A program made the position numbers and the translations under genes. The notes under the pieces are model-generated. The model worked only from the letters and a program-made list of their open reading frames with translations. It had not been told where the DNA came from and searched no databases. Below, in pieces: positions 1 to 49,644 of a DNA stretch of 49,644 nt; positions within the stretch are counted from its first letter, which is position 1, and each line of letters starts with the position of its first letter. Source of the stretch: Candidatus Aminicenantes bacterium (GTDB lineage: Bacteria; Acidobacteriota; Aminicenantia; UBA2199); assembly GCA_011049425.1 (NCBI GenBank), contig DSBM01000079.1:1-49644 (forward strand). The letters run 5' to 3'.

Positions 1-168
1 GGGTCATTTTAGTCCGCCGAAGACCGCATGGGTCTGAACCGAAGTGGTGAGCGGTGACCTGTGCCCTCTGGGTATTTGTGCCCGAAAGGGTACTCTCATG
101 CAGCCTTATCATTTTTTCAAATAAGCACAACCCCCAAACCCACACAAAATGGAAGAGAACCCAACTTT
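1..168. other. Left-edge intergenic region with two tandem hairpins
   Basis: No convincing protein is seen here; the open frame crossing it has no family features. Two similar stem-loops lie in tandem: 61-75 (GTGCCC, TCT loop, GGGTAT, with G-T pairs) and 78-93 (GTGCCC, GAAA tetraloop, GGGTAC). The repeated stem and the GAAA loop suggest a structured RNA or the 3' part of one beginning outside the window. I checked it by eye against motifs of tmRNA, SRP RNA, RNase P RNA, 6S RNA and the common riboswitches and recognised none. The strand is unknown. Confidence 0.3.
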
Positions 169-184
169 TCAACTTTTCAACTTT
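162..184. repeat. Short tandem repeat, unit CAACTTTT, about three copies
   Basis: Units lie at 162-169, 170-177 and 178-184 (last unit one base short). The repeat overlaps the stop codon and last codons of rfbD on the minus strand, so it encodes that protein's Lys-Leu-Lys-Ser tail. Related CTTT-rich heptads occur at 31586-31716, so this may be an interspersed low-complexity family that sits at gene ends. Confidence 0.6.
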
Positions 185-1047
185 GAATTGGGGCGGGATT
201 CCAGGTAACGTTTCAGTCCGTCCTTCCAATGGGGCATGCGGTCCAAAGCCTGCTCCTGCAGATGAACGTTCTCCAATACCGAGTACTTTGGTCGCTGGAC
301 CTTGACGGCGAATTCGCCGGGCTCCGCCCGGTTCAAGCGCACATTGCTTTCCGCCAGGGAAAAAATCTCCCGGGCGAAGTCATACCAGCTGCAATCTCCG
401 GCAGCGGTTACGTGATACAAACCAAATTCCACTTCAGCCTCAATCATGGCCTTTATCTGAACGGCAATGTCCACAGTGAAAGTGGGTGTGAGGAATTCGT
501 CATCCACCACACGAACCTCTTCCCGTTCCGCGGCCAGTCGCAGCATGGTTTCCACAAAGTTGCCGCCCTTGGCCCGGCAGGGGCGGTGACCGTAGATTCC
601 CGATACCCGCAGAATACAATGCCGGGCCCAGGTTGCGGAAACATAATATTCTCCAGCCAGTTTGGTGTTGGCGTAAACGTTCAAGGGCGCGGGTCGATCA
701 ATTTCCAGGTAGGGTTCTTTCTTAAGGCCGTCAAACACGTAATCCGTGCTGATATGGTAAAGGACAATTCCGGCATCCCGGCACACCGCCGCCAGCGTGG
801 CGGGACCCAAAGCATTGACGCGATATGCCTGCAAGGGTTCTGATTCGCATTTTTCTACATGATGCATGGCCGCTGTGTTGATGACCAGGCCGGGTGCCGT
901 CAACTCTATCGCCCTTCGGATACTTTCGGTATCCGCCATTTCGATGCAATCATGATTCAGGGGAAAAACCTCATGCCCTGCAGCCGCCAGCACATCCAGA
1001 ATATCGCTGCCCAACTGCCCGTTGGCTCCGATTATTGCGATCTTCAC
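169..1047 (-). CDS. rfbD: dTDP-4-dehydrorhamnose reductase (RmlD/RfbD)
   Basis: The 292-residue short-chain dehydrogenase would catalyse the last step of dTDP-L-rhamnose synthesis, reducing dTDP-4-keto-L-rhamnose with NAD(P)H in the cytoplasm. The N-terminus has the Rossmann motif GANGQLG (residues 7-13), followed by HISTDYVFDG and the catalytic-type pair in YANTKLAGE; all are typical of the RmlD family, and the length is normal. The start is GTG at 1047, overlapping the stop of the upstream SDR gene as GTGA, so translation is probably coupled. It is last in a three-gene minus-strand operon (rfbC, SDR, rfbD). rfbA and rfbB are not in the window. Its last codons fall in a CAACTTTT repeat. Confidence 0.92.
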   Translation of the reverse strand: MKIAIIGANGQLGSDILDVLAAAGHEVFPLNHDCIEMADTESIRRAIELTAPGLVINTAAMHHVEKCESEPLQAYRVNALGPATLAAVCRDAGIVLYHISTDYVFDGLKKEPYLEIDRPAPLNVYANTKLAGEYYVSATWARHCILRVSGIYGHRPCRAKGGNFVETMLRLAAEREEVRVVDDEFLTPTFTVDIAVQIKAMIEAEVEFGLYHVTAAGDCSWYDFAREIFSLAESNVRLNRAEPGEFAVKVQRPKYSVLENVHLQEQALDRMPHWKDGLKRYLESRPNSKLKS

Positions 1048-2033
1048 GATTTCTCTCTACCGGGTTGGGAATCATTTTCCCGGGCCAGGCGTTTAAAAAC
1101 CTGGATGTTGTAGTAATTGGGATTGTCAAAATCTTTGAAGCGGTCCAGATTTTCCACCAGGTCTTCAACAATGGATCCCACGTTGTGCTGGGGATGAAAA
1201 CTCAGCACCTTCTTGGCTTTCTCGATGCTGACTTTGTAGTTGCGATAATCCTGAATGTGCTTGATATTCAACTTGACACCCTTGTGCAGGAATTTCTTGA
1301 CGCCACTCATAACCAGGTCGCCGATCTCGCCCACGGTGTAATTTCCTGAAGCCACGTTAAACACGCCCGAAATGGAAGCATTGGCTTCAATCGCCCGGAT
1401 ATAAGCCATGGCGGCATCCCGGATGCCCAGAACCGGCCGCCAGATTGCCGGATTGTTAACGGTAATCTCTCCTGTAGTGACCGCGCTTTTGAACATGGTG
1501 TTGACCACCAGGTCCAGGCGCATGCGCGGACTGTAACCGCTGACCGTGCCCTGACGCAGGGCAATAACCGAGAAGTCATCGTTCTGCATCTGCATGACGG
1601 CCTGTTCACCCTGTAATTTTGAGATGCCGTACGGATATCCACAAACCGCCGGGGATTCTTCATCATACAGCTCATCGACGGTATAACCGTAAACCGAACA
1701 GGAGCTTGCGTAAACAAAGCGTTTGACTCCGGCTTTCTTGGAAATATATCCCAGATACGCCGGTGCGGAGGCGTTAGAGATAAAATTCTGAGCCGGCGAA
1801 AATTCCGCCATGGGGTCGTTCGATAATCCGGCCAGAAAAATCACGGTATCGTAGTCGGCCAGGTCCGCCTCAGACAGATCGAAGATGTTTTTATTGATCA
1901 GGCCGACCCGCTCGGGCAGATGATTCCCGAACCAGAACAGGTCAGTGACATCCACACTGTACCCCCGCGCAAGCAGATGGGGGATCATTACTGAACCGAT
2001 ATATCCGGCTCCGCCGGCCACCAGAATCTTCAT
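1044..2033 (-). CDS. NAD-dependent sugar-nucleotide epimerase/dehydratase (extended SDR)
   Basis: 329 residues, starting at MKILVAGGAGYIG. This ATG is chosen over a longer open frame because AGAAGGGAG lies just upstream and the longer frame would run through rfbC. The cofactor motif GGAGYIG (7-13), ASSCSVYG and YPYGISK (the YxxxK catalytic pair) mark an extended SDR of the UDP-glucose 4-epimerase/dTDP-glucose 4,6-dehydratase superfamily. It sits between rfbC and rfbD, with one base separating it from rfbC and a GTGA overlap with rfbD, so it should act on a nucleotide sugar in the same pathway or a branch of it. The exact substrate cannot be read from the sequence. It is less likely to be RfbB itself, because the RfbB-typical TDE motif is absent. 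Confidence 0.85.
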   Translation of the reverse strand: MKILVAGGAGYIGSVMIPHLLARGYSVDVTDLFWFGNHLPERVGLINKNIFDLSEADLADYDTVIFLAGLSNDPMAEFSPAQNFISNASAPAYLGYISKKAGVKRFVYASSCSVYGYTVDELYDEESPAVCGYPYGISKLQGEQAVMQMQNDDFSVIALRQGTVSGYSPRMRLDLVVNTMFKSAVTTGEITVNNPAIWRPVLGIRDAAMAYIRAIEANASISGVFNVASGNYTVGEIGDLVMSGVKKFLHKGVKLNIKHIQDYRNYKVSIEKAKKVLSFHPQHNVGSIVEDLVENLDRFKDFDNPNYYNIQVFKRLARENDSQPGREKS

Positions 2034-2034
2034 G

Positions 2035-2622
2035 TCAAAACTCCCTTCTTTTGTGCGGATACTGAAAATAGCCTGACTCCGGAGACTGCAGCCATTGCTC
2101 AAGTGTCTGGGCATTGCGGTCCTTTTCCGAAATGATAGGGTCCTTGACCGGCCACTCCACACCGATTTTGGGATCATTCCAGAGAATTCCGGACTCGCCC
2201 TGCTTGTTGTACGCCCCGGTGCACTTGTATTGAATGTCCGCGATTTCAGACAATACACAGAAGCCGCGGGCGAATCCCGCCGGCGCCCAGACCTGGCGCC
2301 GGTTTTCTTCGGACGCTTCCACTCCCACCCATTGTCCCAATGTGGGTGAGCCTTTGCGAATATCGACAGCCACCAGAAAAGCCGTGCCCCGGGTGACCCG
2401 CATCAACTTCCCCATGGGCGGCTCCCATTGAAAATGAAGACCACGGACCACGCCCCGAACTGAACGGGAATGGTTGTCCTGAACAAAATCCAGGTCCAGG
2501 CCAATATCCAGAAATTGGTTCCGGCGCCAGGTTTCCATAAAGAATCCCCGATCATCCTGAAATATTTCCGGCACCAGCACAAAAACATCATCCAAGTACT
2601 TGGCTTCCAATTGAATACGCAT
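2035..2622 (-). CDS. rfbC: dTDP-4-dehydrorhamnose 3,5-epimerase (RmlC/RfbC)
   Basis: 195 residues, the normal size of this cupin enzyme, which epimerises C3 and C5 of dTDP-4-keto-6-deoxyglucose. Family landmarks are the FQDDRGFFMETWR segment near residue 20, QDNHSRS (around 48-54), VVRGLHFQ with the catalytic-type His, and the GFARGFCVLSE segment. The ATG at 2622 has a strong GGAGGAG about 6 nt upstream. It is the first gene of the rhamnose operon and has its own promoter candidate (2673-2700). Its product would feed RfbD downstream. The identification is firm. Confidence 0.95.
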   Translation of the reverse strand: MRIQLEAKYLDDVFVLVPEIFQDDRGFFMETWRRNQFLDIGLDLDFVQDNHSRSVRGVVRGLHFQWEPPMGKLMRVTRGTAFLVAVDIRKGSPTLGQWVGVEASEENRRQVWAPAGFARGFCVLSEIADIQYKCTGAYNKQGESGILWNDPKIGVEWPVKDPIISEKDRNAQTLEQWLQSPESGYFQYPHKRREF

Positions 2623-2672
2623 ACTGACTCCTCCGTTGATACCGGCGAAAAAGCGCCGATCGGAAAGGTCTT

Positions 2673-2700
2673 AGTGTAACCCATTCCAGGGCTTTGTCAA
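2673..2700 (-). promoter_or_regulatory. Sigma70-type promoter for the rhamnose operon
   Basis: On the minus strand TTGACA (2695-2700) is followed after 16 bp by TACACT (2673-2678). The predicted transcript has a leader of roughly 45 nt that includes a CGGCG/CGCCG stem-loop (about 2643-2658) and the rfbC ribosome site. A direct repeat of GCCGGAGAAG (2701-2710 and 2712-2721) abuts the -35. Confidence 0.6.
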
Positions 2701-2733
2701 GCCGGAGAAGGGCCGGAGAAGGGATGTGAAAAC

Positions 2734-2928
2734 TCAGTAATCAACCTCGGGCATAATGATCCAGAGAATCAGGTAGACCAATACGCCGGGAAAAGCCACG
2801 GACATAACCGATACCACCACATAGAGTAGGCGGACCACCGTGGGATCCATGTCGAAGTACTCCGCCAAACCACCGCATACCCCGGCGATCATGCGATTCC
2901 GACGGGATCTAGTCAGCCTTTTCTTCAT
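2734..2928 (-). CDS. PspC-domain membrane protein
   Basis: 64 residues, from the ATG at 2928 preceded by GGAGGA; a longer frame exists but lacks this site. The sequence is a complete PspC domain: a basic N-terminus (KKRLTRSRRN), the MIAGVCGGLAEYFDMDP signature (13-29), then one long hydrophobic stretch (about 33-60) ending in MPEVDY. Small PspC proteins sit in the inner membrane; in enterobacteria PspC takes part in the phage-shock envelope stress response, but stand-alone versions are mostly uncharacterised. The start lies 20 bp inside the end of the upstream nuclease gene, so the two are probably cotranscribed with rpsT. No pspA or pspF is nearby. Confidence 0.88.
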   Translation of the reverse strand: MKKRLTRSRRNRMIAGVCGGLAEYFDMDPTVVRLLYVVVSVMSVAFPGVLVYLILWIIMPEVDY

Positions 2929-3703
2929 GATTCCTCCGTTGGAAAGGCTTGGGCCCCAGGCAATGATCATGAAATTCGCAGTAAGCGCAACGAAACCCTT
3001 CATTGCGGGGAAACCGCTCATTCCGAACGCCCTCGGCCACGTGCTCAATCACCCGGAACAGGTGTTCCCGGTCTTCAACGTCAACGTTTGCTTCCAGGAA
3101 CTGGCTGCCCACGGTGTTGCCCTTCCGGGAATATACAACGCAAAATCGTTGATGCGAGTTCGCGTTTCCAAAATTTTTTTCAAACAGGAAATGGTAAATC
3201 ACCATCTGCAGGCGAGAATGGTGCGCCCGGTTCCGAGACCAGCGCGCCGTGGCTGTCTTGAAATCGGTGATCGACAGGTCCTGTTCCACCAAGTCAATGA
3301 CGCCGCGCAATTCAACTGGATATCCTTCCAGGGGTGCGGTCAGTTCCTTTTCCACCATGAGGGGGTTGAATTGAGGGGCCAGGTCGCGGATAAAATGGCG
3401 CACAAACGCGTGTCCTCGTTTGCAAACTTGATCCCGGGGATCATCCCAGCGGAGGGGTTGCTCCTGACATAGCCGCTGAAACGACGCAACATAAAAATCT
3501 TCCGCCTCGTTTTGCTTGGGCAGGCCTCCGGAAATGCGTTCGCGAAAATACCATTCCAAAACAACATGAAAAACAGTGCCCAGCAACAACTTGTCGTTGA
3601 GTGGAACCGAAACCTCGCGGATGTATGCATGCTCATACTTGCGCGGACAAACCAGGTAGGCGCGGATCTGGCTGTAGGACAGATGACCGCGGGGAAACGC
3701 CAC
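2909..3703 (-). CDS. Cas4/AddB-like PD-(D/E)XK nuclease with predicted Fe-S cluster
   Basis: 264 residues from a GTG start at 3703. The N-terminal LSYSQIRAYLVCPRKYEHAY segment is the classic entry of RecB/Cas4-type nuclease domains (PDDEXK_1). The core GVIDLVEQD...ITDFKT carries the catalytic Asp and DxK residues. One Cys at position 19 plus C-x2-C-x5-C near the C-terminus (FRCAYCEFHDHC) match the four-Cys iron-sulfur cluster of Cas4 and AddB. The family degrades DNA from single-stranded ends. There are no cas genes, CRISPR repeats or helicase partners in the window. It lies 5 bp after rpsT and overlaps the PspC gene. A role in DNA repair is inferred only from the family. Confidence 0.82.
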   Translation of the reverse strand: MAFPRGHLSYSQIRAYLVCPRKYEHAYIREVSVPLNDKLLLGTVFHVVLEWYFRERISGGLPKQNEAEDFYVASFQRLCQEQPLRWDDPRDQVCKRGHAFVRHFIRDLAPQFNPLMVEKELTAPLEGYPVELRGVIDLVEQDLSITDFKTATARWSRNRAHHSRLQMVIYHFLFEKNFGNANSHQRFCVVYSRKGNTVGSQFLEANVDVEDREHLFRVIEHVAEGVRNERFPRNEGFRCAYCEFHDHCLGPKPFQRRNHEEKAD

Positions 3704-3708
3704 GGCGG

Positions 3709-3981
3709 TCAGGTACCGGATGCCGTACGGTTCAGCAGGTGGCTGAGTCTGGATTTGTATCGCGATCCGGTATTGGGATGAATAGTGCCCTTGCTTACGA
3801 TACGATCAATTACGGAAATCACCTTTGGATAAAGGCTGCGGGCTGTATCCAGGTCTCCGGCATCAATGCTGTTGCGGAATTTTTTTATCCGGGTCCTCAT
3901 GCGGGATCGGTTCATTTTGTTGATCATGCGTTTGCGCAAGTCACGGCGATGCTTCTTGATGGCAGACTTGTGGTTGGCCAT
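3709..3981 (-). CDS. rpsT: 30S ribosomal protein S20
   Basis: 90 residues starting MANHKSAIKKHRR, the standard S20 N-terminus. The ATG at 3981 has GGAGGA seven bases upstream; an in-frame longer version would begin inside the leader. S20 is a basic primary 16S rRNA-binding protein with three helices, and the high Arg/Lys content with TIHPNTGSRYKSRL near the C-terminus is typical. It has a near-consensus promoter of its own (4006-4034), as expected for a highly expressed gene. The nuclease and PspC genes downstream probably share the transcript at a lower level. Confidence 0.97.
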   Translation of the reverse strand: MANHKSAIKKHRRDLRKRMINKMNRSRMRTRIKKFRNSIDAGDLDTARSLYPKVISVIDRIVSKGTIHPNTGSRYKSRLSHLLNRTASGT

Positions 3982-4005
3982 AAACAATCCTCCAATAAAG
4001 ACTGC

Positions 4006-4034
4006 AATATAACCCAAGTGCGGGTTTTTGTCAA
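4006..4034 (-). promoter_or_regulatory. Strong sigma70-type promoter for rpsT
   Basis: The minus strand reads TTGACA (4029-4034), 17 bp, TATATT (4006-4011). This is one of the closest matches to consensus in the window, and it leaves a leader of about 20 nt that carries the rpsT GGAGGA site. Confidence 0.75.
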
Positions 4035-4066
4035 TGCTGGAAAACCAGGCATGCCCGAAAAGCAGC

Positions 4067-5527
4067 TTAGCCTTTTAACACCAACAACGGACGCAACCGG
4101 GCCACAGGTTCAGCAAGACCCGCGGAATGGCTGATCTCTACCACATCATCCACGTCCTTGTAGGCTTCCGGAGCCTCCTCCAACAACCCCCGTAACGAAT
4201 GAGAGAACACGCGGATTCCCCGCTGGGAGAGTTCCGCGCGGATATCTCGTCCCCTCATGATGCGCAATGATTGATTGCGACTGATCTTTCTTCCGGCCCC
4301 ATGCGGTGCGGAGCCAAAACTCAACTGCATGGCGGTGACCACACCACGCATCACATAACTGGCCGTGCCCATGCTGCCGGGAATCAAAACCGGCTGACCC
4401 ACCCGGCGGTACTTTTCCGGCAGATCCGCGTGCCCCGGGGGAAAAGCTCGGGTCGCACCTTTGCGATGAACCAGCAAGCGCTTTGCGATCCCGTCCAGCG
4501 CATGTTCCTCGAATTTTGCGATATTGTGAGCTTGATCGTACAACAACCGGATTCCCAGAGCATCACGACCGGCTCTGCATTGTCTTTCCAATACATCGAT
4601 CACGGCTTCCATGAGGATGTGCCGATTGGCCCAGGCAAAATTGCCGGCCGCATTAAGGACTTCCAGATACTCTCTGCCGGGAACGGAGTCAATGGGGGCA
4701 TAAACCAGTTGGGGATCCGGAACGCGGATGCGTTTGAGAAAGCGGCGGCGAAAACGATCAATGGCATCGGTCGCCACTTGATGGCCGAATCCACGTGAAC
4801 CCGTATGAATCATAACGATCACTTGACCCGATTCCAGGCCGAACACATCAGCGCTGTCCGCATCAAATATGCGGTCCACAACCTGGAACTCAATGAAATG
4901 ATTGCCCGATCCCAGCGACCCCAACTGACAGATTCCCCTCTCGATGGCACGTTCACTGACCGGGATCGGGGTTTGTACCGGCAGTACGCCACCGGATTCT
5001 ACACAAACCAGATCCTCTTTTCTTCCGCCGAACAACTCCACGGCTGCGGCGGCTCCGCGCCGCAACAGCTGCATAAACTCCTTTTCTGTGGGGGATACCA
5101 AGCCATGACGCGACATCCCGGTAGGAATTCGGTTCAGCATGGCGTTGCCAATGGCGTCCAGTTCCGGCGCCAACTCGCGTTGGCTGAGACCTGTCACCAG
5201 GGCCCGGACGCCACAGTTAATATCATAACCAACCCCTCCGGGCAGGACAACGCCCGAGGCGGCGTCAAAGGCGGCCACGCCGCCGATGCAGAAACCGTAG
5301 CCACTATGAATATCCGGCATGGCCATGGATCGATAGCAAACCTCGGGAATACAGGCGACGTTGCGCACCTGATCAACAGAGCCGTCCGCCAAAGCCTGCC
5401 GCAAAACAGCTTCCGAGGCAAAAATTTCGACATCAACACGCATGCCCCGACGGCGGTCTCGATGGTGAAACCATCGGCCCGGGCTGATTTGCACAAACCC
5501 TCTCAAATCACTGGACTGCGATGTCAT
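4067..5527 (-). CDS. rtcB: RNA-splicing ligase RtcB
   Basis: 486 residues, close to archaeal RtcB in size. RtcB joins RNA 2',3'-cyclic phosphate or 3'-phosphate ends to 5'-OH ends using GTP and Mn2+. Visible landmarks are MPDIHSGYGFCIGG (70-83), GGVGYDINCGVR with the metal-binding Cys105, GSLGSGNHFIE, HTGSRG and, near the C-terminus, PHGAGR with His409, which corresponds to the guanylylated histidine. All key residues are present, so it should be active. It has no archease, rtcA or rtcR neighbour, and the gene stands alone between rpsT and the divergent rubrerythrin-like gene. GGTGGAG about 13 nt upstream of the ATG is a poorly spaced ribosome site. Confidence 0.95.
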   Translation of the reverse strand: MTSQSSDLRGFVQISPGRWFHHRDRRRGMRVDVEIFASEAVLRQALADGSVDQVRNVACIPEVCYRSMAMPDIHSGYGFCIGGVAAFDAASGVVLPGGVGYDINCGVRALVTGLSQRELAPELDAIGNAMLNRIPTGMSRHGLVSPTEKEFMQLLRRGAAAAVELFGGRKEDLVCVESGGVLPVQTPIPVSERAIERGICQLGSLGSGNHFIEFQVVDRIFDADSADVFGLESGQVIVMIHTGSRGFGHQVATDAIDRFRRRFLKRIRVPDPQLVYAPIDSVPGREYLEVLNAAGNFAWANRHILMEAVIDVLERQCRAGRDALGIRLLYDQAHNIAKFEEHALDGIAKRLLVHRKGATRAFPPGHADLPEKYRRVGQPVLIPGSMGTASYVMRGVVTAMQLSFGSAPHGAGRKISRNQSLRIMRGRDIRAELSQRGIRVFSHSLRGLLEEAPEAYKDVDDVVEISHSAGLAEPVARLRPLLVLKG

Positions 5528-5655
5528 GACACTACAGCTCCACCTTGATTCGCGCTTGCCATCCCTTCAAGGCACACGCATTGCGTTAAAGAGATCGAAT
5601 CGTTTCGCTTTGCGAATTGTATGCCGCAACCTCGGGACTTGCAAGCACGGACAAC

Positions 5656-5720
5656 TTGACTCTCTCTGTAACCCTCTGTTAAGATGGGCAGGGAATTTGC
5701 CCCCGTCCATTCCGACGGGC
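5656..5720 (+). promoter_or_regulatory. Promoter plus two-hairpin 5' leader of the rubrerythrin-like gene
   Basis: TTGACT (5656-5661), an 18-bp spacer and TAAGAT (5680-5685) form a candidate promoter. Immediately downstream are two back-to-back stem-loops: GGGCA/TGCCC (5686-5702, 7-nt loop) and CCCGTC/GACGGG (5702-5719, 6-nt loop). No T-tract follows, so this is not a standard terminator. The rest of the 234-bp spacer (5528-5761) shows nothing else clear. Confidence 0.5.
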
Positions 5721-5761
5721 ATTGAGTTATCATGAACGGTGACTATGCCCGGGAGGCTCTC

Positions 5762-6268
5762 ATGGAAAATGATTTACAGATCCGCGATATCCTGGAATTC
5801 GCCATCGCCATTGAAACCAATGGGTACAAGTTCTACACGGAAACGGCGAAGAAATTTTCGGGACTGAAAACCGTGCAACTCTTTCACTTCCTGGCTGAAG
5901 AGGAATTGAAACACGAACACTATTTCCGCAGCCTGATGCTTCAACAACCCGATTTTACACCCAGTTCAACCCTGACGGACGCCTATGAAATTTTTCGCGC
6001 CGATTTTCTGAATTCATTCGCCCTCGCCAATCGGGATGCGTTTGATCAAACCATTGAAGCCGTCCATTCTCTGCAGGAAGCGGTTGCGCAAGCCATTCAA
6101 TTCGAAAAAGATACCGTTGTGCTGTATTCCAGTATCCGCAAGCATATCGATTCCCGGCACCACGAACAGTTGAGCTTGATCATCAACGAAGAGCTGGGTC
6201 ACATCGGCCGCCTGCTGACCTTACGGGAATCAATGGATTTCGTTCCTGACACCGAGCAATATCGCTGA
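5762..6268 (+). CDS. Rubrerythrin/ferritin-like diiron protein
   Basis: 168 residues from the ATG at 5762, chosen because GGGAGG precedes it; an ATG 30 bp earlier has no ribosome site. The chain is a four-helix bundle with two iron-binding half-sites: Glu18 and EEELKHEH (47-54, ExxH) in the first half, and FEKD with EELGH (ExxH) in the second. This is the erythrin domain of rubrerythrin-type proteins. No C-terminal rubredoxin CxxC domain is present, so it is a stand-alone erythrin. Such proteins often handle peroxide or iron in anaerobes, but the function here is inferred. An ABC exporter follows after 5 bp and may be cotranscribed. Confidence 0.85.
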   Translation: MENDLQIRDILEFAIAIETNGYKFYTETAKKFSGLKTVQLFHFLAEEELKHEHYFRSLMLQQPDFTPSSTLTDAYEIFRADFLNSFALANRDAFDQTIEAVHSLQEAVAQAIQFEKDTVVLYSSIRKHIDSRHHEQLSLIINEELGHIGRLLTLRESMDFVPDTEQYR

Positions 6269-6273
6269 TCCCC

Positions 6274-7218
6274 ATGACGGCGCCAGTTTCCCCGATGCTG
6301 GAATTGGTCAATCTCGTTAAGGATTTCGATACCAAGCGTGCCGTCGACAGGGTTTCCTTTTCCCTGCAGCGTGGCCGGATCCTGGGGTTGCTGGGCCCCA
6401 ACGGGGCGGGGAAAACCACCACCATCCGCATGATCATGAACATTATCGCTCCCGATTCCGGAGAAATCCGCATCCTGGGAGAACGATTTTCGGAAACACT
6501 CAAGGATCGCATCGGTTACCTGCCTGAAGAACGTGGTCTATATCGCAAAATGACGATCAAGGAGAATTTGGATTTCTTTGGCCGTTTGAAAGGCATGGAC
6601 CGAAAAAAAATCACTTCCCGGGGAAACGACCTGCTTGAGGAATTCGACCTGATCCAACACCGTGAACGCCGCATGGAGGAGTTGTCCAAAGGCATGAGCC
6701 AGAAACTCCAGTTTATTATCGCCATTCTTCATACCCCGGACCTCCTGATCCTGGATGAACCCTTTTCCGGCCTCGACCCCGTCAATATCGAGAAAGTGAA
6801 AAACTGCATTCTGGAACAAAAACGCCGGCGCGTGTCCATTATTTTCTCTACCCACCTGATGGCGTACGCGGAAAAGATCGTGGATACCGTGGTCATGATC
6901 CATCAAGGCCGCAAAGTGCTCGATGGTAGCCTTTCCTCAATCCGGGCCCAACATGGGCGCCGCCTGGCACGCATTGTTTACGACGGGGAAGGCGCTTTTG
7001 TGTCCGGCCTAAACTACGTTCACTCCGTTGCCGACTACGGCAGGGAAATGGAAATCGAACTGGCAAGCGATGATTACCGGCAACGATTGTTGCGGGACCT
7101 TGTGACGCACCTGGATATTCACCATTTTGAAATGTCCGACCCTTCTTTGCACAGCATCTTTTTGCGCAAGGCGGAAATCAAATCCCAAGACGACCTGAAC
7201 ATGGAAGGCCGCGAATGA
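6274..7218 (+). CDS. ABC exporter ATP-binding protein (NatA-like)
   Basis: 314 residues. Walker A GPNGAGKTT (41-49), the signature motif LSKGMSQKLQ, Walker B LLILDEPFSGLDP and the switch histidine in STHL are all intact. The C-terminal 80-90 residues form an extension typical of NatA/CcmA-type subunits (DUF4162-like). It would energise export through the permease encoded immediately downstream, which overlaps it by ATGA. The NatAB family is linked to Na+ or antibiotic extrusion, but the substrate cannot be deduced. The start lacks a clear Shine-Dalgarno; an internal ATG at 6295 is an alternative. Confidence 0.9.
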   Translation: MTAPVSPMLELVNLVKDFDTKRAVDRVSFSLQRGRILGLLGPNGAGKTTTIRMIMNIIAPDSGEIRILGERFSETLKDRIGYLPEERGLYRKMTIKENLDFFGRLKGMDRKKITSRGNDLLEEFDLIQHRERRMEELSKGMSQKLQFIIAILHTPDLLILDEPFSGLDPVNIEKVKNCILEQKRRRVSIIFSTHLMAYAEKIVDTVVMIHQGRKVLDGSLSSIRAQHGRRLARIVYDGEGAFVSGLNYVHSVADYGREMEIELASDDYRQRLLRDLVTHLDIHHFEMSDPSLHSIFLRKAEIKSQDDLNMEGRE

Positions 7219-8456
7219 AAATCCTGCCGATCATTTCCCGGGAATACCGCATGATCGTAAAAAAGCGGTCGTTCCTAATCTCCACCCTGCTCACCCCGGC
7301 TTTGATGGCGGCGCTGATCTTTCTGCCCATGCTTTTCACCCGCCTGGCACGTGCCGAAAAAACCATCCATATCCTGGACTACTCCGAGGTAATGGCTGAC
7401 GCCCTGATCAAAGACAGCCGCGAGAACGCTCCAACCCTGCATCTTTGCCAGGCATCAACGGCCGGCACCGCGTTTGATACCGCTATTGAAAGCTACCGTG
7501 CACCCATCCTGCAGAAAGAGGTCGACGGGGTACTCCTGATTCCCCGCGATATCCGCTCCAGCCGACAAGTGCGTTACTACGGCCGCAACATTTCCGACTT
7601 CGAGACAAATCGCTATCTGGCGGACGCGGTGGGTGCGGTTATTACGCGTCACATCCTTGATGAACAGAATATCGATCCCGAAGTGATCCGGGAAGCCACC
7701 CGGGGAATTGAGCTTGACACCTTTAAAGTCAAGCGCGAAGGCGTTTCGCGCTCCACTTCCGGGATGGACTATGCCATGTCCATGGTCATGCTGACCATCC
7801 TGTTTTCCATTATCATGGCCTACGGTCAATTGATCATGCGGGGGGTACTGGAAGAGAAAAGCAGCCGCATCGTGGAAATCCTCATCTCTTCAACCCGGGC
7901 CACTACCGTGTTCTCCGGCAAGATCCTGGGGATCGGCCTGGCCGGTCTGACCCAGGTTGCATTGTGGATTCTCATCGGCGCGGTATTCATCATGCAGTCG
8001 TCCATTCCCGTCAGTCAGGGAATGCGCGGCTTTTTTACCTTGGCCCTGGCCGGTTGGTTCGCCTTGTTCTTCGTACTGGGATATTTCATGTTCGCGATCC
8101 TGTTTTCCATTGTCGGGGCCGCGGTCAACACGGATGAGGAAGCCCAGCAGTTCGCAGCTCCGATTACCTGGCTGCTGGTTATCCCCTTTATCCTCGGCAT
8201 CATGGTGACCCAGAGCCCCGACTCCATGCCCGTCATTATCGCATCTCTCATCCCCCTGTTTTCGCCCACCCTGATGTTCATGCGCATCAGCGTTTCCATG
8301 CCGCCCCTTCCCCAGGTGTTGATATCCGTGGCATTGTCTCTGGCAACCATCTGGTTCCTGGCCTGGTTGGGCGCGAAGATTTTTCGCACGGGCCTGCTTA
8401 TGTACGGGAAAAAGCCGTCATTGCGGGAAGTCCTGCGCTGGGCGCGCTACCATTGA
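7215..8456 (+). CDS. ABC exporter permease (NatB-like, ABC-2 type)
   Basis: 413 residues. One membrane segment lies near the N-terminus (about 21-42), then a large external domain of roughly 140 residues, then five or six membrane segments from about residue 180 to 400. This 1+5 layout and the EEKSSRIVEILISSTR motif after the second segment are characteristic of NatB/YhaP ABC-2 permeases. It pairs with the NatA-like ATPase through an ATGA overlap. The stop codon directly abuts the stop of the convergent radical SAM gene with no spacer. Confidence 0.9.
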   Translation: MKILPIISREYRMIVKKRSFLISTLLTPALMAALIFLPMLFTRLARAEKTIHILDYSEVMADALIKDSRENAPTLHLCQASTAGTAFDTAIESYRAPILQKEVDGVLLIPRDIRSSRQVRYYGRNISDFETNRYLADAVGAVITRHILDEQNIDPEVIREATRGIELDTFKVKREGVSRSTSGMDYAMSMVMLTILFSIIMAYGQLIMRGVLEEKSSRIVEILISSTRATTVFSGKILGIGLAGLTQVALWILIGAVFIMQSSIPVSQGMRGFFTLALAGWFALFFVLGYFMFAILFSIVGAAVNTDEEAQQFAAPITWLLVIPFILGIMVTQSPDSMPVIIASLIPLFSPTLMFMRISVSMPPLPQVLISVALSLATIWFLAWLGAKIFRTGLLMYGKKPSLREVLRWARYH

Positions 8457-9503
8457 TTACCGCAGGGCAGCACGGTATAGCGTCCGATTGATGTCGGCTT
8501 CCGTGACGCTTTCTCCGGGAAAAACATCCGCCCACATGCGCTGATCCTCCATGCAGAGGTAGACAGGCACCTCGTCCGATATTCGCCTGCGGATCCTTGC
8601 CAACACAGCTTGGTACATTTGCCGGCGCAAGGGACGGAAATAGCGGCTTTTGCCGTCGTAGCCACGGATCAGTTCACCGGAAAACAAACTTGATCCGGGC
8701 CGCGACAAAATGATTTCCCTCAGGGAAAGCGGGTAACGCAGGGTGCCCAGGCTCCACCATGCCAACCGATTTTCGGGAACGCGGTCCAGGATTTCATCCA
8801 CCAGGGCAGGGTACCACTGTCTCCAAGCGGGAACCGCGATCATGGGATCAAAATGGACTCCCACCCGATAGCCCTTTTCCGCCACGGCCTTTAAAGCGCT
8901 CAACCGCTCGAAAAGTCCCGGGGCGCCATGTTCTTCCCGACAACACAGGGGCTCGGGATTCAATGACCAGCTGACCACCACGTTTCGCAGAACGGTTGAC
9001 GCGCGCAACAGATGGTCGACTGCCGTCGACTTGGTTTTGAATTCAAACACCATCTCGGGAAAATCTTTGAATATCTCTAAAATGCAGAGCGAGTGGCCGG
9101 TTTGGGGATCCAACGCCAGCGAGTCACTGAGTTCGCCGGTACCCAGGCGCATATGCGGTTGGGTGCGGTACCTTTCAAGTTCAGATCGCAAGTCATCCAC
9201 GTTGTCAAAAATCAGGGGCTCGGGATCCTGCAGGTAAACCTGAAGAATGCAGTAACTGCAATCGTAGGGACATCCCTGCAATAAATCAATGTTGTAATAG
9301 CCGCAGGAAACCGTGTCCGGAGAGCAGGGACAGCAGCGCACAAAGGGACCGGCCTGTTGAGCTTTACGCATTCTTCCCGTATGGTAACGGGTTTTGTTTA
9401 CCACCGCAATCCCGTGATCATGCCTCAGTTCACTCGGCATAAAGCGTGCCAACAAGCCTGAAAAGGCCCTCAAGTTGACACTCTCCGCAAAAGGGGCTAC
9501 CAT
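8457..9503 (-). CDS. Spore-photoproduct-lyase-like radical SAM protein
   Basis: 348 residues if it starts at the ATG at 9503; 9440 is a fallback, and a longer frame into the divergent gene is not credible. Neither start has a clear ribosome site. The motif C78-x3-C82-x2-C85 (GCPYDCSYC) binds the radical SAM cluster, and the surrounding YYNIDLLQGC...ILQVYL is SPL-like. In true SPL a conserved Cys (Cys141 in Bacillus subtilis) donates hydrogen; the matching segment here reads GTGELSDSLALD with no Cys, as in the SPL-like family of non-sporulating bacteria. It is therefore probably not a thymine-dimer repair enzyme of the classic type; the substrate is unknown. No sporulation gene is nearby. Confidence 0.82.
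   Translation of the reverse strand: MVAPFAESVNLRAFSGLLARFMPSELRHDHGIAVVNKTRYHTGRMRKAQQAGPFVRCCPCSPDTVSCGYYNIDLLQGCPYDCSYCILQVYLQDPEPLIFDNVDDLRSELERYRTQPHMRLGTGELSDSLALDPQTGHSLCILEIFKDFPEMVFEFKTKSTAVDHLLRASTVLRNVVVSWSLNPEPLCCREEHGAPGLFERLSALKAVAEKGYRVGVHFDPMIAVPAWRQWYPALVDEILDRVPENRLAWWSLGTLRYPLSLREIILSRPGSSLFSGELIRGYDGKSRYFRPLRRQMYQAVLARIRRRISDEVPVYLCMEDQRMWADVFPGESVTEADINRTLYRAALR
9475..9503 (+). promoter_or_regulatory. Promoter placed for a leaderless transcript of the flippase-nrdR-lon operon
   Basis: TTGACA (9475-9480), 17 bp, TACCAT (9498-9503), then 6 nt to the ATG at 9510. Transcription should start at or next to the A of the start codon, and no usable Shine-Dalgarno is seen. The promoter lies inside the 5' coding part of the divergent radical SAM gene if that gene starts at 9503. 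Confidence 0.65.
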
Positions 9504-9509
9504 GACGGC

Positions 9510-10514
9510 ATGAAAATTCTGCGCGCAGGCGCAATCGCGCTGCTGACCGCGTTTTTGCTGTACATGTTCTTTCGCAATATCAACTTCAGCCAGGTGTGGG
9601 GAATTATCCGCCGGGTTCATCCCGGCTACCTGTTGCTGTTTTGCGCGGGGCTTCTTTTCCAGCAGGTTCTGCGCGGATATCGCTGGGCCATTCTGTTGCG
9701 TCCCCGCAAGGCCACCATCCGGGTTGTCACACTGGTGAACTTCACCATGATCGGATTCCTGATCAACACCTTGCTCCCGGGACGCATCGGTGAACCTGCC
9801 CGGGGTATTCTGGTGGCGCGCAGGGAAGGCATCAAAAGCGCCCACGGCCTGGCGTCCGTGGTACTGGAAAGACTCATTGATGCCTCGGTGGTGGTTTGTT
9901 TGTTTTTGATCTCCCTGTTGTATCTAAAGCACACATCCTCGCCCTTCATCGCGTCCCTGCGCCAAGTGGCCTGGGTGGCGTTGCCCCTTTTTATGGGGGC
10001 TTTCATCCTGTTTTACTTTATGAACCGGGAGAGCGGCTTCGCCTGGACATCCAGGCAGATCACCCGCTTGATGCGGATTCTTCCTGCACATCGACGCGAA
10101 CAGGCGGCCGGTACCGTTCTGCATTTCATTCAGGGACTGCGGTTGCAATTGGGAACCCTGGATTTTATCAAGCTGACCCTATCCTCTTTTGCCGTCTGGT
10201 TGTGCACGATTCCCGTTTATTGGGCGATGTTGCGACCCATGGGAATCCAGGCCTCCTTTATCGAGGCAATGAACTACTACAGCATCCTCGCCGCCGCCGC
10301 ATCCATTCCCACACCTGGAATGGCCGGCAGTCTGGACGCGGCGTCACGGGGAGCCCTGGTCAGCATCCTTGGCGCAAACCCCAACAGCGCTGTGGCATAT
10401 ACCCTGGTTATGCACGTATTGCTTATACTGGTGCTGGTGATTGCGGGTTTCATCGCCCTGACGGTTGAAGGGGTGAATTTGAAAGGGATCCGCCGGATCC
10501 AGGAGAAAACATGA
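9510..10514 (+). CDS. Flippase-like integral membrane protein (UPF0104/LPG-synthase TM family)
   Basis: 334 residues with about eight hydrophobic segments. The INTLLPGRIGEPARGILVARREG segment (about 85-108) and the later SIPTPGMAGSLDA motif are hallmarks of the lysylphosphatidylglycerol synthase transmembrane region/UPF0104 (AglD-like) family. No C-terminal aminoacyl-transferase domain follows, so it is the membrane part only. Members are often near glycosyltransferases and are suspected lipid or glycolipid transporters, but the activity is unproved. The gene appears to be expressed from a leaderless promoter and overlaps nrdR by ATGA. Confidence 0.82.
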   Translation: MKILRAGAIALLTAFLLYMFFRNINFSQVWGIIRRVHPGYLLLFCAGLLFQQVLRGYRWAILLRPRKATIRVVTLVNFTMIGFLINTLLPGRIGEPARGILVARREGIKSAHGLASVVLERLIDASVVVCLFLISLLYLKHTSSPFIASLRQVAWVALPLFMGAFILFYFMNRESGFAWTSRQITRLMRILPAHRREQAAGTVLHFIQGLRLQLGTLDFIKLTLSSFAVWLCTIPVYWAMLRPMGIQASFIEAMNYYSILAAAASIPTPGMAGSLDAASRGALVSILGANPNSAVAYTLVMHVLLILVLVIAGFIALTVEGVNLKGIRRIQEKT

Positions 10515-10966
10515 AATGCAGTCAATGCGGCAACCTGGAAGACCGGGTGATTGAAACCCGTGAAAGTCGTGATGGATGTTACATCCGGCGCAGACGCGAA
10601 TGCCTTCAATGCGGCTCGCGGTTTACCACGTACGAAAAAGTTGAGAACATTCCGGTACTCGTGGTGAAAAAAGACGGACGCCGGGAACCATTCAACATGG
10701 ATAAAATCCGCAAAGGTCTGTACCGGGCCGTGGAAAAACGCCCGTTGTCAACCAAGCAGATCGAACAATTGGCCAGCCAGGTAGAAAACCTGGTGACCTC
10801 TTCGGAAAAAGAGGTCTCCACAAAAGAGATCGGCGAACAGATCATGTCCCGCCTTAAACGCATGGATAAGGTGGCATATGTGCGTTTCGCTTCGGTATAC
10901 CTGGATTTTAAAAGTCTGGAGGAGTTTCTTTCAGAACTCCACAATCTCTTGCAGAAGGAGGAATAG
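10511..10966 (+). CDS. nrdR: Transcriptional repressor NrdR
   Basis: 151 residues, standard length. The N-terminal zinc ribbon has C3-x2-C6 and C31-x2-C34, with RRRRECLQCGSRFTTYE between and after, followed by an ATP-cone domain beginning VVKKDGRREPFN. NrdR senses ATP/dATP and represses ribonucleotide reductase genes at paired NrdR boxes. GGAG lies 6 nt before the ATG, which overlaps the upstream stop. hsp20 follows directly. No nrd structural gene or obvious NrdR box pair was noticed in the window, so its targets lie elsewhere. Confidence 0.97.
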   Translation: MKCSQCGNLEDRVIETRESRDGCYIRRRRECLQCGSRFTTYEKVENIPVLVVKKDGRREPFNMDKIRKGLYRAVEKRPLSTKQIEQLASQVENLVTSSEKEVSTKEIGEQIMSRLKRMDKVAYVRFASVYLDFKSLEEFLSELHNLLQKEE

Positions 10967-11368
10967 ATGGCAAAAAAAACCCTGATCGTTCAGGGCATCC
11001 GCCCCAACGAAAAGTTTTCCTCCGGCTTCAGCACCCACGTGGACTGGGAGCCCAGAACAAACATCGTTGCCTGCAGGGCGGTATTGATCATCGAACTGGA
11101 GTTGCCCGGAGTGGTGCGGGAAGATATCAGTATCGTGCTTGAAAACGAGCGGGAACTGGTCATCCGCGGCACCAAGCCCAAACCCGTGATCAACGAACCG
11201 CAAGTGGCTTACTACTTGTTCGAACGTGAATTCGGACAGTTCTACAAACGCATCGACATCGACTTTCCCCTGGATATCGAGCAAATTGAATCCGAGATTC
11301 AAAACGGCGTCCTCACGGTTCGTATCCCCAGGAAGCCGCGCAGGAAGGTCTCTATATCCGTTGAGTAG
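10967..11368 (+). CDS. Hsp20/alpha-crystallin small heat-shock protein
   Basis: 133 residues with an alpha-crystallin domain from about 40 to 128: the ELELPGVVREDISIVLEN strand pair, ERELVIRG, and the closing NGVLTVRIPRK, which holds the family's GVL motif. It should be an ATP-independent holdase for unfolded proteins. The C-terminal I-x-I anchor is present only weakly (VSISVE). AAGGAGGAATAG directly before the ATG is the strongest ribosome site in this operon. The gene lies between nrdR and lon with only 10 bp to lon, so holdase and protease are made together. No HrcA (CIRCE) or other heat-shock operator was seen. Confidence 0.92.
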   Translation: MAKKTLIVQGIRPNEKFSSGFSTHVDWEPRTNIVACRAVLIIELELPGVVREDISIVLENERELVIRGTKPKPVINEPQVAYYLFEREFGQFYKRIDIDFPLDIEQIESEIQNGVLTVRIPRKPRRKVSISVE

Positions 11369-11378
11369 CGAGGCAAAT

Positions 11379-13775
11379 ATGGCTGAAGAGAAACCCAAAA
11401 ATCCCGAACCAGCTGAAGTGGAATCCGATACGGACGGTTCTACGGCGAGCCTGCAGATTCCCGATGAACTGCCGGTGCTTATCCTGCGCGACATTGTGGT
11501 ATTCCCTTTTATGATCGTACCGCTCTACGTGGGAAGACCGAAATCCAAGCGAGCCGTCGATCATTCACTGAACTCAGACCGCATGATCCTGTTGCTGACT
11601 CAGAAGCAGGCGGAAGTGGAAGATCCCGCGCCGGACGAAATGTACCTCACCGGAACCGCGGCCCTGATCGTGCGCATGCTCAAACTACCCGACACCCGCA
11701 TGCGCGTACTGGTTCAGGGAATCGCTCGCGTACGCGTAAAAGCAATCCGCGATGACGGGCAGATGCGGATTGCCGACATTGCGGTCATAGAGGATGCGGA
11801 TCCGGAAAACTTGTCGATTCGTGACCAGGCGCTGATTCGCAATGTGCGCGAGAAATTCGAGCAGATGGCCAAATTGGGCAAACAAATTCCCAATGAAATC
11901 CTCGTGGTCACGGAAAACATAGACGAACCGGGTAAACTGGCCGATATCATTGCATCCAACCTGAACCTCAAGATTCCCCAATCGCAGAAGGTACTGGACG
12001 AAATCAACAGCATGGTGCGTTTGCAAAACGTCCACGAATACTTGAACTACGAACTCGAGATGCTCAGCATTCAAAACCAGATCAACCTGAAAGCCCAGGG
12101 CGAAATGGACAAGAACCAGCGCGAGTACTTTTTGCGTCAACAACTCAAGGCCATTCAGAAAGAACTGGGCGAAGAAAGCGAAAACGCTGATGAAATTCGC
12201 GAGTACATTCAGCGCATGGAGGACGCCAATCTGCCGGATAACGCACGCCTGGAAGTGGAAAAAAACATTGAGCGCCTGGGAAAAATGCACCCCGAGTCAG
12301 CAGAAAGCACGGTGGTGCGCAATTACCTCGACTGGATGCTGGACCTGCCCTGGAATCGCTCAACCCGCGACACGTTGAATCTGAAAAAGGCCGCCCGCAT
12401 CCTCAACCAGGACCATTACGGCCTGGAAAAGGTCAAGCAGCGGATTCTGGAGTACCTCAGCGTACGCAAGCTGACCTCCAGCGCCCACGGCCCGATTCTA
12501 TGTTTCGTCGGTCCTCCCGGTGTGGGTAAAACTTCGCTGGGTCGATCCGTCGCCCGGGCGTTGAACAAGAAATTCGTGCGCATCTCCCTGGGAGGTGTGC
12601 GCGACGAAGCGGAAATCCGGGGACATCGGCGCACCTATGTGGGAGCGCTGCCGGGAAAGATCATCCAGGAATTGCGGCGTGCAAACGCCAACAACCCGGT
12701 GTTCATGATGGACGAAGTGGACAAGATCGGGGCGGACTTCCGCGGGGATCCCTCGTCCGCCCTGCTGGAAGTGCTGGACCCGGAGCAGAACAACGCCTTT
12801 ATCGACCATTACCTGGGCGTGGCGTTTGACCTGTCACGGGTGATGTTCATCACCACGGCCAACATCTTGGAGCCCATCCAACCCGCATTCCGCGACCGCA
12901 TGGAGATCATTCATCTTCACGGCTATACGGAAGAAGAAAAACTCGAGATCGCAAAACGTCACCTGATTCCCCGCCAGGTAAGCGAAAACGGATTGAGTGG
13001 AGATTTGCTCCGTTTTACTCCGGGGGCCATCACGGGCTTGATCCGCTACTACACCCGCGAAGCCGGTGTCCGCAACCTGGAGCGGGAAATCGGTAATATC
13101 TGCCGCAAAATCGCCTATGCCGTATCGTTGAAAAAGCACAAGTTGTACAAGATCACGGCTCGAAATCTGGAAAAATACGCCGGCCCCGCAAAACTGTTCA
13201 AAGACCAGCTTCTGGATAAGGATGCGGTCGGAGTGGCAACCGGTATGGCCTGGACGCCTTATGGCGGAGACCTGCTTTTTATTGAAGTCAAACTGATTCC
13301 CGGAAAAGGCAAACTGATTTTGACCGGTTCGCTGGGAGAAGTGATGAAGGAATCCGCCACCGCGGCTCTCAGTTTCCTGAAAGCCAGTTCAAAAGCACTG
13401 GGATTGGACCCGGGTGACTTTGAAACCAAGGATATCCACATCCATGTTCCCGAGGGAGGCATCCCCAAGGACGGACCTTCGGCAGGCATCACTTTAACCA
13501 CGGCGCTGTGTTCAGCTTATCTGGGGGTGCCTGTCCGCAAAGATGTATCCATGACCGGGGAGATCACCTTGCGCGGCAAGGTGCTGCCCGTAGGCGGTAT
13601 CAAGCAAAAGGTTCTGGCGGCACGCCGGGCGGGGATCCAACAAGTACTGCTGCCCGAGGAAAACCGCAAAGACCTGGCCGAGATGAAGGCGGTGGAACAA
13701 AAGGGCATTCAATTCCATTTCATTGCCCACATTGAAGACGCCGTCAACCTGGCATTGGTCCGGAATGTTTTTTAA
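11379..13775 (+). CDS. lon: ATP-dependent protease Lon
   Basis: 798 residues from the ATG at 11379 (MAEEKPKNP). A longer open frame runs back into hsp20 and is not used. Order: LON N-terminal substrate domain (about 25-220), coiled-coil region, AAA+ domain with Walker A GPPGVGKT and Walker [10 protein letters not shown], then the Lon-type peptidase domain with catalytic Ser701 in PKDGPSAG and Lys744 in GGIKQK. All active residues are intact. Lon degrades misfolded and regulatory proteins in the cytoplasm. The gene overlaps thiL as TAATG and follows hsp20, forming a protein-quality-control pair. Confidence 0.97.
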
Positions 13776-14767
13776 TGGATGAAGAGCAACTGGTCCGTTT
13801 CCTGCAGCGCAAGTTCTCTTTTCCGAACGGACGCGGGATCGGTGACGACGCGTCCGCGCAGCGAATCAACCCTTCCGCGACTTGGGGTTCGCGCATCGTT
13901 GCCAAAGACCTGTTTGTGGAAGGCACCCATTTCAACCTGCACCATTACAGCCTTGCCCAGGCCGCGGAAAAATCCGTGGGTGCAAACGTCAGTGACATGG
14001 CGGCCATGGGGGGGAGGGGGATGGAGATCTACCTGGGACTCGGCGTTCCTTCCCGGGCCCGAACAAGCGATTTAGAGGCTGTGTTCAGCGGCATTCACAA
14101 GGCCTGCCGGCGCTGGAGACTGCGGCTGGGGGGCGGCGATGTCTCAAAGGCGCCCTGCTGGTTTTTTTCGGTCACAATCCTGGGGCATGCTTTGCGCCCG
14201 GTTTTTCGCGACCGCGCCCAAGACGGCGACCTGATTGGACTGGTGGGACGCATTGGCGAGTCCGCGCTGGGGTTGGCGCTGTTGCAGCGCAACACACCGG
14301 ATTCCTTTTATACCCGCAGGCATATTCAGGTGAATCTCCATTTAGGAGCCGCTGAGGAACTGGGACGGGTGGCCTCCGCCATGATCGACGTGTCCGACGG
14401 GCTGCTCAAAGACCTTTCCCGCATTCTCTCCGCTTCCCAAGTGGGCGCGGAAATCCACATAGAGAACCTGCCGATCACGCGAAGAATGAAGGCCTGCTGC
14501 CGGCAACACGACCTGGACGCGCAACAACTGGCATTGACCGGCGGAGAAGACTACGCCCTGTTGTGTTGCATTCCGCCACAACGGCTGAAGCTGCTGAAGG
14601 GAAACGGCGAGCGCTTGCGGATCATCGGGCGCATCCGCAGCTCACCACAAAGGTTAACCTGTTTGCTAAACGGCCGCACGCAGGAGATACCGGCAGGCGG
14701 ATACGACCATTTATCGAACAACTTAAGCGATAGCCGCGAAAGCCCGGAGTTTGACAATCCCAGGTAA
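13775..14767 (+). CDS. thiL: Thiamine-monophosphate kinase
   Basis: 330 residues, the usual ThiL/PurM-like size. The enzyme makes thiamine diphosphate from thiamine monophosphate and ATP. Motifs seen are GIGDDA (21-26), KDLFVEGTHF, NVSDMAAMGG (ThiL signature), LGGGDVSK, MIDVSDGLLKDL and LTGGEDYALL. It is last in the flippase-nrdR-hsp20-lon operon, sharing the A of the lon stop TAA with its own ATG. No other thiamine genes are nearby. The C-terminal 25 residues are Ser/Asn-rich and poorly conserved and also hold the -35 region of the next promoter. Confidence 0.93.
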   Translation: MDEEQLVRFLQRKFSFPNGRGIGDDASAQRINPSATWGSRIVAKDLFVEGTHFNLHHYSLAQAAEKSVGANVSDMAAMGGRGMEIYLGLGVPSRARTSDLEAVFSGIHKACRRWRLRLGGGDVSKAPCWFFSVTILGHALRPVFRDRAQDGDLIGLVGRIGESALGLALLQRNTPDSFYTRRHIQVNLHLGAAEELGRVASAMIDVSDGLLKDLSRILSASQVGAEIHIENLPITRRMKACCRQHDLDAQQLALTGGEDYALLCCIPPQRLKLLKGNGERLRIIGRIRSSPQRLTCLLNGRTQEIPAGGYDHLSNNLSDSRESPEFDNPR

Positions 14768-14779
14768 TTGGTGTATACA
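14751..14779 (+). promoter_or_regulatory. Promoter with leaderless geometry before the secreted-protein gene
   Basis: TTGACA (14751-14756), 17 bp, TATACA (14774-14779), then 8 nt to the ATG at 14788. It lies partly inside the end of thiL. There is no properly spaced Shine-Dalgarno. Confidence 0.65.
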
Positions 14780-14787
14780 GAGACGGA

Positions 14788-15267
14788 ATGAAAAAGCCTT
14801 TGCTGCGGATTTTAATCTGTGGATTGATTGTATCCGGATTGTTGCCGGGCCAGGATGATTATCTCAAGATCACCGCCACCACAAGTCCCGAGGTCATACG
14901 CCAGGGAGAAGAGGGTGCGCTGACACTCAAGATTCAGCCCAAAGCGGGACTGCGAATTTCGTCAGCCCCGGAATTCGTTATCAAACTGAATGAAAACACC
15001 AACCTCACCTTTTCCAAGTATTTTTTTACCGCCTCTGAGCTGGATTTTGAGACCGAACAGGAAGGCGAAATCATTTATCTGGCTCTCGACAAGGAAATCA
15101 CCATCCCTTTTAAGGTCAATGGAAACTCGTTGATCGGCAAACAGCAGATCCTGGGTGAAGTTCAATTCACCGCGGTGTTTACGGACCGCTGGTCTGTAAA
15201 AACCTTTCAAAGATTCGGAACCGGTTTTCGTTCACTGCGCAGCAGGAATCCCGCCCCACAAAGATAA
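14788..15267 (+). CDS. Secreted protein of unknown function, DsbD N-terminal-like
   Basis: 159 residues. Residues 1-22 form a Sec signal peptide (KK, then a hydrophobic run ending near LLPGQ). The rest is beta-rich, with alternating hydrophobic residues, a segment GEEGALTLKIQPKAGLRIS and a late HNSLIGKQQILGEVQFTAVF-like stretch (NGNSL...). This resembles the periplasmic N-terminal domain of DsbD (the PF11412-type fold), but the Cys pair needed for thiol exchange is absent: the mature part has no Cys. The gene precedes the SPT-like enzyme by 68 bp and has its own promoter. The family assignment is tentative. Confidence 0.5.
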   Translation: MKKPLLRILICGLIVSGLLPGQDDYLKITATTSPEVIRQGEEGALTLKIQPKAGLRISSAPEFVIKLNENTNLTFSKYFFTASELDFETEQEGEIIYLALDKEITIPFKVNGNSLIGKQQILGEVQFTAVFTDRWSVKTFQRFGTGFRSLRSRNPAPQR

Positions 15268-15335
15268 AGGCGGATCGCTACGATAGATGAGATCGGGTGC
15301 AACATTTAAGCGCAAGCAACCAGTTGGAGAAAAAA

Positions 15336-16517
15336 ATGGACGTGTTTGATAAGTGCATGACTTATACCCGCGCGGAAGAAGCCCAGAACAGTGGAATGTA
15401 TCCCTATTTTACTGAGATACAGGACGTGGACGGCAATTACGTCTGGGTGGATGGCAAACGCATTCTTATGGTGGGTTCAAACAACTACCTGGGACTTTTC
15501 GACAACGAGCGCATCAAAGCCGCCGTAATCGATGCCGTCCAGAAATACGGGTCATCCACTTGTGGTTCACGTTTCCTCAACGGCACGTATTCTCTCCATG
15601 TGGAACTGGAAAAACGCATCGCTGAATTCATGCAAAAAGAGGAAGCCCTCTGCTTCAGTACCGGCATGCAGACCAATCTCGGCGTGATTTCCGCCCTGGC
15701 CGGTCGCAGTGATGTGATTCTGATCGACCGCAGGGTCCATGCGTCGATTGTAGACGGAACCCGCCTGTCTTTCGCCAACGTGGTGAAATTCCGCCACAAC
15801 GACATGCGGGATCTGGAAGAAAAACTGCGGCGCCTGCCGCAAGACAAGGGACGACTGATCATCGTGGACGGCGTATTCAGCATGGAGGGCGACCTTGCCA
15901 ATATCCCCGAATTGGTGCGCCTGAAAAAGAAATACAATGCCCGGCTAATGGTTGACGACGCCCACAGCGTCGGCATTATGGGCAAGAGGGGGCGCGGTAC
16001 CGCCGAACATTTCGACCTGCTGGACGAAGCCGACCTGGTCATGACCACCTTTTCAAAGGCCTTTGCATCCCTTGGGGGATTTGTGGTGGGAAGCAGCAAG
16101 GTGATTCAATATATCCGCCACCATTCCCGGGCCCTGATTTTTTCCGCTTCCATCACACCCGCTTCGCTGGCTGCAGCCGGCGAGGCGCTTGAAATCATTC
16201 AAACCGAGCCCTGGCGCCGGGAACGTTTATGGCAGATCAGCGAAACCATGAACCGTGAACTCAGCGCCATGGGATACCATACGGGCAACACCGAAACCCC
16301 GATTATCCCGGTTTTCGTCCATGATGAGGAAAAAACGTTTCAATTGTGGTATTTTTTGCGGAATTTCGGGATTTTCACCAATCCCGTAATCGCGCCGGCT
16401 GTTCCGCCTGAGGATGCCTTGATCCGCACATCGTTTACCGCCACCCATACCGATGAAGACCTGAATTTCATTCTGCGCGGCTTCCGCGAGGGCGGCAAGG
16501 CCATCGGGATCATCTGA
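15336..16517 (+). CDS. Alpha-oxoamine synthase, serine-palmitoyltransferase-like
   Basis: 393 residues from the ATG at 15336, preceded by GGAGAAAAAA; a GTG 39 bp earlier is less likely. PLP-dependent class II aminotransferase fold with FGSNNYLGL-like entry (VGSNNYLGLF), CGSRFLNGTYSLHVELE, DDAHSVGIMG and the Schiff-base lysine K241 in TTFSKAFASLGG. The SRALIFSASITPAS segment and the short N-terminus are closest, from memory, to Bacteroidetes-type serine palmitoyltransferases rather than BioF or KBL. SPT condenses serine with palmitoyl-CoA to start sphingoid base synthesis. It opens a block of glycosyltransferase genes, which suggests a glycolipid product. KBL or an autoinducer synthase is the alternative. 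Confidence 0.78.
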   Translation: MDVFDKCMTYTRAEEAQNSGMYPYFTEIQDVDGNYVWVDGKRILMVGSNNYLGLFDNERIKAAVIDAVQKYGSSTCGSRFLNGTYSLHVELEKRIAEFMQKEEALCFSTGMQTNLGVISALAGRSDVILIDRRVHASIVDGTRLSFANVVKFRHNDMRDLEEKLRRLPQDKGRLIIVDGVFSMEGDLANIPELVRLKKKYNARLMVDDAHSVGIMGKRGRGTAEHFDLLDEADLVMTTFSKAFASLGGFVVGSSKVIQYIRHHSRALIFSASITPASLAAAGEALEIIQTEPWRRERLWQISETMNRELSAMGYHTGNTETPIIPVFVHDEEKTFQLWYFLRNFGIFTNPVIAPAVPPEDALIRTSFTATHTDEDLNFILRGFREGGKAIGII

Positions 16518-16531
16518 AACCGGTCCCTGCG

Positions 16532-17464
16532 GTGGACATCTCCGCGGTTGTCGTTAGTTTCAACAGCCGGGATTTTCTTTCAGACAACCTGGACACCCTG
16601 CAGGCTCAATCCCCCCCTTTCTCACACATCATTGTGGTGGACAACCATTCCACTGACGGTTCCCGGGAAATAATCCCAAATCGACCCGGAATTGAAGCCT
16701 GCCTGCTGGAAGCCAATATCGGTTACGCGGCGGCGGCCAATCTGGGGATCGCGCGCTGTGAATCCCAACTGGTACTGGTGGCCAACGCGGACATTCGCCT
16801 GGAGCAGGAATTCACCCGGGCCGTCCTGAACCACATGGAGCGATATCCCGACACCGGGCTCCTCTCTCCACTGATCTTGCGTTTTGACGGAGTCACAGTC
16901 GATTCAGCCGGCCAGGATTGCTCATTGGCCTTTTATCCCCGCGAAAGGGGATACGGCAAACCCTTGAGCCGGGTTAATATCGAGGCGGGACAAGTGTTCT
17001 CAGTTTGCGGTGCCGCCACGGTGATCAACCGGCGGGCGTTTAAAAAAGTCGTAAAGGATAACCGCTATTACGACGAGGATTTCTTTATGTTCTGGGAAGA
17101 TTTCGACCTGGGGTGGACCGCCGCGGAAGTCGGGATTCCCGTACGCGTTGAACCGCACGCCCGCGTGTATCATTTTCGCAGTGCCACCCTGGAAACCGGC
17201 TTCCGCCGCCGCATCGCCCTGTCACTGGCAAGACCGCCCCGGTTGCGATACCTCCTAGTCAAAAACCGTTACTTGACCTTAATCAAACACTTCCGCTGGC
17301 GACGTCATTGGCGCCGACTCCCGGCGATTTTGCTGCGGGATTTTCTCTGGACCGGAATTTTGACAATCACCGACCCGCGAATTATAATCCGGCTTCTAAG
17401 ATCCGGCCCGCAGTTTCGCCGGGCACGAAAAAAGAGACGCGCGATATCGGACCCTTCAGCATGA
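16532..17464 (+). CDS. Family 2 glycosyltransferase (rhamnosyltransferase-like)
   Basis: 310 residues from a GTG start at 16532. The N-terminus (ISAVVVSFNSRDFL), VVDNHSTDGS and NIGYAAAANLG, followed by VANADIRLE (the DxD-type metal site) and the ED of FFMFWEDFDLGW, are those of GT-A fold GT2 enzymes of the rhamnosyltransferase/WbbL type. It would add a sugar from a nucleotide donor to a lipid-linked glycan on the cytoplasmic membrane face. The C-terminal 60 residues are Arg-rich with a hydrophobic patch, consistent with membrane association. It overlaps the WecA-like gene by ATGA. dTDP-rhamnose made by the genes at 0.2-2.6 kb is one possible donor. Confidence 0.88.
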   Translation: MDISAVVVSFNSRDFLSDNLDTLQAQSPPFSHIIVVDNHSTDGSREIIPNRPGIEACLLEANIGYAAAANLGIARCESQLVLVANADIRLEQEFTRAVLNHMERYPDTGLLSPLILRFDGVTVDSAGQDCSLAFYPRERGYGKPLSRVNIEAGQVFSVCGAATVINRRAFKKVVKDNRYYDEDFFMFWEDFDLGWTAAEVGIPVRVEPHARVYHFRSATLETGFRRRIALSLARPPRLRYLLVKNRYLTLIKHFRWRRHWRRLPAILLRDFLWTGILTITDPRIIIRLLRSGPQFRRARKKRRAISDPSA

Positions 17465-18462
17465 ACACGGTCATACAAATCCTGGCTTTTTGCCTGGCCC
17501 TGCTTCTTTCACTCTACGGAACTCCCATTGCCCGCCGCGTGGCTTACCGTTACGGTATCCTGGATAATCCGGACGGGCGTTTGAAAACCCATCATGCGCC
17601 GATCCCCTATCTCGGCGGCATCATAGTTTTTTTCGCCATGATCCTGCCGCTGAGCCTATTATTTGACTTCAGCCGTGAACTCCTCGGCCTGCTGTTTGCG
17701 GCAACCATCCTATTGATGGTCGGTTTATTTGATGATTTAAAAGCGCTCACCCCGGGGATCAAATTCTTTTTTCAGATCGTTGCCACCGTTATCCTGCTGA
17801 AAAGCGGAATCCGGCTGCAATTGTCTTTCATGCAACCCTGGCTGAACTACCTGCTCTCGTTCCTGTGGATTCTTTCCTTAATCAACGCATACAACATTAT
17901 CGACATTATGGACGGATTGGCCACTTCCTGCGCGCTTCCCGCCACCCTGATGATCTTTACCCTGGCCGAACTCAACGGCAACCACATGGTTGCCATTATC
18001 GCCGTTTCCCTGGCGGGGAGTCTGATCGGCTTCCTGTATTTCAACTGGGCGCCGGCCACCATTTATTTAGGGGATTCGGGCAGCATGGTAATCGGCATGA
18101 TGATCGGATCCCTGGTGATCATGATCGACCACACAAGGCACAACGACCTCGGTTTCTTGTCCGCGCTGTTCGTGGTCGCCGTTCCCGTGTTTGATCTGGC
18201 TTATGTGTTCCTTCAGCGTTTGGCAAAAAAACGCTCCCCTTTTCTCGGCAGCCCGGATCACCTGGCCTTGCGATTGCGCAAAAAACTTTGCCTGAGTTCC
18301 TCGCAAACCACTTTTTTTCTGGCCAGCCTGCAGTCTGTTTTGTGGGTTCCGGTGATTCTGAATTACTACGGCGGCATCTGGACCGCAGTGATCACCACGA
18401 TCACCCTGGTGCTTTTTTTCGCCATGCTGGGACTATGGCTGGCGGATGAACCCATGCCATGA
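17461..18462 (+). CDS. WecA/TagO/MraY-type undecaprenyl-phosphate sugar-1-phosphate transferase
   Basis: 333 residues from the ATG at 17461, which overlaps the GT2 stop; a longer frame runs through GT2. There are about 10 membrane segments. Catalytic landmarks are KTHHAPIPYLGG near residue 42, the Asp pair in GLFDDLKALTPG, NAYNIIDIMDGLA (NxxN...DG motif), YLGDSGSM and a late SPDHLALRL loop that replaces the usual HHR-type motif. It should transfer a sugar-1-phosphate to undecaprenyl phosphate to begin a surface glycan. Its place between GT2 and the FAD enzyme supports a glycan or glycolipid pathway. MraY itself is unlikely, as there is no cell-wall cluster. Confidence 0.9.
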   Translation: MNTVIQILAFCLALLLSLYGTPIARRVAYRYGILDNPDGRLKTHHAPIPYLGGIIVFFAMILPLSLLFDFSRELLGLLFAATILLMVGLFDDLKALTPGIKFFFQIVATVILLKSGIRLQLSFMQPWLNYLLSFLWILSLINAYNIIDIMDGLATSCALPATLMIFTLAELNGNHMVAIIAVSLAGSLIGFLYFNWAPATIYLGDSGSMVIGMMIGSLVIMIDHTRHNDLGFLSALFVVAVPVFDLAYVFLQRLAKKRSPFLGSPDHLALRLRKKLCLSSSQTTFFLASLQSVLWVPVILNYYGGIWTAVITTITLVLFFAMLGLWLADEPMP

Positions 18463-19700
18463 CGAAACACACGGAAGTCCTGATTATCGGGGGAGGCATC
18501 AGCGGATCCACCGCCGCTCACTTTTTGCGCCGGCCCTGGCAGCTTCTGGAACGGGAACCCGTACTCGGGGGGCTGTCCACCCAATACCGTTCCAACGATT
18601 TCTGGTTTGATTACGGCGGGCACTACTTTCATTTCCTGCACGCCTTGCCCATTCAGTCGCACCTGACCACAAGCGCGCCATTCAAGCGCTATGTCCGCCG
18701 CTCCAAAGTGCGCATTTTTGACCGCCTGATCCCTTTCCCCCTGCAAAGCCACCTGGAATCACTGCCTGCAACATGGCGGCACCGGATTGTGCGCGAACTG
18801 GCAACCCCGGGAGCAGCCCCGGGAAACTCGCTTGGCTCGGGTCTTCGTGCTACTTTCGGATCCACCCTCTATCAAATCTTTTTTTATCCTTTTCTTTCCA
18901 AGTATTACGACACGGACCCGGACGCACTCGCTTCCGGAATGGAGAAAGGCTCCATACCCCAGCCCCGGCCCGATACCGCGACCCTGAAGCGAGACAAAAA
19001 GCCCCAGGGCTACAATCCCGAGTTTTTCTATCCCGTCGGCGGACTACGCCTTTTCTGGAAAAAGTACGAAGCCCCCCTGATGTCTTCAGTCCGCCTGAGC
19101 GAACCCGCAATCTCTGTTGACCTGACGCGCCGGCGCGTGGAAACCCGCAGCAACACCTACACATTCTCCCGCCTGATCAACACCATCCCCCTGCCGCAAT
19201 TCCTGTCCCTGCTCAACGGTTTCCCGGCAAATCCCAATCCACCCGGGGCCCTCATCCACGCCTCCACCCGCGTAACCAACATGGTGTTGGCCGTACGCCG
19301 ACGCCGTTTTCACTGGGTTTACCTGCCGGAAACCATCCATCCCTACTACCGCATGGGATACTACCCGGGGGCAGGGGCCTGCAAGATCTACCTGGAACAA
19401 AGCGTGCCATTGAACACGCGCATGGGTGAAAAGGAAAGCGACGCGTCGCATCTTCTCCAACAATTGGGCGTCATCCACGACCGGGAAGAGATCCTCTATG
19501 TTTCGCAACGCACCATCCCCATATCCTATGTGCTTTTTAACCAATCCTGGTTTCATACGGTCCCGGAAATACTGCAACGCCTGAAAGAGAAAGGGGTGTA
19601 TTCGATTGGCCGATACGGGAGTTGGAACTACTCTTCCATGGCCGAAGATGCCTTAACCGCCAGGAACACGGCCCTGGCGATCAATCGCGAAATGTCTTGA
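18459..19700 (+). CDS. FAD-dependent NAD(P)-binding oxidoreductase, UDP-galactopyranose mutase/protoporphyrinogen-oxidase-like
   Basis: 413 residues. The N-terminal dinucleotide motif GGGISGSTAAHFL (11-23), an acidic end to the second strand (LLEREPVLGGLS) and FDYGGHYFH mark the amine-oxidase/UGM superfamily. The later VGGLRLFWKKYE and C-terminal IGRYGSWNYSSMAEDAL (flavin-binding end) fit. In surface-polysaccharide clusters such enzymes often act like UDP-galactopyranose mutases or on lipid-linked sugars; the actual substrate is unknown. The ATG overlaps the WecA-like stop (ATGA), so it belongs to the glycan operon. It is shorter in its central part than typical desaturases of this fold. Confidence 0.75.
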   Translation: MTKHTEVLIIGGGISGSTAAHFLRRPWQLLEREPVLGGLSTQYRSNDFWFDYGGHYFHFLHALPIQSHLTTSAPFKRYVRRSKVRIFDRLIPFPLQSHLESLPATWRHRIVRELATPGAAPGNSLGSGLRATFGSTLYQIFFYPFLSKYYDTDPDALASGMEKGSIPQPRPDTATLKRDKKPQGYNPEFFYPVGGLRLFWKKYEAPLMSSVRLSEPAISVDLTRRRVETRSNTYTFSRLINTIPLPQFLSLLNGFPANPNPPGALIHASTRVTNMVLAVRRRRFHWVYLPETIHPYYRMGYYPGAGACKIYLEQSVPLNTRMGEKESDASHLLQQLGVIHDREEILYVSQRTIPISYVLFNQSWFHTVPEILQRLKEKGVYSIGRYGSWNYSSMAEDALTARNTALAINREMS

Positions 19701-19725
19701 ATTCCCGCCTGTAACCGGGTAGGCT
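19697..19725 (+). promoter_or_regulatory. Possible promoter with leaderless geometry before GT4
   Basis: TTGAAT (19697-19702), 17 bp, TAGGCT (19720-19725), then 7 nt to the ATG at 19733. The -10 is a weak match (3 of 6), so this is the least secure member of the set. Confidence 0.35.
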
Positions 19726-19732
19726 ACAGCCA

Positions 19733-20878
19733 ATGGCGAAAGCAACCGTGGTTCACCTCATCACCAAACTTGAGCTCGGCGGGGCACAACGCAACACCCT
19801 GTTAACCGTTGAAAGATTGCCCCGATATGGATTTTCCTGCCAGATCTGGTACGGCCCCGGGGGATTGTTGACGCCCCGGGCGCAAAAACTGGCGCGGAAC
19901 AGGCAGATAAACCAATTGCAACGATCCCTTCGCCCCTGGAAGGACCGGGCCGCGCTACGGCAGCTTGTAGAGCTTTTGCGTCAACTCAATCCCGATATCC
20001 TGCACACCCACTCCTCCAAGGCCGGATTTCTCGGGCGCCTGGCCGCATCGCGCTGCAAAGTGCCGGTGGTGATCCATTCCGTGCACGGTTTTCCCTTTTC
20101 GCCGTTGCAACCGCTTCCGCAACAGTGGATTCTCATGGGCGCCGAGAAAATGGCTGCCCGCTGGACCCGCCATTACATTTTTGTCTCCAGGGCGGATCAG
20201 CAAACAGCCCTGCGTTTGGGGCTGTGCGGGAAAAACCATTCGTTGATCCGCAGCGGTTTTGAATTGGAACCTTTTTATCCCCATCCGCAACGGCGCAAAG
20301 AGGTCCGCAGACGATTTCAGCTTGGTGACAAGGCGCTCGCCATTGGTGTTGTGGCCCCTTTCAAACCCCAGAAAAACCTGTTGCAAGTGGTGGAAGTGGC
20401 CAAAATGGTCTGCGCCCATGAACCCGGGGCCGTTTTCTTTCTGGCCGGTGATGGCGCTCTTCGTTCCCGCCTGGAGAGCGCTGTCGGGCGTGCGGGTTTG
20501 CAATCCAGCTTTCGCATGCCCGGCTTCCTTCACGATTTGTCCACGGTGATGGACGCGTTCGACCTGGGATTGAGTACCGCTCTATGGGAAGGGTTGCCCC
20601 AGAGTCTTGTGCAGATGCGCCTGAAACAACTTCCCGTTGTGGCATCGCGCATTCCAGGAAACAGCGAAGTGATCCGACACGGTGAAAACGGCTTTTTGGC
20701 GGCACCGAAAGACACGGCCGAGTACGTGCGCCACATTCTTCAACTGAGCGGGAATCCCGGGCTTCGCAAAAGACTCGGCCAAGTCCCGGAAGATTTTTCC
20801 GCCTGGGATGCGGAACACATGGTCCAATCCCAGGCCCACTTGTACGATCAATTGCTTAGCAATAACACCCGCTCATAA
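19733..20878 (+). CDS. Family 4 glycosyltransferase
   Basis: 381 residues, GT-B fold. The N-terminal domain begins VVHLITKLELGGAQRNTL and carries HTHSSKAGFLGR (around 92-103). The C-terminal domain has APFKPQKN, FFLAGDGALR, the acidic pair region of STALWEGLPQSLVQM (an ExxxxxE-like motif in modified form) and IRHGENGFLA. This is the standard retaining GT4 layout. It would extend a lipid-linked glycan in the cytoplasm. The 32-bp gap from the FAD enzyme makes cotranscription possible, though a weak promoter of its own is also seen. It ends 50 bp from the convergent alpha-2-macroglobulin; no clear terminator hairpin lies in that gap. Confidence 0.9.
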   Translation: MAKATVVHLITKLELGGAQRNTLLTVERLPRYGFSCQIWYGPGGLLTPRAQKLARNRQINQLQRSLRPWKDRAALRQLVELLRQLNPDILHTHSSKAGFLGRLAASRCKVPVVIHSVHGFPFSPLQPLPQQWILMGAEKMAARWTRHYIFVSRADQQTALRLGLCGKNHSLIRSGFELEPFYPHPQRRKEVRRRFQLGDKALAIGVVAPFKPQKNLLQVVEVAKMVCAHEPGAVFFLAGDGALRSRLESAVGRAGLQSSFRMPGFLHDLSTVMDAFDLGLSTALWEGLPQSLVQMRLKQLPVVASRIPGNSEVIRHGENGFLAAPKDTAEYVRHILQLSGNPGLRKRLGQVPEDFSAWDAEHMVQSQAHLYDQLLSNNTRS

Positions 20879-20928
20879 GCCGACCCAGAAAAATCCGCAA
20901 AAAACCTCAGATAACGAACCTGGTTGTC

Positions 20929-23900
20929 CTAATCCGTTACTGTAACGCTTTTTCCCGGAACTTCCGCGCGGAAGCGATTGTCGTACATGCCTTCCGCAAG
21001 AGTCGGCGGCAACACGTATTCACCCGGAACCACCGCGGTTAGTTTCACCACGAAGTCCAGGTGTTCCCGGTCCAGGTCAAAGAACCAGATGACCCGGTCA
21101 TCACGGATATCAAGGTACTCTTCCCGGTTGACGCGAAAGCCCTCCATCCACGCCGGCAACTCGTCCCCGGACAATCTCAGGTTGTCGATTTCCCACCCGG
21201 ACGGCATCACCTGAACCAGTGCCAAGTTGCGAATCCGCTGCTTTCTTTCCCAAGTGGACTTGATGCGGAAGTGGCCCCAGAAAGAGGTTCCTTGAGCCAA
21301 CCGGCCGGGATCCAGGGGAACACCCGTGCTGTCCAGCCAGCGAACCTCTACATCCAGGTTGCTGGCTTCCGCTTGCGCAATCGGTTTCAAAGGTACACCG
21401 TTCCACTCGACACTGGCAAAACAACGACTGCTTTCGGTTTTGGGACTGAAGTGCACCGTGGCCTTTCCGCCGAAACCCTTTTCCAGCGAAAAAACGATGC
21501 GCTGTTCGCGCGCGGAGAACGCCCGCTCGCCGCCGTCGGGAAACTGCACGCGGCCGTCCAGCAATGGAAGCTCCCCGGTCAGTTTTTCACCCCGCGAACG
21601 CACGTACTTTCCCACCCCCAGCAGGGCATAACCCAGTGTCTGGGTGGAATGCCAGGTATCCTCCGACAACTCCTCCACCAGTTCATCGTAAAGCTTGTCC
21701 GCTTCGCCCCAGCGTTTCATGTGGGTCGCCTGTTCGAGAATAACCGCTTTATCGCGCAGCCGCGATCCGAATGTTTCCCCGGGATCCGCGTACGGATTTA
21801 CGCGCGTACCGGCCCGGGACAGGATCTCTTTGGCAATCTTGGGCTTGCCCGCGAGGTCATAACAAGATGCCAGCATCCACTTTTCCACATCCTGCATGTC
21901 TTTTTGGCTGTTTTCGTACAGAAAGTTCAGCGCGCTCCAGGGGGTTTTGCCCGCCAGAGACAATACGTATACTCGATACAACCGGGTCATCAGGTCATCC
22001 GTCGTGGTTTGGGAACGTTGCGAATCAAAATTCATCCAGGACGACAGCAGGTCCGCGGGAACATGGTATCCCAGTTTCTTGGCCTCAACCAGGAAATGGC
22101 CGGCGTAAGTGGTCCCCCAAACAGATAATTGGCGGGAACCCGGCCAGAAAGAGAAACCCCCGGAAGGCAGCAGGAACTTCTTTAGCCGCTGAATGGCGGA
22201 GTTGATGTTTTCATCCACCTCACGGCGATCCTTCCCCTCGGCTTGAACAAAATCGAGCAGCATGAGCTGGGGAAACACAGCCGAAATGGTTTGCTCAATG
22301 CACCCATACGGATAGTGCATCAGCCATGCCATGCGATGCTGCAGTTGCAGGCGCGGCCGGCTGGACAGGGACAGAACCGCCTGGTTGGTACCGGGGATAC
22401 CGTCTCCCGGGATCTCCAGGGTCAGGGAGCTTCCCGGCTTGGTTTCCCGCACCATGATCCGGGATATTCGCGGGGAATAGGGGCGCACCTGGATGTCGGC
22501 CGCATGTTCGGCCTGGTGTTTTTTTGACCTGGCCGCAATGCGGATTTGCGCTGTACCCGTAGCCGGGCGAACTCGAACGCGGAAATAGGTGTCTTGCTCG
22601 CCGGGCGCCTGGAATTGAAGCTTTCTTTCCTGCGGGGGCAGAACGTCCACCGGACCGGAAGCCTCCAGTTTTACAGCTACATTTCGAATGCCTTTTTCCA
22701 TGGCAAAAACCGTCACCGGCACGGTAAACAGGTCTTCCGGACCCAGCAGTCTCGGCATGGTGGGCATCACCATCAAGGGTGTGCGCACGGGAACGGATCG
22801 CTGGGCCGACCCGTACCTGTGACCCGTTGCACAAACCGCCATAATTCGTACGGCCCCGATATAGTCGGGCATTTGCAGTGAAATCCGGGCTTCCCCGGCC
22901 TCATTGGTCATTACCGGTCCGTGGAACAGCGCCACCGGGGGGAACCGTTTCTTTTCACCGGGTTGCAACTGGGACTCCCGATAAGCTTCGGCCATGTCGC
23001 CGCCGATGGAAAAGAGGCGGAACAAGTCGCCTTTGCGGGTTCCCATGACATGGGAGTACAGATCATAGGTTTTGGTACTCAACCCCTCTTTGGCAAAGAA
23101 AAACGCCCATGGGTCCGGTGAAGGAAAGTCGGTCAAACTCAACAATCCTTCGTCGACAACCGCCAATACCACTTGAGTGGCCGTGCGATCTTTGGTTTTG
23201 ACGACAACGTTGAATTCCTTTCCGGACGGTAATTCGTCCGCCACATCCAGTTCCAATTCCTGGCGCGTGGAAGGATCGTTAACCATCAGGGGAATCACCC
23301 CGTACATGCGCAAGGGGCGGTCGTTCTCGCCCTGTTCCAGCGGTTGAACCAGAGCCACGGAAACATAGGCGTTGGGCTGCATATCCGCGCTCACGGGAAT
23401 GCGAAAACCGGTTTGTCCCTTGGTGTCCGTCGCCATGGAAAAGCGGCGCAATATGCGACCGCCTTTTTCAACCGCCACCAGCAAGCGACCGGAAACAGGG
23501 GTTTCCACGGATATCTCCGCGATATCACCCGGAGAAAAGATCTTGTCCGCGCAATGTATTTCCAATACACCGGCGTTTTCCAACTCCGCCGGGGCGTCTC
23601 CCCAATGATAAGAACTGAAAAACACGCCGGCGACATGCCCGCCCGGAGCGGCATCGCGTATCTCTAAAAAGTACTCACCACGCGAATCGGGCGTAAAAAC
23701 CAGGTCGGCCGTTGTCGTCGTACTGCCGAGTTCGCCGTTTTTGATTTCCCGGGTGTGGGAATCTTTTTTAAAACGGGTGCGGAACTCATCGCGGGAATCG
23801 TATTCCCACCACCAGTAGCGGGAGTTGCGCAACACCCGGTACGTCAACTTGCGACCGGATACCGACCGCCCCTGGGGGTCTACCAGAGCAACACGGAATC

Positions 23901-26481
23901 CCAGAGGCGCTCCCACGCGGGCATATGCACCGCTTCCCGGCACTTCGATCCCGACGTAGCGGGAAAAGGGATCCAGGGGAACAGAAACAGTGCGCCGCGA
24001 AGCACGTCCGCCCTTTTCCTGCACATTGGCGATCAGGGTTACGGCCAAGCCTCCGGGGGCACCCGAAACATCCGGCAGTTTCCACTCCGCTACGGTTTCC
24101 CCCTGGTCGTTCAGCTTTTGTTCAAAAATCGTGGCTTCGTGAGCGCGAAAGCGAATCGCCTGGTTGGAAAACACCATTTTGGAAAAGGCCGGCGGCGACA
24201 ATGGGCGTTCAGCGATGCGCGCCGTTACTTGCGCCGGCATATTGCGCGCGGGACTGCCGAACAGGTACTTGGCCGAAAGCTTGAAACGCAATGATCCTGA
24301 TTCAGCATCCAGCCGCTCAGGCAGATTCGTATACTCGACTTTCAGCCGAAACGGAACCACGGTTTCAATGCGCACGGTGTGAAAAACGGTTTGATCGCCC
24401 ACTTTGATGCCGGCACGCCAGTTTCCCGTCAGGTCTTCCGGCCGGGTCTGAATATCAAAACGGTAGAAACCGTCCTTGCCCGTCTTGTTGGTGATGCGAT
24501 AAACCGGTTGTTGACGCGGATTTGACAAAGTCAACGTAACCGGATGGTTATCGGGGAAAGTCTGGTCCTCGTTGCGTGCGATAATGGCCAGATGCACCGT
24601 GTCCCCCGGCCGGTAAACCCCCCGGTCCGTAAACACGAAGACACGGCCCCCGGCGGCGTCGGGCTGAACGCCGCCAACGTTAAAGCCGGAGAGGTTCCAT
24701 TGCATCTCTTTCAGGGAAAGCACACTGCGCTGGAGGTCTTTTTCGCCTTCAACATAGAAAGGCTCCCCCGCTACGCCCGACAACAACAACTCACCGTCGC
24801 TGTTGGTGAAGCCTTCCGCCAGGGCCTGGTGTTGATACGAACGCAAAGTGACGCGAACGCCTTTCAGGGGGCGGGCTGTGCGCAAATCGAGCGCCCAGAC
24901 CAGGTGGCCGTGTTTGCCGGCTTTGTAAACCAAGCCGATATCACTCTGGATCAACGCCTTGGACACGCGTCCGTGACGATAGAGATATCCGTGGGAATGG
25001 GGATTGGAATAATACTCCGGACCGTAATAGTATTGCTGTTTCGGCTTGGGTCCGTTATACAGCATGTCTTTTTTGTTAAAAGAGAGTTCCACCAGGAAAA
25101 TTCCCTTTTCGCCATTGGGGATCAATTTGGACAGGTCCAATTCGTGGGTCAGCCAGCGGTTTTTGACATCCCCGATCGCCAGCTCTTTGGATGCCAGGGG
25201 CATGCCGACCCGTTCAATCTGGTAACTGTTGAATTCCTCGTTGCGCTCCTTGCGTGAGGTCAGTTCTTCCGTCTGCAAAAACTGTCCCAGGTTCGACTCA
25301 AAAACCTTTTTGATTTCCACCTTCACTTGGGACAGATTTATACTACGGAAGTAGAGTTTGCGGTTCAGAATGGACGTCATGAACACACCATCACTTTCAA
25401 AGGCGATCCGGGGTTTCTGGTCGGCAAACCACAACTCACGTTGCACCGCCTTGTCCATGCGCGTGCCCCATATGCTGCGGATGCCGCTGACTTCCAGAAC
25501 ATAGCGTTTGCCGTACACGAGGTCCCCGCCGACAAACACCGATTTTCCCGTCACCTGATGGGTCAGGGAAACCGGCGTTTGGGTATCTTCGCCTTTTGCA
25601 CGCATGCGGATCAGGCCCGCCAATTCCGCGTCGGCATCAACCGGATCAGAAAATTTCAGTTCCAGAGCCAGCCCCTTGCCCTGCTCGATCTCCAGCACGT
25701 CTTCCAGACTGAAGCGGCCCACTGGATTCAACGCATAGTCGCGACGGTAATTTCCCGAAAGTTCCAAAGTCTCCCTTTCCACGGTCAACGCGTACACGCG
25801 GCGTGAATCAGGGCGTTCCAGATCACGGGAATGGAAACTGAACCGGGTATTTTCTTGCGCGGGGTCCCATTGCAGGGGAATCACATTACCGTCACGATTC
25901 AGTTTCACGGCCGTGCGCACGGTTTCTGCTTCAGCGGGTTCGGTCAGCGTGATTTCCCCGCGAAAAACGACGAACCGGGGATCACGGCGTTCGACCGGAT
26001 AAAAATCAGCCGTGATCTGGCTGATTTCCCGTCCGCCCACCCTGAATTTGAAAATAACAGGTTGGCGTTGCGCCCATTCCGGGTTTACTGCGCCAAGATT
26101 CAATTTGCCCGTAAACCCGGTGCGCATCGGTAACGGAGAGTTCGGTTGAAAAATCAGCGTAGCCGCATCTTGCCACCGGGACCCGCCCGAAATGGCCGGC
26201 GAAAAATGGAAGGGATCCGGTGTTTGTACGCCGCCGACCTGGTTCTGCTCCACTACGGGAACGGAAAAACGGACCAGGATGGAATCACTGGTAGAGAGGA
26301 TTCCGCCGCTGATGCGCGTGATCAGATCTGCCGGCGGTTCAGACAGACCCTTTTTCTCTGCTGAATCCGGCTTTCCCGAGCAGGTGCAAAAAGCGGCTAC
26401 CAACAGGATGGCGAGGCCGCTACGCCAAAATATTTGCCAATCCAAAACCCAACTCCTGGGCGACCGAACCGCTCTATACAT
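20929..26481 (-). CDS. Bacterial alpha-2-macroglobulin family protein
   Basis: 1850 residues, longer than E. coli YfhM (about 1650). It starts at the ATG at 26481 with GGAGGTGG just upstream. An N-terminal hydrophobic segment (about 19-34) with Cys-Thr-Cys at its end suggests export; the lipobox is non-canonical, so lipidation is uncertain. Many beta-sandwich macroglobulin repeats follow, including the DRGVYRPGDTVHL segment typical of the family. The thioester motif C-I-E-Q is present at Cys1394 within HYPYGCIEQT, followed by an alpha-helical thioester domain. Such proteins are thought to trap attacking proteases in the periplasm. There is no pbpC neighbour, which many bacterial homologues have. 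Confidence 0.93.
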   Translation of the reverse strand: MYRAVRSPRSWVLDWQIFWRSGLAILLVAAFCTCSGKPDSAEKKGLSEPPADLITRISGGILSTSDSILVRFSVPVVEQNQVGGVQTPDPFHFSPAISGGSRWQDAATLIFQPNSPLPMRTGFTGKLNLGAVNPEWAQRQPVIFKFRVGGREISQITADFYPVERRDPRFVVFRGEITLTEPAEAETVRTAVKLNRDGNVIPLQWDPAQENTRFSFHSRDLERPDSRRVYALTVERETLELSGNYRRDYALNPVGRFSLEDVLEIEQGKGLALELKFSDPVDADAELAGLIRMRAKGEDTQTPVSLTHQVTGKSVFVGGDLVYGKRYVLEVSGIRSIWGTRMDKAVQRELWFADQKPRIAFESDGVFMTSILNRKLYFRSINLSQVKVEIKKVFESNLGQFLQTEELTSRKERNEEFNSYQIERVGMPLASKELAIGDVKNRWLTHELDLSKLIPNGEKGIFLVELSFNKKDMLYNGPKPKQQYYYGPEYYSNPHSHGYLYRHGRVSKALIQSDIGLVYKAGKHGHLVWALDLRTARPLKGVRVTLRSYQHQALAEGFTNSDGELLLSGVAGEPFYVEGEKDLQRSVLSLKEMQWNLSGFNVGGVQPDAAGGRVFVFTDRGVYRPGDTVHLAIIARNEDQTFPDNHPVTLTLSNPRQQPVYRITNKTGKDGFYRFDIQTRPEDLTGNWRAGIKVGDQTVFHTVRIETVVPFRLKVEYTNLPERLDAESGSLRFKLSAKYLFGSPARNMPAQVTARIAERPLSPPAFSKMVFSNQAIRFRAHEATIFEQKLNDQGETVAEWKLPDVSGAPGGLAVTLIANVQEKGGRASRRTVSVPLDPFSRYVGIEVPGSGAYARVGAPLGFRVALVDPQGRSVSGRKLTYRVLRNSRYWWWEYDSRDEFRTRFKKDSHTREIKNGELGSTTTTADLVFTPDSRGEYFLEIRDAAPGGHVAGVFFSSYHWGDAPAELENAGVLEIHCADKIFSPGDIAEISVETPVSGRLLVAVEKGGRILRRFSMATDTKGQTGFRIPVSADMQPNAYVSVALVQPLEQGENDRPLRMYGVIPLMVNDPSTRQELELDVADELPSGKEFNVVVKTKDRTATQVVLAVVDEGLLSLTDFPSPDPWAFFFAKEGLSTKTYDLYSHVMGTRKGDLFRLFSIGGDMAEAYRESQLQPGEKKRFPPVALFHGPVMTNEAGEARISLQMPDYIGAVRIMAVCATGHRYGSAQRSVPVRTPLMVMPTMPRLLGPEDLFTVPVTVFAMEKGIRNVAVKLEASGPVDVLPPQERKLQFQAPGEQDTYFRVRVRPATGTAQIRIAARSKKHQAEHAADIQVRPYSPRISRIMVRETKPGSSLTLEIPGDGIPGTNQAVLSLSSRPRLQLQHRMAWLMHYPYGCIEQTISAVFPQLMLLDFVQAEGKDRREVDENINSAIQRLKKFLLPSGGFSFWPGSRQLSVWGTTYAGHFLVEAKKLGYHVPADLLSSWMNFDSQRSQTTTDDLMTRLYRVYVLSLAGKTPWSALNFLYENSQKDMQDVEKWMLASCYDLAGKPKIAKEILSRAGTRVNPYADPGETFGSRLRDKAVILEQATHMKRWGEADKLYDELVEELSEDTWHSTQTLGYALLGVGKYVRSRGEKLTGELPLLDGRVQFPDGGERAFSAREQRIVFSLEKGFGGKATVHFSPKTESSRCFASVEWNGVPLKPIAQAEASNLDVEVRWLDSTGVPLDPGRLAQGTSFWGHFRIKSTWERKQRIRNLALVQVMPSGWEIDNLRLSGDELPAWMEGFRVNREEYLDIRDDRVIWFFDLDREHLDFVVKLTAVVPGEYVLPPTLAEGMYDNRFRAEVPGKSVTVTD

Positions 26482-26513
26482 GATCCACCTCCATTGGAAA
26501 ATTAACGTATTCG

Positions 26514-26519
26514 ATTATA
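26514..26519 (-). promoter_or_regulatory. TATAAT -10 element for the alpha-2-macroglobulin gene
   Basis: A perfect TATAAT is read on the minus strand, with only a weak -35 (TGCTTC at 17 bp). The leader of about 30 nt contains the GGAGGTGG ribosome site, so this gene is not leaderless. Confidence 0.5.
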
Positions 26520-26555
26520 CGGCAAAAATCAAACCGGAAGCAAAAAAAACAACAG

Positions 26556-27941
26556 TTAATTCAAAACCCGAAGCCGACGCCAGGCCACTGGTGACGCGGC
26601 CGAAGCAAACCAATCCACCCCTTCCAGAACCATATCAAAACGCAACCAGTAATGGCCCGGCTTTTCAATAGCGGGAAGGGTGATGGACAAAACGTCCTTT
26701 TCTTTGGCGGACAAGGATTTGCGTAGAAAGGCCCTGGCGTAATTCAATTCCAGCATGCCGCGATGATTGTCGTGAAGCTGGGCCCCCAAGCGAACCAGGC
26801 GCCGTCCGGAACGGGAATTGTGCCGCCACAGCGCCCCGCCAATGTTTTTCACCTGCACCGGGATTACGGTTTCCCTTTCGGAAGAGGCAAGGATGGTTTC
26901 GCGGGGAGGGCGGATTCGCGCCAAAAAACGCTTGCAGGGGATCGCGTTGCCGATCTGGCTGGAATCCCAGATTTCATGGCGAATGCGCCGCCAGGCCCTG
27001 CTTTTAAAGAGAAAACGCCGCGAATAGGCTTCCGGAGGATGGTCGGTGATCTCCCAGGTCAAGCGATCCACCCCGATTTCAGCGGCCATGCGCCGGGCTG
27101 CCTGCATTTGCGGTTTTTTATCGTTCCAGCGGAACAGGATGTAGCGCCAGTTGATAAACGGTACTTCGTGTGCGGCCTGATTGCGCAAGACCACAAATTG
27201 AGACATGATGCGCATCAGCTTCTCAAAATCCCCACCGCAACGATACTTAACGTACGTTTCCGGGTCTGCTCCGTCCACACTGAAGGTGATCTCATCCATT
27301 CCCGCGGCCACCAGGCGCTCAATTTTCTCCCAAGTCAACACCAAACCGTTGGTGCTGGAATAAACATAAATATGGGGATATCGGGCTTTCACGTATTCGA
27401 TCATATCAACGGCCCGGGGATGCATAAACGGATCACCGTAGTTAAAGAAGTCCAGCCGGATCAATTCGGGTCCGACTTCATCCATCAGGCGCTTGAACGC
27501 GTCCAGGGGAAAACGCGAACGCCGGCGGGTGCGGTGGATTCCAGATTCCCGGTTGCAAACGGCTCGAAAACAGGACAGGTTACACTGGATTGTGGGCTCA
27601 AAAAAAAGGCGCGGCAATCGTTCGAGCGTTTCCGGCCGCTGCGGAGGTGCCACACCCTCCGGCAGGCGTTGCTTCAGACCGCATTCATCACAGAAACAAC
27701 AATGGCCTTCATTGAGATCGTGACGAATCTGCCTCACCAAGGGAGAATTCCAGATCTCTTTTATCGATTGATGTTCCAGGTCGCCGACGGGACGGCGCCC
27801 GTAGGGATCGGCGCAGCCGCACACCACCTTGCCGTCACATAGCACCACCAACTGATTGAACACCCAGTCACAGGAAAAACGATAGTCACGGCTGCATTCG
27901 TGAAAATTCACTTTCTCGTCGCGTGAATCATGCTGGGGCAT
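26556..27941 (-). CDS. Radical SAM protein with N-terminal SPASM-like Cys region and C-terminal beta-sandwich
   Basis: 461 residues. The first 90 residues hold nine Cys (16, 24, 35, 41, 43, 81, 82, 84, 87) in a layout like a SPASM/Twitch auxiliary cluster domain (including DPYGRRPVGDL and SIKEIWNSPLVRQIR, typical SPASM text). The radical SAM core follows with EPTIQC120NLSC124, but the third Cys is at 129, giving C-x3-C-x4-C instead of C-x3-C-x2-C. The rest of the core (DFFNYGDPFMHP, STNGLVL, EITFSVDGAD) is normal. Residues 343-461 form a separate beta-rich domain (WRHNSRSGRRLVRLG to LEGVDWF). Having the SPASM-like domain before the core is the reverse of the usual order. Function unknown; a peptide or glycan modification is possible. 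Confidence 0.8.
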   Translation of the reverse strand: MPQHDSRDEKVNFHECSRDYRFSCDWVFNQLVVLCDGKVVCGCADPYGRRPVGDLEHQSIKEIWNSPLVRQIRHDLNEGHCCFCDECGLKQRLPEGVAPPQRPETLERLPRLFFEPTIQCNLSCFRAVCNRESGIHRTRRRSRFPLDAFKRLMDEVGPELIRLDFFNYGDPFMHPRAVDMIEYVKARYPHIYVYSSTNGLVLTWEKIERLVAAGMDEITFSVDGADPETYVKYRCGGDFEKLMRIMSQFVVLRNQAAHEVPFINWRYILFRWNDKKPQMQAARRMAAEIGVDRLTWEITDHPPEAYSRRFLFKSRAWRRIRHEIWDSSQIGNAIPCKRFLARIRPPRETILASSERETVIPVQVKNIGGALWRHNSRSGRRLVRLGAQLHDNHRGMLELNYARAFLRKSLSAKEKDVLSITLPAIEKPGHYWLRFDMVLEGVDWFASAASPVAWRRLRVLN

Positions 27942-27947
27942 GAAACA

Positions 27948-27976
27948 CTAATATCAGAAAGCCGGGTTAACGGCAA
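27948..27976 (-). promoter_or_regulatory. Promoter with leaderless geometry for the SPASM-like radical SAM gene
   Basis: The minus strand reads TTGCCG (27971-27976), 17 bp, TATTAG (27948-27953), then 6 nt to the ATG at 27941. No Shine-Dalgarno precedes the start. Confidence 0.5.
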
Positions 27977-28010
27977 GCTCACGGGGTTATTGCTTTTTGC
28001 GCGCGAATCA

Positions 28011-28016
28011 TATATT
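28011..28016 (+). promoter_or_regulatory. -10 element with leaderless geometry for pgsA
   Basis: TATATT (28011-28016) ends 8 nt before the pgsA ATG at 28025. The -35 region is poor (TATTGC at 17 bp). No ribosome site is visible. It faces the divergent promoter at 27948-27976 across an 83-bp spacer. Confidence 0.45.
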
Positions 28017-28024
28017 TTCTATGC

Positions 28025-28576
28025 ATGAAACGGGTCATGACGCTTCCGAACATCCTTAGTGGAATGCGCCTGCTCCTGATTCCGCTGGTGTTTTTCTGGA
28101 TTCTGAACTTCACGATCGGGCGCTATTTTTGGCTGCTTTTTGTGTACGCCTTTGCCTTGGGGCTCGATTTTTTGGACGGCTACTTCGCGCGAAAATTTTC
28201 CCTGGAATCGGAGTTGGGCAAAATACTGGATCCTCTGGCCGACAAATTGTTGACCTTGTTTTCGATTGTGGCCTTGAGTATCGTGGCGGATTTTCCGCTC
28301 TGGCTCACCATTCCAATCATAACGCGCGACACAGTAATACTGCTGGTATCATCGGTAATGTACAAGAAAAAGCATTTGATTAAAGGCTCGATCGCGCTTG
28401 GAAAAATCACCTTTTTTCTGGTCAGCCTGTTGATCTTTATTTATATTATTGATCTAAACCCGGCATTTGGTTTAACTGTTTTCAAGCAGTTTTTCGCCGT
28501 TACATCCGTGGCGTTTGTACTCTGGTCTTTTGACGAGTACTTTCTAGTATACCAAAGGGTAAAACAAAATGGCTAA
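28025..28576 (+). CDS. pgsA: CDP-diacylglycerol-glycerol-3-phosphate 3-phosphatidyltransferase
   Basis: 183 residues with four to six membrane segments. The CDP-alcohol phosphotransferase motif DG-x2-AR-x8-G-x3-D-x3-D is complete (from DGYFAR to DPLAD, about residues 46-70). The N-terminal LPNILSGMRLLLIPL is typical of PgsA, which makes phosphatidylglycerol phosphate, the first step to phosphatidylglycerol and cardiolipin. Another CDP-alcohol transferase is possible, but this N-terminus favours PgsA. It overlaps the receiver-domain gene by 8 bp. Confidence 0.88.
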   Translation: MKRVMTLPNILSGMRLLLIPLVFFWILNFTIGRYFWLLFVYAFALGLDFLDGYFARKFSLESELGKILDPLADKLLTLFSIVALSIVADFPLWLTIPIITRDTVILLVSSVMYKKKHLIKGSIALGKITFFLVSLLIFIYIIDLNPAFGLTVFKQFFAVTSVAFVLWSFDEYFLVYQRVKQNG

Positions 28577-28934
28577 ACATCACATATTGATTGTCGATGA
28601 TGATGTGGAAATCCGGGAAATGCTCGTACGTTGTCTTCAAGATAAAGGGTACCGGGTAACCGCCACCAAAAGCGGTTCCGAGGCGCTGGCCCGGTTGGAA
28701 TCGGAAGTGCCCCGCTTGGTGATTACCGATCTGCTTTTGCCCGGTGAGCACGGACTGGATCTGGTGCGAGCGATTAAAACAAAATGGTTTATCCCCACCA
28801 TTGTTTTGTCTGGGGTTTATGCCAAAAACCAAATTCAACAAGTGATGGCGGAAGAATCCGTGGACGCGTTTTTTGAAAAGCCCGTGGATTTAAATAAACT
28901 GCTGGAAAAAATCACTCAACTCCTGGATGAATGA
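28569..28934 (+). CDS. Stand-alone response-regulator receiver domain (CheY-like)
   Basis: 121 residues and only a receiver domain: acidic pocket IVDDD (8-12), phospho-acceptor Asp in LVITDLLLPGEHG, switch Ser in IVLSGV, and the conserved Lys in FFEKPVD. There is no DNA-binding or enzymatic output domain, so it works by protein contact or in a phosphorelay. It overlaps pgsA by 8 bp and the following radical SAM gene by 8 bp; tight coupling of all three suggests coordinated amounts, but no functional link is established. No histidine kinase is in the window. Confidence 0.92.
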   Translation: MAKHHILIVDDDVEIREMLVRCLQDKGYRVTATKSGSEALARLESEVPRLVITDLLLPGEHGLDLVRAIKTKWFIPTIVLSGVYAKNQIQQVMAEESVDAFFEKPVDLNKLLEKITQLLDE

Positions 28935-29856
28935 ACGCTATTTTACAGCCAATCGCTTTTTCCGGCAAAAATTTGGTCACAAGACACGAAAAATTCCCCT
29001 GAATGCCGGTTTTTCCTGCCCCAATCGCGACGGAACGCTGGACACGCTGGGCTGCATTTACTGCGATCAATTCGGGTCCGGCCCGTTGTTAAAGACCCCG
29101 CTGCCGATTGACGTTCAGATCGAATCTCATATCAAAAACCAACCCGACGCTCATTATATCGCCTACTTTCAAGCATTTTCAAACACATACGCGCCCGCGG
29201 ACACATTGCGCGCACTCTATGCCCCGGCGTTGCGTTTTCCCCAGGTAAAAGGGGTGTTTATCGGCACCCGCCCGGATTGCCTCCACACGGATGTCTTTCA
29301 AGTTCTGATAGACCTGTCCAAGCAGAGATACGTATGTGTGGAGTTGGGATTGCAATCCATCCATGAAACCAGCCTGAAATTCCTGAATCGTCACCATGAC
29401 TTTGAAACATTCCGCTCGGCTTTTCGGGCTTTAAAAGATTGTGGACTGGATGTCCTTGTGCACCTGATCCTGGGCATACCCGGGGAATCAACGGACATGA
29501 TGCGGTCCACGATTCTGGAGATGAACCGCATAAAACCGCGCGGCATCAAACTCCACATGCTGCATGTTCTCAGGCGGACGCAATTGGAAGCCTTGTATCA
29601 GCAGGGAAACATTCCCCTGTTCAATCAGGAGCAATACGTCACACTGGTGGCGGACCTGCTGGAATCCCTGGACCCGGACATCGTGGTTCACCGTTTAACC
29701 GGTGAACGGAACCGGGAACTCTTCGTGGCCCCCGTCTGGGCCCTGGACAAAGTCGATACGTTGAACCGTATCCACCAGGAGATGCGCAAACGGGACACCT
29801 GGCAGGGCAAAAAGCTGGGCGCCCGCGGTCCGATGCAGCCTGAACAGCGGAACTGA
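28927..29856 (+). CDS. TIGR01212-type radical SAM protein (YhcC/YtqA family)
   Basis: 309 residues. The family's unusual cluster motif is at NAGFSCPNRDGTLDTLGCIYC, where the spacing between the first Cys and the last pair is long, as expected for this family. Other typical text: YFQAFSNTYAP, GTRPDCL, CVELGLQS, HLILGIPGES and KLHMLHVLR. The family is widespread and its activity is not settled, with links to tRNA or other small-molecule modification suggested. It ends 2 bp from the convergent C69 dipeptidase. Confidence 0.9.
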   Translation: MNERYFTANRFFRQKFGHKTRKIPLNAGFSCPNRDGTLDTLGCIYCDQFGSGPLLKTPLPIDVQIESHIKNQPDAHYIAYFQAFSNTYAPADTLRALYAPALRFPQVKGVFIGTRPDCLHTDVFQVLIDLSKQRYVCVELGLQSIHETSLKFLNRHHDFETFRSAFRALKDCGLDVLVHLILGIPGESTDMMRSTILEMNRIKPRGIKLHMLHVLRRTQLEALYQQGNIPLFNQEQYVTLVADLLESLDPDIVVHRLTGERNRELFVAPVWALDKVDTLNRIHQEMRKRDTWQGKKLGARGPMQPEQRN

Positions 29857-29858
29857 AA

Positions 29859-31484
29859 TTACTCTTTATCGGCTTCCGGAACCGCCAGAGAATCTTTGCT
29901 TTCTTCAGCAATCCGCCGGTACCAGCTTTGCTGATAACCCGGGTGGGTTACCTTGCCCTGGGAATCCCTGACATTGCCGTCCAGGTATTTCACCAATAGA
30001 TGTTCGCCCAGTTTGCGCCAGGTTGAAACCGTTTTTTGTCCCGCTTCCAAACTGAAACGCGTCAGGTATTCCCGCGCACGGCGAGGCGACTCTTTGTAAA
30101 GACTTGCGGCCGCCCGATCAATTCCAGGTACTTCAGAGAGGAAGTTCCCTTCAAGGCGCTGCTGTTCCACTTTTACATCCCGGATCATATCGGAATAGCG
30201 CAGATAACAGTAATTGGAAACGAAATTAAACACCCAGAAAGCCGAATCCCAGGTAAATGTGTTGAAATCTCCGGTCCCGACCGCATAGGCGTGGGGAACA
30301 GCCAAAATTCCGCAGTACATGGGCACGTACACGCAACTGTTGGTGTCATCAACCGCGAACCAGAGGATGCCGCCGATGGGGTCCGGCAGGTCGGCGCGGG
30401 CTTGCGAAACAAATGAGAATCCGGTCTGCTGGGTGGCGGTGGACCGTTCGTTGAAATAGGTTTTTTCATCCACTTTCCAGGTTAATGGCCGCCAGCGATA
30501 CGGGCATGCATACGGACCGGCTCCCACACCCTTGCTGAGGTCCATGGGGGAGTCTTCAAAATGATCCCGCATCAGCTCCATTAAGTCCCGTACGGACACT
30601 TTGCGGTCCGGGCGGATCCACAACGGTAGCGGCTCGGCGTCCGCGGTTTTGCCCATTACGTAATCCAGGGAAAAGTCACTGGAGGGGGCCACACGCCGGA
30701 ACATGCTCCAGACCCGGGCTTCACAAAACCGCAATGCGCCGAAGTCCGCGGGAGCGTACGCATCGGCAAAACTGAAATCCGCGTCCGCACCGGAAAAATA
30801 CTTCATCTCGCGGGCAAACTCAATCACATCCGGTGCGTAAAGGCAATTTTTGGGATCGTTCAACGGGAAGCGACGGATGCGGGCCTGATTGGCATGCGCG
30901 GAAACAAACCCATCCGGAATGCGTCGAGCCACCCATACGGCTCCCTTGCGGCCGGGTCCCTTGCCGATCATCTCAAGGATCCAGGCCTCCCGGGCATCGG
31001 CCACGGAAAAGGACTCGCCCGAGCTGTAGTAGCCATGTTCCGCCACCAGGCCGGTCATCACCTGAATGGCCTCCCGGGCGGTGCGGGCGCGTTGCAGGGC
31101 AATGTACATCAGGCTGCCGTAATCCATGATGCCTTCGGGATTGCGCAACTCTTTGCGCCCGCCGTACGTGGTTTCTCCAATCACCACCTGGTGCTCATTC
31201 ATGTTTCCCACTACGGAAAAGGTGCGTTCAGCCTGGGGAATGCGACCCAGGAATTTGCCCGTATCCCATTCTACGATGTCCATCATGGTGTCCGGCGCAT
31301 AAACCGCGGCCGGACGGTAATAGAGTTCGCCGTACAGCACATGAGAATCCGCCGCATAGGTCACGATCACCGACGCGTCCACGGATGCTCCACGCGTGAT
31401 GATAAAGTTGGTACAACCGGGTAATCCGCTTGACGATATAACTATCCCCAACATGACTGTGATAAAAACCAATTTGGTTCGCAT
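29859..31484 (-). CDS. Secreted C69 family dipeptidase
   Basis: 541 residues. A Sec signal peptide (1-20) is followed by LPGC, after which C24TNFIITRGASVDAS matches the N-terminal nucleophile segment of the C69 (PepD) Ntn-hydrolases. Further family text is GNMNEHQVVIGETTYGG, AREAWILEMIGKGPG and VWVARRIPDGFVSAHANQARI. The enzyme would cleave dipeptides outside the cytoplasm. LPGC also looks like a lipobox; if Cys24 were lipidated it could not act as nucleophile, so processing to free Cys24 is the likelier fate. AGGAGGC precedes the ATG. A promoter (31535-31563) and a 17-bp palindrome lie upstream. Confidence 0.9.
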   Translation of the reverse strand: MRTKLVFITVMLGIVISSSGLPGCTNFIITRGASVDASVIVTYAADSHVLYGELYYRPAAVYAPDTMMDIVEWDTGKFLGRIPQAERTFSVVGNMNEHQVVIGETTYGGRKELRNPEGIMDYGSLMYIALQRARTAREAIQVMTGLVAEHGYYSSGESFSVADAREAWILEMIGKGPGRKGAVWVARRIPDGFVSAHANQARIRRFPLNDPKNCLYAPDVIEFAREMKYFSGADADFSFADAYAPADFGALRFCEARVWSMFRRVAPSSDFSLDYVMGKTADAEPLPLWIRPDRKVSVRDLMELMRDHFEDSPMDLSKGVGAGPYACPYRWRPLTWKVDEKTYFNERSTATQQTGFSFVSQARADLPDPIGGILWFAVDDTNSCVYVPMYCGILAVPHAYAVGTGDFNTFTWDSAFWVFNFVSNYCYLRYSDMIRDVKVEQQRLEGNFLSEVPGIDRAAASLYKESPRRAREYLTRFSLEAGQKTVSTWRKLGEHLLVKYLDGNVRDSQGKVTHPGYQQSWYRRIAEESKDSLAVPEADKE

Positions 31485-31505
31485 GATTTTTTGCCTCCTG
31501 GTGGT

Positions 31506-31522
31506 ATCGGGTCAAACCCGAT
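31506..31522. promoter_or_regulatory. 17-bp palindrome, probable operator or leader hairpin of the C69 dipeptidase
   Basis: ATCGGGT, a 3-bp centre, ACCCGAT: perfect 7-bp arms. It lies downstream of the predicted transcription start, between the promoter and the ribosome site, so it could be bound by a repressor or fold in the mRNA close to the AGGAGGC site. Confidence 0.5.
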
Positions 31523-31534
31523 ATTTCTCAACCA

Positions 31535-31563
31535 ATTGTAGCCAAAGTGGAGGGGATAGTAAA
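31535..31563 (-). promoter_or_regulatory. Promoter of the C69 dipeptidase gene
   Basis: The minus strand reads TTTACT (31558-31563), 17 bp, TACAAT (31535-31540), matching 4 of 6 and 5 of 6 consensus bases. The leader is about 45 nt. Confidence 0.55.
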
Positions 31564-31585
31564 CCCTTTTTCCTTTCCCAGTGAA

Positions 31586-31716
31586 AAGAGAAAAGTTGAA
31601 AGTCTAAAGTCGAAAGCAAAAGCAAACCAGAAAAACCATTTCACCTGGCGAGCACTTCTTTTCCTCTATCAACTTCCTCAACTCTCTTAACTTGTTTTTT
31701 CTTTCCAACTCTCCTT
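31586..31716. repeat. Purine/pyrimidine-biased intergenic tract with CTTT heptads
   Basis: From 31586 the plus strand is purine-rich; read on the minus strand it is a run of degenerate 7-bp units (CTTTCGA, CTTTAGA, CTTTCAA). From about 31660 the plus strand turns pyrimidine-rich (CTTCCTCAACTCT...), so the two halves could partly pair. The spacer 31485-31716 otherwise holds only the dipeptidase promoter and palindrome. No gene is seen in it. Confidence 0.5.
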
Positions 31717-32196
31717 CTATATCCACCGTGCCAGATTGATAAAGGTTTTCAACTTCAGGTCGGTTTCCCGGAGACGAGCGGACAGGATACGCGCCAGTTG
31801 CAACAGGATTCGGACCCCGCAAAGTGGATGTTCCGCAATCTCGCGCATAAATTCCTCTCGGGAGATTTCAAAAAGCATCACCGGCGTGTGCGCAATGGCC
31901 GTGGCGCTGCGGGGAAGTTCTTCCAACAGCGCCATCTCGCCAAAGACCATTCCAGCCTTGAGCAGAATCAGGGCTTCCTCGGAGTCGGCATCCGGTTTCT
32001 GAGAAATCCGAACCGTACCGGAGGCCACCACCATCATGGACGTGCCGGCGTCTCCTTCCGCGAAAATCTCTTCGTCCGCATCAAACACTTTTTCTTTAAA
32101 CAAATTACCCAAACGGGAAATGTCCGATGCATCCAGATCGGCGAAAATCTCTAGTTGCCGCAGCAACTGAATGCGGGTGGAATCGTTGACGGCCAT
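31717..32196 (-). CDS. Cyclic-nucleotide-binding domain protein
   Basis: 159 residues, essentially one CAP/CNB domain: LEIFADLDASDISRL, the GDAGTSMMVVASGTVRI hairpin, and the phosphate-binding cassette GEMALLEELPRSATAIA (about 91-107), which contains the Arg that contacts the cyclic phosphate. No helix-turn-helix or other output domain follows, unlike Crp. It may bind cAMP or c-di-GMP and act through protein contacts. Expression appears to start from an extended -10 only 7 nt before the ATG. It is divergent from the antiporter operon, which makes it a possible partner, but only by position. Confidence 0.9.
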   Translation of the reverse strand: MAVNDSTRIQLLRQLEIFADLDASDISRLGNLFKEKVFDADEEIFAEGDAGTSMMVVASGTVRISQKPDADSEEALILLKAGMVFGEMALLEELPRSATAIAHTPVMLFEISREEFMREIAEHPLCGVRILLQLARILSARLRETDLKLKTFINLARWI

Positions 32197-32203
32197 AATC
32201 GAT

Positions 32204-32212
32204 ATTATAGCA
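32204..32212 (-). promoter_or_regulatory. Extended -10 promoter with leaderless geometry for the CNB protein
   Basis: The minus strand reads TGC-TATAAT, a perfect extended -10, ending 7 nt before the ATG at 32196. No -35 match at 17 bp and no Shine-Dalgarno. Confidence 0.65.
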
Positions 32213-32254
32213 CGGTTCCAACTGCTGTACGGAAAAAGGCTCCGCTATGGTGAA

Positions 32255-32283
32255 TTGGCTTTTTTTTTGCTCTGGGCTAGAAT
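32255..32283 (+). promoter_or_regulatory. Promoter with leaderless geometry for the EIIA/PII/antiporter operon
   Basis: TTGGCT (32255-32260), 17 bp that include a T-tract, TAGAAT (32278-32283), then 6 nt to the ATG at 32290. It is divergent from the CNB promoter in the same 93-bp spacer. Confidence 0.6.
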
Positions 32284-32289
32284 AGGCGC

Positions 32290-32664
32290 ATGAGAGGATT
32301 GGTGATTGGACTACTGGTTGTGGTTGTGGTTGTCGGAGTGATCTACACGCTGCGCAACAACGATGGAGAAAGCGTGGTGGAGCAAAAGCGCAATTTGACC
32401 AACGAGGCAAAGCTCGTGCTGTTGCAAACCCGGTTGGTGCGCATTCGTGAAGCCTTGAACGCCTACTTCATTGATCACGGAGAGTATCCCGAATTGCTTG
32501 ACCTGCTGATTCCGGATTATATCCGCCATCGACAAGAGATCATGGATCCTTGGAACATGCCGTTCCGACTGGATCGCGATGACACGTTGACAATGGTACT
32601 CCACTCCGCTGGACGGGACAGCCAGTGGGAAACCAAAGACGATATCTGGAGGAAAATAGAATGA
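32290..32664 (+). CDS. Pseudopilin-like (GspG C-terminal-like) membrane-anchored protein
   Basis: 124 residues. One N-terminal membrane segment (about 4-20), a helix that continues to about residue 60, and a C-terminal part with MDPWNMPFRL...HSAGRDSQWETKDDIW, which matches the calcium-binding end of type II secretion major pseudopilins (GspG). However, it lacks the prepilin-peptidase site (G-F-x-L-x-E): the Met is followed directly by a hydrophobic run. It is therefore not processed like a normal pseudopilin. It overlaps the EIIA-like gene by ATGA and no other gsp gene is in the window, so its role with the transport genes is open. Confidence 0.72.
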   Translation: MRGLVIGLLVVVVVVGVIYTLRNNDGESVVEQKRNLTNEAKLVLLQTRLVRIREALNAYFIDHGEYPELLDLLIPDYIRHRQEIMDPWNMPFRLDRDDTLTMVLHSAGRDSQWETKDDIWRKIE

Positions 32665-33128
32665 ACCTCAATGATTATTTGGATGCCATGGATGTATTCG
32701 ATTGCGAGGAATATGCGAATACAGATCAGTTTTACGCGGCATTTGCTAGATTTTTAAAGGAAAGGAATCACATCTCGCAACCGGAAAAAATTAAAAGACT
32801 TTTCATCCGCCGTGAAAAGGTACAATCCACCGCCATCGGAAAGGGTGCGGCTGCGCCTCACATCTTTTCAGATGAATTTTCCCGCTTTTTTATATGTGTC
32901 GCCCGCATCCGCAAAGGCATGGATTTCCAGGCCCCGGATGGAAAGCCGGTTTTTTTGGTTTTTTTAATTATGAGCGACGATCGTGATGTGGGGCTGCACT
33001 TGAAATCACTGGCACATATTGCCCGCATGGTCGACAACACCGACATCGTGGAGGCAACCCGCACGGTTGCGAACGCAAAAGAGATATACCGGGTTCTGAT
33101 TCAAAAAGACGAGTTGATTCGCCCATGA
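32661..33128 (+). CDS. PTS EIIA-like (PtsN/fructose-type) domain protein
   Basis: 155 residues from the ATG at 32661 (GGAGG upstream), overlapping the previous stop. The single EIIA domain has IRREKVQSTAIGKGAAAPH with the phospho-acceptor-type His67, then the strand pair of FRAP-like text (RIRKGMDFQAPDGKPVFLVFLIMS) and the second His in HLKSLAHIARMV. All parts of an active EIIA are present. EIIA(Ntr) proteins regulate potassium transporters and kinases in other bacteria, which fits its place before two cation-antiporter-like genes. No EIIB, EIIC, HPr or EI gene is nearby, so it is likely regulatory. Confidence 0.86.
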   Translation: MNLNDYLDAMDVFDCEEYANTDQFYAAFARFLKERNHISQPEKIKRLFIRREKVQSTAIGKGAAAPHIFSDEFSRFFICVARIRKGMDFQAPDGKPVFLVFLIMSDDRDVGLHLKSLAHIARMVDNTDIVEATRTVANAKEIYRVLIQKDELIRP

Positions 33129-33466
33129 TGTTGGCGGTTTTGATTCTAAACCGCGAAGAATTGCTGGAATCGGTGTTGGAAGGATATCTGGAAATCGGCA
33201 TCACCGGTGCGACCATCGTGGATTCAGTCGGAATGGGCCACATTCTGGCTGAAGATGTGCCGGTTTTTGCCGGATTGCGCTTCATGTTCTCCGGGAACCG
33301 GCCCTACAATAAAACCGTTCTTTCCGTCATTCAGGACGAAAAGGGCCCTGCCGTAAAAAACGTACTGAAAAAAATTCTGGGTCCACTTGAGGACAACGGC
33401 AACGGTATCCTCTTTTTTATACCGGTCATTGATGCCTGGGGGCTGAAACCGGAACCTGGATCGTGA
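33125..33466 (+). CDS. PII-like signalling protein
   Basis: 113 residues with a PII ferredoxin-like pattern: strand MLAVLILN, helix REELLESVLEGYLEIGITGATIVDSVGMGHIL, a short T-loop region (AEDVPVFAGLRF), a second strand-helix unit (NKTVLSVIQDEKGPAVKNVLKKIL) and a closing ILFFIPVIDAWGL. The T-loop is much shorter than in GlnB/GlnK and lacks the uridylylated Tyr, so this is a PII-like protein (as SbtB or CutA are) rather than a nitrogen regulator. PII-like proteins often bind and gate a membrane transporter encoded beside them. It is coupled to both neighbours by 4-bp overlaps. Confidence 0.75.
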   Translation: MMLAVLILNREELLESVLEGYLEIGITGATIVDSVGMGHILAEDVPVFAGLRFMFSGNRPYNKTVLSVIQDEKGPAVKNVLKKILGPLEDNGNGILFFIPVIDAWGLKPEPGS

Positions 33467-34659
33467 GCTCCCTGACTATTTTTGCGGCTTTGCTGCTGGT
33501 GACCTTTGTCGGCTCTATTCCCTTGTTCAAAATGGATCGCAAGCGATCTCCCCTGACATATTTTCTCTTTTCGGGCACGGGCTTTCTATTGCTGGGAGTC
33601 CTTATCAGCCCCAATGGGCTGGGTTTGATATCGACAGACGTGCTGTCGCACTTGCGCCCCCTGATTCATTTCGGGTTGGGATGGATCGGATTTCTATATG
33701 GGTTTCAACTGGAATGGCGATACTTGAAACGCATCCCCCCTGGCTGGTTTCTCTCCGCGGGCACACTGTTCTTTTTCCCCGCTCTCATGCTGACCGTGAT
33801 GGGATGGTTCCTGGTAATCGCGCTGACTCAATTTTTTCACTTTTCGGTATCTGTGGCCATTTCTTTTGTGGTCATATTGGCCGTCCTGCTTTCTGAAAGT
33901 TGTACCGCGTTCGTTTTCTGGGCCATGCGCCGGTATCGGTATGCGGGCAGGCAGTACCGCATGTGCTGTTTTGTGGCGGCGATTGACAATTTTTTCCCGA
34001 TTCTGGTCGCCGCAATCCTGCCATTGTTGGTTTCCACCGGCGCCAGTGGATTAAATGCATTTTTTTCACTCGGCCTGCAAGTCGGTTTCGGAATTATCTC
34101 TGGTTATGTGGTCCACTATATGGTTAGAAAAGTGGAAGACCCCCTTGAAGTTTCCACCATCCTCTTCGGACTGGTGTTTGCGCTCAGTGGAGCCGCGTAC
34201 CTGTTGCGTTTTTCCATGCTGTTTGTCACCATGACCGCGGGCATCACCTTTACCAATTTCACCCGGAGGCATGCCTGGTTTCAAAAGCGCTTGACGCCAG
34301 TGGAAAAACCACTCTACCTGCTGTTCATGATCGCACTGCCCGTTTACGCGTTTCCCATCGGATGGGCGCCATTGGTTGTGGCGTTGCTGCTTGTTCTGGG
34401 CAAGTACTGGTCCAAACGCGTGGCGATCGCATTTACCCGCCCCTGGCATTACGCCCCCTCAAGATTCACAAAACAGGCCGCATTTCTCTTATTGCCGATG
34501 AGTGGAATCGGTCCGGCCGTGTTGCTTGAAATTCATGAACGGTTTCAAACCAAATGGATGGCCTGGGCGACAGCCGTATTTGTGTTTGCTTTGCTGATCG
34601 GAGAATGGACGGGAACGGTCGGATTTTTCAGAACGGTCGGCAAAAAAGAGAAATCATGA
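33463..34659 (+). CDS. Monovalent cation/proton antiporter-like membrane protein, first of a pair
   Basis: 398 residues from a GTG start (GTGA overlap with the PII-like stop). About 11 hydrophobic segments. It resembles the CPA2 Na+(K+)/H+ antiporter fold, with charged or polar breaks in membrane segments at LLSESCTAFVFW and VAAIDNFFPIL where CPA proteins carry functional residues. The match is weaker than for the downstream gene, and no TrkA-N or TrkA-C domain follows. It may form a complex with the second antiporter-like protein. A divergent auxiliary subunit without transport activity is the alternative. Confidence 0.65.
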   Translation: MSSLTIFAALLLVTFVGSIPLFKMDRKRSPLTYFLFSGTGFLLLGVLISPNGLGLISTDVLSHLRPLIHFGLGWIGFLYGFQLEWRYLKRIPPGWFLSAGTLFFFPALMLTVMGWFLVIALTQFFHFSVSVAISFVVILAVLLSESCTAFVFWAMRRYRYAGRQYRMCCFVAAIDNFFPILVAAILPLLVSTGASGLNAFFSLGLQVGFGIISGYVVHYMVRKVEDPLEVSTILFGLVFALSGAAYLLRFSMLFVTMTAGITFTNFTRRHAWFQKRLTPVEKPLYLLFMIALPVYAFPIGWAPLVVALLLVLGKYWSKRVAIAFTRPWHYAPSRFTKQAAFLLLPMSGIGPAVLLEIHERFQTKWMAWATAVFVFALLIGEWTGTVGFFRTVGKKEKS

Positions 34660-35930
34660 ACTTGTTGCTGTTGCTGGGACTAATCCTTTTCGGAGCGCTG
34701 ATGCCCCGGGTGGCTTTGATCGATATTTCGGCCAGTGCGGCATACGCAATGGGGCTGATGATGTTGATCGGCTATGTGACCGGGCGCCTGGCCAAGCGAC
34801 ATGGATTGCCCTCAATTACGGGATATCTCTTGGCCGGGATGTTGATCGGACCATTCGGCCTCAAGAATATCACCCAAAGTCATGTCTCGGACCTGCAGCT
34901 GATCAATGGTCTTGCTCTCTCTCTGATTGCCTTGACCGCCGGCGGCGAGATCCGCCTGGCGCGTTTGCGCCCCCATTTTCGCGTGATTTCGTGGGTGCTT
35001 TCCATGCAGACCTTGATCATGATTGTTGGCATGAGCGCCGGTTTCTGGATACTGGCCACATGGGTGTTTCCCGTGCCGTTTGCCGACACGGCCGGAGTGT
35101 TGTCGGCAGGTTTGTTGATCGGGATCGTCTCCACCGCTTCCTCTCCATCCACCACGCTTGCCGTGATCGTGGAATCGGGAAAACGTTCCGCCACAACCGA
35201 TTTGATTCTGGGCGTAGTCATGCTTAAGGATATCGTGATCCTGTTTCTGTTTTGTATTGGACTTAACATTGCCCACGCGCTGAATCCGGCGGAGTCGGAA
35301 ACCGTTACCAGCATTGGCGGCACCTTTATGCAGATATTCGGATCCGTTCTGGCCGGGCTGTTGATCGGAGGACTAATTATTGTTTGCCTGAGTCGCGTTA
35401 AAAATCACATGGTTGTGTTTATCCTGGCAGTATGTTTCTTTTCATACGAAGTTTTTGAGCCGCTTGGACTTCACCCCTTGTTGATCATGATGACCGCCGG
35501 GTTTCTGGTGGTCAACCTCAGCCGCGAAGGAGACCGCCTGATGGACCATCTTGAAGCGATTTCTCCGCCGGTGTACGTGTTGTTTTTTACCCTTGCCGGG
35601 GCGGCTTTGCGCCTGGATTTGCTCCATACCGTGGGCATTCTGGCAATGGCGCTGGTGGTGCTGCGCCTGTTTTTCAAATGGGCGGGAACATGGATTGGAA
35701 TTCAGTTTTCCGTCAAGGCGTTGCACCTTCGTCATCGGGGCTGGACGGCTTTTGTTTCCCAGGCGGGGTTGTCACTTGGATTGGCCACCATTATCACGGA
35801 ACAATTCCCGCGTTGGGGAAAATCGGTCGGCGTTTTGATACTGGCTGCCATATTCATCAACCAACTCATCGGGCCCCTGACCTTGAAATGGTTGCTGGAT
35901 AAGGAAAATCGCGCAACACCCAACGAGTGA
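34656..35930 (+). CDS. CPA2-type Na+(K+)/H+ antiporter, second of a pair
   Basis: 424 residues from the ATG at 34656, coupled by ATGA; a longer frame runs back through the previous gene. About 12 membrane segments. GYLLAGMLIGPFGL (around 48-61), STASSPSTTLAVI and the Lys-Asp of VVMLKDIVILFLF are characteristic of the CPA2/KefB-like exchanger domain. FVSQAGLSLGLATII near the end is also typical. There is no C-terminal RCK (TrkA-N) domain, so regulation may come from the EIIA-like and PII-like proteins encoded upstream. It is the last gene of the operon; a GCCGC/GCGGC hairpin without a T-run follows at about 35952-35967. Confidence 0.82.
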   Translation: MNLLLLLGLILFGALMPRVALIDISASAAYAMGLMMLIGYVTGRLAKRHGLPSITGYLLAGMLIGPFGLKNITQSHVSDLQLINGLALSLIALTAGGEIRLARLRPHFRVISWVLSMQTLIMIVGMSAGFWILATWVFPVPFADTAGVLSAGLLIGIVSTASSPSTTLAVIVESGKRSATTDLILGVVMLKDIVILFLFCIGLNIAHALNPAESETVTSIGGTFMQIFGSVLAGLLIGGLIIVCLSRVKNHMVVFILAVCFFSYEVFEPLGLHPLLIMMTAGFLVVNLSREGDRLMDHLEAISPPVYVLFFTLAGAALRLDLLHTVGILAMALVVLRLFFKWAGTWIGIQFSVKALHLRHRGWTAFVSQAGLSLGLATIITEQFPRWGKSVGVLILAAIFINQLIGPLTLKWLLDKENRATPNE

Positions 35931-35975
35931 CAGGCTGGGGAACATTCACCACGCCGCATACCGGCGGCACGCCAT

Positions 35976-36710
35976 CTATTCCAGGATCACTACAGGCGAC
36001 CCGGGATTGCGCTTGCGCCAGAAGTGAATCAAAAGCATTCCCATTAGAAACCCGCCCACATGGGCCGCCCAGGCAATGCCGCTGCCACCGATGTAGGAAA
36101 ACTGGAACACGAACCAGATCACCAGAAAGACCGCGGCGGGAATATCCACGAATGTGACCAGAATAAATATAAGCAGCAACGAACGGACTTTGGCACGGGG
36201 AAACAGGAGCAGGTAGGCGCCCATCACACCGGAAACCGCTCCGCTGGCTCCGATCACGGGTATCAGGGAACCGGGATGGAACAACACGTGCAGCAGGCTG
36301 GCCCCAACACCACAGGCAAGGTAAAACAGTAGATAACGCAGGGGCCCCAGACGATCTTCGATGTTGTTACCGAATATCCATAAAAACAGCATGTTACCCA
36401 GTAAATGCATCAAGGATCCATGCATGAACATCGAAAACAGGATCGTCATGAACGGGGCGTTTTCGCGGTAAACCGGCTCCCGTTGCGGTTGGTTGGTCAG
36501 GGGATCCGCCGTCTCTCTAATCGCAATGGGTTGATCGATGCGCTCAAAGTGGGTGATTTCCCAGGGAATCATGGAGTGACGGGCCACCTGGTACTGCAGA
36601 TCGGAAAACAACGCCTGCGTGAAAAAGACCCCCACGTTCACGAGGATGATCAGTACGGTTAACACCGCGGGTCTTTGGGTCGGATTGTAATCCTTTATGG
36701 GAAAAAGCAT
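35976..36710 (-). CDS. Rhomboid family intramembrane serine protease
   Basis: 244 residues with six membrane segments. The catalytic Ser156 lies in IGASG and the catalytic His217 in AWAAHVGG; HLLGNMLFLWIFG carries the conserved Asn of the oxyanion region. The first loop (about 35-90) is long and hydrophilic, as in a common bacterial subgroup. Rhomboids cut membrane proteins within the bilayer. It follows gyrA on the same strand after 57 bp. The start has GGCGGAG about 12 nt upstream. Confidence 0.93.
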   Translation of the reverse strand: MLFPIKDYNPTQRPAVLTVLIILVNVGVFFTQALFSDLQYQVARHSMIPWEITHFERIDQPIAIRETADPLTNQPQREPVYRENAPFMTILFSMFMHGSLMHLLGNMLFLWIFGNNIEDRLGPLRYLLFYLACGVGASLLHVLFHPGSLIPVIGASGAVSGVMGAYLLLFPRAKVRSLLLIFILVTFVDIPAAVFLVIWFVFQFSYIGGSGIAWAAHVGGFLMGMLLIHFWRKRNPGSPVVILE

Positions 36711-36767
36711 GGGCTCGGATCTCCGCCCGCGGTTGTATCACAAATTCCGGCCCGAATCAACGAAAAG

Positions 36768-39227
36768 TCACAAGACGGGTTTTTCTTCGTCGCTGCGTAC
36801 TTTTTCCAAAGAGACCAGTTGGTCTCCTTCGCGCAACTGCAGCAGCCGTACTCCCTGGGTCGCTCGTCCCTGAGAGCGGATGGCGTCTGAACAGATTTTA
36901 TTGACAATGCCCTTGCGCGAAGACAGGATCAGGTCATCACAGGAACCCAGTGTGACCAGGCCGATAACGCGGCCGACTTTCTCAGTATAGCGGATATTGA
37001 TGAGACCCTTACCGCCGCGGGTCTGAATGCGATACAGGTCCAGGTCCGATTTTTTACCGATTCCGTTTTGCGTCACCGTCAGAATGGTCTGGTCGCTTTC
37101 ACCGATTACGGCCGCTCCCACCACAAAATCCCCCTTTCCCAGCCTGATACAGCGCACGCCCCTGGCCGTGCGGCCCATTTCGCGCACGTCCTTTTCATAA
37201 AAGCGCAACGCCTTGCCCAAATGGGTGCCGACAATGACATCGTTGTCGCCATTTGAAATCTGGGCTTCAAACAAGGTGTCGTTTTTTGGAACATCGGCGG
37301 CGATAATGCCATTGCTGCGCGGGTTCGAAAACGCCGCCAGGGAAGTCTTTTTCACATAACCCTGGCGGGAAAACAGCATCACGTAACGGTCCGAAGAAAA
37401 CTCCTTGATGTTGATAACGGAACAAACATTGTCCTCGCCATCGATACCGAGGAAGCGGTTGATGGGTTTTCCCTTGCTGGTGGTGTCGCCCTCCGGGAGG
37501 TCGTACACCCGGATCCAGAACATGCGCCCCCTTTCGGTAAAAGTGAGAATATAGTCGTGGGCGGATGCCACAAACACGCGGGATATCATATCCTCTTCGC
37601 GCAAACTGACCCCGCGGCGCCCTATGGTGCCGCGGTTCTGGTTGTGGTAAGTGCTCAGGGTAGTGCGCTTGATATATCCGTTGCGCGTGTAGAGGATCAC
37701 GAAATCCTCGTCCTTAATCAGGTCCTCGATGCGGATATCGGACAAATCCTGTTCAATAATGGTGGTGCGACGCTCATCCTGATACTTGTCCCGTACGGCC
37801 AGCAACTCTTTTTTTATGACACTCAGCATCATGCGCTCGCTATCCAGAAGCTCCCGCAGGTAGTTGATCAGTTTCAGCAATTCCACGTACTCGGCTTCCA
37901 GCTTGTCGACTTCCAGGTTGGTCAGCCGGTACAACTGCAGGTCCAGAATGGCATCAGTCTGCACCTCGGTTAAGGGCAGAGCCGCCAACAACCTCTCTTT
38001 TGCCTGTTGCCGGTTCTTTGAGCTGCGGATCAGGCGAATCACGGTATCCAGGTTGTCCAGGGCGATTTTTAACCCTTCAATGATATGCGCGCGTTTTTCC
38101 GCTTTGTCCAACTCGAACAGGGAGCGGCGCCGCACCACCTCTTTGCGGTGGCCCAGAAAGTAATTAAAGTAATCGATCAGGTTGAACTGGCGGGGCTGCT
38201 GATTGACAATGGCCAGCAGGTTGATGGAGAAAGTCGTTTGCAACTGGGTGTATTTGTACAGGGAGTTGAGAATGACTTCGGGAATTTCATCACGTTTGAT
38301 ATCGATGACAATGCGCATGCCCTCGCGGTCCGATTCATCGCGCAGATCGCTGATGCCTTCAATGCGACGGTTCTTAACCAGTTGGGCGATATTTTCCAGT
38401 ATGCGCGCCTTGTTGGTTTGATAGGGAATCTCGGTGACAACGATACGCTGGCGATTGCGCAAGTCGGTTTCCACCACCGCCTTGGCGCGAACCACAATGG
38501 TACCGCGACCTGTTTCATAGGCATCCAGAAGACTGCGGCGCCCGAAAACAAAACCTCCGGTGGGAAAATCCGGGCCCTTGACGATCTCCATGAGTTCCGC
38601 AACCGATGCCTCCCGGTGTTCCAGAAAGTACACAAAAGCATCGATCAATTCGCCGATATGGTGAGGGGGAATGGATGTGGCCATGCCGACGGCGATACCC
38701 GAACTGCCGTTGAGCAATAAAACCGGCAGAAGCGCCGGAAATATCTCTGGTTCCGTCAACGACCCATCGTAGTTCGGGAGCTGGTTTACCGTTTCCTTGT
38801 CCAGGTCCTGCAGCAACTCGTTGGCGATTCTCTGCAGGCGGACTTCCGTGTAACGCATGGCGGCGGGCGGATCCCCATCAATGGAGCCGAAGTTTCCCTG
38901 GCCGTCAACCAGGGGGTATCGAAGTGAAAAATCCTGCGCCATGCGCACCAGGGTATCGTATACCGCGGAATCTCCGTGCGGATGGTATTTGCCGATCACG
39001 TCACCCACAATGCGGGCTGATTTTTTATAGGGCTGGTTGTGATGCGTACCCGTGGCATGCAGCGAGAGCAACGTCCGCCTGTGCACCGGTTTCAGCCCGT
39101 CGCGGATATCGGGGATGGCGCGTCCGATAATGACGCTCATGGAGTAATCAAGGTAAGACGTCTTCATCTCATTCTCGATGGTGACGTCTTCTACGGCTTG
39201 GGCGATCAGGATATCTCTTTCTGCCAT
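36768..39227 (-). CDS. gyrA: DNA gyrase subunit A
   Basis: 819 residues. The breakage-reunion domain has [10 protein letters not shown] and the active-site Tyr in [10 protein letters not shown]. The quinolone-resistance region [17 protein letters not shown] has the wild-type Ser and Asp at the positions matching E. coli S83 and D87. The C-terminal beta-pinwheel contains a GyrA-box-like QTRGGKG, which supports GyrA over ParC. With GyrB it introduces negative supercoils. It follows gyrB by 12 bp with AAGGAA as ribosome site, so both subunits come from one mRNA. Confidence 0.97.
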
Positions 39228-39239
39228 GGTCGTTTTTCC

Positions 39240-41648
39240 TTACACATCCAAGTTGCGCACGTTCAGCGCGTTCTCCAGGATGAATTCGCGCCGCTTGCTG
39301 GAATCGGTTCCCATCAAGGTATCAAAAAGGTCTTCACTTTGGATGGAATCGTTGATCTGCACTTTGAGCAAGGTGCGGTTGGCCGGGTTCATGGTGGTTT
39401 CCCAAAGTTGGACGGGGTTCATCTCACCCAACCCCTTGTAACGTTGCACGTAAATGCCTTTTTGTGAATAATCCATTAAAAGCGGCACCAGTTCGCTGCG
39501 ATGGGAAGCTTCTTTTTCACTGGTGCCAAATACCACCTTGTACGGGGGTTCGGGAAAGGACTTGATTTTTTCAAACACGCGGTTTACTTCGGCAAATTCA
39601 GGCCCGGTTAAAAATTCCCAGTTCACGGAACGGTGCATCACCACGCCGTTCAACTGGTACTCCACTTCCAGGCAATGGGTGTTGTACTCTTCCTGAAAGC
39701 CGACATCCACAACGCGACAGCATTCCAGCTTGCGCAGGGCTTCCGCGACAGTCAGGGTTTTTTCACGACTGCGGAACGTGTCTTCGTCGCGGATCATTTC
39801 AATCAATGTCAGCGTCAGTTCCCGGGGAATGCCCTGCTTTTCAATGTCATCAATCAAGATGTTCTTTTTGTTGATCAGCCTCAGAAAGCGCACCAGTTTT
39901 GTGTTTTTAAGCACATCGTTTTTGCCCGGTCCCAGGATGATGTGGGCTTCCTCTCCCACGCGTTTAAAAAAGAAATCCAGCCTTTCTTTCTCGTTTTTCA
40001 GATACAGGTGTTTTTTACCCTTACGGATCATGTACAGCGGCGGCTGGGCCAGGTAGAGGTGGCCTCTTGCTATGAGCTCCCGCATGTGATTAAAAAAGAA
40101 CGTCATCAAAAGCGTGCGGATATGCGCTCCATCCACGTCAGCGTCCGTCATAATAATGATCTTGTGATATCGGAGCTTTTCGACATCAAAATGTTCTTTA
40201 CCGATACCCACGCCCAGCGCCGCGATCAACGTGTTGATCGTCTGACTTTCCAGCATCTTGGCGGTACTGGCTTTTTCAACATTGAGGATCTTTCCTCTCA
40301 AGGGCAGAATGGCTTGAAATCTCCGGTCCCGGCCGTTCTTGGCGGAACCTCCCGCGGAATCTCCCTCCACGATAAAGATCTCACTTTGCGCCGGATCCTT
40401 GGACTGACAATCCGCTAGTTTTCCCGGCAGGGTTGTGTTTTCCAACAGGCTTGATTTTCGAACCAGGTCCTTGGCTTTTCTCGAAGCCACCCGCGCCTGG
40501 GCAGCCATCAGGGCTTTGCCGATAACGGCTTTGGCAACCGCAAAATTTTCTTCGAAATACTGTCCCAGGGATTCGTTTACAAAAGATTCCACCATTCCCT
40601 TGACTTCCGAATTCCCCAGCTTGGCCTTGGTCTGACCCTCAAACTGCGGATCCTTGATGCGGATCGATACCACGGCCACCAGGCCTTCGCGCACATCATC
40701 CCCGGTGAAGCCGGTTTTTAGGTCTTTGATCAAGTTGTTGTTCTGCGCGAAGTAGTTAATGGTGCGCGTGATCGCGCCCTTAAATCCGGTCAGGTGAGTT
40801 CCCCCTTCAACGGTTTTGATGTTATTCACGAAGGAAAGCAGGTTTTCGTTAAATGAATTAATATATTGAAAAGCGATGTCGATTTCGCCTTCCGCGCTCT
40901 TGGTAGTCAACACAATCGGCTTGGGGTGGATCAATTCTTTATTGCCGCTCAGGTAGCGGACGTATTCAGCAATGCCGCCCTTGAAGTGGAACGTCTCTTC
41001 GGTATGGGTGCGTTCGTCTTTTAATTGGATGGTGACATCGGGATTCAGGAACGCCAGTTCCTTCATTCTCTTGGCCAGAATGCTGTAATCGTATTCCGTG
41101 GTTTCAAATATCTCGTCGTCGGGCCAGAAAGTGATCTTGGTGCCCGTGCGCTTGGAGTTACCGATTTTTTTGAAAGGCGTCAAGGCTTTGCCGTATTCGT
41201 ATTTTTGAAAAAAGATATGCCCGTCCCGCTTGATTTCCAGGTCCAGTTTGGATGAAAGGGCATTGACCACGGAAACACCGACGCCATGTAATCCCCCAGA
41301 CACTTTGTACGAATCATTGTCGAATTTTCCACCGGCATGCAGGCGCGTCATAACCACTTCCGCCGCGGATACTCCCTCGCCATTGAAATCATCCACGGGA
41401 ATGCCGCGACCGTTGTCCATGACTGAAACGGAATTATCAAAATGGATCACAACGTCAATGCGGGAGCAGTGCCCGGCCATGGCTTCATCGATGGAGTTGT
41501 CCACCACTTCATACACCAGGTGATGAAGTCCGGTTGTTCCCGTGCTTCCGATGTACATGGCCGGCCGAACCCGGACCGCTTCTAATCCTTCCAGAACTTT
41601 AATGTTTTCCGCGGTATACGTAGTCGCCTTTTTTTGGTTGTCTGTCAC
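39240..41648 (-). CDS. gyrB: DNA gyrase subunit B
   Basis: 802 residues from a GTG start, with GGGAG upstream. The GHKL ATPase domain begins YTAENIKVLEGLEAVRVRPAMYIG and has VVDNSIDEA and DNGRGIPV. The Toprim part has EGDSAGGSAK, PLRGKILNVEK and the DxD of MTDADVDGAH. The length matches the E. coli form, with an insertion of about 150 residues in the C-terminal part that short GyrB proteins lack. It lies 3 bp after recF and 12 bp before gyrA, in the classic dnaA-dnaN-recF-gyrB order. Confidence 0.98.
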   Translation of the reverse strand: MTDNQKKATTYTAENIKVLEGLEAVRVRPAMYIGSTGTTGLHHLVYEVVDNSIDEAMAGHCSRIDVVIHFDNSVSVMDNGRGIPVDDFNGEGVSAAEVVMTRLHAGGKFDNDSYKVSGGLHGVGVSVVNALSSKLDLEIKRDGHIFFQKYEYGKALTPFKKIGNSKRTGTKITFWPDDEIFETTEYDYSILAKRMKELAFLNPDVTIQLKDERTHTEETFHFKGGIAEYVRYLSGNKELIHPKPIVLTTKSAEGEIDIAFQYINSFNENLLSFVNNIKTVEGGTHLTGFKGAITRTINYFAQNNNLIKDLKTGFTGDDVREGLVAVVSIRIKDPQFEGQTKAKLGNSEVKGMVESFVNESLGQYFEENFAVAKAVIGKALMAAQARVASRKAKDLVRKSSLLENTTLPGKLADCQSKDPAQSEIFIVEGDSAGGSAKNGRDRRFQAILPLRGKILNVEKASTAKMLESQTINTLIAALGVGIGKEHFDVEKLRYHKIIIMTDADVDGAHIRTLLMTFFFNHMRELIARGHLYLAQPPLYMIRKGKKHLYLKNEKERLDFFFKRVGEEAHIILGPGKNDVLKNTKLVRFLRLINKKNILIDDIEKQGIPRELTLTLIEMIRDEDTFRSREKTLTVAEALRKLECCRVVDVGFQEEYNTHCLEVEYQLNGVVMHRSVNWEFLTGPEFAEVNRVFEKIKSFPEPPYKVVFGTSEKEASHRSELVPLLMDYSQKGIYVQRYKGLGEMNPVQLWETTMNPANRTLLKVQINDSIQSEDLFDTLMGTDSSKRREFILENALNVRNLDV

Positions 41649-41651
41649 GTC

Positions 41652-42683
41652 TTAATTCTCCCGGGCCAACTCGATCTGACGATCAAACCGCCCATTCGGG
41701 TTTACCGAGGTGGCAATCACCTGTATATCTGGATAAGTATCCATAAAAAACCCCACATTTTGTTTATCCATCGCCGTGTCATAATCATCCACGAGAAAAA
41801 CCGGGTATTCGCGATTGACTTTTTGATACAGCTGGATAAACGCGATATAGGCCAGCAGCAGGTGGAGTTTCTTTTCACCGGAAGAGTGGTATTTCAGCGA
41901 AACATCGCCCAGCTGGATGTCAAATCGATCCCGATGAGGCCCGATGACTGAACGCCGGTACCTGGATTCAATGGGATAAACCCGGGCTAGTTCGGCACAA
42001 AACCCTTTGGTTTCGCCTTGCACTTCCACGGAAACGGAAGGAGAATATACTAATTTCATCTCTACCTTGCCCTGATTCCGAATCTCCCGGTTTAATTCAT
42101 CCACAAAAACCCTGCGGGCATTCATGATCCGGGCCCCCATTTCACTCAACACCTGATTCCATCCGCTGATCTCGGTTGTTTGCGGACGAAATCTCAGCAA
42201 ATGGTTTTTTTGCTTCAACGCTTGATTATAACTCAAAATGTAGCGTATGTAAAGTGAATCTACACCACATATAAAGCGATTCACCATTCTGCGCATGTGA
42301 GGAACCGACTCAATTTCCAGCATGAAAGCCGTGGATGAAAAAAACACCGGATAAAACACATCGCGGACTTTCGTGGTTTGTACCCTCCTCTTGTCCAACT
42401 CGATATGTAAGCGTTTTCCCGGAGAAAAACATCGGATTTCACGCCGGTTTTGCCCCTGGTCAATACCAAGTTGAAAATCAAAGCGCGAATCACCGCGTGG
42501 AATCATATCGTCCAAGGTGACATTCAAAAATGATTTTCCGAAAGCCGTTACAAACATGGATTCAATGATCGAGGTTTTTCCCGCACCATTGCGTCCAAAA
42601 ATCAGGTTTTTTTCGGAACCAAACTCGAGATTTCGCCCACGGATATTCCGGAACCCGGCGATCTTGAGACCGTGAACAATCAA
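41652..42683 (-). CDS. recF: DNA replication and repair protein RecF
   Basis: 343 residues from a TTG start at 42683; no better start fits the family N-terminus (VHGLKIAGFRNIRG). Walker A is GRNGAGKTS (about 34-42), the signature region is SSGEKKLHLLLAY and Walker B is YPVFLVDDYDTAMD. RecF binds gapped DNA and helps load RecA. The signature and Walker B are unusually divergent (VDDYDTAMD in place of the common LDD-x-x-SELD), so it is a diverged RecF. Position between dnaN and gyrB confirms the name. Confidence 0.9.
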   Translation of the reverse strand: MIVHGLKIAGFRNIRGRNLEFGSEKNLIFGRNGAGKTSIIESMFVTAFGKSFLNVTLDDMIPRGDSRFDFQLGIDQGQNRREIRCFSPGKRLHIELDKRRVQTTKVRDVFYPVFFSSTAFMLEIESVPHMRRMVNRFICGVDSLYIRYILSYNQALKQKNHLLRFRPQTTEISGWNQVLSEMGARIMNARRVFVDELNREIRNQGKVEMKLVYSPSVSVEVQGETKGFCAELARVYPIESRYRRSVIGPHRDRFDIQLGDVSLKYHSSGEKKLHLLLAYIAFIQLYQKVNREYPVFLVDDYDTAMDKQNVGFFMDTYPDIQVIATSVNPNGRFDRQIELAREN

Positions 42684-42689
42684 GGTTGC

Positions 42690-43793
42690 TTACAAATTCA
42701 GGGGCATCACCACGTAGATAAAATCTACACCTTGCGAAGATACCGGTTTAAATACAAATGAATTTTCCCCATCATTCATGCCGATTTCAATAGACTCGGT
42801 TTCCACATGGGTCAAGAAATCCAGCACGAAATGTCCGTTAAAAGCGGCTTTGATATCGTCTCCTGAATACTCGATCTGCAACTCTTCGTGGGCTTCGCCT
42901 TTCTCGGGCGTGGATCGTTCCAAAATCAGTTTGCCTTTGTCAAAACGGAAAAACACGCCGTTGTTTCGGGTCTTGAATACCAGCACCCGCCTGAGGGTGG
43001 TTAACAATGCTTCCGCATTCAAGCCGGCTTTGAAACGGGTAGATTCGGGAATAACTGCACGGTAATTGGGAAACTTCTGATCAATAATGCGCGCGGATAA
43101 CACGCGATTGCCGGCCTTGAAAAACAAGTTGTTTTTGTCAAAAGCGAAATCGATATCCAGGTCTTCCCCCACCTTCAACAACTCCAGCAGGGTTTTTCTC
43201 GAAACAATAAATTCCAGTGATTCTCCGGTACTGATCGACTCATCCACCGCGCAAAACGCCAGCCGGTGTCCGTCTGTGGAAGCCATTTCCCATCGTTCCG
43301 ATCCCAGGCTGAGCAAAGCCCCACCCAGATTGAACTTCATCTCCGGAGAGATAATATAATAGGTTTTGTTGATCATGGATTGCAGCTTGGCGGAATTCAG
43401 GTGAATCGATTGACTGAAATCGGATTCAGGAAGATTGGGGTATTCTGAAGACTGCATACCCATCAGTTTGTATTTGCTGGTCTTACTCGCGTTATTAATG
43501 ACAATCTGCAGGTCGTTGTTTTCCGATATCTCTACCGGACCATCGGGCATGCGGGAAATCAGGTCATAGAAATCCCGGCCGTTAACCGTAAAGGAACCGG
43601 GCTCACGCACATCAACTTTAACCGAAGATTGTAAGCCGATTTCAAGATCGGTAGCCGTCAGCTCCAGCACTCCATTTTCAAAAGCGGTCACCTTGATATT
43701 CTGCAATATCTCCATCAGGGTCTTTTTCTCAAAGATACCCTGAAACAATTTGAGTTCATTCGAGAAAATGGACTTTTCCACAAAAATCTTCAT
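42690..43793 (-). CDS. dnaN: DNA polymerase III beta subunit (sliding clamp)
   Basis: 367 residues in three repeated clamp domains. Typical features are an early helix with KKTLMEILQNIKV, LTATDLEIGL (around 44-53), MSSTDGHRLAF-like text (MASTDGHRLAFC) and the C-terminal YVVMPLNL, which matches the usual conserved MPM-R/L ending. The clamp gives processivity to the replicase and recruits repair factors. AGGA precedes the ATG. A -10-like TATACT upstream (43829-43834) suggests it can be expressed apart from dnaA. It is 157 bp downstream of dnaA and 6 bp before recF. Confidence 0.97.
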   Translation of the reverse strand: MKIFVEKSIFSNELKLFQGIFEKKTLMEILQNIKVTAFENGVLELTATDLEIGLQSSVKVDVREPGSFTVNGRDFYDLISRMPDGPVEISENNDLQIVINNASKTSKYKLMGMQSSEYPNLPESDFSQSIHLNSAKLQSMINKTYYIISPEMKFNLGGALLSLGSERWEMASTDGHRLAFCAVDESISTGESLEFIVSRKTLLELLKVGEDLDIDFAFDKNNLFFKAGNRVLSARIIDQKFPNYRAVIPESTRFKAGLNAEALLTTLRRVLVFKTRNNGVFFRFDKGKLILERSTPEKGEAHEELQIEYSGDDIKAAFNGHFVLDFLTHVETESIEIGMNDGENSFVFKPVSSQGVDFIYVVMPLNL

Positions 43794-43950
43794 TTTTTCC
43801 TGCCTATTTTTATTATTAGAATATGCTTAGTATATACCAGAAAGATAAAAAAGAAACCAGCGTGAAAAAGTGAATAACCCCGATTACCCGCGGACTGAAA
43901 AGCATAGAGGCTTGCAAAGCAATGTGGAAAACAAGAGAAAGTAGTGGAAA
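43794..43950. other. dnaA-dnaN spacer with DnaA-box-like sites and a dnaN promoter
   Basis: The minus strand has TTTTCCACA (43923-43931), an exact match to a TTWTNCACA-type DnaA box, plus one-mismatch relatives TTTTTCACG (43861-43869) and ATTTCCACT (43943-43951). A TATACT -10 (43829-43834) with weak -35 GTTTCT (43852-43857) would drive dnaN. The stretch at 43801-43855 is AT-rich. It may be one half of a bipartite origin. Confidence 0.5.
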
Positions 43951-45300
43951 TCATTCGTTGTTGAAAAATTTCAGAATGGCTTTCACATCTTTTGAAAACT
44001 CCGGATCCGTGCCCATCTTCTCTTCAATTCGCTTAATGGAATGCAGAACTGTTGTGTGATGCTTGCCTCCGAATTGCTGGCCGATTTCCGCCAGAGAATG
44101 TCGGGTTACGCGCTTGGAGATAAACATGGCGATTTGCCGGGGATGGGCCACCCGTGGAGAGTTGTTGCGGGATTTCAGATCCTCGGTGCGGATATTAAAG
44201 CGTTTGGCTACATACTCCTGGATACTTTCCACGGTAACCTGTTTTTTTGACAGGGTAATATACGGTTTAAGTGCTTCCTTGGCGAACTCAAGGGTGATGC
44301 GGTCCCCATTGGTATCCGGATGCTTCAGGTTGGCATAACCGATCAGGCGGTTCAAAGCGCCCTCCAGTTTACGGATATTTTCCTTAATTGAAGAGGCCAG
44401 AAAATAGAGAACTTCTTCGTTGATCACAAAGTGATTCAACATCAAACTTTTTCTTTCCGACAATTTCTGTTTGAGAATCGCGATTCTGCCTTCAAGGTCG
44501 TAGGGAAGAATATCGACGATGCCCCCCCATTCAAAACGGGATTTAATGCGGTTTTCCAAGTAGGGGATGTTATCCGGATGGGTATCTGAACACAATACAA
44601 TCTGTTTTTCTTCCTGGATCAACTTGTTAAAAATGTAATAAAACTGTTCGCTTGTGCCACCCCACTTGGTGATGTACTGAATGTCGTCGATTAACAGTAC
44701 GTCAACGGAAGTGTACTTGCGGATAAATTCCGAACGTTTGTTGAAACGGGTATACTCAACATATTCGTTCATGAAATCACTGGTGGTGAGATAAATGACT
44801 TTCATGTCGGAATTGCGTTGAATGCGGTTGCCAATGGCGTACATTAAGTGGGTTTTGCCCAGGCCCACATCACTGTAGATATACAACGGATTGTAAGATT
44901 TGCCGGGAAATTCAGATACGCTGTAAGCGAAAGAATACGCCATGCGGTTGGAATCCAGTTGCACAAAGGTTTCGAAAGTGTACTTGGGGTTGAGATTGGA
45001 GACAAAATTTCCCGGCTCTCCATTTAAGTCGGATCTAACCGTTGGATGCGAAGTTTCGGTTTCAATCTCTTCATATAAAGGAACGAGTTTCAATGAACAT
45101 TGGAACTCTTTCTCCATATATTGATTGAGTCTTTCCAGCAGGTTGGATTTGATCCATTGGGTTTTTTGCGGATCCGGGGAGCCCACAAAAACGATCTGGT
45201 TCATGGTACCGATATAAGAGAGGGGTTCAATCCATTTTAAAAACGTTGGACTGTCCAAAGTCTCTTTCAGATAGTTGCGTGTGAGATCAAAGTAATTCAT
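43951..45300 (-). CDS. dnaA: Chromosomal replication initiator DnaA
   Basis: 449 residues from the ATG at 45300 (MNYFDLTRNYL); a longer frame into the promoter region is rejected. Domain I is about 1-75, a short linker follows, then the AAA+ domain with Walker A (143-150) and Walker B VDVLLIDDIQYI, and the C-terminal DNA-binding domain with SLAEIGQQFGGKHHTTVLHSIKRIE. The P-loop reads S-D-V-G-L-G-K-T; most DnaA proteins have Gly at the first position. DnaA binds DnaA boxes and opens the origin. DnaA-box-like sites lie in its own leader, suggesting autoregulation. Confidence 0.97.
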   Translation of the reverse strand: MNYFDLTRNYLKETLDSPTFLKWIEPLSYIGTMNQIVFVGSPDPQKTQWIKSNLLERLNQYMEKEFQCSLKLVPLYEEIETETSHPTVRSDLNGEPGNFVSNLNPKYTFETFVQLDSNRMAYSFAYSVSEFPGKSYNPLYIYSDVGLGKTHLMYAIGNRIQRNSDMKVIYLTTSDFMNEYVEYTRFNKRSEFIRKYTSVDVLLIDDIQYITKWGGTSEQFYYIFNKLIQEEKQIVLCSDTHPDNIPYLENRIKSRFEWGGIVDILPYDLEGRIAILKQKLSERKSLMLNHFVINEEVLYFLASSIKENIRKLEGALNRLIGYANLKHPDTNGDRITLEFAKEALKPYITLSKKQVTVESIQEYVAKRFNIRTEDLKSRNNSPRVAHPRQIAMFISKRVTRHSLAEIGQQFGGKHHTTVLHSIKRIEEKMGTDPEFSKDVKAILKFFNNE

Positions 45301-45475
45301 ACTAAATTTCCACAATTTTATTAACAAATGTGAAAAAAACCATTTCCATCTATCTCGTGGGCGTATACCGGGAATGGTACAGCGGTGAAAAGGGGGTGTC
45401 AAGGCTTGACAAAAAAAAAATCCAAGGTATGGTGAAAATGCTTGTGTTGATTTTGCAAGCGTCCGGGGTTGAATC
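45301..45475. other. Divergent promoter region and candidate origin between dnaA and the rsmG-parAB operon
   Basis: Facing left: TTGACA (45397-45402 read on minus), 17 bp, TACCAT (45374-45379), for dnaA with a leader of about 67 nt. Facing right: TTGACA (45406-45411), 16 bp with a run of A, TATGGT (45428-45433). The two -35 boxes make a perfect 15-bp palindrome, TGTCAAG-G-CTTGACA (45397-45411). DnaA-box-like sites lie in the dnaA leader: TTTTTCACA (minus, 45329-45337) and ATTTCCACA (plus, 45306-45314), separated by the AT-rich 45315-45328. Confidence 0.65.
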
Positions 45476-45640
45476 ATGATTCAAAAAGCCGTCCAACGCA
45501 TATTGGTGCTGGTGCTGGTACTGATCGTGGTTTTGTCACCCTTTTTCCTGTTTCGTGACAACGGCCGATTGGCCCCGCTTGTATTGGTGGTGTGGTTGCT
45601 GTTGGCGGTTACCTATGTGTTTACGCAACGAAAAGGATAA
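45476..45640 (+). CDS. Small two-segment membrane protein of unknown function
   Basis: 54 codons, ATG at 45476 to TAA at 45638-45640. The translation has a short basic N-terminus (MIQKAVQR), a hydrophobic segment (about 9-26), a polar turn RDNGR, a second hydrophobic segment (about 33-49) and a basic end (TQRKG), so it should be a helical hairpin with both ends inside. It lies 36 bp before rsmG and under the right-facing promoter. No family is recognised. The ribosome site is weak (GGGGTT). It could be a spurious frame, but the charge layout and position argue for a real gene. Confidence 0.5.
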   Translation: MIQKAVQRILVLVLVLIVVLSPFFLFRDNGRLAPLVLVVWLLLAVTYVFTQRKG

Positions 45641-45676
45641 AACAAACTGACGATCCCGGAACCAATAAAATTCGAA

Positions 45677-46282
45677 ATGGACGCATCGGGAAGCGATGGG
45701 CTGCCCGATGCGGAAGTGCTTCAAAAATACCTGGATTTTCTGCTTGAATCCAATCAGCGGATCAACCTGGTCAGTCGCAGGATCACTCGGGATCAACTCC
45801 AGGTGCTGGTGAACGAAACCCTGCGCCTAGCTCGCATGATCGGCGGTAGCTGTGTTGTGGATGCGGGAAGCGGAAACGGCTTGCTGGGAATTGTGCTGTC
45901 TGTTTTTTTTCCGCAGCGGAGAGTTATCTTGTTGGAGAGTATCGAAAAGAAAGCCGGGTTCTTGCGCCGCGCCGTATCTCACCTGGGTTTAATAAACGCC
46001 GAAGTTTTTTGTCAAAGGTTGGAGAACTTCACTTTCCCATCTCCATCCCAACACAACGTCCTGGTTTCTCGGGGCTTTCCCGATTTGTCGCAACTGGTTC
46101 AACCACTCGTTCATAAAGATGTGCGCGAAGTGGTTTGCATTACTTCACTGAAAAAGATCGAGAAACTGAAAATCCCGCTGGAAAATATTCACCAGACCAT
46201 CTATAATATCCCATTCCGTGACGTAATTAAAATTCTAAAAATGGAGAATGTTTCACGTGAAACAATCAGCGCCAAAAGGTAA
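45677..46282 (+). CDS. rsmG: 16S rRNA (guanine527-N7)-methyltransferase RsmG
   Basis: 201 residues. The [14 protein letters not shown] segment (about 23-36), the SAM-binding [16 protein letters not shown] motif and [13 protein letters not shown] are typical RsmG. It methylates G527 of 16S rRNA. The ATG at 45677 has no clear ribosome site; the frame is open upstream to 45641, so a non-ATG start such as CTG at 45647 is possible. Its last 35 bp overlap parA, and its C-terminal codons are set partly by the parS site. It is a little short for the family. Confidence 0.93.
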
Positions 46283-47033
46283 GGTAATTGCCGTGGCCAA
46301 CCAGAAAGGCGGTGTGGGAAAAACCACCACAGCCGTGAACCTGGGAGCAGCTTTGGCTATTGCGGAAAAACGTGTGCTTGTGATTGACCTGGATCCCCAG
46401 GCAAATTCCACTACAGGTTTCGGCATTGACAAAACAGAGGTTCAGCGGGATGTGTATTCCGTGTTGATCGGCCAAAGCAGGATAGAAGAAGTGGTTGTGT
46501 CCAATGACCTGGATTTTTTAAAAATCGTCCCATCATCGCGGAACCTGGCTCGATTTGAGTTGGAAACAGCGGATGATGAGGAAAATCACACCTACTTGCG
46601 TCGTGCCCTTGAATCGGTTCGTGAGGGATATGATTTTGTGTTTATCGACTCGCCGCCCTCATTGGGGTTGTTGACCATCAATGCGTTGACCGCCGCGGAT
46701 TCGGTTTTGATCCCGATCCAGGCAGAATACTACGCTTTGGAGGGGCTTTCCGACTTGATGAACACCATTCACCGCATCCAGGAAAACTTCAACGTCGACC
46801 TCGAGATCGAGGGAATTTTAATGACGATGTACGACGAACGCACGAATTTGTCTCGTCAGGTGGAGCAGGAAATCCGCGGATATTTTAAAAACAAGGTGTA
46901 CACCGCAATGGTACCCCGCAATGTGCGCCTTTCCGAAGCGCCCAGTTTTGGTCGGCCCATCCAGTTCTACGACATTAAATCAGCCGGCTCCCGGGCCTAC
47001 ATGGCGCTGGCCAGGGAGATAATGAACCCATGA
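46248..47033 (+). CDS. parA: Chromosome-partitioning ATPase ParA (Soj)
   Basis: 261 residues. The deviant Walker A KGGVGKTT starts at residue 20, followed by [17 protein letters not shown] and [16 protein letters not shown], the usual ParA motifs. The N-terminus MFHVKQ is encoded by parS itself. ParA forms a nucleoid-bound gradient that moves ParB-parS complexes away from each other. It has no N-terminal DNA-binding extension, so it is the short chromosomal type. It overlaps rsmG by 35 bp and parB by ATGA. Confidence 0.97.
46249..46264. promoter_or_regulatory. parS centromere site
   Basis: TGTTTCACGTGAAACA, a perfect 16-bp palindrome identical to the canonical chromosomal parS sequence. It spans the parA start (ATG at 46248-46250) and the 3' end of rsmG, so both proteins read through it. 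ParB should load and spread from here. Confidence 0.95.
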
Positions 47034-47884
47034 AACGCCGCGTTTTGGGCAAAGGTTTGGAGGCGATTATCGCCAACCAGCCCCAGGAAGACGGGCACTC
47101 GAGCCTGCGTGAAATCGATGTATCGGATATCCATCCCAATCCTTTTCAACCCCGCAAGGATTTTGATGAGTCGTCGATCCGGGAATTAGCCGAATCGATC
47201 CGTGAATCCGGGTTGATCCAGCCCATCTCCGTCTATCGCCGGGAAAACCGCTATTTTTTGATCGTTGGCGAGCGGCGCTGGCGTGCCGTTCAATTATTGC
47301 GCTGGCAACGCATATCAGCCATCGTGCGGGACCTGGAAATCGACGAAGTTATGGTTGGGGCTTTGGTTGAGAATATTCAGCGCGAAGACTTGAATCCCGT
47401 TGAAGTCGCCCAGGGCATTGACATGCTGATGCAAAAACATGGCCTTACCCAGGAACAGGCGGCCGCAAAACTGGGAATGAACCGCTCCACCGTCACCAAC
47501 CTGCTGCGGCTGTTGAACTTGCCGGACCGTGTAAAACTGGGTTTGGTCCGCCGCCAACTGTCTCAAGGTCATGCCCGGGCGCTGCTGGCCCTTCGCGATC
47601 CCCGGGATATCGAGAACGTGTTTGACCGCATCGTTTCCGCTGAACTTTCCGTGCGCCAGACGGAAAAACTGGTCAAGAATTTTTACCATGAGACTTCGCC
47701 GGATCCGATAGCCGCGGATCCTGACATCAAGCGTACGGAAGAAAAACTGGCGCGATTGTTTGCCACCAAGGTGAAACTGATTTACTCTGCGCGGGGAAAC
47801 GGTCGCATTGAAATCCACTTTTCCAAATTGGATGAATTTGAGCGCTTGTACCAGATGTTCTTGAACGGCAAAGCAAAGGAGTAA
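47030..47884 (+). CDS. parB: Chromosome-partitioning protein ParB (Spo0J)
   Basis: 284 residues. The N-terminal CTPase domain has [20 protein letters not shown] (the CTP/phosphate-binding box, around 82-88) and [10 protein letters not shown]; the helix-turn-helix region is [26 protein letters not shown]. The C-terminal 60 residues are the dimerisation domain. ParB binds parS, closes as a CTP-dependent clamp and recruits SMC. It is coupled to parA by ATGA and followed by a bactofilin gene after 6 bp. Confidence 0.97.
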
Positions 47885-47890
47885 TCGGCC

Positions 47891-48298
47891 ATGGCCAGAA
47901 ACGAAAACTTTGTGCGCATGAGCGGCTTTATCGATAAAGACACCGAATTCAACGGGGAGCTGCGTTTCAGTGATTCTCTGCGTATTGACGGAATTCTGAA
48001 AGGAAAAGTAACCAGCGGACAGAACCTGATCATCGGTGAAAGCGGTGACGTGGATGCTGACATCGTGGTTCGCAATATCTCGATCAACGGCCGGGTCAAG
48101 GGAAACGTGATCGCCAAGGAGCGGGCGGAAATCTTCGCGAACGGGCGCTTCTCCGGAAAACTGGTGACTCCGAAACTGGTGATCGAAGAAGGCGCTTTTT
48201 TTCAGGGCTCATGTCAGATGGAATTAAAAGTCCTGGAGAGTAGCAATCAGCAGGTCGTTTCCAAATCCACTGAAGAAAAGGGGAAAAAGGAATTGTAA
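47891..48298 (+). CDS. Bactofilin
   Basis: 135 residues. The central bactofilin (DUF583) domain, about 10-110, is a beta-helix pattern with regular GxV/I repeats: GELRFSDSLRIDGILKGKV, ESGDVDADIVVRNISINGRVKGNVIAKERAEI and SGKLVTPKLVIEEGAFFQG. The tail is polar and Lys/Glu-rich. Bactofilins form nucleotide-free filaments that position cell-wall enzymes and, in Myxococcus, ParA-ParB segregation complexes. Being next to parAB fits the latter role. A weak ribosome site precedes the ATG. Confidence 0.95.
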   Translation: MARNENFVRMSGFIDKDTEFNGELRFSDSLRIDGILKGKVTSGQNLIIGESGDVDADIVVRNISINGRVKGNVIAKERAEIFANGRFSGKLVTPKLVIEEGAFFQGSCQMELKVLESSNQQVVSKSTEEKGKKEL

Positions 48299-48302
48299 AC
48301 CC

Positions 48303-49644
<1,342 letters not shown>

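Follow-up and report, generated by a model that had tools for sequence, protein, structure and literature searches.

Introduction

PII and PII-like proteins gate transporters, as exemplified by GlnK-AmtB, SbtB-SbtA and PII-NrtBCD. Among the CPA antiporters, KefC is one whose ion site has no DD pair. The CPA1 K+/H+ antiporter YcgO of E. coli is inhibited by unphosphorylated PtsN, which binds to its C-terminal tail (PMC11808508), and EIIA-Ntr acts in K+ homeostasis (PMC13104625). K+ transport is known to be controlled by EIIA, and transporters by PII, each on its own; their joint action on one antiporter is undescribed in the literature searched. The earlier note on this DNA knew of no described system combining an EIIA, a PII-like protein and an antiporter, and our literature search agrees, with subscription papers mostly outside its reach; a 2026 review of the nitrogen-related PTS leaves PII unmentioned (PMC13104625).

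Here we describe a locus of the window (the whole stretch of DNA analysed, 49,644 nucleotides) that carries genes for an EIIA, a PII-fold protein (PIIL) and two CPA proteins (CPAa and CPAb). This conserved regulator unit beside an antiporter pair suggests a two-input control of ion exchange that has not been described. In PtsN-YcgO, as proposed for the locus, a CPA antiporter is controlled by the phosphorylation state of an EIIA, and the two EIIAs share one Pfam family (PMC11808508); unlike the locus, YcgO has its own RCK/CorC tail as the PtsN site, and that system includes neither a PII protein nor a CPA pair. With GlnK-AmtB, SbtB-SbtA and PII-NrtBCD the locus would have in common that a PII-fold protein acts on a transporter in the membrane, as proposed here for PIIL; however, those systems target ammonium, bicarbonate and nitrate transporters and have no EIIA partner or fusion, and PIIL differs from canonical PII in lacking the canonical ligand residues. 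KefC, KefB and other CPA2 proteins share the CPA fold and are regulated by RCK/Kef regulators, as fused accessory domains or as separate proteins, and CPAb resembles KefC in having no DD pair; in contrast, the locus is without RCK, its candidate regulators are EIIA and PIIL, and two CPA paralogues are paired. Both control principles are known, whereas the combination and the PIIL subfamily appear new.

Results and Discussion

Organization of the locus

The host is a metagenome-derived genome of 2.62 Mb (96% complete), in which the locus lies on contig C79; among relatives that bear a name, the closest are Candidatus Aminicenantes, an uncultured and little-studied lineage. The following features were assigned:

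31717..32196, minus strand: divergent gene for a cyclic-nucleotide-binding-domain-only protein, 159 aa (PF00027, E 4.6e-20)
32290..32664, plus strand: gene 1 of the run, for a T2SSG-like protein of 124 aa with a membrane anchor (PF08334, E 6.5e-5)
32661..33128, plus strand: EIIA (PTS_EIIA_2), 155 aa (PF00359, E 1.2e-23); His67 is CAC at 32859-32861
33125..33466, plus strand: PIIL, PII-fold protein, 113 aa (P-II, PF00543, E 1e-4, below the Pfam cut-off; AlphaFold2 and Foldseek)
33463..34659, plus strand: CPAa, 398 aa (no Pfam match of its own; AlphaFold2/Foldseek and hhalign to CPAb)
34656..35930, plus strand: CPAb, 424 aa (Na_H_Exchanger, PF00999, E 3.5e-30); Asp192 at 35229-35231

The five open reading frames of 32290-35930 were confirmed at the coordinates given in the earlier note, as were the 4-bp overlaps at all four junctions, three ATGA (32661, 33125 and 34656) and one GTGA (33463). 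The note's reading of an EIIA-like protein with His67 intact also holds, and so does that of two CPA-type proteins without RCK domains, since PF00999 matches CPAb, CPAa has the CPA fold (see below), and no RCK/TrkA_N domain was matched by Pfam on either protein. In the case of the pseudopilin-like gene, its presence in the operon was borne out by the T2SSG match, whereas it lies outside the conserved core: the gene occurs in no more than a dozen or so PIIL loci among those surveyed below, which rules it out as a core member, and the GFTLIE-type prepilin peptidase motif is absent from the protein sequence. No known RNA element was found at the locus with Rfam.

Conservation of the module

A GTDB-wide contig search with PIIL alone as query yielded 71 loci; the count of distinct loci was likewise 71 once the window locus had been added and a duplicate contig (L024 = L053) and one broken-PIIL locus had been set aside. 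Most of the genomes are metagenome-assembled, and only one organism group is densely sampled. The patterns of the wide scan were derived from Aminicenantes, so that distant members are under-counted and the numbers are a lower bound there. EIIA, PII-like and antiporter genes occur together elsewhere, which had been set beforehand as a test of the association: EIIA is adjacent or fused to PIIL in 56 of the 71 loci, and at least one CPA gene lies within 3.5 kb in 43. Among the 53 loci with enough flanking DNA, EIIA was found in 44, CPA in 33 and two CPAs in 23. The order is EIIA-PIIL-CPAa-CPAb in the window locus's group and CPAa-CPAb-EIIA-PIIL in SAR324 and other Aminicenantes, and in L044 the regulators are convergent with the CPA pair. 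Beyond Aminicenantes, the association extends to bins named SAR324, Latescibacterota, Zixibacteria, WOR-3, Deltaproteobacteria (L080), and Kiritimatiellae or Verrucomicrobia. EIIA-PIIL-CPAa-CPAb is therefore a real, widespread module present in several phyla, and its conservation across varied gene orders and phyla rules out chance adjacency.

In three loci (L097, L098 and L099), a single open reading frame beside a CPA gene gives a PTS_EIIA_2 match followed by a P-II match. In addition, a second copy in an Aminicenantes relative (L114) is a 273-aa EIIA-PIIL reading frame directly after a CPA gene, its PIIL half being detected by the family profile and not by Pfam. Since these fusions join the two proteins, EIIA probably communicates with PIIL, or both act on one face of the transporter. 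Meanwhile, some CPA-PIIL pairs have no EIIA (L090, L095, L096 and L100), and PIIL and CPA genes are found without EIIA in Caloranaerobacter, Lutispora and a Clostridiaceae bin. PIIL is thus kept with CPA even in the absence of EIIA, which makes it the likelier direct contact of the antiporter. The same loci could be taken to mean that PIIL alone gates the antiporter and that EIIA is only co-encoded and otherwise employed, for example in transcription; we regard this as improbable, because no pair is tighter than EIIA-PIIL, the two are fused in four genomes, and His67 is conserved.

Co-occurrence and rearrangement

Among 119 genomes of the class, PIIL was found in 39 and the CPAa/CPAb subfamily in 35, all of them within the 39; none of the 80 genomes without PIIL has the CPA subfamily. 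In the remaining four PIIL genomes the PIIL matches are partial or weak. Fisher tests gave p values of 5e-26 by genome and 7e-11 by genus, which ignore kinship among the units and thus overstate their independence. Two families carry the CPA genes and EIIA-PIIL at separate loci, so the correlation was not created by adjacency alone.

The L044 locus is a mosaic. Its CPA proteins show 50% and 61% identity to the SAR324-type clade versus 25% and 35% to the window locus's group, whereas its EIIA and PIIL show 41% and 66% identity to the window locus's group versus 26% and 46% to the SAR324-type clade. Because the CPA pair of one clade is here combined with the regulators of the other, CPAa-CPAb and EIIA-PIIL behave as two units that have been joined anew. 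What remains of a cNMP-pilin-EIIA run like that of the window locus borders directly on a CPA-CPA-EIIA-PIIL cassette in L077 and L078. The varied arrangements argue against merely inherited synteny, which is ruled out by the rearrangements, the unlinked co-occurrence and the L044 mosaic. Module swap and natural fusions make the physical link directly testable.

The antiporter link is not exclusive, as some EIIA-PIIL pairs lie beside a CLC channel (L023, L056), beside a CNNM/CorC protein (L049) or beside no transporter. PIIL is also found between a hemL-like aminotransferase gene and F-type (L057, L060, L091) or V-type (L051, L059) ATPase genes. EIIA-PIIL might accordingly be seen as a general sensor pair with many targets, including CLC, CNNM and F- or V-type ATPases, of which the antiporter is merely the commonest. 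We consider this rather doubtful, because almost every genome of the class that has one of the CPA subfamily and PIIL also has the other, whether or not the two are linked, and the genomes with a CLC-linked pair still carry the CPA pair elsewhere. A broader reading may be offered tentatively: PIIL could be an undescribed PII subfamily that gates ion-moving machines broadly (CPA pairs first, then CLC, CNNM and rotary ATPases), and EIIA-PIIL a new two-input signalling unit through which uncultured bacteria set their ion gradients from the state of a phosphate relay together with a new ligand.

PIIL is a divergent PII-fold protein

The earlier note had taken the product of 33125-33466 to be PII-like, and a fold check supports this. 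The AlphaFold2 model of PIIL, made from 59 relatives, has a mean pLDDT of 88.2 and the element order strand-helix-strand, two helices at the T-loop site, and strand-helix-strand. All PDB matches listed by Foldseek are PII/GlnK, including GlnK and the PII of the NrtBCD complex 8wm7; the best is 1v3s (E 1.4e-5; TM 0.65 by query and 0.79 by target). The predicted structure thus has the PII ferredoxin-like fold. The score against PF00543 is under the threshold (23.0 bits against a cut-off of 25; 21.7 in the genome search), and, if the proposal is true, this PII subfamily with its score below the Pfam cut-off would gain a first function. In contrast to the short T-loop described earlier, the T-loop region spans about 25 residues (about residues 36-60) and is helical in the model.

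Column counts in the PIIL alignment revealed two conserved motifs, S34-x-G36-M-G and P46-[IV]-F-A-G, in which S34, G36, P46, F48 and G50 are nearly invariant among the relatives. The GlnK positions for ATP and 2-oxoglutarate (Gln39, Lys58, Lys90 and Arg101) are mostly I/V, Y/H/F, I/L and G in PIIL, according to a profile-based alignment of low identity. Since the canonical ligand residues are missing, PIIL probably binds its ligand in a manner unlike that of canonical PII. PIIL is the sole PF00543 relative in a genome-wide profile search; although it is the only PII homologue there, it is unlikely to be the nitrogen PII of the genome, given the missing ligand residues. A paper on a PII-like protein of Borrelia deals with something else, a membrane protein of the YitT family.

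The CPA pair

CPAb has the profile, the fold relatives and the transport Asp of a CPA protein. Its profile matches NapA/NhaP, and the Asp aligned with NapA Asp157 is present in 27 of 27 CPAb proteins (Asp192 here) and is invariant in a further alignment. The AlphaFold2 model of CPAa (pLDDT 85) has the CPA fold, with NhaP and KefC as the top PDB matches in Foldseek; hhalign aligned the CPAa and CPAb profiles over 391 columns (99.9%, E 2.4e-32), and 9 of 24 CPAa relatives match PF00999. In a maximum-likelihood tree, the first and second CPA genes form two clades of 27 each with matching internal order, L072 and L094 being exceptions, and the distances computed pairwise within CPAa and within CPAb have a correlation of 0.96. 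The two proteins are paralogous clades of ancient origin that have been maintained as a pair in fixed order.

At the column of NapA Asp157, nearly all CPAa proteins have Gly, Asn or Ser (here Asn176, next to Asp175). About half of the members have an Asp one residue earlier, so that the loss of Asp in CPAa depends on a one-residue alignment register there; CPAa may instead hold a shifted ion site. In most members of the subclade L037-L046, both positions lack an acid. The Arg/Lys of TM10 is kept in 27 of 27 CPAa proteins, and the CPAa branches are about twice as long as those of CPAb. An obligate pair of ancient origin, with CPAb as the transporter and CPAa as its partner, would agree with this evidence. 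Alternatively, CPAa and CPAb could be separate homodimeric antiporters for different ions or pH ranges that are merely co-transcribed. To our knowledge, the CPA antiporters with known structure are homodimers, and the retained TM10 residue and the Asp one position off in about half of CPAa would suit such an arrangement. However, the strict pairing and order, the matching trees and correlated distances, and the faster evolution of CPAa, mostly without the aligned Asp and in one clade lacking an acid at either position, speak against separate homodimers, which we consider possible but not probable. A literature search for a bacterial antiporter made of two different CPA paralogues found none, and we know of no earlier one; the obligate pair, if true, would perhaps be the first. 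In L043, a CPAb start of 54 residues follows CPAa and then breaks off, and a CPAa-only system is less likely there than assembly error or decay.

EIIA and the phosphorelay

The family profile and the active-site His identify the locus protein as an EIIA of the PTS (fructose/Ntr type, PF00359). His67 is kept in 53 of the 54 aligned EIIAs from PIIL loci, and the exception is most likely L030, which is truncated by the contig. The locus EIIA is not a PtsN ortholog by NCBIfam TIGR01419 (56 bits against a cut-off of 138.7) and lies outside the rpoN operon; another EIIA (PtsN) occupies the rpoN run on contig C63, where rpoN, hpf, EIIA, HPr kinase, HPr and EI form one run. The third of the three EIIA genes of the genome, with an N-terminal HTH, adjoins a CLC channel gene on contig C47. 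Neither EIIC nor EII-Sor, the two PTS permease families searched, was found in the genome, which rules out the locus EIIA as part of a sugar transporter. Because the EI-HPr relay is present and these permeases were not found, a phosphate donor for His67 exists in the genome and its PTS relay looks regulatory.

A proposed two-input model

We propose, with a probability of about 60%, that the product of the locus is a monovalent cation/proton antiporter, probably heteromeric and under two-input regulation, with CPAb transporting and with PIIL and EIIA regulating. The lack of another PII, the EI-HPr-HPrK-PtsN relay and the lack of EIIC and EII-Sor in the genome count for it. CPAb would be the transporting subunit and CPAa its obligate paralogous partner with a partly degenerate ion site, the two probably forming a heterodimer. 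As with other PII proteins, PIIL is expected to form a trimer. It would use its helical T-loop region to dock on the antiporter from the cytoplasmic side and would gate it in response to a small ligand, which is probably other than the customary ATP and 2-oxoglutarate. As CPAa and CPAb are without a YcgO-like C-terminal tail, PIIL could replace that tail. His67 of EIIA would be phosphorylated by the EI-HPr relay of the genome, and EIIA would hand the PEP/phosphorylation state to PIIL or to the antiporter, thereby matching exchange to the energy supply. We infer the control of ion exchange by phosphorylation and ligand, as well as the heterodimer, the physical contacts, the ligand itself, the direction of control and the ion. 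Regarding the ion, K+ is somewhat favoured because of the YcgO precedent and the role of EIIA-Ntr in K+ homeostasis, and Na+ is possible.

The divergent cNMP-binding gene upstream of the run is not a core member and is retained beside the locus in some Aminicenantes: in L031, L034, L040, L077, L078 and L084, such a gene adjoins the module or what is left of it.

Junction of two gene runs

At two loci of other genomes, L077 and L078, a cassette encoding the two CPA antiporter homologues, EIIA and the divergent PII-fold protein (PIIL) adjoins a remnant run of the window's type, composed of genes for a cyclic-nucleotide-binding (cNMP) protein, a T2SSG-like pilin and EIIA:

L077:5527-7797, CPA-CPA-EIIA-PIIL cassette adjoining the remnant cNMP-pilin-EIIA run
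L078:5527-7764, the same junction

Cassette and remnant lie side by side, and therefore each genome has two EIIAs. This arrangement looks like a cassette replacement.

At 31717-32664 of the window, the T2SSG-like gene is divergent from the gene for a stand-alone cNMP-binding protein, and this divergent pair is conserved in several Aminicenantes. The T2SSG-like protein at the window locus lacks a prepilin peptidase motif.

Other neighbourhoods of EIIA and PIIL

At L023, L056 and L073, EIIA-PIIL comes after the gene for a CLC channel that carries CBS and TrkA_C domains, together with genes for a CheX-like protein and a zinc-ribbon protein. The CPA pair has a separate locus, in these genomes or in related ones. 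A CNNM/CorC-type gene, the product of which has CNNM, CBS and CorC_HlyC domains, stands immediately ahead of EIIA-PIIL at L049:4061-6342. The window's own genome also has, on contig C47 (L109:1-1292), a gene that directly precedes a CLC channel gene and encodes a protein in which an N-terminal helix-turn-helix is combined with an EIIA domain at the C-terminus.

PIIL also occurs without EIIA or CPA, directly followed by ATPase genes, either of the F type (atpI/atpB) or of the V type (G and I subunits) (L051, L052, L057, L059, L060 and L091; bins including Deferrisomatales, Deltaproteobacteria and Deferribacteres), and in most of these loci a hemL-like aminotransferase gene precedes it.
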